Assembly: GCA_004292755.1 (NCBI GenBank)
Contig: RDXE01000057.1
Coordinates: 1 to 55,306 of the forward strand
Length of the DNA: 55,306 nucleotides
Reading direction: 5' to 3'
Origin: Alphaproteobacteria bacterium
Lineage (GTDB): Bacteria; Pseudomonadota; Alphaproteobacteria; Elsterales; Elsteraceae
Shown in pieces: positions 1 to 55,306 of the stretch; the first letter of the stretch is position 1, and every line of letters starts with the position of its first letter. The position numbers and the translations under genes are program-made. The notes below the pieces were generated by a model, which was given only the letters and a program-made list of their open reading frames with translations, had not been told where the DNA came from and did not search any database.

Positions 1-165
1 GCGGACGATCCGATCCGCCGCCTGCGCCTGATTGCCCTGGCCGCGGAGCGTCGACGTCTCATCAAGTTGCGCCGCGATCTTCAGATTGGCGATGAAGTCC
101 TGCACCGCCTCCAACGCGAACTAGACTTCGAAGAGGCCCGCCTGACAGGCGCGGTGGACGGCTGA
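1..165 (+). CDS. C-terminal end of a CPA1-type Na+/H+ antiporter (partial)
   Basis: Frame 1 is open from the left edge to a TGA at 163-165, giving 54 residues of a protein whose start lies outside the window. The residues are charged and helical; the segment IGDEVLHRLQRELDFEEARL closely resembles the cytoplasmic C-terminal tail of bacterial CPA1 (NhaP/YjcE-like) sodium/proton antiporters, which commonly end in IGDEVLRRLExELDLEEARL-type sequence. The membrane part is not in the window, so transport function rests only on tail similarity recalled from the family. The next gene starts about 80 bases downstream on the same strand. Confidence 0.65.
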   Translation, partial: ADDPIRRLRLIALAAERRRLIKLRRDLQIGDEVLHRLQRELDFEEARLTGAVDG

Positions 166-243
166 TCGGCACACATCCAACTTGAAATGCTGATCTGCAC
201 TAGACCAAAGTGCGCGCGGTTCGTGCGAACGCGGGTGCCGGTC

Positions 244-930
244 ATGCTAAGGGTATTCTTGGTCGTCGTGGCGGCCATTGGGTTAGCGGCTTGCGTCACG
301 ACAAGTGACGCAACGATTACTGAGTTGAACCGCCCGAATGGTGCAGCGCGTATTGTGCTGCTGCCGCCCGACGTACAATTGTTTGAGCTTTCTGCCGGAG
401 GCATTTCAGAACCGAAGGAGGACTGGAGCGCCAGCGCGCGCGAACACATGACTGCGGCCCTGCGCCAAGTGGAGCGCGAACGCAACCTAAGGCTGATCAA
501 CCGTGAGGATGATCAGTCGACGGAGGAACAGGTCCAGGTGGCCCGTCTGTTCCGCGCCACAGCCTCGACCATTGCCCAGCACCACTATGTCCCGGCGGAG
601 CAACTTCCCACCAAGCAGGGTCGGATCCGGTGGTCCATTGGTTCTGAGGCAGGGTTGTTGCGTCGGGAAGAAACCGCCGACTATGCCCTGATGATCCTGT
701 TGCAGGACAGTTTCGCCAGCGCTGGGCGCGCGGCTGTGATTTTCCTGTCCGCAGTGCTGTTTGGCGTCCAAGTCGAGGGTGGTGTGCAGATGGGGGTCGC
801 CGCGCTGGTCGATCTCAAGACGGGCGAGATTGTTTGGTACAACCGGTTGGCGCGCAGCGCCGGCGACAGCCGCACAGCTGAAGGCGCGTTGGAGACCGTG
901 CGCGTGCTGTTGACCGGGTTGCCGCAATGA
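244..930 (+). CDS. Putative lipoprotein of unknown function
   Basis: The 228-residue product begins with a short lipoprotein signal: a hydrophobic stretch ending in the lipobox LAAC, with Cys17 as predicted lipidation site. I chose ATG 244 because the in-frame ATG at 187 would place 19 charged residues ahead of the signal peptide. The rest is a mixed alpha/beta protein with one hydrophobic segment near residues 160-180 (ALMILLQDS... and AAVIFLSAVLFGV). It ends with a stretch (ALVDLKTGEIVWYNRL) often seen in envelope lipoproteins that report on or scaffold periplasmic assemblies. Its stop codon overlaps the start of the next gene (ATGA, 927-930), so the two are probably translationally coupled. 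I do not recognise the family. It is the first gene of a run of three lipoproteins. Confidence 0.8.
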   Translation: MLRVFLVVVAAIGLAACVTTSDATITELNRPNGAARIVLLPPDVQLFELSAGGISEPKEDWSASAREHMTAALRQVERERNLRLINREDDQSTEEQVQVARLFRATASTIAQHHYVPAEQLPTKQGRIRWSIGSEAGLLRREETADYALMILLQDSFASAGRAAVIFLSAVLFGVQVEGGVQMGVAALVDLKTGEIVWYNRLARSAGDSRTAEGALETVRVLLTGLPQ

Positions 931-2102
931 GCGAAGGGCGGCTGTTCGACCGGCGGGGCTTTCTGGGTGGCGGATGCGCCCTGTGCGGGCTGCTGGCTGC
1001 TGGATGCCAGACCACCACGGCCGCAGGTCCCGCCCGGCTAAACCCCGGTGAACGCCCAGCAGCAGCCAGCGATGAAGCCAGCCTGTGGTCCGCGATGGAG
1101 CGAGCAGAGCGGGATATCCGCACGTCCGCCCACATCGTGCGCACACCGGAGGTGATGGAGTATCTGACCGGCATCATGACCCAACTGGCCGGGCCCTTTG
1201 CGCGCGATGTCCGCCTGTATGTGGTGCGGGTGCCGGAGTTCAATGCCACCATGGCGCCCAATGGCATGATGCAAATCTGGACTGGGCTTTTGTTGCGATG
1301 CTCAAATGAAGCCCAGTTGGCGGCAGTGATCGGCCATGAGCTGGCGCACTACACCCAGCGCCATGCCATTGAGCGATTGCGGGCGTTCCGCAGCGGGACC
1401 GACATTGCAGCCTTCTTGGGTCTTGGCTTGGCCGTCGCTGTTGGCGGCCTTGGTATGCTGGCGACCCAGCTTGCGACCGTCGGGGGGCTCATGGCCTACA
1501 CCCGCGATCAAGAGCGCGAAGCTGATGCTGTGGGTATCGAACTCGCGGCCGCGGCAGGCTATGACCCAGGCCAAGGCGGCGCATTGTGGGAACGCCTGCT
1601 GGGCGAAGTGGCTCGAGACGAGCGCGGCGACCGCGGTCGCGGTGGTTTCTTCGCCAGCCATCCCGCCATTGAGGAGAGGATGGAGGTGATCCGGCGTGAC
1701 ACTGCTGGACGCACCGGTGAGACCCACGCTGAGCGGTTTCGCTCGCGCCTCGGGGGATTGCAGCTAGCGTTGGTGGAGGAGGAGTTGCGCCAGCGTCGCT
1801 ATGCCCGCAGCGAGTGGCTGTTCGATCATCTGCATAAGGATGGCGCCAATCCCGGTTTGATGCTGCATGCCTTGGGGGAAGTGAACCGCCTGCGCGATGC
1901 CGCAGGCGATGGGGAGCGCGCCGCAGGCTTTTACACCGCTGCCGTGGCCGCCACCGGCGCGCCACCGGAGGCCTGGCGGGGCCTGGGATTGGTGGAGCGG
2001 CGCCGTGGTCGCGCTGACGCGGCCAGCGCGGCCTTCACCCGCTATCTTGCCCTGAAGCCAACAGCCGCCGATGCGGCGATGATCCGGAGCTATCTTTCAT
2101 GA
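927..2102 (+). CDS. Tat-exported M48-family metalloprotease lipoprotein
   Basis: The 391-residue protein is a predicted zinc metalloprotease of family M48 (YggG/LoiP-BepA type), anchored in the periplasm. The N-terminus carries a twin-arginine motif (DRRGFLG, residues 8-14) followed by a lipobox ending at Cys27 (LAAGC), so it looks like a Tat-dependent lipoprotein. The catalytic motif HELAH is at residues 137-141 and the third zinc ligand is Glu198 in EREAD, the usual M48 spacing. A glycine/alanine-rich hydrophobic loop lies between them. The C-terminal third (about 270-390) is helical and TPR-like, ending in LGLVERRRGRADAASAAF-type repeats, as in BepA-like proteases. It overlaps its neighbours by 4 bases on both sides. 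The likely role is envelope quality control, possibly acting on or with the two flanking lipoproteins; that link is inferred from context. Confidence 0.9.
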   Translation: MSEGRLFDRRGFLGGGCALCGLLAAGCQTTTAAGPARLNPGERPAAASDEASLWSAMERAERDIRTSAHIVRTPEVMEYLTGIMTQLAGPFARDVRLYVVRVPEFNATMAPNGMMQIWTGLLLRCSNEAQLAAVIGHELAHYTQRHAIERLRAFRSGTDIAAFLGLGLAVAVGGLGMLATQLATVGGLMAYTRDQEREADAVGIELAAAAGYDPGQGGALWERLLGEVARDERGDRGRGGFFASHPAIEERMEVIRRDTAGRTGETHAERFRSRLGGLQLALVEEELRQRRYARSEWLFDHLHKDGANPGLMLHALGEVNRLRDAAGDGERAAGFYTAAVAATGAPPEAWRGLGLVERRRGRADAASAAFTRYLALKPTAADAAMIRSYLS

Positions 2103-2698
2103 CGCGCCTGTTTGCCGTTGCCCTGCTGGTGCTGTTGACTGCCTGCAATCAATGGACGCTCGTCAATCCAGGGCCAACCAACATCCGCAGCAGTTTGCAG
2201 CTATCGCCGACCATCGCGTTCAATCAGCGTGCGGGCGCGCTGCCTGCGCAGCCGACCGAGACCTGGACCCTGGACGGACCGCTGTTGAACCGGGTGTGGA
2301 TTCTCCCTGGCATTCCCGAAGGACGGCCCTTGGTGGTGGCGCCCTCAACCTTCGCCGATCCCAACGCGCGCCCGTTCCCGGCCATCAAACCAACCATGAA
2401 CGAGACGGAGATGATGGAGTTGATCGCCGACACCATCTCCATCGACAACGGTCAAGTTGCACTTACAACAGAGAATCTGCGTCCCACCACCTTCTCTGGC
2501 CAGCCAGGCTTTCGGTTTGACTTCCAGTTTGCTGGTCGCAATGAGCTGCGTTACCGTGGCAGTTTTGTTGGTGCGATGATCGATGGCAAATTGTTCGGCG
2601 TGATGCTCACTGCCACCTCCCTCCATCACTATCAAAGCCTTCTACCGGAGTTCGAGCGCCTCGCCGCCTCCGCCCGTCGTCTGACTGCCGCCAGCTGA
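2099..2698 (+). CDS. Putative lipoprotein of unknown function
   Basis: A 199-residue protein starting with a lipoprotein signal peptide: hydrophobic residues 3-13 and the lipobox LTAC, with predicted lipidation at Cys16. The mature part is rich in beta-type sequence, with no motif I can assign. A central segment (TFSGQPGFRFDFQF) followed by a stretch ending in GVMLTATSLHHYQ suggests a single compact periplasmic domain. The start ATG overlaps the stop of the M48 protease gene (ATGA), placing it as third member of the lipoprotein-protease-lipoprotein unit. No terminator hairpin with a T-tract is evident in the roughly 110 bases to the next, convergent gene. Confidence 0.8.
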   Translation: MTRLFAVALLVLLTACNQWTLVNPGPTNIRSSLQLSPTIAFNQRAGALPAQPTETWTLDGPLLNRVWILPGIPEGRPLVVAPSTFADPNARPFPAIKPTMNETEMMELIADTISIDNGQVALTTENLRPTTFSGQPGFRFDFQFAGRNELRYRGSFVGAMIDGKLFGVMLTATSLHHYQSLLPEFERLAASARRLTAAS

Positions 2699-2809
2699 GG
2701 GAATCACCGACGGGTGGTGGCGGTGTCCTGAACTCCGCGCCCGCTGCACCGGCATTGCGGGAGCGATCGCCGCCTCGGCACAGTGCCCGCCCGGCGGCCG
2801 CGGGCCGTC

Positions 2810-3748
2810 TCAGGCTGCTGCGCGCGTCAACTGCAGGAAGGCATCTTCAAGGTTCGCCTCCTCGGTTGCGAGGTCGGTGAAGTCAATGCCCGCGCGCTCT
2901 ACCGCGGCCAGCACGGTCGCGACTGAGACCTCAGATGGGCGGAAGCGCAGGGTCAGCCGGGTGCCGCGGATGCTGGGCTGATACGCAGCCAGAGACGGTG
3001 GTGCCTCAGCCAGTGGCTGCGGGAGCGTCAAATGCAGGGCCTTGCCATCCAGGCGCGCGATCAGCGATGCCGTCGCGTCGCAGGCGACCAGCCGCCCATT
3101 GGCGATGATTGCGATGCGGTCGCACAGCGCTTCGGCTTCTTCCAGATAGTGTGTGGTCAGCACCACTGTGGTGCCGCTGCGATTCAAATCCCGCACATAG
3201 GCCCAGAGTTGCTGGCGCAACTCCACATCAACCCCTGCGGTTGGTTCATCGAGCACCAGGACGGGCGGGGCGTGAACCAGCGCCTTGGCCACCATCAACC
3301 GGCGCCGCATGCCGCCGGAAAGGGAGCGGGCGTAGGCATCAGCCTTGTCGGTCAATCCTAAGGCGGCCAGGATTTGGTCGGTGTGCCGCTCGCCCTTTGC
3401 CACGCCGTACAGCCCTGCTTGCAACTCCAGCGCCTGACGTGGCGTGAAGAACGGGTCGATGTTGAGTTCCTGTGGCACCACGCCAATCGAGGCCCGAGCG
3501 GTGCGGGCATCGCGATCAATGTCCGTGCCCCACACCACCACCCGGCCTGCAGTTTTGCGCACCAATCCAGCCAGAATATTAATGCAGGTCGACTTTCCTG
3601 CGCCGTTCGGCCCAAGCAGGCCGAACATCTCACCGCGATGAACGGTGAGGTCGATCCCAGTCAGCGCAGTCTTCGCCGGTTGTTGGCCGCGCGCGGCGTA
3701 GGTTTTCGTCAAGCCAGTGATGTGGATGGCCGCGTCGGAATGGGGCAT
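2810..3748 (-). CDS. ABC-2 type transporter ATP-binding protein
   Basis: The 312-residue protein is an ABC ATPase of the ABC-2/drug-export (CcmA, NodI/DrrA-like) class. Walker A is GPNGAGKST at about residues 46-54, the signature is LSGGMRRRL, and Walker B plus D-loop is LVLDEPTAGVD, followed by the switch-histidine region TTHYLEEAEALCD. The C-terminal 80 residues form the extra domain usual for this class. No permease gene lies next to it: the downstream neighbour is the convergent lipoprotein gene and the upstream one is the divergent glycosyltransferase. The membrane partner must therefore be encoded elsewhere. Substrate cannot be told from the sequence. Confidence 0.9.
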   Translation of the reverse strand: MPHSDAAIHITGLTKTYAARGQQPAKTALTGIDLTVHRGEMFGLLGPNGAGKSTCINILAGLVRKTAGRVVVWGTDIDRDARTARASIGVVPQELNIDPFFTPRQALELQAGLYGVAKGERHTDQILAALGLTDKADAYARSLSGGMRRRLMVAKALVHAPPVLVLDEPTAGVDVELRQQLWAYVRDLNRSGTTVVLTTHYLEEAEALCDRIAIIANGRLVACDATASLIARLDGKALHLTLPQPLAEAPPSLAAYQPSIRGTRLTLRFRPSEVSVATVLAAVERAGIDFTDLATEEANLEDAFLQLTRAAA

Positions 3749-3977
3749 CGCTCAGGGTCCTGTTCGGGGCGGTTTAGCGCGCTGCTGGTGGTTGCTCGGG
3801 GCCGCAACGCTCCAAGAGCCTTATCGCAAGCGCCCCGCGCGGCAAGAGCCAGTCCAAGCGGAGAGCGTTGCAAGCCCTGCGCAGCTATGGCGAGCGGCGG
3901 CACATCAGAATGGGTTTGGCGGGTCAGCCTGTGGTTCGCTAGGGTGACCGCAGTTTGACAGAGATGGCCGGGCAGGA

Positions 3978-5975
3978 ATGAGTGAGGATGCGAAATCGCG
4001 GCGGGTCGCAGACGAAATTGCAGTGATCGAGCGATCTTTCGACATCACACTGCCGGTAGAGCCATGGCGGGAGGCCATTGAGTGGTTGCTGTCGCACCAT
4101 CGATGGCATCAAGCGAAGGAGCTGCTGCTCAAGCGATTGGCTGTGGATGGTACCAATCCCACGCTTGCGTTTCTGCTGGCGCAGGCCTGTCATTTGTCAC
4201 ATCAGCCTCGTGACGCGGTGACATGGCTGTACCGTGCGGAGACTGGCGCCGTCCTGCCAGACGCATCGCGCTTCGACGCCATTGCCATCGAGATGGGCGC
4301 GGCAGCGGACCAGGCTGTATTGAACAGGCTGAAAGACAGTCCAGATAGCGTAGAGCGCCAGTCTCTTATCAATCTACTCGCCTTATGGGGGCAAGATCCA
4401 GCTGCAGGCGCAACGTTCATATCGGAGTTAGAGATCGATCAGAAGAACTTAGTGTTGAATGCGTTTATTGATAATCGGTTGATTATGTATTCAGAAGGCA
4501 ATGTAGGTCTTCTTCATCAAGTGTCATTATTATTGTTTAGGAGGAAGAGATATTTTGCACTTGAGTTAGTTGCTCAAAAGTTTGCAAATCACCCGGATGT
4601 TCTGGCGGATGAAAACTGGGCAGCTGTTGCGCATAGTAATGTTATTCGGGTGCTCAATTTGACTCTGGCGTTTGATCACGGTCGGCAATCAGTGCGCTAC
4701 TTTTTTGAGCATAGTACTGGTGAGGAGCTGCTGAACGTTGCGCAAAACCTGAGATTCTTAGTTCATGATTGTATCGATATATCACCACAGTGTTTAAGAT
4801 TGTTTCTTGAGAGGCTGTGGATCGCTGAGCGTGCAAAGTTCCCTGCTCGCCGTCACAACTGGAGCCCATCTCCGGAGGACCAAGGTGAGCGCGTGCTTCG
4901 CGTGGGTGTCCTTACCGAATGGTTGGGAAGTGTGTATGAATTCAGCATAACAAAATATAGAGACAGAAACGCGATCCAGATCTTTGCCTTTTCATATCTC
5001 AATTTTGATCAATCAGACCCGAGACACTCTGAGTTCTATGACGATATATTTGTTGTAGACAATCTAGATGATGACGAGCTATCAGAACTGATCGTAAGTC
5101 TTAGAATTGATATCCTCATCGACTTAACTGGACAAGGCTCATGGTTTGCTCGCCGAGTTTTAGATTATAAGCCAGCGCCAATTCAAGTAGTATGGACCAC
5201 CAAGTTGGTGACGACAGGCAATGACCGAGTCGATTGGTTTTTGGCAGATACCGCTCTTGTTCCACCTGAACATGATGATCATTTCACAGAGAAGGTTTGG
5301 CGATATCCTCAAGTCATCACGCCATGGACGTCGACTTTCAGTGACATTCCCCCTGCACCGCCACCGCGCCGAGTTGCTGGTCGCATCACCTTTGGATCGC
5401 CAGCGTCAGCGTTTAAGCTGACCATGGACTGTATCGCCTTATGGCGTCGTGTCGTTGACCAAGTGCCGGGATCGCGGTTTATCTATTCGTTTCGCGCGAC
5501 CAACGATTCCCAGTTTGTGTCCCTGACCCAGCGGTTTTTGACGGCTGGCTTTAAACCAGACCAGTTTCTCATCATCGAAAGTATCAATGATGGTGATCTG
5601 CAGAGAGTCTTGTCGTATGTCGATATAGCACTGGATAGCGCTCCCTTCGGCTGCAATCGCACGGCTGCCGAATGTTTGGAACAGGGTGTCCCGCTGCTCA
5701 CACAGTGGGGTGATCGTTTGATTGGCCGCTACACCGCCACCCAACTGGCAGCGCTTGGACTAGACGGCTTCATTGCGGCGGATGCGGAAGAGTTTGTGGC
5801 CAAAGCTGTCGCTCTAGCGAACGATCCAGACCAACTGGATCATTTGAGGGCGACGTTGCCGGGTTTGGTTGCGCGGTCACCAATCGTCGATCCAGTCCAT
5901 GCGATGCGGGTGCTGGAAACGGCGCTGCGGGGCATGTGGCAGCACTATTTGGCGCAATCCCGTCCGCAGGCTTGA
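3978..5975 (+). CDS. GT41-family (OGT/SPINDLY-like) glycosyltransferase
   Basis: A 665-residue protein with an N-terminal helical, repeat-like half (about 1-290) and a C-terminal GT41-type catalytic half. Recognisable landmarks are LIDLTGQGSWFARRVLDYKP followed by APIQVVW, the FGSPASAFKL block (Lys480 aligns with the catalytic/UDP-binding Lys of O-GlcNAc transferases), DIALDSAPFGCNRTAAECLE with VPLLT, and a terminal SPIVDPVHAMRVLETAL. Family members transfer sugars to protein Ser/Thr or, in the HMW1C branch, Asn; in bacteria they often glycosylate flagellins, adhesins or surface proteins. No acceptor gene is adjacent. The middle of the gene (about 4380-5340) is strikingly AT-rich compared with the surroundings (20 G/C in 4501-4560 by my count), while its ends look native. 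That suggests a transferred or recombined core. The start at 3978 follows GGCAGGA. Confidence 0.85.
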   Translation: MSEDAKSRRVADEIAVIERSFDITLPVEPWREAIEWLLSHHRWHQAKELLLKRLAVDGTNPTLAFLLAQACHLSHQPRDAVTWLYRAETGAVLPDASRFDAIAIEMGAAADQAVLNRLKDSPDSVERQSLINLLALWGQDPAAGATFISELEIDQKNLVLNAFIDNRLIMYSEGNVGLLHQVSLLLFRRKRYFALELVAQKFANHPDVLADENWAAVAHSNVIRVLNLTLAFDHGRQSVRYFFEHSTGEELLNVAQNLRFLVHDCIDISPQCLRLFLERLWIAERAKFPARRHNWSPSPEDQGERVLRVGVLTEWLGSVYEFSITKYRDRNAIQIFAFSYLNFDQSDPRHSEFYDDIFVVDNLDDDELSELIVSLRIDILIDLTGQGSWFARRVLDYKPAPIQVVWTTKLVTTGNDRVDWFLADTALVPPEHDDHFTEKVWRYPQVITPWTSTFSDIPPAPPPRRVAGRITFGSPASAFKLTMDCIALWRRVVDQVPGSRFIYSFRATNDSQFVSLTQRFLTAGFKPDQFLIIESINDGDLQRVLSYVDIALDSAPFGCNRTAAECLEQGVPLLTQWGDRLIGRYTATQLAALGLDGFIAADAEEFVAKAVALANDPDQLDHLRATLPGLVARSPIVDPVHAMRVLETALRGMWQHYLAQSRPQA

Positions 5976-6029
5976 GGCTGTTCTGCCCGCCGCCTATGAT
6001 GCGCGCCGCTGTTCAAGCCTTGAGGATGT

Positions 6030-6218
6030 ATGACCATGGCACAACCGACCGAGACCATCACCGTCGATCACGTCGTGGTGGCGTGCGATGGCGCGGGCGG
6101 CGCGCTCGGCCATCCGCGGGTGTATCTGAACATTGAGAAGGACGGCTTTGTCGATTGCCCCTATTGCGGGCGCCGGTATCAACTGGACCCGAACGCCCCT
6201 CGCGGCCATCACCACTGA
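6030..6218 (+). CDS. Zinc-finger (zf-CHCC) domain protein, NDUFS6-like
   Basis: A 62-residue protein matching the zf-CHCC family, whose mitochondrial relative is the complex I accessory subunit NDUFS6. The four zinc ligands are visible as Cys19, His28, Cys43 and Cys46 in the arrangement C-x8-H-PRVYL...CPYC. It ends in a His-rich tail (GHHH). ATG 6030 is used; ATG 6036 is an equally possible start with better spacing to the GAGG at 6022-6025. Only one base separates its stop from the polA start, so the two are probably co-transcribed and translationally coupled. In alphaproteobacteria this family is commonly linked to complex I function, but that role is not shown by this context. Confidence 0.85.
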   Translation: MTMAQPTETITVDHVVVACDGAGGALGHPRVYLNIEKDGFVDCPYCGRRYQLDPNAPRGHHH

Positions 6219-6219
6219 G

Positions 6220-9024
6220 ATGGCGCCGGGGGAGGGGGCGTCCGGTCGCCATCTGTTTCTGATCGACGGCTCTGGCTATATCTTCAGGGCGTTTCACGCA
6301 CTGCCGATGTTGACGCGCCCAGATGGTACGCCGGTCAACGCCGTCATGGGCTTTACCACCATGCTGGCGAAGCTGATCGAGGATACTGGTGCCCACCGGC
6401 TTGCCGTGATTTTTGACAGTGCGCGGACCTCGTTTCGCAACGAGATCTATCCTGCCTACAAGGCGCAGCGCCCCGATCCGCCCCCCGAACTCGTGCCGCA
6501 GTTCGGCCTGATCCGCGAGGCAGTGCGCGCCTTCAACGTGCCATGCATCGAACTGCAAGGCTTTGAGGCCGATGATCTGATCGCCTCTTATGCGCGGGCG
6601 GCGCTGACGATCGGCGACACCGTCACGGTGGTGTCCTCCGATAAGGATCTGATGCAGCTGGTGCGCCCAGGCCTTGATCTGCTGGACCCGATGAAGAACC
6701 GGCGCATCGGCCCCGCGGAGGTTGTGGAGAAGTTTGGCGTGCCACCAGACAAGGTGGTCGATGTCCAGGCGTTGATGGGGGACAGCGTCGACAATGTCCC
6801 CGGCGTGCCGGGTATCGGACAGAAAACCGCAGCCGAGTTGATTCAGACCTATGGCGACCTGGATACGCTGTTGGCCCGTGCCGCAGAGATCAAGCAGCCG
6901 AAGCGCCGCGAGAATCTGATCGAGTACCGCGAGCTGGCTCTTGTTAGCCGGGATTTGGTTCGTTTACGAGATGATATCGATCTGCCGGTTCCGCTGGATG
7001 GGCTGGAAAAGCACCCGCCCGATCGTGCGGCGTTGGAGGCGTTCTTGCGCACCCAGGGCTTTCGCGGTCTGCTGGCAAAGCTGGGCTTTGGTGGTGCGGC
7101 GAGCACGGCACCATCGTCAGCACCCGCACCAGCAGCAGCGGGGGAGAGCGCTGCACAGGCCGCCAGCGCGCCCGCGATGCCCGCCTCCGTCATGGCGGAG
7201 TATGAGTTGGTGCAGGATTTAGCGGCGCTGGACCGTTGGATTGCTGTTGCAACCGCACAGGGTCTGGTTGCTGTCGATACCGAAACAACCTCTCTGGACA
7301 GCCAATTGGCCGAGCTGGTCGGGGTCTCTCTTGCCACGGCGGCGGGCCGGGCGTGCTACATTCCTCTGGCTCATGTCGGAGCCGCCGCAACGCCCCTCGA
7401 CCCCGATGCCGGGCGTCCGGTGCAAATCCAACTGGAGGCGGCGCTGGCCCGGTTGCGCCCTTTGCTGGCCGATCCTGCCGTGCTGAAGGTGGGCCACAAC
7501 CTAAAATATGATATGGCTGTGCTGGAGCGCTATGGCGTCACCGTCACGCCGTGGGACGACACCATGCTGTTGTCCTATGTGCTGGGTGCCGGGCTGCATG
7601 GCCATGGCATGGACGAGTTGGCGGAGCGTCATCTCGGATACAAAACAATCAGCTATAAGGAAGTAACAGGCAGCGGCAAGTCGCAGATCAGCTTCGCCGA
7701 GGTTGCCCTCGACAAGGCCCTGGCCTACGCAGCCGAAGACGCCGACATCACCCTCCGCCTCCACACGCTCCTGAAGCCTGGGCTGGTCCGCGATCGCGTC
7801 ACCAACCTTTACGAAGCCATCGAGCGACCACTGATCCCTGTTGTGGTGGGGATGGAACGGCAAGGTGTGCGCGTTGATCCTGACCGGCTGCGGCGGCTCT
7901 CCCAGGAATTCGCCACCAGGCTGGCGGAGCTGGAGGGCGAGATCCACCGGTTGGCGGGGCATCCATTCGCTGTTGGCTCGCCGAAACAATTGGGCAAAGT
8001 GCTGTTTGAGGAGCAGAAGCTACCGCCGCCGAAAGTGGGCAAGTCGGGGGATTACTCGACCGACAGCTCTGTGTTGGAGCCCTTGGCCGAGCAGGGCCAT
8101 GAACTGCCAGCCCGTGTGCTGGACTGGCGGCAGTTGGCGAAGCTGAAATCCACCTACACCGACGCACTGGTTCAGCAGATCAACCCGCGTACGGGGCGGA
8201 TCCACACATCCTTCGCGCTGGCTGCCACAGCGACGGGACGCCTGTCCTCGACCGATCCCAATCTGCAGAACATTCCAGTGCGGACGGAGGAAGGGCGCAA
8301 GATCCGGGCCTGTTTCATTGCTGATCCCGGCCATGTGCTGATGTCAGCAGACTACTCGCAAATTGAATTGCGAGTACTTGCAGATATTGCCGACATCGAC
8401 ACATTGAAGACGGCATTCCGCGATGGGATTGACATTCACGCCATGACCGCATCGCAAGTGTTTGGTGTGCCGATCGAGGGTATGGACCCGATGATCCGGC
8501 GCAAAGCAAAAGCGATTAACTTCGGCATCATCTATGGCATATCCGGTTTTGGCCTAGCCCGTCAGTTGGGTATTGCACAGGGTGAGGCGCAGGCATTCAT
8601 TCGCGCCTATTTCGAGCGATTTCCAGGCATTCGCGCGTACATGGATCGGATGAAGGAGGAGGCGCGCGCCAATGGCTATGTCTCCACATTGTTCGGGCGC
8701 CGGGTGCATTTGCGCGGTATTCAGGACCGCGTGGCGAGCATCCGCGCCTTTGCGGAGCGGCAGGCAATCAACGCGCCAATCCAAGGAACCGCCGCAGACA
8801 TCGTGAAGCGCGCCATGCTGCGCCTGCCGCCAGCGCTGGCTGCGGCCGGCCTGTCAGCACGCATGGTGCTGCAAGTGCACGATGAATTGTTGTTCGAGGT
8901 GCCAGAGGCAGAGGTTGCCGCGACCTCAACGCTGGTGCGTCAGGTGATGGAAGCCGCAGCCACCCTGTCCGTGCCGTTGGTCGCGGACGCTGGCACGGGC
9001 GCCAGTTGGGCGGAAGCCCATTAA
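6220..9024 (+). CDS. polA: DNA polymerase I
   Basis: The 934-residue protein is a full-length family A DNA polymerase, acting in Okazaki fragment maturation and excision repair. The 5'-3' exonuclease/flap domain is at the N-terminus (FLIDGSGYIFRAFHALP; SSDKDLMQLV; GDSVDNVPGVPGIGQKTA). The 3'-5' proofreading domain is apparently active: ExoI VAVDTETTSL, ExoII VGHNLKYDMAVL and ExoIII YAAEDADITLRLH keep their acidic residues. The polymerase domain follows, with motif A SADYSQIELRVLA, motif B RRKAKAINFGIIYG and motif C QVHDELLFEVP. ATG 6220 was chosen over an in-frame upstream start at 6133, because the latter lies inside the zf-CHCC gene and adds residues not found in the family. An Ala/Pro-rich linker joins the first two domains (about residues 295-330). 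Confidence 0.98.
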   Translation: MAPGEGASGRHLFLIDGSGYIFRAFHALPMLTRPDGTPVNAVMGFTTMLAKLIEDTGAHRLAVIFDSARTSFRNEIYPAYKAQRPDPPPELVPQFGLIREAVRAFNVPCIELQGFEADDLIASYARAALTIGDTVTVVSSDKDLMQLVRPGLDLLDPMKNRRIGPAEVVEKFGVPPDKVVDVQALMGDSVDNVPGVPGIGQKTAAELIQTYGDLDTLLARAAEIKQPKRRENLIEYRELALVSRDLVRLRDDIDLPVPLDGLEKHPPDRAALEAFLRTQGFRGLLAKLGFGGAASTAPSSAPAPAAAGESAAQAASAPAMPASVMAEYELVQDLAALDRWIAVATAQGLVAVDTETTSLDSQLAELVGVSLATAAGRACYIPLAHVGAAATPLDPDAGRPVQIQLEAALARLRPLLADPAVLKVGHNLKYDMAVLERYGVTVTPWDDTMLLSYVLGAGLHGHGMDELAERHLGYKTISYKEVTGSGKSQISFAEVALDKALAYAAEDADITLRLHTLLKPGLVRDRVTNLYEAIERPLIPVVVGMERQGVRVDPDRLRRLSQEFATRLAELEGEIHRLAGHPFAVGSPKQLGKVLFEEQKLPPPKVGKSGDYSTDSSVLEPLAEQGHELPARVLDWRQLAKLKSTYTDALVQQINPRTGRIHTSFALAATATGRLSSTDPNLQNIPVRTEEGRKIRACFIADPGHVLMSADYSQIELRVLADIADIDTLKTAFRDGIDIHAMTASQVFGVPIEGMDPMIRRKAKAINFGIIYGISGFGLARQLGIAQGEAQAFIRAYFERFPGIRAYMDRMKEEARANGYVSTLFGRRVHLRGIQDRVASIRAFAERQAINAPIQGTAADIVKRAMLRLPPALAAAGLSARMVLQVHDELLFEVPEAEVAATSTLVRQVMEAAATLSVPLVADAGTGASWAEAH

Positions 9025-9117
9025 AGCAGATCGCCGTCGGGTGGACTGACCTGAGCGCGTGAAGATGCTCGCAAAAATGATGGAGTAGGGTAGGGCAGGG
9101 CGCGGGCGCCGCGGCGC

Positions 9118-10743
9118 CTAGCGCAGGCAGCGTGGCAGCCTGGGATCAAGAGTGCCCAGCACCTCCGCACAGCGTTGCTGTTCGGCAGGGCTGAAAGGGG
9201 GCGTGGAGTGCGTCAGCCCGCGCTCCACCAAATGGGCAATGTCCAGACGCTGGATGATCCGGCCCTGATCCTTCAGCCATTGGTGGAACGCGGTGCCGAA
9301 TTGCAGGCGGCGATAGATGGCTTCAGCGTCGGCGCGCTGCTGCCACAGGGGGGCATTGGTGCGCCAATAATCAACACTTGGCCGATCAATCGGTGCGCTG
9401 TTCTGGGCGAACCCTTCAACAAAGCGCGTCACCTTGCGGTGCCAGCGGCCAAAGTCACGGTAGGAGAAGTGCAACCCCTCCACTTCCACCAGCGGGGCAA
9501 GTTTTGGCTGGTGGGTAATCGCCAAGTGGTTGCCAGGCAGAACAATGGGTAGACTGTCAGCGCGGACCCAGATTTTCTGAATCTGGGTCATCACTGACAA
9601 AAGATTATAGCCTGCGGACACATACGCATGGTTCCACCGGGCCAGTGGATGGCGCAGGCAGTGGGTGGCGGCGTGGAATGGCGGGGCGCCAGCTAGGCCC
9701 GCCTCTGCATCCAGCAGCATCAGATAACAGTGGATGTAGAGGATCGTTGCGTCTGCGAACCAACCCTGTGTGGCAGACGCTATCGCCGTGCGATAGTCCC
9801 CGGTGGTGGGGTGGAAGAATTCATCTGCATCGGCCAGCAGAACCCACTCGGCCCCGAAGGCTTCGCGGGCCAACCAGACCATCCGCGTGGACCATTTCGA
9901 TTGATCCATGTCTTGCACTGGTTCATCGATCACGACCAAGGGCAGACGCTCTGCCAGCGCAGCCAAGCGCTCCCGCGTGCCGTCGCGCGAGCCATTGTCC
10001 GTGACAATCGCGGCATCAATCCCATGGGCGAAGTGCCAGGCGAGGTTGGCCTCTATCAAGTCCAGTTCGTCGCGCACGGTCATGGCGAGCACCAGTTGGC
10101 GGCGCGGCCCCGCAGGTGCGGCCGGGCGCGGCTCACCAGGAGAGGACAGGCCGCGGGCGGTGTCGACGGCCAGATCGAAGGCATCCGTCGCAGCAATGCA
10201 ATGCTCTGCCATCCAGCGGCGCACCAGCGGGCCATCGCCCGTCATCAACGCGTGCCATGCCGCTGAGAAAGCATCTGTGGCTGAGAGTGAGGGGAGAGAC
10301 GCCTCCATCTCGGCCAACCGGCGTGCGGTGTAAGCGTCCCGCTCCACTGCGGCGGCGGCGTAGTTGCCGGTTTCCAGCAGCGCGAACACCAGCAGCCCGT
10401 TGATCTGTTCGTTCATCGGAGCGGCCGCGGCGAGGGCGGGCAGAACAATCAGCGCCTCGTCCCAGCAGCGCTGGGTGGTCACCACTTGGGCAAGGGCGTT
10501 CATCGCGCTGGCATCGTCAGGCCCACCTGCGGCCAGCAGTGCCACAGCCGTGGACCGTGCGCCCTGCTCCAGGCAGGCGTTTGCCAGGGCCTGTCGGGAT
10601 GAAGGCGACAATCGGCTGGCGTTGGCCTGGATGCTGGGCAAAACGCCGGGCCGGAGGAGCAGCCGCAGCGCTAAATCCATGCGGCCACGCTCAAGCAGGG
10701 CCTCAAGACCAGACAGAATTGTCTCAACCATGGGCCCAACCAT
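9118..10743 (-). CDS. GT2-type glycosyltransferase with helical N-terminal domain
   Basis: About 541 residues. The N-terminal 220 residues are Ala/Leu-rich and helical, resembling degenerate TPRs. The next 250 form a GT-A type glycosyltransferase of the Glyco_tranf_2_4 kind: LVLAMTVRDELDLIEANLAW, the nucleotide-sugar motif DNGSRDGT, and a DxD-containing WVLLADADEFFHP. A C-terminal region rich in Trp, His and Arg probably completes the acceptor site. Family members act in surface polysaccharide or protein glycan assembly; the acceptor is not evident. The open frame can begin at a TTG (10767); ATG 10743 (MVGPMVETIL) or ATG 10731 is more likely. It is convergent with polA. Confidence 0.8.
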   Translation of the reverse strand: MVGPMVETILSGLEALLERGRMDLALRLLLRPGVLPSIQANASRLSPSSRQALANACLEQGARSTAVALLAAGGPDDASAMNALAQVVTTQRCWDEALIVLPALAAAAPMNEQINGLLVFALLETGNYAAAAVERDAYTARRLAEMEASLPSLSATDAFSAAWHALMTGDGPLVRRWMAEHCIAATDAFDLAVDTARGLSSPGEPRPAAPAGPRRQLVLAMTVRDELDLIEANLAWHFAHGIDAAIVTDNGSRDGTRERLAALAERLPLVVIDEPVQDMDQSKWSTRMVWLAREAFGAEWVLLADADEFFHPTTGDYRTAIASATQGWFADATILYIHCYLMLLDAEAGLAGAPPFHAATHCLRHPLARWNHAYVSAGYNLLSVMTQIQKIWVRADSLPIVLPGNHLAITHQPKLAPLVEVEGLHFSYRDFGRWHRKVTRFVEGFAQNSAPIDRPSVDYWRTNAPLWQQRADAEAIYRRLQFGTAFHQWLKDQGRIIQRLDIAHLVERGLTHSTPPFSPAEQQRCAEVLGTLDPRLPRCLR

Positions 10744-10791
10744 CACCCGCGATCCGCAGGCGATCAAGGGGCGGAAGGCACCGCGGAGGGG

Positions 10792-11118
10792 TTAGCGCGC
10801 GCGGACCGCTACAGGCTCACGGGCAGAGACCGTGCGTTCGCGCTTGCCACCGGGTGGGCCATCATCATCATCGCCCTTGCCCATGACCGCCATGCCCATG
10901 GAGACACTTCCAAAGGTGACAGCAAACCCAATCGCCAGCATCGCCAGCGCGATCCAGCGCCACGACGATGCCCAGATCAGGGTGCGGATACCCCCCATGT
11001 CAAAGGCCAGCATGGCGCCCAGCGCGGCCCAGCCGATGGCGATGCCAATCGCCATGTGCACCGCCAGAAACTGAAACAGGGGCGGCCAGCGCCGCATCAT
11101 CCGCCGAAGTCGCTTCAT
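10792..11118 (-). CDS. Small two-helix membrane protein of unknown function
   Basis: A 108-residue protein starting MKRLRRMMRRW, a basic cytoplasmic leader, followed by two hydrophobic segments (about residues 14-40 and 50-76). A charged tail contains GKGDDDDGPPGGKRER. The arrangement suggests an inner-membrane protein with both termini in the cytoplasm. I do not recognise a family. It sits 48 bases upstream of the GT2 gene on the same strand and may be co-transcribed with it. Confidence 0.65.
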   Translation of the reverse strand: MKRLRRMMRRWPPLFQFLAVHMAIGIAIGWAALGAMLAFDMGGIRTLIWASSWRWIALAMLAIGFAVTFGSVSMGMAVMGKGDDDDGPPGGKRERTVSAREPVAVRAR

Positions 11119-11145
11119 GAGCAGAGGCTAAAGCGGAGGTGCGCT

Positions 11146-12063
11146 TCAGTCAGCGGTGCTTTTGGTCGCAGCGTTGGATCGAAGGCGGCGGATCACCGGA
11201 GCGCGTTTGCGGAGGCTTACGATTTCGGGCAACGCCTCCATTGTTGCAAATGCATCTCTTAACGACTCAACTGAGTCGGCGGTAACATCTAGTAGAAGTT
11301 TGCGACTGGCATACATCTCGTCCCCCTGATCATGTTCATATAAAGAGACTTCAAATTTTACAATATCAACTGTGTCCCCATCATGAACGAGTATTTGTAT
11401 AAATTTACGTCGGTCAGTCTGTGGATCAATCCATGTATTTTCCAGAAAGATGTCAATGTATGCCGAAAGCTTTGTACTCATCAGAAAACTCGGGTATTCA
11501 GTTACTGTGTGCCCAACTTCATCGAGCAAGTTACCAAGTTCTTGCTTCTTCTGAGATAGCATCTCTATCGCAACTTCGATCAGCGATTCCGGTTCTGAGC
11601 TTCCACTTTCTACGGACTGATCCAGTGGTTCGCTCTGACCAGAAGGGTCAGCCGGCCCAGATGTCGACTCATCAGGCTTTGATCTGGTCTCGCGTTGCAA
11701 AGCAGCTTCTAACTGCTCGCGAACTAAGTCGTTGTAAGTTACCAAGCGAAGTTTATTTGTAGACCGATACTCTTGGTAGGTTGGCAAAATCTTCTCACTG
11801 ACCAACGGACTGTCTTCTATGTTCAAAACATCCAAAGCAGCCCCGATGGGATCCAGATGGAACAAATCAAAGTAAAGATCTTCCGGGAATGATTTAAATG
11901 CCTCTTCAACAAATGGAAGCGGATCCTCCTTCATTTTGGCAAGAGAGTCGTCCGCGGCACCATGCTGTTTCAAAAGCTCTGGATGATTGCTCGCCAAGAG
12001 AGCAACGACCCTTGCAACGTCTTGGAAGTATGGCTGTTCGCTGATTCTGCTCATGTCTTTCAT
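11146..12063 (-). CDS. Module A partner protein (candidate antitoxin/immunity), unknown family
   Basis: A 305-residue acidic protein. Start ATG 12063 overlaps the stop of the upstream ART-like gene by 4 bases (ATGA), so the two are translationally coupled; a TTG at 12072 is a less likely start. Residues from the segment YFQDVARVV through AALDVLNI, about 71 positions, align without gaps to the N-terminal region of the partner in module B (42825-43427), with 23 identities by eye. Shared landmarks are VARVVxLL, VExxFxxFP, DPxxxALD and a following YxExRxxNxL. The middle is a low-complexity Ser/Pro/Glu linker (about 155-190). The C-terminal third is a distinct domain with no counterpart in module B. 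I recognise no known family. The gene is AT-rich (22 G/C in 11401-11460) compared with its neighbours, a sign of transfer. Role as neutraliser or regulator of the ART-like protein is inferred from the arrangement. Confidence 0.8.
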   Translation of the reverse strand: MKDMSRISEQPYFQDVARVVALLASNHPELLKQHGAADDSLAKMKEDPLPFVEEAFKSFPEDLYFDLFHLDPIGAALDVLNIEDSPLVSEKILPTYQEYRSTNKLRLVTYNDLVREQLEAALQRETRSKPDESTSGPADPSGQSEPLDQSVESGSSEPESLIEVAIEMLSQKKQELGNLLDEVGHTVTEYPSFLMSTKLSAYIDIFLENTWIDPQTDRRKFIQILVHDGDTVDIVKFEVSLYEHDQGDEMYASRKLLLDVTADSVESLRDAFATMEALPEIVSLRKRAPVIRRLRSNAATKSTAD

Positions 12064-12578
12064 ACTAACCAAAATCCCTGTTTTGTCAAGAGATCGAGCG
12101 ACCTGTCACTAACGAAGGCTACTTGATCATAGGCCGAAAAAACTTCGCGAGGTCTTGCTGGTCCCCAAGTATAGGCGACTTGGCCGATAACAATGTCCCA
12201 TGGCTCATTTCTCCGCCCAGGATCAGGAAGTTTGTTACCCTTTCTGCACCACTCAATAACACTCCAAAAGCCATTGTAGTCTTGTTTTGCCCACGTGTTT
12301 GCAAAAGCCAGAATGCGGAGCTTCGATAAGTCCGAAAAGTCAACTCTGGTTGCAATAACTGCTGCACCGTTCGTATCCACATTTCTAGGACGACCTGCAA
12401 CAACTGTTGCCCACGTCCTAGCCTGATCGGGATTGGATGTCATATAAAACCCACGGCCAAAGTCGGAAAACTGACTGCAGCGAGCTAGATCTACTTTACC
12501 GCCCCCACACAACGCTTGCGCACTGGCGCGGGTGGTGCCGTGGTAGAGGGTGCGGATCAAGGAGGGTTCGGCGGTCAC
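12060..12578 (-). CDS. Module A DUF3990-like protein with ADP-ribosyltransferase-type motifs (candidate toxin)
   Basis: A 172-residue protein from GTG 12578. The frame extends to another GTG at 12626, but 12578 gives the same 11 residues before TLYHGT as the module B homologue and lies just after a candidate promoter. Motifs resemble the DUF3990 group of the ADP-ribosyltransferase superfamily: LYHGT (first-strand His), DFGRGFYMT (Tyr), a WDIVIGQVA strand and DQVAFVSDR (Gln in the third position), i.e. an H-Y-Q set. Numbered from GTG 12578, these are His13, Tyr45 and Gln152. DUF3990 proteins are generally regarded as toxin-like NAD-using enzymes; the activity here is inferred. Its stop overlaps the start of the partner gene (ATGA). 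It lies 57 bases behind the rodA stop on the same strand, so read-through from the rod-shape operon is possible. Confidence 0.75.
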   Translation of the reverse strand: MTAEPSLIRTLYHGTTRASAQALCGGGKVDLARCSQFSDFGRGFYMTSNPDQARTWATVVAGRPRNVDTNGAAVIATRVDFSDLSKLRILAFANTWAKQDYNGFWSVIEWCRKGNKLPDPGRRNEPWDIVIGQVAYTWGPARPREVFSAYDQVAFVSDRSLDLLTKQGFWLV

Positions 12579-12585
12579 GGCGCGC

Positions 12586-12614
12586 GATATAGCAAGCGCT
12601 TGCCGACCCTGCAA
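12586..12614 (-). promoter_or_regulatory. Candidate promoter with palindromic operator for module A
   Basis: On the minus strand TTGCAG (12614-12609) and TATATC (12591-12586) are separated by exactly 17 bases, a sigma70-like arrangement. The perfect 12-bp palindrome GCAAGCGCTTGC (12603-12592) fills the spacer, the classic place for a repressor site. The predicted transcription start (about 12579-12577) coincides with GTG 12578, so the message may be leaderless. No strong Shine-Dalgarno precedes that GTG. Confidence 0.45.
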
Positions 12615-12635
12615 CCCTATGGTCACACACTGCGA

Positions 12636-13784
12636 CTAGAGTTCGCCCCGTGGGCCGAAGCGGTTGTCGCGGTGAATCCAAACACTCATCAACAAGCCAG
12701 CTCCGAACATTGTTACGAGCATTGAGGAGCCGCCATAGCTGACCATTGGCAAGGCAGCGCCCTTCGCCGGGATCAGGCCCATCACCATGGCGATGTTCAC
12801 GAACACAGCCAGGAAGATGGTCCACACCACGCCGATGGCGACCAAGCGGCCAAACTGGGTTTGGCTGCGAAAGGCGATCAAGTAGCCATACAGGAACAAC
12901 GTCAGGTAAACCCCCAGCAGGCCCATACCACCAACCAACCCGAACTCTTCAGCCAGCATGGTGAAGATGAAGTCCGTTTGCTTCTCTGGCAGAAAGTTCA
13001 ACGCGTGCTGCGTGCCTTGCAGGAAGCCTTTGCCGAACACGCCGCCAGAGCCCAGCGCGATCTTGGATTGGATGATGTGATAGCCAGCGCCCAACGGGTC
13101 GCGGGTGGGGTCCAGGAAGGTCAACACCCGTTGGCGCTGATAGTCGCGCAGGTAGTATTCCCAGGCCGTGGGCACAGCAGCGGCAATGGCAGCAAAGGCG
13201 AGGGCGAATTTCCACCAGCGCACGCCTGCAATCCAGGCAAGCCCAATGGCACCACCGGTCAGCATCAAGGCCATGCCAAGGTCCGGCTGCTTCATCACCA
13301 ACGCTGTTGGCATGGCCACCAACAGCAGCGGCACCATCAGCCAGATGATCCGGCCCATATCCTCCATGGTTCGTCCATGCCAATAGCGGGCAAGCACCAG
13401 AACCAGCGTGAATTTCATCAATTCTGAGGGCTGGAGTTGAATAAACCCCAGGTCCAGCCAGCGCTGGGCGCCCATACCAATGCGCCCGCCAAGCCCAACC
13501 TCCACCGCGACCAACATCACCAACGCCGCGCCGTAGCACAGATAGGCCCAGCGGAACCACAGCCGGATGTCGATCATGGCGACCACCAGCATCAGCCCGA
13601 GCCCGGCGCCAAAGCGCACGGCCTGGCGGGAGGCCCAGGGGTCCCACGCCCCACCGGCCGCGGAGTATTGCATCGCCAGCCCAACGCCCGCCAAAGCGGC
13701 GACCAACAGCACCACCAGCCAGGGAACTTGCAGCAGCTTGCGCAGAATATTGGGGGGCTCGCGATCTGCGATCAGCACCGTCAT
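12636..13784 (-). CDS. rodA: Rod-shape-determining peptidoglycan polymerase RodA
   Basis: A 382-residue SEDS-family integral membrane glycosyltransferase that polymerises lipid II with PBP2 in the elongasome. About ten membrane segments are visible. Family landmarks include GAQRWLDLGFIQLQPSELMK, KQPDLGMALML, the loop QSKIALGSGGVFGKGFLQGT, the stretch LPEKQTDFIFTMLAEEFGLVG and the C-terminal GLIPAKGAALPMVSYGGSSM. It begins 6 bases after mrdA and is the last gene of mreC-mreD-mrdA-rodA. The AT-rich module A follows directly on the same strand. Confidence 0.97.
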   Translation of the reverse strand: MTVLIADREPPNILRKLLQVPWLVVLLVAALAGVGLAMQYSAAGGAWDPWASRQAVRFGAGLGLMLVVAMIDIRLWFRWAYLCYGAALVMLVAVEVGLGGRIGMGAQRWLDLGFIQLQPSELMKFTLVLVLARYWHGRTMEDMGRIIWLMVPLLLVAMPTALVMKQPDLGMALMLTGGAIGLAWIAGVRWWKFALAFAAIAAAVPTAWEYYLRDYQRQRVLTFLDPTRDPLGAGYHIIQSKIALGSGGVFGKGFLQGTQHALNFLPEKQTDFIFTMLAEEFGLVGGMGLLGVYLTLFLYGYLIAFRSQTQFGRLVAIGVVWTIFLAVFVNIAMVMGLIPAKGAALPMVSYGGSSMLVTMFGAGLLMSVWIHRDNRFGPRGEL

Positions 13785-13790
13785 CGCAGA

Positions 13791-15671
13791 TCACCCACCA
13801 TTGGGCGTTACCAGCGAGGCGACCGGTCCTGTCCGCCGCGACGGGTCCCGGCGCTGGGTCTCGGTCAGCACGTCGCGAACAATCGGTGCCGCCACGGCTG
13901 AGCCACCGCCGCCATGCTCCACCACGCAGGCACAGGCATAGCGCGGCGCATGCACCGGGGCGTAGCCGACAAACAAGGCGTGATCGCGAAATCGCCAGGG
14001 CAGGTCTTCATTTCGGCGCACGCCACGCTCGCGCTCCTGCATGGTGATGCGGCGCACCTGCGCAGTCCCGGTCTTGCCCCCCATCTCAAACCCGCGTTCG
14101 GTGATGCGCGCCCGATAGGCGGTGCCGCGCTCCTCCAGTGTGACGGCGTTCATCGCGCGGATCATGGCCTCCAGGCCCGACCGCTGCAGACCCATGGAGG
14201 GGTAGGGTGGGGGATTGCGCCCGGCATTGGGCTTGCCGCCGATGGAACGGGTCATGTGCGGGATGACCGCCACGCCGCCGTTCACCAGCCGCGCGGTCAT
14301 CACCGCCAACTGCAAGGGCGTGGACAGCACATAGCCCTGACCGATTCCAGCAATCAGCGTCTCGCCCTGCACCCAGGGTTGGCCGCGGGTGCGCTGCTTC
14401 CATTCGCGGGTGGGCATCAGGCCACGCCGCTCACCCGGCAGGTCGATGTTGATCAAATCGCCAAAGCCCAGGCGTCGCGCCATCGCGGCTAGACGATCCA
14501 TGCCAGTGCGCCGCGCCACTTCGTAGAAGTAAACATCGCAGGAGACCATCATTGCCTCCTGCAGGTTCACGCCGCCATGGCCTTCCTTCTTCCAGCAGTG
14601 GAAACGGTGGTCGCCCAACTCCAGATAGCCAGGGCACGAGATACGGTCGCTTGGGCGCACCACGCCAGCTTCCAGGGCCGCAAGGGCGGTGACCATCTTA
14701 AAGGTGGAGCCAGGCGCGTACATCCCGGCAATCGCCTTGTTGGTCAACGGGCCCTTTGGGTTCGCCAGCAACTCCTCCCAATCCCGCGCGCTGAGACCAG
14801 CCGAGAACAGGTTCGGGTCGTAGGCGGGTGCCGACACCAGGGACAGCACGTCGCCGGTGTGGACATCCAACACAACAATCGAGCCGCTTTCATCGCCCAG
14901 CCGACCCCGGCAGAAGGATTGCAGCCCGATATCGATGGTCAGCACCACGTCCTGACCAGCCGTCGGCTCATCGCGGGCCAGTTCGCGCACCACCCGGCCC
15001 AGCGCATTGACCTCCACCTGCACGGTGCCAGCTGCACCGCGCAACTCGCGATCATAGATCCGTTCAATGCCGTTCTTCCCGATGCGGAAGTCGGGCAGTT
15101 CCAGCAACGGTTCTCCCGTCAGATCGGCCTCCGCCACGGGGCCAACATAGCCCAGAATGTGCCCAACGGATTCCGTGTGCGGGTAGTGGCGCAGCGCGCC
15201 AACTTCAATGGCGACGCCGGGCAGGTCGGGGATGTTGACCTCAATGCGGGCAACATCCTCCCAGGTCAGATCTTCGCGCACTGTCACTGGAACGAAGCCC
15301 CGCCTGCGGCGCAGGTCGCGCATGACCCGGCGGCGATCCAGTTCCGTCAATTCGATCAGCTTGCCGATTGCATCCAGTGTCGCCTCGACATTGCGCACCT
15401 GCTCGGCAACCAAGGTGACGCGATAATTCAGCCGATTGACCGCCAGCGGCTCACCATTACGATCCAGAATCCGCCCGCGGGGTGGTGGAAGCAGCCGCAA
15501 GGAGATGCGGTTGTCGTCGGCGAGCATGGTGTAGCGCTCGCCCTCCATCACCTGCAGGAAGTACAGCCGACCCGCCAAGGTGCCAATCAAGCCGATCTGA
15601 GCCGCGCCCAGCAGCAGCGCGCGGCGGGTGAACAGCCGGTCCTTTTCTTGTTCACGCTGGCGCTTGCTCAT
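13791..15671 (-). CDS. mrdA: Penicillin-binding protein 2 (peptidoglycan transpeptidase)
   Basis: The 626-residue class B PBP is the elongasome transpeptidase, partner of RodA. A single N-terminal membrane anchor (LLLGAAQIGLIGTLAGRLYF, about 17-36) is followed by the PBP dimer/pedestal domain (NRLNYRVTLVAEQVRNVE...). The transpeptidase domain carries the active-site motif STFK (in MYAPGSTFKM, about residue 320), SCD as the SxN-like second motif (MMVSCDVYFYEVA) and KTGT (GGKTGTAQV). Length matches the family. It sits one base downstream of mreD and 6 bases upstream of rodA, so the four genes are an operon. The tail after the last motif (RRDPSRRTGPVASLVTPNGG) is a short disordered extension. 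Confidence 0.97.
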   Translation of the reverse strand: MSKRQREQEKDRLFTRRALLLGAAQIGLIGTLAGRLYFLQVMEGERYTMLADDNRISLRLLPPPRGRILDRNGEPLAVNRLNYRVTLVAEQVRNVEATLDAIGKLIELTELDRRRVMRDLRRRRGFVPVTVREDLTWEDVARIEVNIPDLPGVAIEVGALRHYPHTESVGHILGYVGPVAEADLTGEPLLELPDFRIGKNGIERIYDRELRGAAGTVQVEVNALGRVVRELARDEPTAGQDVVLTIDIGLQSFCRGRLGDESGSIVVLDVHTGDVLSLVSAPAYDPNLFSAGLSARDWEELLANPKGPLTNKAIAGMYAPGSTFKMVTALAALEAGVVRPSDRISCPGYLELGDHRFHCWKKEGHGGVNLQEAMMVSCDVYFYEVARRTGMDRLAAMARRLGFGDLINIDLPGERRGLMPTREWKQRTRGQPWVQGETLIAGIGQGYVLSTPLQLAVMTARLVNGGVAVIPHMTRSIGGKPNAGRNPPPYPSMGLQRSGLEAMIRAMNAVTLEERGTAYRARITERGFEMGGKTGTAQVRRITMQERERGVRRNEDLPWRFRDHALFVGYAPVHAPRYACACVVEHGGGGSAVAAPIVRDVLTETQRRDPSRRTGPVASLVTPNGG

Positions 15672-15672
15672 C

Positions 15673-16191
15673 TCACACCCGGGCGACGACGCGACGGTGG
15701 GTTCGAATGAAGAACCATGCCAGCAGCGGAAATGCCAGCACTGTTGTCAGCGCCTGCATCACCGCCTGACCAATTGGCACCAGGGTCCAGTACAGAGTGG
15801 CCACAATCAGATATTGGGCAGCACCCGCTGCTGCGGCGACCAGCGCAAAACCAATCCAGGCAAGCCAAAACGGCTTGCCTAGGAACAGCTTGCGCTGCCC
15901 CAGCAGCACGCCATGGGTTGCCAGCAGCAGCAGCGCGGTGACGCCGACCAACCCACCCGTCAAAAGGTCTTGAAACACCCCAATCACAAACACCGCCACG
16001 GGGGGCAGCAAGTCCGGCCGGTAAACCGTCCAGTAGTACACAGACATCAAGGTGAAGGCTGGCACGGCTGGATGGGGCGCTTGCCATCCGATGGGCAGCA
16101 CTGAGACCAGCGCCATCACCACCGTCACCAACGCCGGCGTGATGCTGCGCAGCCGTGTGTCCAGCCGCTCCCACAGTGAGGGCTGGGCCAT
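15673..16191 (-). CDS. mreD: Rod-shape-determining protein MreD
   Basis: A 172-residue inner-membrane protein with about five or six hydrophobic segments, including the conserved FVIGVFQDLLTGGLVGVTAL region typical of MreD (the GxxxDLLxGxxxG pattern). MreD is part of the elongasome with MreC, PBP2 and RodA. It begins 3 bases after mreC and ends one base before mrdA. Confidence 0.93.
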   Translation of the reverse strand: MAQPSLWERLDTRLRSITPALVTVVMALVSVLPIGWQAPHPAVPAFTLMSVYYWTVYRPDLLPPVAVFVIGVFQDLLTGGLVGVTALLLLATHGVLLGQRKLFLGKPFWLAWIGFALVAAAAGAAQYLIVATLYWTLVPIGQAVMQALTTVLAFPLLAWFFIRTHRRVVARV

Positions 16192-16194
16192 CGA

Positions 16195-17088
16195 TCAGCC
16201 GCCCCGACGACCGCGGGTGGGCGTCAATTGTGGCGACTCGGGTAGAATGCCCCGCAGCCCATAGTCCAGCACCCGCACATACTCCACTGTGCTCCAATCA
16301 GCCGCTGGGCGCACAAGAATGCCGCGCGAGCCGTTTTCCACCACGGTGCCGATCACCAAGCCGGGCGGCACGGCGCCACCGTGGGGCGAGGTCACCACCC
16401 GATCGCCCGGCGAGATGCGCTGGGTGGCATCGGGCGAGAGATAGGTCAGGCGGGGCAACGGCCCATTGTCCCCTGCGAGGATCATCGGCTGTCGGCTGCC
16501 CTCAATGGTAACCGGCAGGCGGCTGTTAAGGTCCGTCAGCAGCAGCACGCGCGCGGTCCGCTCGCCCACTTCCGACACTCGGCCAACCAAGCCATCGGCC
16601 ACCATGGCAACCGCCCCGCGGACGATTCCTTGTGCGCTGCCAGCCGAGATCAGCATCTGGCGGGCAAAGGCACCGCCCGAATCTGCCATCACCGCGGCAG
16701 TGACAAAGCGTTGAGCCGGCGGTGTGGAGACGTTGAGGCTGCTGCGCAGGGAGGAATTCTCTGCCTCCAGCCGCATGGCGGCTTCCTGCCATTGCTGCAG
16801 CCGCTCCAACTCTGCTCGCAGGCGCTGGTTTTCCTGGCGCAGTGCCAGGAGATCGCGGACTTCCGTTGAGAATCGCTGGAGGGCTGTGGCGGGTTGAGCG
16901 GCTGCTTCCAGCAGGGGGGCGACGATGTCGATCACCGCCATCCGCACCCGCTCCAACACCGGCACATCGGTGCGTGACAGCGCAATCAACCCGATTGACG
17001 CTGCGACCAATAGGGTGAACGCCGCACGCGCCACCGCCAGTTTGAGCGGTGCCGTCAAGCGAAACACGGCTTCGGGACGATTCTTCAT
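16195..17088 (-). CDS. mreC: Rod-shape-determining protein MreC
   Basis: About 297 residues from ATG 17088 (an upstream in-frame GTG at 17109 is less likely). It has a short cytoplasmic N-terminus and one membrane segment (about 20-40). A periplasmic coiled coil follows (LLALRQENQRLRAELERLQQ), then the two beta-barrel domains, with landmarks VTAAVMADSGGAFARQMLI and GDRVVTSPHGGAVPPGLVIG. MreC scaffolds the elongasome and contacts PBP2. It is the first gene of the mreC-mreD-mrdA-rodA unit. In many related bacteria mreB precedes mreC directly; here the upstream gene is unrelated. Confidence 0.95.
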   Translation of the reverse strand: MKNRPEAVFRLTAPLKLAVARAAFTLLVAASIGLIALSRTDVPVLERVRMAVIDIVAPLLEAAAQPATALQRFSTEVRDLLALRQENQRLRAELERLQQWQEAAMRLEAENSSLRSSLNVSTPPAQRFVTAAVMADSGGAFARQMLISAGSAQGIVRGAVAMVADGLVGRVSEVGERTARVLLLTDLNSRLPVTIEGSRQPMILAGDNGPLPRLTYLSPDATQRISPGDRVVTSPHGGAVPPGLVIGTVVENGSRGILVRPAADWSTVEYVRVLDYGLRGILPESPQLTPTRGRRGG

Positions 17089-17160
17089 CGGCTGACCTGC
17101 TAAGGGCACTATGCCAGACTTAGGCGCCCGTCCACAGGATTCTTCGCAGATGCGAGGGAT

Positions 17161-17180
17161 GCCGCAGCGCTGACTGCGGC
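17161..17180 (-). terminator. Perfect 7-bp hairpin between the 17193 gene and mreC
   Basis: GCCGCAG (17161-17167) and CTGCGGC (17174-17180) pair perfectly around a 6-base loop, 13 bases past the stop of the Ala/Pro-rich gene on the minus strand. No T-tract follows, so it is at best a weak or factor-assisted terminator separating that gene from mreC. Confidence 0.3.
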
Positions 17181-17192
17181 CAACACCTCAGC

Positions 17193-18524
17193 CTAGCTGT
17201 TCTGGTTGATTGACGTGCCGGTCTGCCGGGTGCGCAGCAAGGCGTCATACTTGTCCAACGCGCGCTGCATTGCGTCGGGCACGGTGACGTTGCCGGTCAT
17301 GCCCGCGGGCGCCACAGGTGCAACGGGGGCCGTGGCAGCGGCGGAGGCGGGCGTGAGGGGCGTCGGGCCAACGGGTGCGTCGCGCGTCACCTGCAGGCTG
17401 TTGCCGTTCTGGCGTGCGCCCGGCGTGAGATCGGAGCGGAATGCCGGTTGCGGCATACGAGGCTGGGTGTTGTTGGTGCGCTGCGGCGCCTCGAACGTCC
17501 GTTGCGCCCGGCCTGCGCGGTCCACCCCAGCCTCGGCGACAGTGGTGGTGGCAGGAGGGGTCGCGCCCCCTGCGGTTGGCACAGCACCGGCAGCGGCTGC
17601 TGCCACGGGCGCTTGCTGTTGGGCTTGCTGCGCCTGCATTTGCACAGCGACGCTGGCGGGCGTGATGGATCCCGCACCTGGCAGGCCAGAGCGCGTGGTG
17701 AGGCCAGTGGCCGCCGCTGGGCCGGCCGCCTGCTCGGCCGACAGTGCCGGTCCAGCAGCACCAGTCGCCGCGGGGACCGATGCCGTCGCCACGGTGCTGG
17801 TGGCTGCAGGTTGCGACACCGCCCCTGGCGCGCGGGTGGCTTGGGCGGGTGAGACCGCCAACGCAGCCGTCGCCGGTCCAGCAGTGCTGACCGGGATGCC
17901 GCCGTTGGCTTGCGTCAGCGCCCGATCTTCCACCAAGGGCGTGGTTTCCACGGCACCGGGTGCAGTCGCCTGGGTGTTCGAGTCGCTGGCGGCACCGGTC
18001 GCAGCTGGTGGAGCCGTCGCCGCCAGAGCCGCGGTCGCTGGTGCGTTTGCGTTCGCCATCGCCAGCCGCACCGCAGCGGCACTGCCCTCTGGCGGTACGC
18101 TGGTGTCTTCACCGCGCAACGCTGCCAGGGTTTGCGCACCCAGGTCGCGACCAGTCTCTTCCTCGGCGGCGGCGTTGATGGCGGCAACCAGGAAGCCAAG
18201 CGGTCCGCCATAGATCATGCCGCCAGCCAACCGTGCCTCGGGCTTCAGCGTGTCGCCGGTGACATCGCGATACAGGGTCCCAATGATCGGCAAATGCTGG
18301 AGGGGATTGAGAGCGGACAGAAAATCGCGGAAGCTCAACTCGCCGGTTGCAGGATAGGGAACAGTTTCCCGCTGGCCAACGGCGCGGCGATCGTCGGAGT
18401 GGGTGGTTAGATCCTCAGGCGCCAGAGTTGACGCCGCGATGGCTGCTGTGGTGACGCGCTGGCCTGGGGCAACCCGCTCGTCGCTGGACAGCCAGAGATC
18501 GGCAGTGGAGGCTGACACATGCAT
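17193..18524 (-). CDS. Ala/Pro/Thr-rich protein of unknown function with a conserved N-terminal domain
   Basis: About 443 residues from ATG 18524 (MHVSASTADLW); the open frame runs further upstream, but that part overlaps the divergent regulator gene and reads as non-genuine sequence. Residues about 60-130 look like a folded domain, with FRDFLSALNPLQHLPIIGTL, LKPEARLAGGMIYGGPLGFL and an acidic helix AAAEEETGRDLGAQTLAALRG. The remaining 300 residues are low complexity, dominated by Ala, Thr, Pro, Val and Gln, including a QMQAQQAQQQ run, with no membrane segment or signal peptide. The C-terminal end (DAMQRALDKYDALLRTR) is again helical. I cannot assign a function. It is divergent from the winged-helix regulator at 18686, which may control it. 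Confidence 0.7.
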   Translation of the reverse strand: MHVSASTADLWLSSDERVAPGQRVTTAAIAASTLAPEDLTTHSDDRRAVGQRETVPYPATGELSFRDFLSALNPLQHLPIIGTLYRDVTGDTLKPEARLAGGMIYGGPLGFLVAAINAAAEEETGRDLGAQTLAALRGEDTSVPPEGSAAAVRLAMANANAPATAALAATAPPAATGAASDSNTQATAPGAVETTPLVEDRALTQANGGIPVSTAGPATAALAVSPAQATRAPGAVSQPAATSTVATASVPAATGAAGPALSAEQAAGPAAATGLTTRSGLPGAGSITPASVAVQMQAQQAQQQAPVAAAAAGAVPTAGGATPPATTTVAEAGVDRAGRAQRTFEAPQRTNNTQPRMPQPAFRSDLTPGARQNGNSLQVTRDAPVGPTPLTPASAAATAPVAPVAPAGMTGNVTVPDAMQRALDKYDALLRTRQTGTSINQNS

Positions 18525-18685
18525 GGCGCTTACTCCCACCCGGTACCAACCGGACCGTTCCTGGTTCAGCAAAGCCTGTGCCAGAGCCAAGCCACTGATC
18601 AAGCCCTTGAATCTTCGCTGCTGCGGTGGCGGGTAGTCCAACCCCCCCCGGCAAGTTCTGCCGATTGCCCGGCAGGAACCGCAGG

Positions 18686-19267
18686 GTGAGCGATACCGTC
18701 CGTGAGATTGCGTTTGTCGGCCCGGATCACCGGCTGGCGGAGGTGCTATCGCGTGCGCTGGCAGGAGAAGGAGTGGCGGCAACGTGGTACGCTGCAGCTC
18801 CGCCGACAGTGGCGGCTGTGATCTGCGTTGGCGCAGCCGTGACGCCACTGCCCTTGGTGCCCACACTGCTGTTGGCACCCGATGGTGTACCAGCCGAGCC
18901 AGGGTGGGACCGACTGCCGCTGCCAGTGCGGTTGCCGGAGTTGAAAGCGTGGTGCGTCAAGGCGTTGGCGCAGCCGCGCTGGCGGCTGGATGCAGCCGCT
19001 CGCCATCTTCATCACCCCACCGGCAGCCTGCGTCTGACAGAGTTGGAAGCCCGCTTAATCGCCGTGCTGGTGGCGGCCGCACCGACGCAGACCGTGAGCG
19101 GGGACCAACTGATCGCAGCTGGCTGGCAGGGCCGGTCCGTGCTGCGGGCCACGCTTGCCACTCACATCCATCGGTTGCGCCGCAAGCTGGAAGAGGCAGG
19201 CGCTGCCCAGCTGGAGCGGGACGGCGATGGTTATCGCCTGCTGGCGCCCAATCGACCGGGCGTGTAG
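18686..19267 (+). CDS. OmpR/PhoB-type winged-helix regulator with a degenerate receiver domain
   Basis: About 193 residues from GTG 18686 (VSDTVREIAFVGPDH); the frame also has an ATG at 18626, but that adds Pro/Arg-rich sequence ahead of the domain. The C-terminal 90 residues are a Trans_reg_C winged helix: LRLTELEARLIAVLVAAAPT, then a recognition helix in LATHIHRLRRKLEEAG, then the wing RDGDGYRLLAP. The N-terminal half has the length and strand pattern of a receiver domain, but the strand that should carry the phosphorylated Asp reads VAAVICVGAAV, with no acidic residue. It is therefore probably a phosphorylation-independent orphan regulator. No histidine kinase is adjacent. Confidence 0.75.
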   Translation: MSDTVREIAFVGPDHRLAEVLSRALAGEGVAATWYAAAPPTVAAVICVGAAVTPLPLVPTLLLAPDGVPAEPGWDRLPLPVRLPELKAWCVKALAQPRWRLDAAARHLHHPTGSLRLTELEARLIAVLVAAAPTQTVSGDQLIAAGWQGRSVLRATLATHIHRLRRKLEEAGAAQLERDGDGYRLLAPNRPGV

Positions 19268-19317
19268 GAACCGCTGACCCAACCACCACTCCAACCCATC
19301 CTTAAGGGGCAGCTTCT

Positions 19318-19662
19318 ATGATTCAGCGCTTTCAACCCGGTCCGCGGATGAGCGGTGCCGTTAAGGCCAATGGCTTCGTGTTCTTGGCCGGGCAGGTTGC
19401 CGATGACACCAGCGAACCAGTTGCGGGTCAAACCCGTCAGGTTCTGGCGAAGATCGACCAGTTGCTGGCCGAGGCCGGCACCGACAAGACCCGGATCCTG
19501 TCTGCCAACATCTGGCTGTCCGACATCAGCACCTTCGCTGACATGAACAGCGTGTGGGACGCCTGGGTGCCACAGGGCAACACCCCGGCGCGTGCGACGG
19601 TGGAGGCCAAGCTCGCCACCCCAGCCTACACCGTTGAGATTGCCGTCATCGCGCTGGCCTAA
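19318..19662 (+). CDS. RidA family (YjgF/UK114) enamine/imine deaminase-like protein
   Basis: A 114-residue RidA-superfamily protein. The characteristic features are GFVFLAGQVADD near the N-terminus, the helix QVLAKIDQLLAEAGTDKTRI, and the C-terminal signature NTPARATVEAKLA. Arg92 there is the conserved residue that binds the carboxylate of the enamine substrate in RidA. RidA hydrolyses reactive 2-aminoacrylate-type enamines from PLP enzymes; paralogues have varied roles, and this one is shorter than E. coli RidA (128 aa), so it belongs to another subfamily. It is monocistronic and ends at a strong terminator. Confidence 0.9.
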   Translation: MIQRFQPGPRMSGAVKANGFVFLAGQVADDTSEPVAGQTRQVLAKIDQLLAEAGTDKTRILSANIWLSDISTFADMNSVWDAWVPQGNTPARATVEAKLATPAYTVEIAVIALA

Positions 19663-19683
19663 GGGCGAGCAAAGGCAACGACG

Positions 19684-19721
19684 CCCCTTGCCGCAGCGTC
19701 TGTGCTGCGGCAGGGGGTTTT
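19684..19721 (+). terminator. Rho-independent terminator after the RidA gene
   Basis: CCCCTTGCCGCAG (19684-19696) pairs with CTGCGGCAGGGGG (19705-19717) over 13 positions with one G-T wobble, an 8-base loop, then TTTT. It lies 22 bases after the RidA stop and may also serve the convergent ligase gene. Confidence 0.85.
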
Positions 19722-19729
19722 CGGTTCGG

Positions 19730-21592
19730 TTAGGCGGCTTTGCGCGCCTCGTACAAGGCTTCCAGGCGCGACAGGTATTGTCCGCGCACCATGTGGCGGC
19801 GGATCTTCATCGTCGGGGTCATCAGCCCATTGTCGACGGTGAACGGCTCGTCGGCGACGATGAAGCTGCGCACCCGTTCCACTTGAGACAGCCGCTTGTT
19901 CACCCGCTCCACTGCCGCCGACAGCGCCTTGCGCACGGCTGAGGCGGGATCCTCCTCCTCGCGGGCACGGCGCAGCACTTCCTCATCGGCAACGAGAATC
20001 GCGACCAAGTAGGGGCGCTTGTCACCGTGAACCATCGCCTGAGCGATCTCAGGCTCCAGGGTCAGCAGCCCCTCAACTCGCGCAGGCGCGATGTTGTCGC
20101 CGCCCGAGATCACGATGATGTCCTTCTTGCGGTCGGTGATCTGGATGCAGCCATCGGCGTCCACCACGCCGATATCGCCGGTGTGCAACCAGCCGTCGCG
20201 CAACGTGGTTTCTGTGGCATTCTGGTCGCCCCAATAGCCCTGCATGACCAATTCACCGCGGACGAGGATTTCCCCATCCTCGGCGATCGTAAGCTCAACG
20301 CCGGGCAGCACAGGGCCGACGCTGTGCATTTTCACCCGGCCCGGGCGGTTGCAGCTGACGATGGGCGAGGCTTCAGTTTGACCATAGCCTTGGTAGATCG
20401 GCAGGCCGAGGGCGTGGAAGGCGACGCCAATCTCCACATTCAACGGTGCGCCGCCCGAGACCAGGGCGCGCAGACGCCCACCGAAGCGCTCGCGCACCTT
20501 GGCGCGGACCAGACGGCTCAGCAGCGGGTCCAACACCCGCTCCAGCAACGACAGCGAGCTGGCATCGGCATAACGCTTGGTGCCGATGCTCAAGGTTTTC
20601 TCGAACAACCAGCGCTTGGTGGGGCTAGCGCGCTTGACCCCCGCCAGAATGCGGCTGTGCAGCACTTCAAACAGGCGCGGCACGGCAACCATCAGCGTGG
20701 GGCGCACAACGGCCATATCCTGTGACAGGGTGTCGGCGCCACCGGCGTAGTAAATCTGCGCGCCCATCGCCAAGGGCAGGCATTGCCCAGCCGTGTGCTC
20801 AAAGGCATGGCTGAGGGGAAGGAAGGACAAGAACACGTCGCCGCCCTCTGGCGTGCCGCCCCAGGCGTTCAACTCGTCCACAACCGCGCGCGCGCCAACG
20901 ATGTTCGCCATCAGATTGCGGTGGCTGAGCATCACACCCTTTGGCCGCCCGCCAGTGCCTGAGGTATAGATGAGGCAGGCGAGGTGATCGAGGTTGACCT
21001 CAGGGCTGCGCACCCGCTCCGGCCCATCCAGCGTCGCGCCAGTCGCCACCAGGTCCGACCATCCCACAACACTCAACTCCTGGGGCACGGTCGACGGCAC
21101 CTCCATGGCCACGACGAAATCCAGACTGGCGCGCACGGCGGCTGGCAGCAACCGCTCCGCCAGTGCAGCGGTGGAGACAATCGCCACCCGCGCGCCGCAG
21201 TTGGACAGGATGTGCGCGTGATCATCGACGGTGTTGGTGATGTAGGCGGGCACGGTGATCGCCCCGGCTGCCATGATCGCGAAATCCGCGATCAGCCATT
21301 CTGGGCGGTTTTCCGAAACCAGCACCACCCGGTCGCCTGGTTGGACGCCGCGCTGGATCAAAGCTTTGCCGAGGCAGGAGACGGCGTGGCCAACCTCCGC
21401 ATAGGTCATCGGTTCAAACTGGCCGTCGCCCACCTTGCGCCAGAGAAATGGCGCGTCGCCTTTGGCGGCCACCATGTCGAACAGCAGCGTCGGCAGCGGG
21501 GTCGGCAATGCAGTCGGCACAGTGGTGGGCAGCGAGGGGGCCATGGCAGCATCCCAGCGGGCTGGAGGAACAACGCTCTCTAGATGGGGCAA
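19730..21592 (-). CDS. Long-chain fatty-acid-CoA ligase (AMP-forming)
   Basis: The 620-residue protein is an ANL-superfamily acyl-CoA synthetase of the FadD15/FAA1 type, which activates fatty acids to acyl-CoA via an acyl-adenylate. The P-loop is YTSGTGGRPKGVMLSH. Further motifs are GYGQTEASPIVSCN, the hinge region WLHTGDIGVVDADGCIQITD and RKKDIIVISGGDNIAPARVE. Length fits the family. ATG 21592 is used; ATG 21544 (MAPSLPTTVP) is an alternative, and the intervening residues contain no conserved feature. A Thr/Pro/Leu-rich stretch precedes the first domain. It is divergent from pepF. Confidence 0.93.
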   Translation of the reverse strand: MPHLESVVPPARWDAAMAPSLPTTVPTALPTPLPTLLFDMVAAKGDAPFLWRKVGDGQFEPMTYAEVGHAVSCLGKALIQRGVQPGDRVVLVSENRPEWLIADFAIMAAGAITVPAYITNTVDDHAHILSNCGARVAIVSTAALAERLLPAAVRASLDFVVAMEVPSTVPQELSVVGWSDLVATGATLDGPERVRSPEVNLDHLACLIYTSGTGGRPKGVMLSHRNLMANIVGARAVVDELNAWGGTPEGGDVFLSFLPLSHAFEHTAGQCLPLAMGAQIYYAGGADTLSQDMAVVRPTLMVAVPRLFEVLHSRILAGVKRASPTKRWLFEKTLSIGTKRYADASSLSLLERVLDPLLSRLVRAKVRERFGGRLRALVSGGAPLNVEIGVAFHALGLPIYQGYGQTEASPIVSCNRPGRVKMHSVGPVLPGVELTIAEDGEILVRGELVMQGYWGDQNATETTLRDGWLHTGDIGVVDADGCIQITDRKKDIIVISGGDNIAPARVEGLLTLEPEIAQAMVHGDKRPYLVAILVADEEVLRRAREEEDPASAVRKALSAAVERVNKRLSQVERVRSFIVADEPFTVDNGLMTPTMKIRRHMVRGQYLSRLEALYEARKAA

Positions 21593-21672
21593 TCCGCCGC
21601 AGGGTGCAACAGGAGGTGTGGCAGGTGCGGCTGTGCGATGCCATGTGACTGGTTTGGACGGGAGGGTTCGGA

Positions 21673-23463
21673 ATGCCGCTGGATACGCGCGATGACCTGG
21701 GCAAGCTGCCCGAGTGGGATTTGAGTGACCTGTATCGCGACCCGGCTGCGCCGGAACTTGCCGTCGACCTTGCCACCGCCGAGACCGAGGCCGTTGCCTT
21801 CGAGGCTGACATCAAAGGCCGTCTGTCAGACCTGGATGGACCAGCCCTGGCGGCTGCGATTGCGCGTTACGAGGCGATTGATGAGCGCCTCGGTCGGATT
21901 GGCAGTTATGCCCAACTGGTCCATGCCAGCGATATGAGTGATCCGGAGATCGGGCGCTTTTATCAGTCGATGGTGGAGCGGGTGAACGATGTGTCCCGCT
22001 ATCTGCTGTTTTTCACGCTGGAGCTGAACCAGATCACGGAGGAGGCGCTGGCCGCCCCGCTGGCCGATCCAGCGATGGAACGCTGGCGGTCTTGGGTTAC
22101 GGCAGTGCGCGCCTTTCGCCCGCACCAGTTGGCCGATGAAGTGGAGCAACTGCTGCACGACCGTGGCGTTGTGGGCCGTACCTCCTGGATGCGGTTGTTT
22201 GACGAAACCATGGCTGATTTGCGCGTTCCATTTCGCGGCGACAGCCTTACCTCGGCGCAGATTCTGCACAAGCTTGTGGATGCCGATCCCGCCGTGCGGG
22301 CCGAGGCTGGCCCAGCCTTTGGCCGCGCGCTGGGGGAGCGGGCGCGTGTGTTCGCGCTGATCACCAACACGCTGGCGAAAGAGAAAGAAATCGATGATCG
22401 CTGGCGGAAGTTTCCGCGCGCGATCTCCAGCCGCAACCTTGGCAACCAAGTCGAGGATGAGGTGGTGGATGCTCTGGTCGAGGCCGTGGTGCAGGCGTGG
22501 CCGAGCCTGTCGCACCGGTATTATCGTCTGAAGGCGCGGATGTTCGGCAAAGAGACGCTTCCCTGGTGGGATCGCAATGCCCCTCTGCCGCAGGAGGACA
22601 GCCGGACCATTCCGTGGGATCAGGCGCGCGACACCGTGCTGGGTGCTTACCAGCGCTTCTCCCCCGATCTGGCTGCGATTGGGCAGCGGTTCTTTGACAA
22701 CGCGTGGATTGATGCACCCGTCCGCCCCGGCAAGGCGCCGGGCGCGTTCGCCCACCCCGTGGTGCCGAGCGCGCACCCTTACTTGTTGGTCAACTATCAA
22801 GGCAAGCTGCGCGATGTGATGACTCTGGCCCATGAGTTGGGCCATGGCTGCCATCAAGTGCTGGCGGGCGGCCAGGGCCATCTGTTGGCGCAAACCCCCC
22901 TGACCTTGGCCGAGACCGCGTCGGTGTTCGGCGAGATGCTGACCTTCCAGGCAGTGCTGGCAGCTGAGAGCGACCCGATCCGACGGCGCACGCTGATCGC
23001 GGGGAAGATCGAGGACATGCTGAACACGGTCTCTCGGCAGGTGGCGCTGCATTGCTTTGAGGACCGGGTTCATACGGCGCGGCACCAGGGTGAGTTGACG
23101 CCCGAAGCGCTGGGTGCTGTGTGGATGGAGGTACAGGCCGCAGCCCTTGGCCCAGCCGTGACCCTGGATGCGGACTATCGGATGTACTGGGCGTACATCC
23201 CCCACTTCATCCACGCACCGTTCTATGTTTACGCCTATGCCTTCGGTGATTGCCTCGTAAACTCCCTCTATGCGGTCTATCAAGACCAGCCGGAGGGGTT
23301 TGCCGAGCGCTATCTGGCGCTGTTGGCCGCAGGCGGCAGCCAGCGCCATGCCACGCTGCTGGCTCCCTTTGGCCTGGATGCCCGCGACCCGGCGTTCTGG
23401 AGCCGCGGCCTTGGCATGATCGCAACGCTGATCGATCAGCTGGAGGGATTGCTGGCGGCCTAA
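21673..23463 (+). CDS. pepF: Oligoendopeptidase F (M3B metallopeptidase)
   Basis: The 596-residue protein is a cytoplasmic zinc oligopeptidase of family M3B. The active site is HELGH at residues 387-391 in TLAHELGHGCHQ, with the third ligand Glu414 in LAETASVFGE. Upstream are the M3 helical domain (YAQLVHASDMSDPEIGRFYQ) and PYLLVNYQGKLRDVMTLAHE; downstream the substrate-binding HFIHAPFYVYAYAFGD with its conserved Tyr and His. Length agrees with the PepF clade. It probably recycles short peptides. The stop codon lies inside a perfect hairpin shared with the convergent gene. Confidence 0.95.
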   Translation: MPLDTRDDLGKLPEWDLSDLYRDPAAPELAVDLATAETEAVAFEADIKGRLSDLDGPALAAAIARYEAIDERLGRIGSYAQLVHASDMSDPEIGRFYQSMVERVNDVSRYLLFFTLELNQITEEALAAPLADPAMERWRSWVTAVRAFRPHQLADEVEQLLHDRGVVGRTSWMRLFDETMADLRVPFRGDSLTSAQILHKLVDADPAVRAEAGPAFGRALGERARVFALITNTLAKEKEIDDRWRKFPRAISSRNLGNQVEDEVVDALVEAVVQAWPSLSHRYYRLKARMFGKETLPWWDRNAPLPQEDSRTIPWDQARDTVLGAYQRFSPDLAAIGQRFFDNAWIDAPVRPGKAPGAFAHPVVPSAHPYLLVNYQGKLRDVMTLAHELGHGCHQVLAGGQGHLLAQTPLTLAETASVFGEMLTFQAVLAAESDPIRRRTLIAGKIEDMLNTVSRQVALHCFEDRVHTARHQGELTPEALGAVWMEVQAAALGPAVTLDADYRMYWAYIPHFIHAPFYVYAYAFGDCLVNSLYAVYQDQPEGFAERYLALLAAGGSQRHATLLAPFGLDARDPAFWSRGLGMIATLIDQLEGLLAA

Positions 23464-23474
23464 GCGCCGCCAGC
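23451..23474. terminator. Perfect 9-bp hairpin at the convergent pepF/isoaspartyl peptidase junction
   Basis: GCTGGCGGC (23451-23459) and GCCGCCAGC (23466-23474) pair fully around a 6-base loop that contains the pepF stop codon. There is no T-tract on either strand. Position between two convergent stops suggests a bidirectional termination or 3'-end protection element. Confidence 0.4.
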
Positions 23475-23481
23475 GCCACCC

Positions 23482-24414
23482 TCAATCGCGGAAGATGGCG
23501 ATCTGGCGGGCGCCGGTTTCGCTGATGCTGGCCCGGTACATGCCTTGGGTGTTGTAGGGCATGGTGATCCGGCCCCACTTATCCACTGCGACGAGACCGG
23601 CACCGCACTCCATCTGGTCCAGTTCGCGAATCAAACCTGCGCAGGCTGGCCCGAGAGAGGTGCCGCGATAGGCCACCCGGACGGCGATCTCCTTGGCGGC
23701 GGCAAGTCGCATCATGAACTCGCCGCGCCCGGTGAGGGAGATGGCGACGTTCTCATCTGCCCAAGTGCCAGCGCCGGGGATGGGTGTGTCGCCGATGCGC
23801 CCGACGGGCTTGTTGGTGAACCCACCCGTCGAGGTGGCGGCTGCCAAGCCGCCACTGCGATCCAAGGCGACGGCGCCGACGGTACCGTGCTTCTGGCTTT
23901 CGCTTGCCCCGGCGATGGAGCCCGTCCGCGCCATCAGCTTTTGCACCTCGGCCAGCGCTGCCCGGCGCCAGTCGGTGGAAAAATTGCTGTTATCGACCAT
24001 CGCAAGGCCCTGTGCCTCAGCGAAGGCATCGGCACCGGGGCCTGCCAGCAGCACTTCTTCGCTGTGCTCCATCACCGCGCGGGCAGCCAGGATCGGATTG
24101 CGGATGCGATGGCTGCCCGCGACGGCACCGGCGCGCTGGCCTTGACCAACCATGACGCAAGCATCCAACTCGTGGGTTCCAGCACTGGTGAACACCGCGC
24201 CATGACCAGCATTGAATTGGGGGTCGTCCTCCAGCTCAATCACAGCGGCGGTGACGGCATCAAGGGCTGAGGACCCTTTGCGCAAGTGATGCCAGCCCGC
24301 CTCCAACGCCCGCTCCAACCCAGCGCGCACCGCGGCTTCAATGTCCGGGGTCAATTCCTGACGTGTCCGGGTGCCGCAGCCACCGTGAAGAGCCAAAGCC
24401 ATTGGAACTGCCAT
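23482..24414 (-). CDS. Isoaspartyl peptidase/L-asparaginase (Ntn hydrolase)
   Basis: A 310-residue plant-type asparaginase. The precursor autocleaves before the nucleophile Thr178 in KHGTVGAVALD, giving alpha and beta subunits. Other family landmarks are the N-terminal LALHGGCGT, FNAGHGAVFTSAGTHELDA and the beta-subunit start followed by STGGFTNKPVGRIGD with the substrate-binding Arg/Asp. It would release aspartate from isoaspartyl dipeptides and ammonia from asparagine in the cytoplasm. Length is normal. It is monocistronic and convergent with pepF. Confidence 0.93.
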   Translation of the reverse strand: MAVPMALALHGGCGTRTRQELTPDIEAAVRAGLERALEAGWHHLRKGSSALDAVTAAVIELEDDPQFNAGHGAVFTSAGTHELDACVMVGQGQRAGAVAGSHRIRNPILAARAVMEHSEEVLLAGPGADAFAEAQGLAMVDNSNFSTDWRRAALAEVQKLMARTGSIAGASESQKHGTVGAVALDRSGGLAAATSTGGFTNKPVGRIGDTPIPGAGTWADENVAISLTGRGEFMMRLAAAKEIAVRVAYRGTSLGPACAGLIRELDQMECGAGLVAVDKWGRITMPYNTQGMYRASISETGARQIAIFRD

Positions 24415-24536
24415 GGTGCATCCCCTGTCTTGTCGGGCGTTGCTTGGACGATCCAGTGCTGGTGGTCAAGGCGGTGTGGTCGCTGATGATGGGCAAGACG
24501 GATCATTCTGGATGAAAACGGATAAAAACACACAAA

Positions 24537-24550
24537 TTGATCCAAATCAG
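24537..24550 (+). promoter_or_regulatory. FNR/Anr-like box upstream of the hemerythrin gene
   Basis: TTGATCCAAATCAG matches the FNR consensus TTGAT-N4-ATCAA at 9 of 10 defined positions. It is centred about 53 bases before ATG 24597. A weak -10 (CAGAAT, 24575-24580) would put the site near -43, an activating position. Low oxygen induction of an oxygen-binding protein would fit. Confidence 0.5.
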
Positions 24551-24596
24551 TGCTGCTGAGCCGACCGCGTGCGACAGAATGCGCCGGAGGCGTGCA

Positions 24597-25022
24597 ATGT
24601 ACCATGGTGATGACAGCATAGACCTACCGATTCTAGGCTATGCTGAGATTGATGACGATCATCAGTTGATCTGGCGGGTTTGGCAGCAGGTTCTAGGCGT
24701 TGCCGATGACGGCGTTGTAGGGGCCTTGCGCCGGGTGGTGGAGGTGTTGGCGCAGCACTTCATGGCAGAAGAAGCCTTGATGAAAGCAACCGGCTTTCCC
24801 GGTGCGGATTGCCATCGGGCGGAGCATGATCGCGTGTTGGCGGTGCTGGAGCGGGTGATCCAGGCGACCGTGGCAGGCAATGGTCCGCTTGGTCGCTACG
24901 TGCTGGTGCGTGAGGTGCCGACCTGGTTCGCACGCCACGTCACCGGGATGGACCGGTTGACGGTGCTGTGGCTGCGCGGTCGGGCAACGGCAACAGATCA
25001 CACCCTCACCGCGGCGGCGTAA
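24597..25022 (+). CDS. Bacteriohemerythrin
   Basis: A 141-residue single-domain hemerythrin from ATG 24597, preceded by GGAGG at 24586-24590; an in-frame ATG at 24537 overlaps the FNR-like box and is unlikely. The complete di-iron ligand set is visible: His22, His54, Glu58, His73, His77, His114 and Asp119, in the H...HxxxE...HxxxH...HxxxxD pattern. Such proteins bind oxygen reversibly at a non-haem di-iron site and serve in oxygen storage, delivery or sensing. A short polar tail follows the last ligand; no output domain is fused. The 3' end overlaps the convergent MFS gene by 17 bases. Confidence 0.93.
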   Translation: MYHGDDSIDLPILGYAEIDDDHQLIWRVWQQVLGVADDGVVGALRRVVEVLAQHFMAEEALMKATGFPGADCHRAEHDRVLAVLERVIQATVAGNGPLGRYVLVREVPTWFARHVTGMDRLTVLWLRGRATATDHTLTAAA

Positions 25023-26172
25023 GCTGGGTGCTGCCAAGGCCGTAGCGCGCGCTGACCACGGTAACAGCGCCAAGCACCGCCATCGCCCAGAATGCGTGTG
25101 GGCCAGCCCATTCAAACAACCAGCCACTGCCAAGCGCCAGCAGACCGCCGCCGAAGGCAATCGGCACTGCGGCGTACAGAGTTGCGGCACTGGCGGCGCG
25201 GTCGGGTGGGGAGGCTGCTCGCAACACTTCAATCGCGGCTAGGTGGGAGGCACCAAAGGTGCCCGCGTGCAGCACTTGCAACACCACCAGCAGTGCGGGA
25301 TCGGTCACCAGAGGAAACAGGCTCCAGCGGACCAACGCGGCTAGGCCCGCCCATTGGAACAGCACCACCGGCCCCAGCCGCCGCAGGATCGGTCGACCAA
25401 CCCAGAACAGCACAATCTCTGCTGCGACGCCGACAGCCCACAGCGCGCCAATGGTTACGCTCGACAGCCCTGCTTGTGACCAAGTCAGGCTTCCGAACCC
25501 GTAGAGCATCATGTGGCTGCCCTGGGCCAGGCCCGCGACGAGAAACATCCACGCCAGGGGAGGGTGGCCAAACACGGCCTTTGCTGCCGCGACCAGCGAG
25601 CCGGAGCGGCGCGGTGCGGGAGGGTCGGGCACCAGCAGCAGGATCGGCAACACCAAAGCGATGCCAGCGGCGCACAGAACGGGAATCGCATCGGGAGCAG
25701 TGCGGGTGAGGAACCAGCCAGCCAGAGGCCCCGTCGCCAGGAACGCAATCGACCCCCACAGCCGCACCCGGCCGTAATCCACCATCGCGTCGGTTGCCGC
25801 GACCCGGAGGGTGAGGACGTCGCTTAGCGGGATGATCGGCCCCCACATCGCATTCATGATCCCGATCAGGATCAGCGTGGCGAGCAGGCCCTCCACGAGG
25901 CCAAAGCCCAGCAAGGACAGGATGGCGCTGGCGCAGATCACCGCAAGCGGCAGGCGCAACCGTCCGAACCGGTCGGCCAGTACGCCCGCAGCTGGCATCA
26001 GCAGTGCGCGCACAAAGTTACCAATGGCAAAGGCGCCACCGATCATCGTGGCGTCAAACCCGCGATGATCCAGAAACACTGGCCAGAACGGAATGAACAC
26101 TGCGGGGCTAACGAAGATCGCAGCAGACAGGAGGGACAAGCGAACCGAGTTGCCAAGCACCGGAGTCCCCAT
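25006..26172 (-). CDS. MFS transporter (MFS_1-like, HcaT/PPP-type)
   Basis: About 388 residues from ATG 26172 ([12 protein letters not shown]); the frame extends 23 residues upstream with non-conserved sequence. Twelve hydrophobic segments are visible. Landmarks of the HcaT/LacY-like branch include [17 protein letters not shown], the [13 protein letters not shown] loop (MFS motif A) and [17 protein letters not shown]. Members carry sugars, phenylpropionate or nucleosides; the substrate is not deducible. It is divergent from fhs and its end overlaps the hemerythrin gene. Confidence 0.87.
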
Positions 26173-26352
26173 GGTTATCCTCGGTTCGCATCGGTGATAA
26201 TGGTCTGCCAGGGGCAGCATAGCCCGCACCCGCAGCAACACCAGCCTGTGTGGCTGCGGACCAGCGTTGCATGGCCTCTGGTGTCCTGCACCCTTGTCAG
26301 CCCAGATCAGCCGCGCAACATGCCTGCGGCTTCACCAGGGAGGGGACCCGCC

Positions 26353-28044
26353 ATGATCACCGACGCCGCCATTGCCCGCGCCGCCACCTTGCAACCCATC
26401 GAGGCGATTGGTGCGCGGTTGGGTGTGCCAGCGGAGGCGCTGTACCGCTATGGTCCCCACAAGGCGAAGGTGGCGCGGGAGTTTGTGGAAGGCTTGGCGG
26501 ATCGACCGCGCGGACGGCTGATTCTGGTAACGGCGATCAATCCCACGGCGGCGGGGGAGGGCAAGACCACCACCACCATCGGCCTGGGCGATGCACTGGC
26601 GCACATCGGCAAGCGTGCAGCCATCGCGCTGCGGGAGCCTTCGTTGGGGCCGTGCTTTGGCGTTAAGGGCGGTGCGGCCGGTGGCGGCTATGCCCAAGTG
26701 GTGCCGATGGATGAGATCAACCTGCACTTCACCGGAGACTTCCACGCGATTGGTGCGGCCAACAACTTATTGGCTGCGTTGATTGACAATCATCTCTACT
26801 ATGGTAATGCGCTGGACCTTGACCCCCGTCGGATCACCTGGCGGCGGGCGATGGACATGAATGATCGCGCGCTGCGCCAGATCACGGTCGGCCTGTCAGG
26901 GGGAACCGGCTCCAATGGCGTGGTGCGCGAGGATGGCTTTGATATCACCGTCGCGTCGGAAGTGATGGCAGTGTTCTGCCTTGCGACGTCGCTGGTGGAT
27001 TTGGAGCGACGGCTGGGTGCCATCGCGATTGGACGCAGCCGTGGCAAACATTTGATCCGTGCCCATGATGTCAAAGCATCTGGGGCGATGGCCGCCTTGC
27101 TGCGCGATGCCTTCCAGCCGAATCTTGTGCAAACCATCGCAGGCACGCCGGCCCTGGTCCATGGGGGGCCGTTCGCGAACATTGCCCATGGCTGCAACTC
27201 CGTCGTGGCGACCGAGACGGCCTTACGGTTGGCTGACTATGTGGTGACGGAGGCTGGCTTCGGCGCCGACCTGGGCGCGGAGAAGTTCTTCGATATCAAG
27301 TGCCGCCAGTCAGGTCTCACGCCAGCGGCGGCTGTGGTGGTGGCAACCGTCCGTGCCCTGAAGATGCACGGCGGTATGCCCAAGGCAGCACTGGCTCAGG
27401 AGGATGTGGCGGCCCTGACCCGCGGCTTCGCCAATCTTGCCCGCCATGTGGAGAATGTTCGCAGCTTCGGCGTGCCCGTGGTGGTGGCGATCAACCAGTT
27501 CACCAGCGATACGCCCGCCGAGATTGCAGCCCTGCAGGATTTGTGTCGCGACGCCGGTGTTCCGGTGGAACTGTGCACCCACTGGGGCCAAGGTGCGCCG
27601 GGGGCAGAGGCACTGGCCCGCACCGTCGTGTCCTTGGTGGAGGCGGGCGCTGCGGACGGTGCACGCACCCGCTTCCAGCCGCTCTACCCCGATAGTCTTG
27701 GACTGGCGGACAAGATCCGCACCATCGCCACCCGCATCTATCGGGCAGGCGGCGTGGCGTTTGAGAGCAGTGCCGCCAATCGTCTGGCGCAGCTGGAGGA
27801 GGAAGGGTTCGGTAGCCTGCCGGTCTGCATGGCTAAGACCCAATACAGCTTCAGTGCCGATCCCGCCCGCCTCGGGGCGCCCGAGGGCCATGTGCTGCCA
27901 GTGCGCGACGTTCGCCTATCAGCCGGGGCTGGCTTTGTCGTTGCCTTGTGCGGGGACATCATGACCATGCCCGGCCTGCCGCGCAGTCCGGCAGCGGAGC
28001 GGATCGGGCTGGGCGCGGATGGCACCATCGAGGGGCTGTTTTAG
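26353..28044 (+). CDS. fhs: Formate-tetrahydrofolate ligase
   Basis: A 563-residue enzyme making 10-formyltetrahydrofolate from formate, THF and ATP in one-carbon metabolism. ATG 26353 follows a strong AGGGAGGGG; the longer open frame starting at 26065 runs antisense to the MFS gene and is not credible. The P-loop is [19 protein letters not shown]. Family landmarks include [59 protein letters not shown] and the C-terminal [19 protein letters not shown]. Length is typical. It is apparently monocistronic. Confidence 0.97.
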
Positions 28045-28143
28045 GGCGACGGATTGGCGGTCGGTCAGCGAATTGATATCCATACTATCGGCAGTCGGTG
28101 CGGATGATGTTAGAGTTCGATTGCGCACAGGAGTACCGCACCG

Positions 28144-28731
28144 ATGGCTGAACTTTCGTCCCAACCGCCCGTCACCATCAAGAAATACGCCAACCGGCGT
28201 TTGTACAATACGGCAACCTCAAGTTATGTCACGCTTGAGAACCTTGCGCAGATGGTTAAGGAAGGGACCGACTTTGTAGTGTTTGATGCCAAGACAGGCG
28301 AAGACATCACCAGATCAGTATTGACGCAGATTATAGTAGAGGAAGAAGGCAAGGGCCAAAACCTGTTGCCAATCAGTTTTCTGCGTCAGCTGATTGCTTT
28401 CTATGGCGACAGCATGCAGTGGCTGGTTCCTGGGTATCTTGAGAATGCGATGCGCAGCTTTGCTCGCAACCAGGAACAGATGCGGCGGACCATGCAAGAT
28501 GCATTCGGCGGCATGTTTCCATTCGGTGGACCATTTGAAAAGATGGGCAAGCAAAACATTGCCATGATCGAACAGGCAATGAAGATGTGGGCACCATTCG
28601 GCGTGCCCGGCGCACCAGGCTCACCGCCGGCTGCAGCGGGTGACCCGCAAACCCAGGCGATTGATGATTTGAAACGCCAGCTGGATGTTCTGCAACGTCA
28701 ACTGGACAGCATGAACGACAAGTCGCGCTGA
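28144..28731 (+). CDS. phaR: Polyhydroxyalkanoate synthesis repressor PhaR
   Basis: A 195-residue regulator with the diagnostic PHB/PHA accumulation regulator DNA-binding domain: VTIKKYANRRLYNTATSSYV then TLENLAQMVKEG. The associated domain contains ITRSVLTQIIVEEE and LPISFLRQLIAFYGD. The C-terminus is helical with a possible coiled coil (IDDLKRQLDVLQRQLDSMND). PhaR binds both DNA and PHB granules and represses phasin and its own gene. An AGGAG lies about 12 bases before the ATG. No pha biosynthesis genes are in the window. The gene is followed at 160 bases by an XRE regulator. Confidence 0.95.
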   Translation: MAELSSQPPVTIKKYANRRLYNTATSSYVTLENLAQMVKEGTDFVVFDAKTGEDITRSVLTQIIVEEEGKGQNLLPISFLRQLIAFYGDSMQWLVPGYLENAMRSFARNQEQMRRTMQDAFGGMFPFGGPFEKMGKQNIAMIEQAMKMWAPFGVPGAPGSPPAAAGDPQTQAIDDLKRQLDVLQRQLDSMNDKSR

Positions 28732-28890
28732 GACAACGCCCGCCAGCACACGCCCTGCATCTAAGACGCTGTTGCGGTCCGTAAGGTTCCGGTAATGCAG
28801 CTTGTCTAAGCAGAACGCATATCGAGGATGTGTCGCGGTTGGGAGACCGCCGCGAGTGTCAGCGATGTGCCACTGCAGGGATGGAGAGCG

Positions 28891-29286
28891 ATGACGCAAC
28901 GAAAGTCCCGGTCGGTCGATGTTGATCGTCACGTCGGTCAACGGATCCGTCACCACCGGGTGATGTTGGGCCTCACTCAGCAACAATTGGCTGAGATGAT
29001 TGGGGTTACCTACCAACAAGCCCATAAGTATGAGCGTGGTATCAACCGTGTCTCGGCGGGTCGTCTCTATGAAATCGCCCGTGTGTTTGGTGTTGGCGTT
29101 GACACGTTTTACGAAGGGCTGGACCAGACCGGCGCCAATGTTACCAATGCCCGACAGCGGTTGAGCCTGGAATTGGTCCGAAGCTTTGGCCGGATCAACA
29201 ATCCCCGCCATCAAGAAGCGTTGGCCCAGATGGCGCGCGCTCTGGCAGACAGTGAAGAACACGCTGCGGCCATGGCGGCCGAGTAG
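28891..29286 (+). CDS. XRE-family helix-turn-helix regulator
   Basis: A 131-residue protein from ATG 28891, preceded by GGAGAG; the frame extends upstream without support. A single HTH_3 domain (about 14-70) is clear: GQRIRHHRVMLGLTQQQLAE, IGVTYQQAHKYERGINR and a third helix VSAGRLYEIARVFGV. This compact form is common and multicopy in alphaproteobacteria, with roles from phage-like repression to symbiosis and surface control. The C-terminal half is polar and helical. The target is unknown. An inverted repeat GCGGT/ACCGC (28835-28850) upstream could be part of its control region, but the match is short. Confidence 0.9.
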   Translation: MTQRKSRSVDVDRHVGQRIRHHRVMLGLTQQQLAEMIGVTYQQAHKYERGINRVSAGRLYEIARVFGVGVDTFYEGLDQTGANVTNARQRLSLELVRSFGRINNPRHQEALAQMARALADSEEHAAAMAAE

Positions 29287-29292
29287 CGACCA

Positions 29293-30333
29293 TCAAGACG
29301 GCAGGAGCGCTTCGAATCGCTCCGCCGCGCGGTCCCAGGTTAGACTGCGTTGCTGAGTGACTGCAGCACGGTGCTGTGCAATCCAAAGGGGGGAGTCGCC
29401 CAGCAACCGGACAGCGTGATGGACGAAGGACGCGGGCTCGGCGGCGACAAAGCCAGTGGTGCCACTCACGATTCGCTCTGGCACCGCACCAAGCTCACCA
29501 ATCACAGCGGGCAGACCGGCAGCCTGCGCTTCCGCCAGGGCGAGACAGAAGGTCTCCCCAGCGTCGCCTTGATAGAGCATGACCCGCACCTCGCTGGCGT
29601 AAACCCGTGCCAACTCGGCACGGCCAACCGGTGCGCAGAGGTCGACGCCAGCACTGGTGGCGGCACGCGCCAGCACGGCCTCGGCCGCTGCGCGATGGCG
29701 GTCTGCACCACCGCGATAGACGCTCAGGCCGCTGTACACCCGAAGGCGGGCCTCGGGTACGGCCTGGTGAATCTCCTGCCAGCGATCCAACACCCAGTCC
29801 AAGCCGCGCAGCGGGTTGGAGGCGAACACAGCGACGGGCGGCGGTGCCTCTGATCGCATGGGTGCGGCAAGAAACTCCGGGCTGACGCCCAGTGGAATCA
29901 TGCTGCGGCCGCCATCAGGAACCCAGCCAGGGCAACTGGCTGCATGGGTCGGGCCAGCGAATACCAGATGGGGGCGCCAGCGCCACAGCGGCCAGAGATA
30001 GCGAAGCTTCAGCAGATAGCCCGCGGGGTTGTGCAGCCAGAACACCCGGCGCCGCGCAGCAGGCAAGTGACCGATCAAATGGTTCGATCGGTTGGCGATG
30101 TAGAGATCAACCGGGCTGCTGCTAAGCTGCGCCAAGTGACCGACTGGCATCCAGGTGACGCCGCGCCAAGTGCTGGGTGCGACACAGCGAGTGGCGGCGA
30201 TCACCTCATGGCCGCGGGCGGCCAGCGCCTCCACCAGGGCAACAACGGCGCCTTCGGCACCGCCAATCGCGCCGGAGGCGGCACTGGCACCGTCGAAGCT
30301 CACACCGTCATCGGCGAGGATGATCCGTGCCAC
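29293..30333 (-). CDS. Glycosyltransferase family 4 (GT-B)
   Basis: A 346-residue GT-B enzyme. The N-terminal domain has the glycine-rich SGAIGGAEGAVVALVEALAA and ARGHEVIAAT strand-loop of GT4 proteins. The C-terminal nucleotide-sugar domain includes VAVFASNPLRGLDWVLD, VMLYQGDAGETFCLALAEAQ with the EX7E pattern, and AGLPAVIGELGAVPERI. It would transfer a sugar from a nucleotide donor to a lipid or polysaccharide acceptor at the cytoplasmic membrane. It is divergent from a GT2 gene 75 bases away; the pair probably acts in one surface glycan pathway, by inference. Confidence 0.88.
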   Translation of the reverse strand: MARIILADDGVSFDGASAASGAIGGAEGAVVALVEALAARGHEVIAATRCVAPSTWRGVTWMPVGHLAQLSSSPVDLYIANRSNHLIGHLPAARRRVFWLHNPAGYLLKLRYLWPLWRWRPHLVFAGPTHAASCPGWVPDGGRSMIPLGVSPEFLAAPMRSEAPPPVAVFASNPLRGLDWVLDRWQEIHQAVPEARLRVYSGLSVYRGGADRHRAAAEAVLARAATSAGVDLCAPVGRAELARVYASEVRVMLYQGDAGETFCLALAEAQAAGLPAVIGELGAVPERIVSGTTGFVAAEPASFVHHAVRLLGDSPLWIAQHRAAVTQQRSLTWDRAAERFEALLPS

Positions 30334-30408
30334 CGGCGGCTCCTTTCGCTACAGTGCGGCGCCGCACCGTGCCCCAGCTGTGGGCGCGGAACAACTGCCA
30401 GCACCACA

Positions 30409-31182
30409 ATGGAAGCCTCGGTGTCTCACCCCCGCCTCTCGGCCCTGATTGTCGCCCACAATGAAGCTGCCCAGCTGGCCGATTGTTTGGAGACGGTGCG
30501 CTTCGCCGATGAAATCGTCGTGGTGTTGGATCGCACCACCGATGACAGTGCCGCCATTGCGCGCGGCTTTACTGATCACATCATCGAAGGCGCGTGGCCC
30601 TTGGAAGGGCCGCGCCGAATGACGGGCATCGCCGCGTGCACCGGTGACTGGATCCTGGAGATCGACGCTGATGAGCGCGTCACCCCGGCCTTGGCGGCGG
30701 AGGTGCGGGCGGTGATTGCCACGGCGGCGCGCGGATACGCCAAGGTGCCAATTGCGAACTATGTCGGCGGTCGCTTGGTGCGCTACGGCTGGGGTGCCTA
30801 TAACGGCGTCGGTGCCAAACCAATCCTGTTCAGCAAAGGCGCCAAGCACTGGGGCGACCAGCCGGTTCACCCAAAGCTGGTTCTGGACGGGGCGGACCAC
30901 ACCCTGCAGGAAACGCTGATCCATCACGTGGACCGCGATCTGCACGACATGATCGACCGTCTGAACCGATACACCACAGCCCATGCCCGGGACATGCTGG
31001 CGACGGGCCAGTTGGGCAGTCTTGCCGGACATGTACGGCGGATGGTGACACGGTTCTGGAAGGCCTACGTCCAGCGCAAAGGGTATAAGGAGGGGGCCAT
31101 TGGCCTGACCCTCGCATTGTTCGCAGCTCTCTATCCGATTCTGTCGTACTTGAAGGCCAAAGCGGAACTGGAGCGGCGATAA
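30409..31182 (+). CDS. GT2 glycosyltransferase, WaaE/KdtX-like
   Basis: A 257-residue protein from ATG 30409 (MEASVSHPRLSALIVAHNEA); the open frame continues upstream, but only antisense to the neighbouring glycosyltransferase. The GT-A fold shows LIVAHNEAAQLADCLETV, VVVLDRTTDDSA and the metal-binding WILEIDADERV (DxD). The later EGPRRMTG and KVPIANYVGGRLVRYGWG regions, and a hydrophobic C-terminal helix, match the WaaE/KdtX group of LPS core glucosyltransferases. It probably builds LPS core at the inner membrane face. Confidence 0.9.
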   Translation: MEASVSHPRLSALIVAHNEAAQLADCLETVRFADEIVVVLDRTTDDSAAIARGFTDHIIEGAWPLEGPRRMTGIAACTGDWILEIDADERVTPALAAEVRAVIATAARGYAKVPIANYVGGRLVRYGWGAYNGVGAKPILFSKGAKHWGDQPVHPKLVLDGADHTLQETLIHHVDRDLHDMIDRLNRYTTAHARDMLATGQLGSLAGHVRRMVTRFWKAYVQRKGYKEGAIGLTLALFAALYPILSYLKAKAELERR

Positions 31183-31244
31183 CACTCCCCGGTCCCGCAG
31201 TCAGATATCTTGACGAGAGTGGCTTGGTGTTAAGGGCCTCGTCA

Positions 31245-31272
31245 CGCGGTCAGATGAAACCAGCTGACCGCG
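31245..31272. terminator. Perfect 9-bp inverted repeat between convergent genes
   Basis: CGCGGTCAG (31245-31253) and CTGACCGCG (31264-31272) pair with a 10-base loop, just past the end of gltL and after the GT2 gene. No T-tract is present on either strand, so termination is only a suggestion. Confidence 0.35.
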
Positions 31273-31279
31273 ATTGGCT

Positions 31280-32008
31280 TTAGTGGTGCAATATCTTGGA
31301 CAGGAACAATTGGGCGCGGTCAGTCTCAGGATGGTCGAAGAACGCGTCCTTGCTGCGATCCTCCACGATCTGGCCATCGTCCATGAACACCACGCGATGG
31401 GCGACCCGGCGGGCAAAGCCCATTTCGTGGGTGACCACCATCATGGTCATGCCCTCTAGCGCCAGTTCGGTCATCACATCCAGCACCTCGTTGATCATTT
31501 CTGGATCGAGGGCGGAGGTTGGCTCGTCAAACAGCATGGCGATGGGGTCCATCGCGAGCGCGCGGGCGATGGCGACGCGCTGCTGCTGGCCGCCAGACAA
31601 TTGGCCGGGGTGTTTGCGCGCATGGTCAATCATGCCGACGCGCCGCAACAGTGCTTCGGTTTTGGCCTCCGCTTCCGAGCGAGGGCGCTTCAACACCACG
31701 GTTTGAGCAAGGCACACATTGTCCAGCACCGTCATGTGCGGATAGAGCTCAAACGACTGAAACACCATGCCGATGCGGGCGCGCAGGCGGGTGAGGTCGC
31801 GCCCGGAGGTGGTCACCGCCTGACCGTCCACGGTGATCCGACCACCTTGGAACGGCTCCAGCCCATTGACGGTCTTGATCAAGGTCGACTTGCCCGAGCC
31901 AGACGGGCCGCACACCACCACCACTTCGCCCTTGGCAACATGGGTGGTGCAGCGCTTCAAGACATTGTGGGTGCCGTACCACTTGTCGACTTCGTGCATC
32001 TCAATCAT
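31280..32008 (-). CDS. gltL: Glutamate/aspartate ABC transporter ATP-binding protein
   Basis: A 242-residue polar amino acid ABC ATPase from ATG 32008, which overlaps the stop of gltK (ATGA). Walker A is GPSGSGKST, the signature LSGGQQQRVAIARAL, Walker B MLFDEPTSALDPE and the switch His is in MMVVTHEMGFARRVA. The energising subunit for uptake by GltIJK. Length equals E. coli GltL (241). It is the last gene of the gltI-J-K-L operon. Confidence 0.93.
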   Translation of the reverse strand: MIEMHEVDKWYGTHNVLKRCTTHVAKGEVVVVCGPSGSGKSTLIKTVNGLEPFQGGRITVDGQAVTTSGRDLTRLRARIGMVFQSFELYPHMTVLDNVCLAQTVVLKRPRSEAEAKTEALLRRVGMIDHARKHPGQLSGGQQQRVAIARALAMDPIAMLFDEPTSALDPEMINEVLDVMTELALEGMTMMVVTHEMGFARRVAHRVVFMDDGQIVEDRSKDAFFDHPETDRAQLFLSKILHH

Positions 32009-32661
32009 CGGGCAAGCCTTCTTTGCAGGCGGCGGACAGCAAACGATCCGCCAGCACACAACACCAGATAGACGGCGGCAATAAACAAGTACATCTCAAC
32101 CGGTCGCTGATCGCGGCTGGCGACGATGTTGGCGGCCGTCAGAAAGTCCCGCAGGCCGACCACATAGACCAGCGAGGTATCCTGAAACAGGATAATCGAC
32201 TGGGTCAGCAGAATCGGCAGCATTGCCCGGAACGCCTGAGGCAGCACGATGTAGCGCATCGCCTGGGCATAGCTGAGACCCGAGGCGAGTGCGGCTTGCA
32301 ACTGCCCGCGCGCCACGCCTTGAATGCCAGCGCGAATGATCTCCGAGTAGTAGGCCGCTTCAAACAAGGTGAAGGCGATCAAGGCGGAGGGGAACGCCCC
32401 AACGGGCCGCCCCAACGCCAGCGGAACCAGCAAGTAAAACCAAAAGATCACCAGGATCAACGGCATGGCACGCAGGCCATTGACGTAACCTGCGATCAGC
32501 TGCGGCACTGGTGCCGGTGCCGACAAGCGGAGGATCGCCAGCACTGTTCCCAGCAAGATGCCGCCAACCATCGCCAGGATGGTGAGTTGGAAGGTCAAAA
32601 ACAAGCCCTGCATCAAGAAGGGCAGGTTGTTGGTGACCGCGGTCCAATCAAACTCTGTCAT
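32005..32661 (-). CDS. gltK: Glutamate/aspartate ABC transporter permease GltK
   Basis: A 218-residue HAAT-family permease with about five membrane helices and the EAA loop around AALASGLSYAQAMRYIVLPQ. It closely follows E. coli GltK throughout: MFEAAYYSEIIRAGIQ-type sequence (here LFEAAYYSEIIRAGIQGVAR), ILPQAFRAMVPLLLTQ-type (here AFRAMLPILLTQSI) and LFQDTSLVYVVGL. It forms the transmembrane channel with GltJ. It lies 3 bases after gltJ. Confidence 0.93.
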   Translation of the reverse strand: MTEFDWTAVTNNLPFLMQGLFLTFQLTILAMVGGILLGTVLAILRLSAPAPVPQLIAGYVNGLRAMPLILVIFWFYLLVPLALGRPVGAFPSALIAFTLFEAAYYSEIIRAGIQGVARGQLQAALASGLSYAQAMRYIVLPQAFRAMLPILLTQSIILFQDTSLVYVVGLRDFLTAANIVASRDQRPVEMYLFIAAVYLVLCAGGSFAVRRLQRRLAR

Positions 32662-32664
32662 CGC

Positions 32665-33387
32665 TCACCCACCTTTCTGGCCAAGCAGGCCTGGAATGCG
32701 GGTGCGCGCCTCCACCTGACGCATGATGACAGTAACGGTCAAGGTTATCACAAGATACAGCACCGTCGCTGCAGTAAAAGCTTCAAACCCCTGGAATGTG
32801 AAGCTTTCAATCTGGCGTGCTTGTGCGGTCAGCTCCAGCACACCGATGGTCAATGCCAGCGAGCTGTTCTTGAAGATGGTCATGAATTCCGATGTCAGCA
32901 CCGGAACGATCCGCCGATAGGCCAGGGGCAGCAGGATGTAGCGATAGATCTGCGCCTGGCTGAGCCCCCCGGCCTGACCGGCCATGGTTTGCCCGCGCGG
33001 GATGGCTTGGATGCCAGCACGCACTTGCTCCGCCACACGGCAGGCGGTGTAGAGGCCGAGGGCGACGACCGCGGTCCAGAACTCCGGATCGGGCAGGTCG
33101 CGCTTCAACCACCGACCCCACTCCCGCGGGAGGAGTTCTGGCACCACAAAGAACCACAAGAAGAACCAGACCAGCAGCGGAATGCCGCGGAACACCTCGA
33201 CATAGACTGCCGCAATGCTGCTGGCGATGCGACTGGGCAGGGTGCGCATGACCCCCAGCACCGAGCCTAAGACAAACGCCACCACCCAAGCGATCAACGC
33301 CAGCTGGATGGTGGTGATGACACCCGTGATCAGGAAGCCGAGATACGGCTCCCTGAACAGGATGCCCCAGTTCCAGTTGTAGTTCAC
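32665..33387 (-). CDS. gltJ: Glutamate/aspartate ABC transporter permease GltJ
   Basis: A 240-residue permease starting at GTG 33387 with NYNWNWGILF, matching the WNWGIF start of E. coli GltJ (246 aa). Other matching blocks are YVEVFRGIPLLVWFFLWF, the PELLP sequence, LGLYTACRVAEQVRAGIQAI with PRGQ, and LPLAYRRIVPVLTSEFM. Five hydrophobic segments are visible. It sits 18 bases downstream of gltI. Confidence 0.93.
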   Translation of the reverse strand: MNYNWNWGILFREPYLGFLITGVITTIQLALIAWVVAFVLGSVLGVMRTLPSRIASSIAAVYVEVFRGIPLLVWFFLWFFVVPELLPREWGRWLKRDLPDPEFWTAVVALGLYTACRVAEQVRAGIQAIPRGQTMAGQAGGLSQAQIYRYILLPLAYRRIVPVLTSEFMTIFKNSSLALTIGVLELTAQARQIESFTFQGFEAFTAATVLYLVITLTVTVIMRQVEARTRIPGLLGQKGG

Positions 33388-33405
33388 GGTCGCGAACCGA
33401 CGCGC

Positions 33406-34275
33406 CTACTCAGGAATCGCTTGGAGCTGAATGGCGGCTTCCAGCAAGGGGTTCAGCGGCATGTCCAGCGGGCCGAACCACTTGTCGTAGGTCGCCTTGA
33501 AGCTGCCATCGCGGAACATCCGGGCCAGCGTGCGGTTGGCCAGAGTCAGGAAGGTGCTGTCATTGCGCGGCACCGCCAGCGCGTAAGGGTCGAAGGTGAT
33601 GAAGTCACCCACCACAACATACTGCGCCGGGTTGCGGGAGCGCCGACGCGAGCCATACAGCAACACGTCGTCAGAGCCATAGGCGTCCGCGCGATCAGTC
33701 TCCATCGCCAGCAGCGCTTCGGCATGGTCGCGCACATTCAGGATGCGCACCTGCATGCGCTTCTGCTCGATGTAAGCCTTCAGCGCCTGCTCGTTTGTGG
33801 TGCCGGGCAGCACCACCAGCGTCTTGCCCGCCAGATCATCGACCGAGCGGATGCCCGAGTTTGCCCGCACCATGATTTTGGTGCCGGTGATGAAGGTGGT
33901 GGCGGTGAACGCGGCCTGACCTTGGCGCGCGATGGTGTTGGTGGTGGACCCGCACTCCATATCGATGGTGCCGTTGGCGATCAGGGCGAAGCGGGTTTGC
34001 GGCGTGACTGGCACAAAGCGCACCTGCATGTTGGGCAGGTTCAACTGTTCCTTCGCCGCCTCGGCCACCTTCAGGCAGAGATCAATAGAAAAGCCTTCTG
34101 CTCTTTGCTGTTGATTGAGTGCCGAGAACGGCACAGATGCTTCACGGTGACCAATGGTGAAGGTGTTGTTTTGACGAATCTTGGTCAAAGTTGGCCCAAG
34201 ATCTTGGGCGATTGCCGGGCTGACGGCAACGCTCAAGACCGCCGCAATGGCGGCAGCAAACACAGTGCGCTTCAT
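33406..34275 (-). CDS. gltI: Glutamate/aspartate ABC transporter substrate-binding protein
   Basis: A 289-residue periplasmic binding protein from ATG 34275 (MKRTVFAAAIAAVLSVAVS), with a Sec signal peptide probably cleaved after AIA (about residue 23). It matches E. coli GltI along its length: GHREASVPFS, VRFVPVTPQTRFALIANGTI, ECGSTTNTIARQGQAAF, VLPGTTNEQ, the MQVRILNVRDHAEAL region and FKATYDKWFGPLDMPLNP. It captures glutamate or aspartate for GltJKL. The frame upstream to 34341 adds residues ahead of the signal peptide and is not used. The operon promoter presumably lies in 34276-34337 or within the upstream pseudouridine synthase gene. Confidence 0.94.
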   Translation of the reverse strand: MKRTVFAAAIAAVLSVAVSPAIAQDLGPTLTKIRQNNTFTIGHREASVPFSALNQQQRAEGFSIDLCLKVAEAAKEQLNLPNMQVRFVPVTPQTRFALIANGTIDMECGSTTNTIARQGQAAFTATTFITGTKIMVRANSGIRSVDDLAGKTLVVLPGTTNEQALKAYIEQKRMQVRILNVRDHAEALLAMETDRADAYGSDDVLLYGSRRRSRNPAQYVVVGDFITFDPYALAVPRNDSTFLTLANRTLARMFRDGSFKATYDKWFGPLDMPLNPLLEAAIQLQAIPE

Positions 34276-34337
34276 GATCAGGTCTCCAACCCTCTTGTCC
34301 CCTGAGGGCCTAGGGATAAGGGCGGGGGGTCCAGCCG

Positions 34338-35117
34338 TCAATCACCCATCGCCGGTGGGGGCACTGGCGCGGCTGTCTCGGCTGGATCTGGATGCCAGCC
34401 GCAGGCTGCCAGCGCCTCGTGCATGTGGGCGGGGGGTGGTGCCGTTACGTCGATAGCGGGGTGCGTGGCGGCATAGGTCAGCACGATCCGCCGGGCCAGC
34501 AGGTGCAGTCGCGCCCGCCCCTGACCGCCATAGATCGGATCGCCGAGGATTGGGTGGCCCAAATGCTGGCAGTGGGCGCGAATTTGGTGGGTGCGACCGG
34601 TATGGGGCGTCAATTCCAGCCAGGATAGCGCGCCATTGCTGCCCAGCAGGCGCCAGGAGGTTTCGGCGCTCTGGGCTGACGCTTGCCCCTCTCCAGCAAC
34701 TACCATGCGCCATCCGCTGGCGGCACTGGACACCTTCACCAGGGGCGCTGCGATCTGCCCCTCGCTGGCCGTCGGCCGACCCAACACAACAGCCCAATAG
34801 GTTTTCTGGACAGCGCGCTCAGCAAACAAACGGCCCAGTCTGGTCAAAGCTTTTGGGTGGCGGCCCAGGACCAAACAGCCTTCGGTGTCCCGATCAAGCC
34901 GATGCGCCAATTGCGGACGCCGGTGAAAGCCGAACCGCAGATCATCGAGGGACGCTTCGAGTGAGAGCGCTCCCGATGGACCGGGGTGCACGGCTAGTCC
35001 CGCAGGCTTGTTGAGCACAATCAGATGGGCATCACGATAAAGGACCCGGCCAATCAGGTCTGTTGATATTGCACCGCAAAAAGATGCTGACCTAGCAGCA
35101 CGTTCATCATCTGACAT
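34338..35117 (-). CDS. RluA-family RNA pseudouridine synthase
   Basis: A 259-residue enzyme converting uridine to pseudouridine in rRNA or tRNA. It has the RluA signature HRLDRDTEGCLVLGRHP with the catalytic Asp in LDRDTEG, the upstream LYRDAHLIVLNKPAGLAVHP and the C-terminal LTPHTGRTHQIRAHCQHLGH, followed by PILGDPIYGG. No S4 domain is present, so it resembles the shorter RluA/TruC type. Its target site cannot be told. The Pro/Ala-rich tail (ETAAPVPPPAMGD) is not conserved. It is co-directional with the glt operon, 62 bases upstream. Confidence 0.92.
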   Translation of the reverse strand: MSDDERAARSASFCGAISTDLIGRVLYRDAHLIVLNKPAGLAVHPGPSGALSLEASLDDLRFGFHRRPQLAHRLDRDTEGCLVLGRHPKALTRLGRLFAERAVQKTYWAVVLGRPTASEGQIAAPLVKVSSAASGWRMVVAGEGQASAQSAETSWRLLGSNGALSWLELTPHTGRTHQIRAHCQHLGHPILGDPIYGGQGRARLHLLARRIVLTYAATHPAIDVTAPPPAHMHEALAACGWHPDPAETAAPVPPPAMGD

Positions 35118-35227
35118 GACAACAACCCAGTTATGTGATCAGCATTGACCAGCGCGCCAGTTTGTCACGGTGCGGCGAGGTCTCTCCGTGCGACACTGAC
35201 GCGTCTCCCGGACCGAGAGCAATCGCC

Positions 35228-36685
35228 ATGAATCTTTTTACATTCGCCGGGGTCGAGGATCTGCAACGCGCGGCAGGGCGCAATATGCTGATCGCCCTCG
35301 CCTGTCATGTGCCCGCCCTTGCGCTGGTGCCGTTCATCTTTGGCGTGGGTGGCGTTTGGCCGCCCGTGCTGGGACTGGTAACCGTGGGTGTGGTTGTGTT
35401 GGCCCACCGCAGTCTGGCGGCTGCGCCGGGCCGCTTGGCGCTCACCGTTGGGTTCGCCGTGATGCTGGTGTGCAGCATCTGGCAGATGGCCGGACATTCC
35501 TGGCAACCCTTCGTGCCCTTGTATGGGGTTGTGCTGGTCGCGATCCTGGCGGGGTTGGCTGACATCGGTGTGATCGTTTTGGCGGCGGCGCTGGTGATCG
35601 GCATCGTGCTGGGGGTTGAGGTGAGCGCGCCGACCGAGGTTTGGCCGCTGCCCCCCGATATCGGGCGCGGCTTGGTCACGGCCGGTGTCACGGGCATGAC
35701 GGCGGTTGCGTTGGGATGGCTAACCCGCACGCTGGTGGCGGAGTTTGACCGCGTGCACACGGCCCTTGCCTCCGCCCAACGAGCGGAGGAGGAGGCGCAT
35801 GCCGCTCGGCGCGCTGTGGAGGATGAAGCCGCCGCCCGCAGTGCGGCCGAAGCTGAAGGCCGTGCGGCGCGGGACCGCGCCATGCGTGATTTGGCCGATG
35901 CCTTCAATCATGTCGGTCGCTCCGCCCAGGAGCTGCGCGACACGGCGGTTGGGTTGCGCGGCGCCACCGGCAGTTCGGCGACCCATTTGGTCGAAGCATC
36001 TGACGCGATGGACCGTAACCTCGAAAGTGCTGCTGAGGCGGACAGCTCAACCCGACAGATGTCCAGTGCGATTGACCAGATTGGGCATCAGGTGCTGCGC
36101 TCCTCTCAAGTGGCGCGGACGGCGGTTCAGCGAGTGGAGTCGGGCACTGAACGGTTGGCCAGTCTGGCCGACGCGGCCGCTCAGATCGGCGATGTCGTTC
36201 GCCTGATCACCGAGATTGCCGAGCAGACCAACCTGCTGGCGCTGAACGCCACCATCGAAGCAGCCCGCGCTGGCGAAGCTGGCAAGGGCTTCGCCGTGGT
36301 TGCCAATGAAGTTAAAAGCCTAGCCCGGCAAACCGCAGAAGCGACGGAGAGCATTTCGCGCCAAGTGCAGCGCATTCAGCACGCCTCTGGCGAAGCGATG
36401 GAGGGGGTGGGCTCCATCACCGGCACGGTGCGGGAGATTGAAGGCGTGATTGGCGGCATTGCCGCGGCCGTCGATCAGCAGGCGAGTGCCATGCATTCAA
36501 TCGTCGGTCGGCTGGGCGAGGTGGTGAATGGCACCCGCGACGCCTCGCAGACCATCCGACAGGTGGCAGCTGGCGCGGTGCGCAGCGGCGCCTCGGCTTT
36601 GGAGGTGTTGTGGGCGTCGAAGGCCCTGGATCAAGTGGCCGGGGACCTGGACCAATCCATCCAGCGGATGGTGCACGAGGGTTAG
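35228..36685 (+). CDS. Methyl-accepting chemotaxis protein with multi-pass membrane domain
   Basis: About 485 residues from ATG 35228 ([14 protein letters not shown]); the frame opens earlier, at 35135, with unlikely sequence. About six hydrophobic segments (residues 20-190) replace the usual periplasmic sensor, so the stimulus is probably sensed in the membrane or cytoplasm. A long Ala/Glu-rich coiled coil ([20 protein letters not shown]) leads to the signalling domain with the hairpin tip [20 protein letters not shown], then [20 protein letters not shown]. There is no HAMP domain and no C-terminal CheR-binding pentapeptide. The next gene is the hybrid kinase, 57 bases away. Confidence 0.9.
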
Positions 36686-36742
36686 GCTGCCGCCCTTGGA
36701 GGCGCGGGTGCGGCTGGCTCTTTGTCGGGAGTGGGACGCGTG

Positions 36743-39700
36743 ATGCTAACCTCCGGCTCGGCTCTGGTTTTGTCGCTGGCTTACCTCAGCCTGCTGTTCG
36801 CGATTGCCTGGAAGGGGGATCGCAACCCGGCGCGCTACCGGCAGGAGGGGCGGGAGTCCCTGATCTACGGCTTGTCGCTCGCGGTCTATTGCACCAGTTG
36901 GACCTTCTACGGTTCGGTGGGGCGCGCCGTCACCCATGGGTATGATTTTCTGCTGATCTATATCGGCCCCCTGGCGGTGTTGACCCTGGGCCTGCCGTTG
37001 CTGCGCGCCTTGGTGCGCCGGGCCAAAGCCCATGGCGTGACCTCCATCGCGGATTTTCTCGGCGCGCGCTATGGCAAGAGCCGCCCCGTCGCCGCCCTGG
37101 TGACACTGATTGCCACCATCGGCGTGCTGCCCTACATCGCCTTGCAGCTGAAAGCCGTGTCTTACAGCTTTGATGCCTTGGCGGCCCTGCCCAGCCGGGG
37201 GCCCGCGCCCGTGCTGGACACGGCATTCTGGGTCGCAGCCTTGATGGCGGTGTTCACCATTCTATTCGGTGTCCGCTCCGTCCAGGCGACAGAGCGCAAC
37301 ACCGGGTTGGTGCTGGCGGTCGCGTTTGAATCGCTGGTCAAGTTGGCGGCTTTCATGGCGGTTGGGCTCTATGTCTGCTTCTGGTTGTTTGATGGTCCCA
37401 GCGACTTAATCAAGCAGGCTGCCACCGCAGTCTCCAGTCCCTTGCTGGGGGATCAGCGGCTTGATCCAGCGGCCTGGGTGGCGATCGCCCTGGTTTCTGC
37501 GGCTGCGTTTGTCTGTCTGCCGCGTCAGTTCCACGTGACAGTGGTCGAGTGCGGTCGTCCTGAGCATCTGTCGACGGCAGTGTGGATGTTGCCGCTGTAT
37601 TTTGCGGCGATCACCATGTTCGTGCCGCCGATTGCCCTGGCGGGCAAGTTGCTGCTGGGCAGCGGCGCTGACCCGGACCTGTTTGTGCTGACGGTGCCCC
37701 AGCAGGATGGTCAAACCCTGCTGACCCTGATTGCGTTCCTGGGTGGATTGTCGGCAGCGACGGGCATGGTGATTGTTGCCTGCGTGGCGCTGGCAACCAT
37801 GGTGTCCAACGAACTGGTGATTCCGTTCATGCTGCGCCGCCTGACTCAGGCGGGCGCTCCGGAACTGGGGCCGGTCGTGCTGCAAGCGCGGCGCTGGGCG
37901 ATCATCGCGATTCTGTCGCTCGCCTATCTCTATCACCGTCTGATCAGTGGTCATTACCCGTTGGCCGCCATTGGTCTGATGTCGTTTGCCGCAGTCGCCC
38001 AATTTGCCCCGCCGCTGGTGCTAGGGTTGATGTGGAAGCGCGCCCATCGCCACGGCGTCGTGGCGGGGCTGCTGGGCGGCTGGGGCGTGTGGACCTATGG
38101 TCTGTTGCTGCCCAGTTTTGCTGATGCTGGCTGGATTGCCATGCAGGACTGGGTGTCGGTTTCCGACGTGATGGCATGGCTGGGTGCACCGGGCCTTGAT
38201 CGGTTGAGCGCGGGTGTGTTCGCTAGTCTGGCGCTCAACACCGGCTTGCTGGTGGGGGTGTCGCTGCTGGTGCAGCCGACGGCGATTGATCGCTCCCAAT
38301 CAGAAGCCTTCACCGGTGGCGCGGCTCCCCAGCCGCGCGGTGCCACCAGTGCCGCAGCTCTGGCGGAGTTGCGTGCCATGGTCGCCCGCGTGCTGGGTCA
38401 GGAGCGCACCGATGCCGCCTTCGCCATCGCCCAGCCGCCAACGCCGGCGGCTGCGGCCGACTTAGCTGAGCGCCTGCTCGCCTCGGCGATCGGCTCTGCC
38501 TCGGCCAGGATTGTGGTCGCTGCCAGCTTGCAGCGCCGAGGGCGGATGGATGCGGCAACCTTGCAAGAGGCTACGCGCGCGATTCTGGAAGGGCGCGATC
38601 TGCTGCGGGTGACGCTTGATTCCATCGGGCAGGGCATTGCGGTGTTCGATGATCGCCACAAGCTGGCCGCCTGGAATCCGCGGTTTGTCGATTTGTTCGG
38701 CCTGCGTGCAGCGCTGCTGCAGGTGGGCACACCCCTTCATGCCTTGGTGCTGGAGGCGACACCTGGGGATCTGGGGTCGCTCTTGATCGACCGCTCTGAT
38801 CCCGAGCGTGCGCGCTCTTCCCACAGCTATGAGCGGCGACGGCCCGATGGCATCGTGCTGGCGATTGAAACCACGCCGCTGCCAACGGGCGGATTTGTGG
38901 TGGTGGCGACCGACGTCACGGCACGGGTGCGCACCGAAGAAGCGCTGCGCGAAGCGGAGCGTCAAATCCGCGTCTATACTGACAATGTGCCGGTCTACAT
39001 CGCCTATGTGGATCGCACCCAACGCTACCGCTTTATCAACCGACCCTACCTGGAGGCGCTGGGGTTGGACCCCGCCACCGCCAGCGGCGTGCGGCTGGTC
39101 GATGCGTTGGGGGAGGAGCGCTATGCCCATTTGAAGGAACGGATTGACGCCGTGCTGCGCGGCATTCCGCAAAGCTTTGAGGTGGACCTGCCGGTTCCTG
39201 GGGATGATGTGCGCCTGGGCCGCGGCACCTACCTGCCGCATCGTACGGAAGATGGCGAAATCATCGGCTTCTTCACCCTCTATCAAGACATCACCGATCA
39301 GCGGCGGACCGAGCAGGCCTTGGAAGCCCGGGTGGAGGAGCGCACGCGCGCCCTCGCCCAGGCCAAGCAAGCAGCCGACGAAGCCAATCTGGGCAAGACC
39401 CGCTTCATCGCCGCGGCGTCCCACGATCTGTTGCAGCCACTGCACGCAGCGCGCCTGTTCACCGCGACCTTGGCCGAGCAGGCTGGTCGGCGGGAGCGGC
39501 CTCTGGTCGATCAGATCGATCAAGCCCTGGGGGCAGTGGAGGATCTGTTGAGCGCGCTGCTCGACATCTCAAAGCTGGATGCTGGCGCATTGAAGCCGGA
39601 GCGCCGCGCTCTTCCGCTGAACGCGCTGTTGGAACAACTGGTGCAATCCTTCCAGCCGATGGCGCGTCAGCGCGGGTTGCGCTTGCGCATGGTGCCGACT

Positions 39701-40492
39701 CGACTGGCTGTGGAGTCCGACCCGCAACTGCTGCGCCGGATTCTGCAGAACTTCCTGGCCAATGCCCTGCGCTACAGCCGCCGGGGCGGCGTGGTGGTGG
39801 GGGCCCGCCGCCGCGGCCAGCAGGTGGAAATCCAGGTGGTCGACACCGGACCTGGCATTCCCGAGAACAAGCAGCGGGCGATTTTTGAAGAGTTCCAGCG
39901 CCTGGGCGAAGATGCACCCGACCAGCCAAAGGGTCTGGGTTTGGGCCTCGCCATCGTGGAGCGGATTGGCCGGATGCTGAACCATCCGATCCGCGTGCGC
40001 TCGCGGGTGGGGTTTGGCTCGATCTTCTCCGTCTCCGTGCCGCGGGGTGTGGCGGTGCTGACGGCACCGCCGCCGCCGCCGGTGCAGCGGCGGATCGGCA
40101 ATCCGCTGAATGGTCGGCGCGTGCTGTGCATTGATGACGACGCCACCGTGATCGCGGGCATGCGCGCGTTGCTGGACGCCTGGGGGGTGGAGCTGACGGC
40201 CGTTACCTCTGTTGCAGCGGCGCGCGCAGCGACGGTGGATCGACCACCCGAGCTGCTGCTGATCGACTATCACATTGGCGACGACGACACGGGCTTTGAG
40301 GCGTTGAACACACTGGAGCGTCAATGGGGTCGCCTGCCGCCGACCATCCTGATCACGGCGGATCGATCTGATCCCGTGCGTTTGGAGGCTCAACGCCGTC
40401 ATGTCGGTTTGCTGCACAAACCCGTGAAGCCAGCTGCGCTGCGCGCGCTGATGACCCGGATGGTCGATCCACCTGCCGCGGCTGCGGACTAG
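36743..40492 (+). CDS. Hybrid histidine kinase with SSS-type (sodium/solute symporter) sensor domain
   Basis: A 1249-residue protein from ATG 36743 (an in-frame start at 36722 is possible). Domain order: a symporter-like membrane domain of about 13 helices (1-500), with SIADFLGARYGKSRPVA as in the sodium/proline symporter fold; a PAS_7-like segment (DSIGQGIAVFDDRHKLAAWN); and a second PAS (YTDNVPVYIAYVDRTQRYRF). A coiled coil leads to HisKA with phospho-acceptor His894 in AAASHDLLQPLHAARLF. Next come HATPase_c (FLANALRYS, DTGPGIP, GLGLGLAI) and a C-terminal receiver with VLCIDDDATV and Asp1175 in LLLIDYHIG. It resembles NahK/CbrA-type sensors linking solute uptake or nutrient state to signalling. 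No cognate response regulator is adjacent. Confidence 0.93.
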   Translation: MLTSGSALVLSLAYLSLLFAIAWKGDRNPARYRQEGRESLIYGLSLAVYCTSWTFYGSVGRAVTHGYDFLLIYIGPLAVLTLGLPLLRALVRRAKAHGVTSIADFLGARYGKSRPVAALVTLIATIGVLPYIALQLKAVSYSFDALAALPSRGPAPVLDTAFWVAALMAVFTILFGVRSVQATERNTGLVLAVAFESLVKLAAFMAVGLYVCFWLFDGPSDLIKQAATAVSSPLLGDQRLDPAAWVAIALVSAAAFVCLPRQFHVTVVECGRPEHLSTAVWMLPLYFAAITMFVPPIALAGKLLLGSGADPDLFVLTVPQQDGQTLLTLIAFLGGLSAATGMVIVACVALATMVSNELVIPFMLRRLTQAGAPELGPVVLQARRWAIIAILSLAYLYHRLISGHYPLAAIGLMSFAAVAQFAPPLVLGLMWKRAHRHGVVAGLLGGWGVWTYGLLLPSFADAGWIAMQDWVSVSDVMAWLGAPGLDRLSAGVFASLALNTGLLVGVSLLVQPTAIDRSQSEAFTGGAAPQPRGATSAAALAELRAMVARVLGQERTDAAFAIAQPPTPAAAADLAERLLASAIGSASARIVVAASLQRRGRMDAATLQEATRAILEGRDLLRVTLDSIGQGIAVFDDRHKLAAWNPRFVDLFGLRAALLQVGTPLHALVLEATPGDLGSLLIDRSDPERARSSHSYERRRPDGIVLAIETTPLPTGGFVVVATDVTARVRTEEALREAERQIRVYTDNVPVYIAYVDRTQRYRFINRPYLEALGLDPATASGVRLVDALGEERYAHLKERIDAVLRGIPQSFEVDLPVPGDDVRLGRGTYLPHRTEDGEIIGFFTLYQDITDQRRTEQALEARVEERTRALAQAKQAADEANLGKTRFIAAASHDLLQPLHAARLFTATLAEQAGRRERPLVDQIDQALGAVEDLLSALLDISKLDAGALKPERRALPLNALLEQLVQSFQPMARQRGLRLRMVPTRLAVESDPQLLRRILQNFLANALRYSRRGGVVVGARRRGQQVEIQVVDTGPGIPENKQRAIFEEFQRLGEDAPDQPKGLGLGLAIVERIGRMLNHPIRVRSRVGFGSIFSVSVPRGVAVLTAPPPPPVQRRIGNPLNGRRVLCIDDDATVIAGMRALLDAWGVELTAVTSVAAARAATVDRPPELLLIDYHIGDDDTGFEALNTLERQWGRLPPTILITADRSDPVRLEAQRRHVGLLHKPVKPAALRALMTRMVDPPAAAAD

Positions 40493-40510
40493 GATGGTCG
40501 TCAAGGTACG

Positions 40511-41086
40511 GTGCAACAAGGCTGGACGCCCCGGCGCCAAGCCGCTATCGCTGCCGTCATGAGCCTGATCGCCCCATTCCTGCCGCTGGTTGAGGGCCAC
40601 GGATTGACCCTGGCGCTGGCTGGTGGAGTTGCTGCCGTCCCGCTCGCCGGGGCGCTGTGGTACCATGGCGGTGCTAAGGCGACCGGCGTGGTCACGGCAT
40701 TCATCGTGCTGCGCGCAGCACTGTCTGGATTGCCGGTGCCGCCGCGGGAGGCGGTGTCGATCCGCAGTGGTCATCCCGGCTCCGGGATGGAGGATGGGTT
40801 TGAAGCCCTGGTGCGCGCCCTGTCCGGCCATCGCTATGCCCGCGAGGAGTTCGCCGAGGGTTTGCGCATCCCCGGTGCCGAGGGGGTGTTCCGCTGGGTG
40901 GTGCGCGTCGGCCCGGTTGTACGCGACCTCACCTTGCGGGGTGGTGTGCTGCCAGAAGTGTTGTTTCAACCAGCCACCGAGAGCGATGAGCCCGCGCGCC
41001 AAGCCCTTCGCCTAGCCTATGTTCGCAATGTGCTCGCCGCAGCCGATACCGCCCTGTTTCACATCACCGAGGAGACCAGCCGATGA
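40511..41086 (+). CDS. Membrane protein of unknown function
   Basis: A 191-residue protein from GTG 40511, preceded by AAGG; ATG 40559 (MSLIAPFLPLV) is an alternative. Two hydrophobic segments lie in the first 75 residues. The rest is a soluble region with a charged, ordered look (MEDGFEALVRALSGHRYARE, FRWVVRVGPVVRDLTL) that is not low complexity. I do not recognise a family. It begins 18 bases after the hybrid kinase and its stop overlaps the next start (ATGA), so it is probably part of the same transcript. Confidence 0.7.
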   Translation: MQQGWTPRRQAAIAAVMSLIAPFLPLVEGHGLTLALAGGVAAVPLAGALWYHGGAKATGVVTAFIVLRAALSGLPVPPREAVSIRSGHPGSGMEDGFEALVRALSGHRYAREEFAEGLRIPGAEGVFRWVVRVGPVVRDLTLRGGVLPEVLFQPATESDEPARQALRLAYVRNVLAAADTALFHITEETSR

Positions 41087-41454
41087 TGCGTGTGATGCTG
41101 TTGGCTGCCCTCTTGTGGAGTGCGGCCGCGGGTGCCTGGGCGTGGTTCGATGTGGATCGCCGGACCCCCACCCCCGCACAGCCAACCGCGCAGGAACTGG
41201 AGCGTCAGTGCGCGGCCCGTAGCTATTACACCCGGCCAGACTGTGTTGAAGCGCTGATGGCCGAGCGCCGCGCCGCAGCCCGCGAGGAGGCCTTGGCGTT
41301 GGCGGCACCCGGCTATGGTGCCCTGATCGGTGGCCCAGCGTTTGGCTTGCTGGCCCTAGGCCTCGCGATCCGCGTGCTGCGGCGTCGTCGTGCCGAGGAC
41401 ACACCGCTTCCAGCGACCGAACCGGCTGTGCGCGTGGATCCGGAGTTGCGATAG
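41083..41454 (+). CDS. Small membrane protein of unknown function
   Basis: A 123-residue protein beginning MMRVMLLAALLWSAAAGAWA, a signal peptide or membrane segment, with a second hydrophobic helix at about 81-98 (GALIGGPAFGLLALGLAI) followed by a basic RVLRRRRAED anchor. The loop between contains two Cys (ELERQCAARSYYTRPDCVEA) that could form a periplasmic disulfide. It is translationally coupled to the preceding gene by ATGA overlap. I do not recognise the family. Confidence 0.7.
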   Translation: MMRVMLLAALLWSAAAGAWAWFDVDRRTPTPAQPTAQELERQCAARSYYTRPDCVEALMAERRAAAREEALALAAPGYGALIGGPAFGLLALGLAIRVLRRRRAEDTPLPATEPAVRVDPELR

Positions 41455-41544
41455 TCTGAAGATCCGAGTTGGTCAGTCGGGCTTGACTGGCTGATATCCT
41501 CTACTATCTCCTGTCTTTTCCTAGTGATCTTGTAGGAGAAATGG

Positions 41545-42228
41545 GTGAGGCAGCGGATTCTCGTAATGGGTGCCAGCCGCGGCATCGGCGGCTTTGTGGC
41601 GCGCAGTTTGGTGGCGGCGGGACATGAGGTGCTGAGTGTATCGCGCACACCAGCCGAAGCTGGCCAGTGGATCGCAGCCGATGTGACGACGGATGTTGGT
41701 ATTGACGACGTGGTCGCCGCTGTCGGTCCCGGCCCCTTGGACGCCCTGTTGTACCTTGGCGGTATCTGGGAGCAGGGAGCCTTTGGCGGCGGCTACCGCT
41801 TTCTCGCCAGTTCTCGGGCGGAGGTGCGACAAGTCCTGGCGGTCAACCTGACCGCGCCGATCCTGTTGGTTCAAGCCCTTGCTCCAATGCTCGCTCAATC
41901 GCGTGCCCCGCGGGTGGTGCTGATGGGCTCCTTGTCTGGCACGGAGGGCGGCGCGACGGTGGAGGTAGCGAACACCGCCTCCAAGTTTGGGCTGCGCGGT
42001 GCTGCCAAGGCCCTGCGTCTGGCGCTCAAAGATGACGGTGTGTCGATAACAGTGATCAACCCTGGCAACGTCGCCACGCCAGAGGTGCTGGATGACATCG
42101 CCCAGGGCCGCACATCACCGCAGTATTTGGTTGCCCTCACCGATATCACCCGCCTGATCGACTATCTGCTTACCTGTGAGGTTGGTACGGCACCGTTGGA
42201 CATCGATCTGGGGCAGCGGGGGGTGTGA
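41545..42228 (+). CDS. SDR-family protein lacking the catalytic tyrosine
   Basis: A 227-residue short-chain dehydrogenase/reductase-fold protein from GTG 41545, preceded by TAGGAG. The nucleotide-binding GASRGIGG (9-16) and the conserved strand LDALLYLGGIWEQGAF (NAG region modified to LGG) are present, and so are Ser129/Ser131 in MGSLSG. The YxxxK motif, however, reads N-T-A-S-K (143-147), so Asn replaces the catalytic Tyr while Lys147 is kept. It may be a non-catalytic NAD(P)-binding protein or use a shifted mechanism. It resembles C-factor/CsgA-like SDRs in length. The AT-rich module B follows. Confidence 0.85.
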   Translation: MRQRILVMGASRGIGGFVARSLVAAGHEVLSVSRTPAEAGQWIAADVTTDVGIDDVVAAVGPGPLDALLYLGGIWEQGAFGGGYRFLASSRAEVRQVLAVNLTAPILLVQALAPMLAQSRAPRVVLMGSLSGTEGGATVEVANTASKFGLRGAAKALRLALKDDGVSITVINPGNVATPEVLDDIAQGRTSPQYLVALTDITRLIDYLLTCEVGTAPLDIDLGQRGV

Positions 42229-42235
42229 AGGTGCC

Positions 42236-42270
42236 GCCTCCTAAGGGTTTGGGGTTGCGCCCAAGGAGGC
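42236..42270 (+). terminator. Inverted repeat between the SDR gene and module B
   Basis: GCCTCCT (42236-42242) and AGGAGGC (42264-42270) pair perfectly around a GC-rich loop. Only CGCCTGTTTA follows, so termination is uncertain. The second arm contains AAGGAGG and lies about 20 bases before the module B start, so it could also influence ribosome access. Confidence 0.35.
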
Positions 42271-42289
42271 CGCCTGTTTACGATAATGG

Positions 42290-42895
42290 ATGAGCGCACA
42301 TTCTTGGAGCTTTCCGACTCTCTACCACGGCACCATTGACAGTGCTGCTAAGGCGTTAGGAGAGAATCGAGAAGATGTTAGATTACTTGAAGACAGGCAT
42401 CTTGATTTTGGGCCCGGCTTTTATATGACCACTAGCTTGGAGCAAGCGAAGAAATGGGCCGAGAAACAGGCGCGTAGGGAGGGACGACTTGCCGGAAGCA
42501 AGCCTCCAAAGGGTGCAGTGATCTCTTTGAACACAAATCTGCAAAATATTCTGAGCTTTAAGAACTGGGGATTTGGGATGGCATTTGGTGGAATCCCCGG
42601 CCAAGATTGGAACGGTTATTTTTCGCTTGTTAAGTTGTATCGGAGTTTGTCTTTCGGTGATGCGAGAAAATTCACTCAATACATAGGTTGGGACGTTCTT
42701 ATTGGGCCGGTTGCAAAGTTGGGATCTGAAATTAAAGAGATCAAACCCAGCCTAGACCAAGTCGCGTTTGTGAGTGATCGCGCAATACAATGGTTGACAG
42801 GCAAGTTTCGATTGGTAGGATATTATGATGTTGAGATTTTCGAACGATCGGTTTTTGACAGAAGTCGCTCGCGTCGTCGAGCTGCTTGTGACTGA
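42290..42895 (+). CDS. Module B DUF3990-like protein with ADP-ribosyltransferase-type motifs (candidate toxin)
   Basis: A 201-residue paralogue of the module A protein at 12060-12578. It has LYHGT with His13, DFGPGFYMT with Tyr45, QAKKWAEKQA, DWNGYFSL, WDVLIGPVA and DQVAFVSDR with Gln157, the H-Y-Q set of DUF3990-like ADP-ribosyltransferase-fold proteins. The WDVLIGPVA strand agrees even better with DUF3990 sequence than module A does. Enzymatic function is inferred. Unlike module A, where the protein stops at the residues FWLV, this one continues for about 25 residues past FRLV into the partner gene, ending in a basic stretch (RSRSRRRAACD) read from an overlapping frame. The start ATG 42290 gives the same N-terminal length as module A. 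Confidence 0.78.
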   Translation: MSAHSWSFPTLYHGTIDSAAKALGENREDVRLLEDRHLDFGPGFYMTTSLEQAKKWAEKQARREGRLAGSKPPKGAVISLNTNLQNILSFKNWGFGMAFGGIPGQDWNGYFSLVKLYRSLSFGDARKFTQYIGWDVLIGPVAKLGSEIKEIKPSLDQVAFVSDRAIQWLTGKFRLVGYYDVEIFERSVFDRSRSRRRAACD

Positions 42896-43427
42896 ATGCG
42901 AGCCGGTACTTCTAGCCAGTGGAGCTGACACTGAAACGATCAGAGAGGCAAAAAGCAATCTGCAGACCCTCGTTGAGTCTTTTTTTGATGCATTCCCGGG
43001 CGAGATAGGAGAACTGCTACACAACGATGATCCTTGCGACCTAGCGTTGGATATCTTTAGGATAAGAAGCTTAGTAGATGAAGACGGCACTGTTGCTCGA
43101 GTGTACAGAGAGCATCGGGAACAAAATCCACTTGAGTACACAACATTCGGCGCTACAGATAATTTGGCTGAAGAAAATCAAAGACTCAGGCAGAGGCAAG
43201 CTGAGATCGAACAAAAACAATACGTATTGGAGTTGAAACTAAAATTCTATCAAAGCATGATGAAAAACACAATGAATCTGCAAAGTGATCCAAACTCTCA
43301 CCTTTTTGGGAGGGTACGCAATCCGTCTGGTTTCTCTGTTTCCAAGGTCAGCGACTTCGATTCTGAAGAGATTCTGGATTTGCTAAAGGATTTCGATTTG
43401 CTAAAGGATTTGGATTTACAGAAATAG
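42825..43427 (+). CDS. Module B partner protein (candidate antitoxin/immunity), unknown family
   Basis: A 200-residue acidic protein. ATG 42825 or 42828 follows GGTAGGA closely; the start lies 71 bases inside the ART-like gene in another frame. Residues about 10-80 (FLTEVARVVELL through LALDIFRI) align without gaps with the module A partner (23 of 71 identical). After that comes YREHREQNPL, matching YQEYRSTNKL. The C-terminal half differs completely from module A: a coiled coil (ENQRLRQRQAEIEQKQYVL) and an acidic/hydrophobic tail built from tandem DLLKDF/DLLKDL units. The region is AT-rich (19 G/C in 43201-43260). I recognise no known family. The shared domain is probably the part that meets the ART-like partner; the variable half may give specificity or DNA binding. 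Confidence 0.8.
   Translation: MMLRFSNDRFLTEVARVVELLVTECEPVLLASGADTETIREAKSNLQTLVESFFDAFPGEIGELLHNDDPCDLALDIFRIRSLVDEDGTVARVYREHREQNPLEYTTFGATDNLAEENQRLRQRQAEIEQKQYVLELKLKFYQSMMKNTMNLQSDPNSHLFGRVRNPSGFSVSKVSDFDSEEILDLLKDFDLLKDLDLQK
43377..43412 (+). repeat. Two tandem 18-bp units at the 3' end of the module B partner gene
   Basis: GATTTGCTAAAGGATTTC (43377-43394) is repeated at 43395-43412 with one change (last base C to G), followed by a partial GATTTA. Each unit encodes six residues (DLLKDF/DLLKDL), so copy number changes would keep the frame. Confidence 0.85.
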
Positions 43428-43463
43428 GCTTTAGTCGTGCCTGCCTTTCATGCACCTCACCTC

Positions 43464-44591
43464 CTACCACCCATTCACCCGCGGCCAGACGGCGGTGATC
43501 GTGCGGGTGCCGTCGACGACGTGGTAGCGGTCGAAGGCGGCGGCGGTCATGCAGATGTGGTTGGTGGCGATGCGCACGAGACTGCCGACGGGCAGGCGGG
43601 CGCAATCGGCCGGGTTGGGCAGACGGATCACGCCGTGTTCCTGGTTGGCGCGCTCTACCAGAGCGCGCCCGAAGCTTGGTTGCCCGTCGAGGTCCAACAG
43701 CAGACCGTAGCCGTAGTCGGTGGGGGCCGACGCGGTGCTGCGGTCTTTCGACAGGGCGATGCCACCTGCATCCACCAACACCACTCCCTCGGCCGGGCGC
43801 ACGCTGGTGACACTCGCGAGCACGGTAACGGCGATGCTGTCGAGCGGGTCGCCCGCCAGTTGGATTTGGAACAAATCCTGGAACATATAAACGCCGGGTC
43901 GCGCCTCGGTCACGCCATCCAGGCGGTTGGCAAAGCGCGCAGTGGGGGTGGAGCCGACGGAGATCATGCTCACCGCCACCCCTGCAGATCGAAGCCGCTC
44001 GGCTGCGGTCACCGCGGCAACACGCTCTGATTCCGCAACCACAGCGGCCTCAGCTGGCGTCTGGCAGCCATAGGAGTGGCCGCCATGGGTCATCACGCCG
44101 ATGCAACACGGACCAAGGGCGGCGGCGACGGCCAGCAATTGCTCACTGTCTGGGGCAACACCGGCGCGGTGCTCGCCGCAATCAACTTCTACCACGGTGC
44201 GGATTGCCAAACCCTCGGCTGTCGCGAGGGCGGCGATGGCACGGGCAGCACCGACGTCATCGGTGGTCAGCACAAGGTTCACCCCGCGGCGGATCAAGGC
44301 TGCGGCGCGCGCAAGCTTTTGGGGCGTGATGCCAACGGCGTAGAGCTGATCGGTGAAGCCAGCCTGGGCGAAGTAGTCTGCCTCCGCCAGGGTCGAAACC
44401 GCGATACCGCCGGCCTGACCGGCAATGGCCCGCCGTGCAACCTCCACGGATTTCGCGGTTTTGAGATGCGGGCGCAGGCGCACCCCATGGCGACCGACGG
44501 CCGTGGCCATGGTGGTGAGGTTGCGCTCCAGCGTCGGGCGATCCAGCACCAGGGCTGGTGTCGCCAAGGTTTCTAGTGTGCTGTCGCCCAT
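43464..44591 (-). CDS. D-serine dehydratase-like/D-threonine aldolase-type PLP enzyme
   Basis: A 375-residue fold-type III PLP enzyme (alanine racemase-like N-terminal barrel plus the DSD1 C-terminal domain), from ATG 44591 preceded by AAGAGGG. The PLP Lys is in RLRPHLKTAKS (about residue 50). Other landmarks are EVDCGEHRAGV, MTHGGHSYG, SVGSTPTAR and ARPGVYMFQD. The metal-binding C-terminus ends with ATNHICMTAAAFDRYHVVDG, carrying the His and Cys expected to hold zinc. It probably cleaves a D-3-hydroxy amino acid (D-serine or D-threonine); the exact substrate is not set by the sequence. It lies 22 bases downstream of accA on the same strand. Confidence 0.88.
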   Translation of the reverse strand: MGDSTLETLATPALVLDRPTLERNLTTMATAVGRHGVRLRPHLKTAKSVEVARRAIAGQAGGIAVSTLAEADYFAQAGFTDQLYAVGITPQKLARAAALIRRGVNLVLTTDDVGAARAIAALATAEGLAIRTVVEVDCGEHRAGVAPDSEQLLAVAAALGPCCIGVMTHGGHSYGCQTPAEAAVVAESERVAAVTAAERLRSAGVAVSMISVGSTPTARFANRLDGVTEARPGVYMFQDLFQIQLAGDPLDSIAVTVLASVTSVRPAEGVVLVDAGGIALSKDRSTASAPTDYGYGLLLDLDGQPSFGRALVERANQEHGVIRLPNPADCARLPVGSLVRIATNHICMTAAAFDRYHVVDGTRTITAVWPRVNGW

Positions 44592-44613
44592 GCTGCCCTC
44601 TTGGCTGCCGCGG

Positions 44614-45567
44614 TCACAGCCCTTGGCGGCCCATCTCCAGGAACTTTTGGCGCCGCTCGGCCACCAGATGCGCACCATCCTTGCCGACCAGGTCGGTCAG
44701 GGCGGCGTCAATCGCGTTGCCCAGAGCCGTGAACGCGGCCTCGCGGTCGCGGTGGGCGCCGCCCAACGGCTCGGTCACCACACCATCGATCACACCAAGC
44801 TTCAGCAGGTCTTGGGCGGTAAGCCGCAGCGCCTCAGCCGCATCGGCTGCATTGTCGGAGGACCGCCACAGAATAGATGCGCACCCCTCCGGGCTGATCA
44901 CGGAGTACACGGCATGTTCCAGCATCAGCACCCGGTTGGCTGCGGCGATGGCAATGGCACCACCAGACCCACCCTCGCCAATCACCACGGCGACGAAGGG
45001 AACCGACAGGCTGAGGCCGCGGTCGATCGCCGCCGCGATGGCTTCCGCCTGACCGCGTGCTTCGGCATCCACGCCGGGGTAGGCGCCAGCGGTGTCGACA
45101 AACGCAATCACTGGCAGTTTGAACCGCTCCGCCAGATCCATCAGGCGCTTGGCCTTGCGATAGCCTTCCGGGCGCGCCATGCCGAAATTGTGGCGCACGC
45201 GTGAGGCCATGTCGTGGCCCTTCTCATGCGCGATCACCATGACAGAGCGACCACGGAAGCGACCGACGCCGCCGACAATCGCGCGGTCTTCTGAAAAGGC
45301 CCGGTCCCCAGCCAGACTGGTAAACTCCGCCAGCAAGGCCTGGATGCAGTCCAGCCCGTGGGGACGCTCCGGATGGCGGGCGACCTGGACCTTTTGCCAC
45401 GCGGTCAGCTTGGCATAGGTTTGGCGCAGCAGCTTGTCGGTCTTCTGCTCCAGCCGCTTCACTTCCGAGGCAATGTCGATGTCCGACTGCGCCGTCATAT
45501 GGCGCAGCTCGTCGATCTTGGCCTCTAGCTCGGCGATTGGCTTTTCAAAGTCGAGGAAAGTCCGCAT
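44614..45567 (-). CDS. accA: Acetyl-CoA carboxylase carboxyltransferase subunit alpha
   Basis: A 317-residue carboxyltransferase alpha subunit, normal for AccA, from ATG 45567 (MRTFLDFEKPIAELEAKI). The frame runs further upstream but into sequence antisense to the chemoreceptor gene. Landmarks: KLTAWQKVQVARHPERPHGL, LDCIQALLAEF, the biotin/CoA-binding core VIAFVDTAGAYPGVDAEARG, GEGGSGGAIAIAAANRVLML and YSVISPEGCASILWR. With AccD it transfers the carboxyl group from biotin to acetyl-CoA in fatty acid synthesis. Neither accD nor accBC is in the window. Confidence 0.97.
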   Translation of the reverse strand: MRTFLDFEKPIAELEAKIDELRHMTAQSDIDIASEVKRLEQKTDKLLRQTYAKLTAWQKVQVARHPERPHGLDCIQALLAEFTSLAGDRAFSEDRAIVGGVGRFRGRSVMVIAHEKGHDMASRVRHNFGMARPEGYRKAKRLMDLAERFKLPVIAFVDTAGAYPGVDAEARGQAEAIAAAIDRGLSLSVPFVAVVIGEGGSGGAIAIAAANRVLMLEHAVYSVISPEGCASILWRSSDNAADAAEALRLTAQDLLKLGVIDGVVTEPLGGAHRDREAAFTALGNAIDAALTDLVGKDGAHLVAERRQKFLEMGRQGL

Positions 45568-45646
45568 GTCCCGTGTTCCGCCCGGCGTGACGCGGCGCAC
45601 CATGGCAGGCGGGTGACAGAAGTCAACGGCGGCATGTGGCCGTGCC

Positions 45647-46657
45647 TCATGCCTCCAGGCTGCCGCGCGCTTGTGCGGCCACGCTGGACAGCCGCGCCAG
45701 CACTTCGGAAATCGCGTCGGCTGATCTGGCACTCGCCTCGCCAATGCGGGCAAGGTCGCTGATCGCTTGGCGAATAGCATCCCCGCTGGCCTGCTGCTGC
45801 GCCGTCGCTGTCGCAATCGCCTGCGCCATCCGGTCCGACTTGCGCACCCGACGCGCCACTTCGGCGATGGTGGCGGTAACGTCTTGTGCGTTGGTCAACC
45901 CGCGATCGGCATCGCCTGCAGCGCGTCCCGACAAAGCATCGATCTCGCGCGCAAGACCGCCGGAGGTGTCGGCCAGTTTGCGCACCTCCTCCGCCACGAC
46001 GGCGAAGCCGCGCCCTTGCTCGCCTGCGCGCGCGGCCTCAATGGCGGCGTTCAGCGACAGCATGTTGGTTTGCTGGGCAATGCCAGCGATGGATTGGGAA
46101 ATGCGCCCGATTTCGGTGGAGGAGGCAGCAATTGCCTCAACGGCTTGCTCCAGCGCCTCGACCTTCTCCAAGCCCAAATCCGTGTGGCGCCGCGCCTGAC
46201 CCGCTTGATGGCTGGCTGCCAAGCTGCTGTCAGCGACTGAGGCAAGCGCCTCCATCGATTGCTCGACAGCGCGGGACAAGCGTGCGATGGCGGCTGCTTG
46301 TTGCTCCGCCCCTGCGGCAACGGCCCCAACCGACTGCACGGCCTGTTCGGCTGCGCGGGCGACGTCGGCAATCTCGGTGGCGAGGCGTGCGCGCCGCTGG
46401 CTCTCGGCTGCCCAGGCCGCCTCAGCCTCTGCTTGCAACTGGGGGGACTGGGTTGCGCTTGGCGTCAACTTGCCTTTGACCAGGGGTAGGGCGATCACTG
46501 CCATGGTGATGGCAAGGGCGGCTGCGGGCAGCGGCTCCAACGGACCGATCGCCAGCATCACCACCACAGGGGCGACAGCCACCACCAAACCATAGCTCAG
46601 CACTGCAGAGAGGGCGGCCTTGGTGGGACCAGTGCGCCGTGTCGTCTCAGATGCCAT
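45647..46657 (-). CDS. Methyl-accepting chemotaxis protein-like receptor
   Basis: A 336-residue protein from ATG 46657 ([20 protein letters not shown]). Two close hydrophobic helices (about 12-65) with almost no periplasmic loop are followed directly by a signalling domain. The hairpin tip is [20 protein letters not shown], then [21 protein letters not shown]. Neither HAMP nor a periplasmic sensor domain is present, so it probably senses a membrane or cytoplasmic signal. It is divergent from the S12 gene. Confidence 0.9.
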
Positions 46658-46772
46658 GGGTTTGCCCTCTTTCTCCGTCCATCCTGCCAGGGAGCCAGCG
46701 CCCAGATCTCGACGCCCTCCGTGAGACAGTCTAGGAGAGGGTGAGACAGCGCGCCACAGGCGAGGAACGGAG

Positions 46773-48398
46773 ATGATCGGATCGTTGGATCGATTGCATC
46801 TGGAGCGTGGCATCCGACGCTTGATTGCCCCGTGGGACCGCCTGGACAGTCCAGGCGTCGTGGTCGGTGTTGCCGAGGCAGGCGAGGTGCTGGCCCGTCT
46901 GGCCGTTGGCGCGGCATCGGTTGAGCATCAGGTTGCGATGACGCCGGAGCATCGGTTTGCGATTGCCTCGGTCACCGAGCAATTCGTCTCCGCTGCCGCC
47001 CTGCTGCTGGGGCAGCAAGGGTTACTTGATCTGGATGGGGATGCGCGGGAGGTGGTGCCGGAGTTGGCCGACTTCCCCCACCGGGTCACGCTGCGCCAGA
47101 TGATGGACAACACCGCGGGCCTGCGGGACTTCCTGGAGATTGGCCGCTTCGGCGGTGTTGATACCGACACACCCATGGACGAAGCGCGGTTGCGCGCCGG
47201 AATCGCCCGCCAGCGCGCAGGCAATTTCCACCCTGGGACCCGCTATCTCTACTCCAACAGCAACTTCCTGCTGCTGGGCGATGCTGTGGCGCGGGTGGCA
47301 GGGGGTGATTTGGCCGCAGCCCTGGATCGGTTGCTGTTCCAGCCTGCTGGCATGGCAGCAACTGCGCTGGTCAGCAGCCCGCGTCCCGTGCTGCCCGGCT
47401 TGGCCAGTGGCTATGTCCTGGATCGGGCGGGCGTGCTGGTGCAGGCGCGGCAGGGATTTCCCAAGGGCGGAGAAGGCGGGTTGGTCTCGTGTGTGGATGA
47501 TTTGCTGATCTGGCACCGGCAATTGCTCGGTCAGGCGCCGCTGGGCCCTGTGCTGGCCGACCAACTGGCTGAGCGGCGTTGCTTTGCCAATGGTGTCCTC
47601 AATCCCTACGGCGCTGGATTGGAGGGGACAAGCTGGCGGGGCTTGCGGGTGCTGGGTCACGGTGGCTTGTGGCCCGGCTATCGAACCCAGGTTCTGCTGT
47701 TTCCCGACCGGGCGTTGAGCGTTGTGGTGTTGACCAACACTGGCGCTGTGGACCCCTGGATCCTTGCCCGGCGCATCACCGATCTACGCCTGGATGCCCG
47801 CGGTCCAACCTTGCCGGGGTGGCGAGTGGCGCCAGCAGCTGCCGTAGCGGGTCGGACCGGCACCTTCGTTGCGCCCGAGCTTGGCGCTTCCCTCACCGTG
47901 CGGGTGGGGGAGGGGGATAGCGCCATAGTCGACACCAATGGCAGCAGCCTGCCTCTGCTGGACTTGGGCGACGGTCGGTTGACCTTGGCCAGCGGCACGG
48001 CCCGATTGGCGCTCAGCCCCGACGGCACCGGCTGGCGGGCAACCCTCGATGCTGGCGTGACAGCATCCTTTGCCCCCGTCGTGGCATCGGTCCCACTGCC
48101 TAAGGGACTGGTGGGGCGCTACCAGTCGACCGATATGGCAACGGTGTGGACGGTGCATCCCGCGCCAACCACGGACGCGGTCAGTCTGACCGTGTCAGTC
48201 GACGGACCCTACGTCCGTGCTGACGGTTGGACCCTGACACCTTTGACAGAGGCTCTGGTGACTGTTGAGCCTGTCTCTGCCTGGCTCACACTGCGCTATG
48301 ATGTGCAGGTGGAGCGCGATGCGGCGGGTGGTGTCGCTGCACTGGTGGTGAGCAGCGGTCGCTCCAAGTCCGTGCGGTTTGAGCGGATGGTGTCATGA
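46773..48398 (+). CDS. S12 (D-aminopeptidase/beta-lactamase-like) homologue with SxxE in place of SxxK
   Basis: A 541-residue protein close in length and architecture to D-aminopeptidase (DAP) of family S12: an N-terminal beta-lactamase-fold domain and C-terminal beta-barrel domains. The active-site motif reads S66-V-T-E69 in [14 protein letters not shown], where DAP has S-V-S-K. The general-base lysine is thus Glu (codon GAG). The second motif Tyr-Ser-Asn ([10 protein letters not shown]) and the third HGG ([13 protein letters not shown]) are intact. Either the enzyme is inactive or another residue substitutes for the base. There is no signal peptide. Start ATG 46773 follows ACGGAG. The stop overlaps the start of the secreted HExxH protein (ATGA). 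Confidence 0.88.
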
Positions 48399-49048
48399 GA
48401 GCTGAAACACGCGTGTGGGCGACCGTCTGGCTGGTGGTTGGCACGGTGCTGTCGGCACCAGCGCTGGCCTGCCAGGCAAGTCCCACAGACGTCGCTGTCG
48501 CCCCCGTGTTTGAGCCGTTTGTCCAGGATCTGACTCAATCCGTGACCCGCCTTGAAACTGTTGCGCGCACGGCCCCGGGGGCCGTCGCCCATCCCGGTCG
48601 CACGGCGGGATTGTGGATGGCGGAGTTGTTTGTCGAGTATCAGGCCCGCATCGAAGTTATTCCTGACCGGGTCCAGCCATGCGTGCGTCTAACCCGCGTC
48701 GAGGGGCGATTCGGGTTTCGCAATGCCAAGCTGATGGTCGCGCGGGAACTGGCGGCCGATGCCTGTACCCGTGAGGCTGTCATTGCCCATGAGGAGTTGC
48801 ACGCGGCCGCCGACCATGCCGTGCTGCGCGACTATCATTCGCGTTTGGTGGCAGCGATCCAACAGATCAGGGGCAATTTCCGCAGCGATCAAGCCTTGCG
48901 CAGCCAACTGCAAGCAACCGTCACCACTGTCTTTGAGGCCGCGGCCCGAGATCGCGCCGCTCGACAACAGGCCATTGATACTGCTGAGGAATATGCCCGA
49001 GTGAACGCCAAATGCGACGGTCGCATCGGTCGCCTGCTGCACCGCTGA
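48395..49048 (+). CDS. Putative secreted zinc-dependent protein with HExxH motif
   Basis: A 217-residue protein with a signal peptide ([19 protein letters not shown], predicted cut after ALA) and a zincin-like motif H132-E-E-L-H136 in [13 protein letters not shown]. Cysteines before it (LAADAC) and in the N-terminal region (QPCVRL, ALACQA) could form disulfides. The C-terminal third is a charged helix ([20 protein letters not shown]). I do not recognise a named family with certainty, and protease activity is only suggested by the motif. Translationally coupled (ATGA) to the S12 homologue, so the two may share a substrate or pathway. Confidence 0.75.
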
Positions 49049-49164
49049 GGGCCAGGGCTTCATCGGCTCTCTAGCGTTTGGGCTTGCGGCAGCCAGTTGG
49101 CGGCGCGGCGGACTGCCCCATCCACCCTTGCCGTGCGCGGTCAGGCGCGCTACGCCAACGCCAA

Positions 49165-49181
49165 CGCTCGCAGTACGAGCG
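49165..49181 (+). promoter_or_regulatory. Dyad CGCTCG-N5-CGAGCG ahead of liuB
   Basis: A perfect 6-bp inverted repeat with a 5-base centre ends 18 bases before ATG 49200, beside the Shine-Dalgarno AGGGGAGGGG. It could be an operator for a regulator of the leucine-catabolism cluster or an RNA hairpin; no regulator gene is adjacent. Confidence 0.3.
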
Positions 49182-49199
49182 AACAGGGGAGGGGCGTCC

Positions 49200-50807
49200 A
49201 TGCCGGTCTTGCAGTCCGCCATTGATCGCCGGTCGGATGCGTTCAAGACGAACACCGACGCGATGCTGGCGGAGGTGGAAACCTTACGCGGACGGGTCAC
49301 GCGGGTGGCCGAGGGCGGCGGGGCTGCGGCCCGCGACAAGCATGTTGCCCGTGGCAAGCTGCTGCCGCGCGACCGGGTGCGCACGCTGCTGGACATTGGC
49401 TCCCCGTTCCTGGAAATCGGCCAGCTTGCCGCCTTTGGCATGTATGAGGACGAGGTGCCCTCGGCCGGGATGATCTGCGGTATCGGTCGGGTGTCGGGGG
49501 TGGAGTGCATGATCGTCGCCAATGATGCGACGGTCAAAGGCGGCACCTACTATCCGATGACTGTAAAAAAGCACCTGCGCGCCCAGACGATCGCCAAGGA
49601 AAATCGCCTACCCTGCGTGTATCTAGTCGATTCCGGTGGCGCCAACCTGCCGAACCAGGACGAGGTGTTTCCAGACCGCGAGCACTTCGGACGCATCTTT
49701 TTCAATCAAGCGACGATGTCGTCGCTGGGCATTCCGCAGATCGCGGTGGTGATGGGGTCCTGCACAGCTGGTGGAGCCTATGTCCCAGCGATGGCCGATG
49801 AGAGTGTCATCGTCCGCAATCAGGGCACGATCTTCCTGGCGGGGCCGCCGCTGGTCAAAGCAGCCACAGGCGAAGTGGTGTCGGCGGAGGATCTGGGTGG
49901 GGCAGATGTCCACACCCGCATCTCTGGCGTGTCCGACCACTATGCCCAGGACGATGCTCACGCCTTGGGCATTGCGCGCCGCTTGGTTGCCAATCTCAAC
50001 CGCACGAAGCCCCATCGGCTTGCGATCCAGCCACCGGCAGCCCCACTCTATGACCCAGCTGAGTTGTATGGGGTGATGCCGGCCGATCTGAAGAAGCCGT
50101 TCGATGTGCGCGAGGTGATCGCCCGCTTGGTTGATGGCTCGGAGTTTGATGAGTTCAAGCAGCTCTATGGGACCACCCTGGTCACAGGGTTTGCCCGCAT
50201 CTGGGGCTATCCAGTTGGCATTGTCGCCAACAACGGCATTCTGTTTGCCGAAAGCGCCCAGAAAGGCGCCCACTTTGTGGAGTTGTGCGGCCAGCGCGGC
50301 ATTCCGCTGGTGTTCTTGCAGAATATCACTGGCTTCATGGTCGGCCGGAAATATGAAAGCGGCGGCATCGCCAAGGATGGCGCCAAAATGGTGACGGCCG
50401 TATCCACCGTCGCAGTGCCGAAATTCACCGTCATCATCGGCAACTCCTTCGGAGCCGGGAACTACGGCATGTGCGGTCGCGCGTACGAGCCGCGGCAATT
50501 GTGGATGTGGCCGAACGCCCGCATCTCAGTGATGGGTGGCGAGCAAGCAGCCAATGTGCTGGCGACCATCCGGCGCGATGCCATGGCGCAGCGCGGCACC
50601 GACTGGCCGGTGGAGGCGGAGGAGCAGTTCAAGGCACCGATCCGGGCGCAGTATGAAACCCAGGGGAATCCCTACTATTCCACGGCCCGACTGTGGGACG
50701 ATGGGATCATCGATCCAGCCGACACTCGCATGGTGCTGGCGCTTGGGATTTCCGCCGCGTTGAACGCACCGATCCCGGACACGCGGTTCGGCCTGTTCCG
50801 GATGTGA
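49200..50807 (+). CDS. liuB: Methylcrotonyl-CoA carboxylase beta (carboxyltransferase) subunit
   Basis: A 535-residue acyl-CoA carboxylase carboxyltransferase from ATG 49200 ([15 protein letters not shown]), with AGGGGAGGGG before it. Landmarks of MccB/Liu[50 protein letters not shown]-type ([16 protein letters not shown]), [39 protein letters not shown], and [20 protein letters not shown] with [12 protein letters not shown]. It carboxylates 3-methylcrotonyl-CoA with LiuD in leucine breakdown. Assignment to MCC rather than propionyl-CoA carboxylase follows from the liuC-D-E context. First gene of the cluster. Confidence 0.95.
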
Positions 50808-50815
50808 GGCAAGCG

Positions 50816-51589
50816 ATGCTGACGACTGAGATATCCGCTGCCATCGCCACCATCACCCTCAACCGGCCCGAGGTTCACAACGCCTTCGACGATGCTTTGA
50901 TCGCTGCCCTCACCTCGGCGTTTGAGGCAGTAAGCGCCGACCCCGCGGTGCGCGTGGTGGTGTTGACCGGGGCCGGGCAAAGCTTTTCCGCGGGTGGCGA
51001 TCTGGGCTGGATGCGGCGGATGGCCGACTATAGCCGCGCGCAGAATCTTGCCGATGCCCAGGCGCTGGCGCGTCTGTTGAAAACCATCGACACCTGCCCA
51101 AAGCCAACCATCGCGCGTGTGAACGGCCAAGCCTATGCCGGTGGGCTCGGCTTGATTGCGGCCTGCGACATCGCGATTGCTGTTGCCGGTGCTCAGTTCG
51201 CCGTGACCGAGGCGCGCATCGGGCTGATCCCCAGCGTCATCTCGCCCTATCTAGTGCGGGCGATGGGGGCGCGTGCCTGTCGGCGCCTGTTTCTCACGGC
51301 GGAGCGGTTTGATACCGCCGAAGCCATTCGCCTGGGTCTGGTTCATGAGATGGTGGGGCCGGAAAGTCTGGACGCGGCGGTGCAAAGCGTCGCCGATGAT
51401 CTGACGAAGAACAGCCCCGCTGCCGTGACTGCCGCTAAGGCGTTGATCCGCATGGTGGATCGACCGCTGGATGACGCGCTGATCGAGGCGACGGCCGTGT
51501 CGATTGCCGATCAGCGTGCCAGTCCGGACGGGCGCGAGGGTGTGCAAGCCTTTCTTGAAAAGCGCAAGCCAGTGTGGGGGACGCCATGA
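50816..51589 (+). CDS. liuC: Methylglutaconyl-CoA hydratase (enoyl-CoA hydratase family)
   Basis: A 257-residue crotonase-fold enzyme from ATG 50816 (MLTTEISAAIATITLNRPEV). Oxyanion-hole and active-site regions are visible: TGAGQSFSAGGDLGWMRRMA, VNGQAYAGGLGLIAACDIAI, and FAVTEARIGLIPSVISPYLV with the catalytic Glu. It would hydrate 3-methylglutaconyl-CoA to HMG-CoA. The GGDLGWMRR sequence is characteristic of LiuC/AUH-type hydratases. It is 8 bases after liuB; its stop overlaps the liuD start (ATGA). Confidence 0.92.
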   Translation: MLTTEISAAIATITLNRPEVHNAFDDALIAALTSAFEAVSADPAVRVVVLTGAGQSFSAGGDLGWMRRMADYSRAQNLADAQALARLLKTIDTCPKPTIARVNGQAYAGGLGLIAACDIAIAVAGAQFAVTEARIGLIPSVISPYLVRAMGARACRRLFLTAERFDTAEAIRLGLVHEMVGPESLDAAVQSVADDLTKNSPAAVTAAKALIRMVDRPLDDALIEATAVSIADQRASPDGREGVQAFLEKRKPVWGTP

Positions 51590-53586
51590 TCCGAAGCGTC
51601 TTGATCGCCAACCGCGGCGAGATTGCCTGTCGGGTGATCCGCACGGCGCGGCGCTTGGGCATGCGCACCATTGCGGTGTTTTCTGAGGCAGACCGTGACA
51701 GTCTGGCCGTTGCGATGGCGGATGTTGCCTACCCGATTGGCCCGGCACCGGCGCGCGACAGCTATCTGAGGCACGACAGAATTCTCGCCGTCGCCAAGGC
51801 GAGTGGCGCCGACGCCATCCACCCAGGCTATGGGTTCCTGTCGGAAAACGCTGAGTTTGCAGAGGCCTGCGCGGCTGCGGGGGTGATCTTTATCGGGCCA
51901 CCGGCCTCCGCCATCCGCGCCATGGGCTCCAAATCCGCCTCCAAGCAGTTGATGGAGCGGGCCGGGGTGCCCCTAGTGCCCGGTTATCACGGCGATGACC
52001 AGGACCCGGCACTGTTGGCGGCTGAGGCTGAGCGCATCGGGTATCCCGTATTGATCAAAGCCTCCGCAGGCGGTGGTGGCAAAGGCATGCGGGTGGTGAC
52101 CGCCCCTGCGGAGTTCGCGGAGCAGTTGGCGGGCGCACAGCGCGAGGCCCAGGCGTCCTTCGGAGATCCAAAGGTGCTGGTGGAGAAATACCTCCAGCGC
52201 CCGCGTCACATTGAGATGCAGGTGTTTGCGGACACCCATGGCTCCATCGTGCATTTGTTTGAGCGGGATTGCTCCATCCAGCGGCGCCACCAGAAAGTAT
52301 TCGAGGAGGCGCCAGCGCCCGGCTTCTCCGCTGCCGCGCGTGCGGCGATGGCCAGTGCCGCAACCGACGCGGCGCGGGCGGTCGGCTATGTCGGCGCTGG
52401 GACCGTGGAATTCATTGCCGAAGGCGATGCGTTCTATTTCATGGAAATGAACACGCGACTGCAGGTCGAACATCCTGTGACCGAGGCGATCACCGGCTTC
52501 GATCTCGTGGAATGGCAGTTGCGTGTTGCAGCCGGCGAGCGGCTGCCCGCGGATCAATCTGCCATTCACGCAACCGGGGCTGCGATTGAGGTGCGGCTGT
52601 ATGCGGAGGATGCCGGGCGCGGGTTCCTGCCGCAATCGGGACGGCTGGACCACTTGGTGCTGCCGGAGGGGGAGGGGGTCCGCGTCGACGCTGGAGTGCG
52701 CGCGGGCGATGTCGTCTCCATCCACTATGACCCGATGATCGCCAAGATCATTGCCTGGGGCGCGGATCGCGGTGAGGCATTGCAGCGGCTGGTGCGGGCT
52801 CTGGATGCGACTGAGGTGGCTGGCCTCACCACCAATCTGCCTTTGCTGCAAGCCGTTGCCCGCCATCCCGAGTTTGCCGCGGGCAAGGTCGACACGGGCT
52901 TCATCGCCCGGCATGCCGACGCGGTGGTGCCGCAGGTGGAGCCGGCGGGTCCAGCGGCCTTGGCGCTCGCCACGCTCGCGGTGATTCTGGAAGAACAGGC
53001 CGAAGCCGTTGGGCGTGCGCAAGCAACGCCCGACCCCTGGTCACCCTGGAGCCTTGCCACTGGGTTTCGCATCAACCGCCCGGCGTTGACCGACCATCGG
53101 TTTCGTGATGGTGACCGCGTGATTGATGTCGGGTGCCGGTTTCTGGGGCCAGCGCGCTTCCAACTCACCTTCGATGGTCTGGAACTGGAGGCAGAGGCAG
53201 CCATGCTGCCCGATGGCAGCCTGTCGGCGCGGCTGGATGGCGTGCATTGCCGGGCGCGGGTCGTGCGTATGGGTGAGCGGTTGACGGTGTTTCAGGCCGG
53301 TCGCGCCACAGTGTTGGTGGAGTTGGACCGCCTGGCTGGGGTCACCGGGGCGGAGGGTGTGGTGGGGCGCCTCACCTCGCCCATGCCGGGCCGGGTGTTG
53401 GCGGTGCGCGTGGCCGTGGGCGACACTGTGGCGAAGGGTGTCACACTGATGGTGGTGGAGGCGATGAAGATGGAACACGCCATCCTTGCCCCAGCCGATG
53501 GGGTGGTGGCCTCGATTGCCTATGCCGCTGGCGACACAGTGCAGGAAGGTGCCGAGCTCTTGGTCTTGGAACCGTTGGGCACGTGA
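51586..53586 (+). CDS. liuD: Methylcrotonyl-CoA carboxylase alpha (biotin carboxylase/BCCP) subunit
   Basis: A 666-residue biotin-dependent carboxylase from ATG 51586, overlapping the liuC stop. The biotin carboxylase domain begins SVLIANRGEIACRVIRTARR and includes HPGYGFLSENAEFA, the ATP-binding KASAGGGGKGMRVV, and FYFMEMNTRLQVEHPVTEAI. A linker domain follows, and the C-terminal biotinyl domain has VVEAMKMEHAILAPADG with the biotinylated Lys of MKM (about residue 630). Length fits MccA/LiuD. It provides carboxybiotin to LiuB. Confidence 0.96.
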   Translation: MIRSVLIANRGEIACRVIRTARRLGMRTIAVFSEADRDSLAVAMADVAYPIGPAPARDSYLRHDRILAVAKASGADAIHPGYGFLSENAEFAEACAAAGVIFIGPPASAIRAMGSKSASKQLMERAGVPLVPGYHGDDQDPALLAAEAERIGYPVLIKASAGGGGKGMRVVTAPAEFAEQLAGAQREAQASFGDPKVLVEKYLQRPRHIEMQVFADTHGSIVHLFERDCSIQRRHQKVFEEAPAPGFSAAARAAMASAATDAARAVGYVGAGTVEFIAEGDAFYFMEMNTRLQVEHPVTEAITGFDLVEWQLRVAAGERLPADQSAIHATGAAIEVRLYAEDAGRGFLPQSGRLDHLVLPEGEGVRVDAGVRAGDVVSIHYDPMIAKIIAWGADRGEALQRLVRALDATEVAGLTTNLPLLQAVARHPEFAAGKVDTGFIARHADAVVPQVEPAGPAALALATLAVILEEQAEAVGRAQATPDPWSPWSLATGFRINRPALTDHRFRDGDRVIDVGCRFLGPARFQLTFDGLELEAEAAMLPDGSLSARLDGVHCRARVVRMGERLTVFQAGRATVLVELDRLAGVTGAEGVVGRLTSPMPGRVLAVRVAVGDTVAKGVTLMVVEAMKMEHAILAPADGVVASIAYAAGDTVQEGAELLVLEPLGT

Positions 53587-53625
53587 TGCGGGGATGAGCT
53601 AGGGCAAGACCAAGGGGGGACGCAG

Positions 53626-54564
53626 ATGGTGGGGGTGAGCGGATACCAGCTAGGCGGCGCGAGGCCATCCACGGTGCGTCTGGTCGAAGTTGGCCCGCGC
53701 GATGGGCTGCAGAACGAAGCAACCCCGGTCACCACAGCCGACAAGGTTGCCCTGATCCGTGCCCTGGCGGCGGCTGGCCTGACCACCATTGAGGCAGGAG
53801 CCTTTGTTTCCCCGAAATGGGTGCCGCAGATGGCGGATTCGAGTGCTGTGCTAACGGCGCTTGGCTCTCTGCCAGGGGTGCGTTTGCCGGTGTTGGTGCC
53901 CAACCTCCAGGGTCTGGAGGCAGCCTTGGCCGCAGGTGCAGGAGAGGTGGCGGTGTTTGCCGCGGCCTCCGAAGCGTTCAGCCAGCGAAACATCAACTGC
54001 TCGATTGAGGAGAGTCTGGCCCGTTTTGCGCCTGTGATGGCGCGTGCAGCAGCGGCGGGCGTGCCCGTGCGTGGCTATGTCTCGTGCGTGCTGGGGTGCC
54101 CCTATCAGGGGGAGGTGCCGGTGGCCAGCGTGGTGCGGGTTGCCGAAGCCCTGATGGCGGCTGGCTGCTATGAGGTGTCGCTGGGCGATACGATTGGCGT
54201 GGGGACGCCCGACAAGGCGGCGGCCGTGGTGCGGGCCGTGGCCGGCTCGGTGCCGATCCACCAGATTGCCGCCCATTTTCACGACACCTATGGCCAGGCA
54301 ATCGCCAACCTGCTCGCGGTGTTGGAGGTTGGGGTGCAGGTGATTGATGCCTCCGTCGCAGGTTTGGGCGGGTGCCCCTATGCCAAGGGGGCGACCGGCA
54401 ATGTGGCGACCGAGGATGTCGTCTACTTGCTCGACGGCTTGGGTGTTTCGACTGGCGTGCAGATGGATCCCTTGCTGGACGCGGCCCAGCTGATCTCGGC
54501 GGCGCTTGGCCGGCCGCCAGTGGGGCGGGTGGCGCGCGCCCTCCTTGCCAAACGCGCGGCGTGA
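53626..54564 (+). CDS. liuE: Hydroxymethylglutaryl-CoA lyase
   Basis: A 312-residue HMG-CoA lyase that splits HMG-CoA into acetoacetate and acetyl-CoA, the last leucine-degradation step. Landmarks: VRLVEVGPRDGLQNEATPV, IEAGAFVSPKWVPQMADS, FAAASEAFSQRNINCSIEES, GYVSCVLGCPYQGEV, the metal-binding HFHDTYGQAIANLLA and the signature SVAGLGGCPYAKGATGNVAT with the catalytic Cys. Start ATG 53626 follows GGGGGACGC. It lies 40 bases after liuD; its end overlaps the DUF1489 gene (GTGA). Confidence 0.95.
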   Translation: MVGVSGYQLGGARPSTVRLVEVGPRDGLQNEATPVTTADKVALIRALAAAGLTTIEAGAFVSPKWVPQMADSSAVLTALGSLPGVRLPVLVPNLQGLEAALAAGAGEVAVFAAASEAFSQRNINCSIEESLARFAPVMARAAAAGVPVRGYVSCVLGCPYQGEVPVASVVRVAEALMAAGCYEVSLGDTIGVGTPDKAAAVVRAVAGSVPIHQIAAHFHDTYGQAIANLLAVLEVGVQVIDASVAGLGGCPYAKGATGNVATEDVVYLLDGLGVSTGVQMDPLLDAAQLISAALGRPPVGRVARALLAKRAA

Positions 54565-54965
54565 GCCTGCATCTGCTGCGCCCAGCTGTTGGCGCCACGT
54601 GTCTCGAAGATGTGGAGAGTTGGTTTGCGCGCACTGTTGAGGCGCGGGTGACGATCCACACCCGGCGCGCACCAACCCGCGTGGCGGAGTTGCTGGATGG
54701 TGGCTCGGTTTACTGGGTGGTGAAGGGGCAGATCCGGTGCCGGGCCCCGATCCTTGCGATCGAGCAAGCGATCTATCCTGAGACGGGCGAGCAGGCCTGT
54801 CGGCTCACCCTGCAGGGCCCACCGGTCGCAGTTGCCCCAGTGGCACACCGGCCGTTTCAAGGCTGGCGGTATCTCGAACCAGCCAAGGCGCCGCCTGATC
54901 TTGCAAGCGCTGGCGACCTGCCCGCAGCCCTGGTCGCGGAACTGCGCGAGTTGGGATTGCTGTAG
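54561..54965 (+). CDS. DUF1489 family protein
   Basis: A 134-residue protein from GTG 54561, which overlaps the liuE stop (TGA 54562-54564). It matches the alphaproteobacterial DUF1489 family: VTIHTRRAPTRVAELLDGGS, VYWVVKGQIRCRAPILAIEQ, a CRLTL strand and the C-terminal PFQGWRYLEPAKAPPDL. No biochemical role is established for the family to my knowledge. It is probably co-transcribed with the liu genes by position, without evident functional link. The in-frame ATG at 54372 lies inside liuE and is not used. Confidence 0.9.
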   Translation: MSLHLLRPAVGATCLEDVESWFARTVEARVTIHTRRAPTRVAELLDGGSVYWVVKGQIRCRAPILAIEQAIYPETGEQACRLTLQGPPVAVAPVAHRPFQGWRYLEPAKAPPDLASAGDLPAALVAELRELGLL

Positions 54966-55015
54966 GCCCAGTGGGGTCATCGACATGATTTTGAAAAAAA
55001 GCGCTTGCCAGGGTC

Positions 55016-55040
55016 GGGCGGGATCAGTAGAAACCCGCCC
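55016..55040. terminator. Perfect 7-bp hairpin after the DUF1489 gene
   Basis: GGGCGGG (55016-55022) and CCCGCCC (55034-55040) pair around an 11-base loop, 50 bases beyond the DUF1489 stop. There is no T-tract; termination of the liu transcript here is plausible but unproven. Confidence 0.35.
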
Positions 55041-55098
55041 ACGCCGCTGGGCACCGAAACGAAAGTGACGGACCGGGCGGCGGGCAGAAAAAAAGAGC

Positions 55099-55128
55099 TT
55101 GACGCCACGGCGCACGAAGTTCTAGGTT
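55099..55128 (+). promoter_or_regulatory. Sigma70-like promoter at the right edge
   Basis: TTGACG (55099-55104) and TAGGTT (55123-55128) are separated by 18 bases. It would start transcription near 55135, reading out of the window past a hairpin and a six-codon ORF. The downstream gene is not in the window. Confidence 0.5.
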
Positions 55129-55174
55129 CTCTGCCCCGGTACGATCCTCCGCTGACGCGGTTGAGACGGTCCTT

Positions 55175-55188
55175 CCTCCAAAAGGAGG
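55175..55188 (+). promoter_or_regulatory. Short hairpin containing the Shine-Dalgarno of a leader ORF
   Basis: CCTCC (55175-55179), AAAA loop, GGAGG (55184-55188). The second arm is the Shine-Dalgarno for ATG 55196, so pairing would limit translation of the small ORF. Confidence 0.4.
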
Positions 55189-55195
55189 GGCCTCA

Positions 55196-55216
55196 ATGAT
55201 CTGCCGTCGCTATTGA
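55196..55216 (+). CDS. Possible six-residue leader peptide (MICRRY)
   Basis: ATG ATC TGC CGT CGC TAT TGA follows a strong AAAGGAGG with 7-base spacing, downstream of the promoter at 55099-55128. A tiny ORF with a Cys codon and two Arg codons, followed by noncoding sequence, resembles an attenuation leader peptide. A second mini-ORF with its own AGGAAGGG follows at 55259-55300 (13 residues, starting MRGWRF). The regulated gene would lie beyond the window edge, so this is unconfirmed. Confidence 0.3.
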   Translation: MICRRY

Positions 55217-55306
55217 ACAAGTGAGCAAGGTTGAGAGACAGAGCGCGTTTAGGAAGGGATGCGTGGCTGGCGGTTTAGTCTCGGGGGTATCCGAGCTTGA
55301 TCGTAG

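What the first reader, a model, noticed from the sequence alone, without database searches (positions are those of the whole stretch)
12586..12614. Palindromic operator inside a promoter at the head of module A
TTGCAG-N17-TATATC on the minus strand encloses a perfect 12-bp palindrome, GCAAGCGCTTGC, exactly in the spacer. It lies between the rodA stop and the GTG that best matches module B's start, and would give a near-leaderless message. Toxin-antitoxin operons are typically autorepressed at such sites, so the partner protein or complex may bind here.
Basis: partly seen in the sequence, partly recalled or inferred. Interest (0 to 1): 0.6.

Follow-up and report, generated by a model that had tools for sequence, protein, structure and literature searches.

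The report
Toxin-first operon with two promoters
The flagged spot is a credible promoter that would start the message right at the toxin-like gene's first codon, but its palindrome is found in no related copy and nothing shows it is a regulatory switch; the better-supported feature is a second, stronger promoter match inside the toxin-like gene, present in both copies of the module, that would make extra partner protein, as known toxin-first systems do.

Summary
The geometry is exactly as described: minus strand TTGCAG-N17-TATATC (12614-12586), with the perfect palindrome GCAAGCGCTTGC (12592-12603) in the spacer. The promoter is weak by the E. coli consensus (7/12). By the Caulobacter RpoD consensus (TTGaCgS / GCtANAWC) its -10, GCTATATC, is a perfect match lying 7 nt before GTG 12578, which five aligned homologs support as the start. 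A leaderless toxin message is therefore likely.

Autorepression at the palindrome is not supported. The palindrome is absent from four related module heads and from an equivalent gene without promoter space. It has one non-coding copy in the 4.2 Mb genome. About 0.25% of such spacers (2% of such gaps) would hold one by chance. The partner matches no DNA-binding family.

The stronger signal lies elsewhere. TTGACA-N16-TAGTAT (12089-12062) sits at the 3' end of the toxin gene, 7 nt before the partner's conserved start. Paralogous module B has TTGACA-N16-TAGGAT at the same place. These are two of only three 10/12 sites in 55 kb, with synonymous-resampling P of 0.003 and 0.004. I read this as a toxin-first, two-promoter module, working like MqsRA or HicAB. 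Toxin-antitoxin function itself is untested.

The parts
12609..12614 (-). head promoter -35-like element TTGCAG (TTGCAGG against Caulobacter TTGACGS: 5 of 7)
   Evidence: G001 ortholog has TTGACA at the aligned position
12592..12603 (.). perfect 12-bp palindrome GCAAGCGCTTGC in the spacer; its last two bases on the minus strand are part of the -10 octamer
   Evidence: absent from all related module heads
12586..12593 (-). head promoter -10 element GCTATATC, perfect match to the Caulobacter RpoD -10 consensus GCTANAWC
   Evidence: consensus from PMC8144410
12060..12578 (-). DUF3990 (ADP-ribosyltransferase-clan) toxin-like gene of module A, 172 aa, GTG start at 12578
   Evidence: Pfam PF13151 E 1.6e-11; start supported by 5-way alignment
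12062..12089 (-). internal promoter-like site TTGACA-N16-TAGTAT (10/12) at the 3' end of the toxin gene, 7 nt before ATG 12054
   Evidence: synonymous-codon resampling P 0.0026
11146..12054 (-). partner (putative antitoxin) gene of module A, 302 aa from ATG 12054; an upstream in-frame ATG at 12063 overlaps the toxin stop (ATGA)
   Evidence: start at 12054 aligns with the other partners; no family match
42255..42284 (+). module B head promoter-like site TTGCGC-N18-TACGAT (7/12), 5 nt before ATG 42290; no palindrome
42290..42895 (+). module B DUF3990 toxin-like gene (paralog, 32% identity)
42794..42821 (+). module B internal promoter-like site TTGACA-N16-TAGGAT (10/12), 3-6 nt before the partner's ATGATG
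   Evidence: synonymous-codon resampling P 0.004
42825..43427 (+). module B partner gene (paralog of partner A)

Best explanation
12586-12614 is the sigma-70-type head promoter of a toxin-first, toxin-antitoxin-like operon: a DUF3990 ART-clan protein followed by a partner. It fires at or next to GTG 12578 and gives a leaderless toxin-partner message. A second promoter inside the 3' end of the toxin gene (12089-12062) gives a partner-only, near-leaderless message from ATG 12054, so partner is made in excess of toxin. The palindrome is best read as a lineage-specific sequence inside the promoter, either chance or a recent repressor site, and not as a conserved operator of this family. Shown: the sequence elements, the start-codon homology, the internal site in both paralogs, and the absence of the palindrome elsewhere. 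Inferred: promoter activity, leaderlessness, and the toxin-antitoxin relation.
For: Head: -10 GCTATATC is a perfect Caulobacter RpoD -10 and the pair scores 12/14, P about 0.0005 at this distance (consensus). Loss of T at -7 is the norm in Alphaproteobacteria (PMC8407463). Leaderless messages are common there (PMC4117421). The orthologous module in G001 has TTGACA at the same place after rodA. Five homologs align at the start codon. Internal: modules A and B both have TTGACA-N16-TAG(T/G)AT directly before the partner start. These are 2 of only 3 sites of 10/12 or better in 55 kb, with P 0.0026 and 0.004 by synonymous resampling. The spacing is kept although the protein alignment differs by one residue there. 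MqsRA is the experimental precedent (PMC6918082).
Against: The internal site is weaker in G001 C211 (9/12, P 0.04) and absent in G001 C540 (best 7/12). Module B's TAGGAT could partly be a ribosome-binding site. Head promoters of module B and the other modules are poor matches, and in G384 the homologous gene starts 8 nt after the gene upstream, with no room for a promoter. There is no transcript data, and toxicity or neutralisation was not tested.
Confidence: 0.6

Rival explanations
1. One reading: the partner, or the toxin-partner complex, binds GCAAGCGCTTGC between -35 and -10 and autorepresses the operon.
For: The palindrome sits exactly in the spacer (P about 0.0025 by composition) and is the only non-coding exact copy in the genome. 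Autorepression is usual for type II systems, including MqsRA.
Against: The palindrome is absent from the G001 ortholog head, module B and two other modules. No DNA-binding domain was found in the partner at E up to 1 in Pfam, NCBIfam or PHROGs. No common operator is seen in any of these heads.
Confidence: 0.2
2. The palindrome is a chance by-product of a GC-rich promoter whose -10 octamer begins with GC (CTTGCTATATC); no protein reads it.
For: Perfect 12-bp palindromes are expected about 23 times in the window and 13 are seen. TTGCTAT-type -10 contexts recur in unrelated alphaproteobacterial tRNA-Lys promoters. No conservation.
Against: The exact placement in a 17-nt spacer has only a 0.25% chance rate if taken as a single prior test.
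Confidence: 0.6
3. The palindrome is the operator of a host regulator unrelated to the module, for example of the LacI type with a CG-centred core (likeness recalled from memory).
For: CG-centred palindrome, located in the spacer.
Against: One exact non-coding copy in the genome; all 13 inspected one-mismatch copies are inside long ORFs, so no regulon is visible.
Confidence: 0.12
4. The head promoter is a captured tRNA-Lys promoter, since rodA is ancestrally followed by tRNA-Lys.
For: tRNA-Lys(CTT) follows rodA in many of the relatives whose downstream region was read. The L040 tRNA promoter GCTATACCGCGCGCCGACC closely resembles GCTATATCGCGCGCCGTGACC.
Against: In both G000 and G001 the tRNA-Lys keeps its own different promoter-like sequence, TTGATC-N17-TATCAC. 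Family members closer than L040 do not share the sequence.
Confidence: 0.08

Closest known systems
mqsRA of E. coli (toxin-first type II toxin-antitoxin system; PMC6918082)
   Same: Toxin gene first; weak promoter for the whole operon; stronger promoters inside the toxin ORF that drive antitoxin alone.
   Different: MqsR is an RNase-type toxin (own knowledge), whereas this is a DUF3990 ART-clan protein. MqsA is a proven repressor of its operon; the partner here has no recognisable DNA-binding domain. Nothing here is experimentally tested.
hicAB of E. coli (P1/P2; PMC11594946)
   Same: Toxin first, with a second promoter that serves only the antitoxin.
   Different: Unrelated proteins. In hicAB the second promoter carries the operator, whereas here the palindrome is at the head promoter.
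DUF3990 proteins (Pfam PF13151, ART clan) and PADLOC candidates PDC-M13A/B
   Same: The toxin-like proteins of both modules match.
   Different: The partner gene matches no PADLOC, Pfam or NCBIfam model.
Caulobacter RpoD promoters and leaderless messages
   Same: -10 GCTATATC and a 7-nt distance to the start codon.
   Different: The -35 matches 5 of 7. The organism is another alphaproteobacterium without transcript data.

Membership tests
DUF3990 / ART clan | Match to PF13151 over the curated cut-off | tested here: met
   Module A 44.6 bits against a cut-off of 32.2; module B 34.1 bits
DUF3990 / ART clan | ADP-ribosyltransferase activity | not testable with these tools
   Needs an enzyme assay; only weak sequence likeness to solved ART-fold proteins
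type II toxin-antitoxin system | Two adjacent co-oriented genes kept together | tested here: met
   Modules A and B, G001 C540 and C211; the G001 C64 contig ends just inside a similar partner start. In distant G384 no related partner was found
type II toxin-antitoxin system | First protein toxic, second protein neutralises it by binding | not testable with these tools
   Needs co-expression assays
type II toxin-antitoxin system | Operon autorepressed through an operator bound by the antitoxin | tested here: inconclusive
toxin-first, two-promoter arrangement (MqsRA/HicAB-like) | Internal promoter in the toxin gene for the second gene | tested here: inconclusive
   Sequence signal strong in both window modules, weaker in C211, absent in C540; activity not measured
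Caulobacter-type RpoD promoter | TTGaCgS and GCtANAWC at a short fixed spacing (10-19 bp in PMC8144410; 10-14 used here) | tested here: met
   12/14 with spacing 14

The most novel reading that the evidence does not exclude
A previously undescribed family of toxin-first DUF3990 modules with a partner family that no library names, in which both genes start from leaderless messages: a weak head promoter for toxin plus partner, and a stronger promoter inside the toxin's coding sequence for partner alone. The palindrome would be a recently evolved repressor site in module A.
Probability: 0.2. Interest if true: 0.5.

Novelty: new member of a known kind. Interest (0 to 1): 0.35.

Why it matters
If right, it adds a DUF3990/ART module with an undescribed partner family to the toxin-first systems whose antitoxin has its own promoter inside the toxin gene, and shows the arrangement in two diverged paralogs of one genome. 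It also shows why a palindrome in a promoter is not evidence of autoregulation: the feature shared by the paralogs is the internal promoter, not the operator-like word.

Tried and rejected
(1) Common repeat or genomic word: rejected, 2 copies in 4.2 Mb. (2) A regulon of the palindrome: one-mismatch copies inspected are all in ORFs. (3) Captured tRNA-Lys promoter: the tRNA keeps its own promoter-like sequence in both genomes. (4) Intrinsic terminator of rodA: not among the scanner's hits, and there is no T run after the palindrome. (5) Wider footprinting: the module is rare (2 of 385 class genomes, 1 of 398 in the phylum sample, that one being the window's own). No plasmid hits. Viral-contig and GTDB-contig hits are mostly distant DUF3990 matches and were not used.

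Full report
Observation. The minus strand reads TTGCAG-GGTCGGCAAGCGCTTGC-TATATC-GCGCGCC-GTG. The hexamers are at 12614-12609 and 12591-12586, the palindrome GCAAGCGCTTGC at 12592-12603, and the GTG at 12578. rodA ends at 12636. The description is exact.

Chance. The window has 13 perfect palindromes of 12 bp or more, against 23 expected from a first-order Markov model, so a palindrome falls in a given 17-nt spacer with P about 0.0025 and somewhere in the 57-bp gap with P about 0.02. The word is rare: two exact copies in 4.21 Mb, the other inside flhF. The 13 one-mismatch sites inspected all lie in long ORFs. As an E. coli promoter the site is poor (7/12; a match this good occurs in 28% of random gaps). 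As a Caulobacter RpoD promoter (consensus from PMC8144410) its -10 GCTATATC is perfect, the pair scores 12/14, it is one of the three best sites in the window, and P is about 0.0005 at this distance from a start. Alphaproteobacterial promoters usually lack T at -7 (PMC8407463), so TATATC is not a handicap, and leaderless messages are common there (PMC4117421). I tried the Caulobacter consensus after the E. coli one, so its P value carries one extra trial.

Genes. Module A is a DUF3990 protein (PF13151, ART clan) followed by a partner of about 300 aa. Module B at 42290-43427 is a diverged paralog of both (32% and about 26% identity). The same-genus genome G001 has three DUF3990 relatives. One lies directly downstream of rodA, orthologous in position (L065), one is C211, and one is C64, whose contig ends just inside the start of a similar partner. 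Aligned starts support GTG 12578 and partner start ATG 12054.

Comparative test of the operator. In G001 the rodA-module gap has TTGACA at the aligned position, but no palindrome. Module B, C211 and C64 lack it too, and they share no other inverted repeat at that place. In G384, a member of another family, the homologous gene begins 8 nt after the gene upstream. The partner matches no Pfam, NCBIfam, PHROG or PADLOC family convincingly. Its PDB profile hits are mostly designed helical proteins, which I take as compositional. Autorepression at this palindrome is therefore possible but unsupported.

The internal promoter. The scanner's best site near module A is TTGACA-N16-TAGTAT at 12089-12062, at the 3' end of the toxin gene and 7 nt before ATG 12054. 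Module B has TTGACA-N16-TAGGAT in the same place, 3-6 nt before its partner's ATGATG. These are two of the only three sites of 10/12 or better on both strands of 55 kb. Resampling synonymous codons of the same genes gives P 0.0026 and 0.004. The spacing is the same although the two proteins differ by one residue between the elements. C211 has a 9/12 site (P 0.04) and the G001 rodA-linked module has none, so the feature is strong in this genome and not universal. E. coli mqsRA is the experimental precedent: a nearly silent repressed operon promoter and stronger, unregulated antitoxin promoters inside mqsR (PMC6918082). E. coli hicAB also has an antitoxin-only promoter (PMC11594946).

Context. 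In many relatives whose downstream region was read, including three of the closest, rodA is followed directly by tRNA-Lys(CTT). In G001 the module lies between the two. In G000 the tRNA-Lys with epmB is on another contig next to a glucose-6-phosphate dehydrogenase-like gene (gene names from my reading of the ORFs), so the module sits in an insertion spot that was later split. The tRNA keeps its own promoter-like sequence in both genomes, which argues against the head promoter being a captured tRNA promoter.

Verdict. Observation confirmed. Promoter and leaderless start are likely. Palindromic autoregulation is unsupported. The better-supported regulatory feature is the internal partner promoter.

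Noticed in passing
window 12636-12578; L065 1385-2846; G000 C59:24463-24538: The rodA to tRNA-Lys(CTT) gap is an insertion spot: empty in family members, filled by the module in G001, and in G000 filled and then split, with tRNA-Lys and epmB now on another contig.
   Followed up: partly
window 12518-12578 against 12060-12517: The first 60 nt of toxin A are 70% GC while the rest of the gene is 48% GC, as if the 5' end had host-like DNA or a different history.
   Followed up: no
window 12060-12578 and 42290-42895: Both DUF3990 proteins match PADLOC phage-defence candidates PDC-M13A/B (E about 1e-12).
   Followed up: no
window 42290-42895: Toxin-like protein B runs about 24 residues beyond the other homologs and overlaps its partner gene by about 70 nt, possibly an old frame change near its end.
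   Followed up: no
L065 (G001 C540) 171-1385: rodA of G001 appears to lack an internal stretch of about 25 codons relative to G000 (gap), which may be an assembly or real deletion.
   Followed up: no
window 28330-28359: The third of the three 10/12 sigma-70 matches in the window (TTGGCC-N18-TATAAT, minus strand); its gene context was not examined.
   Followed up: no
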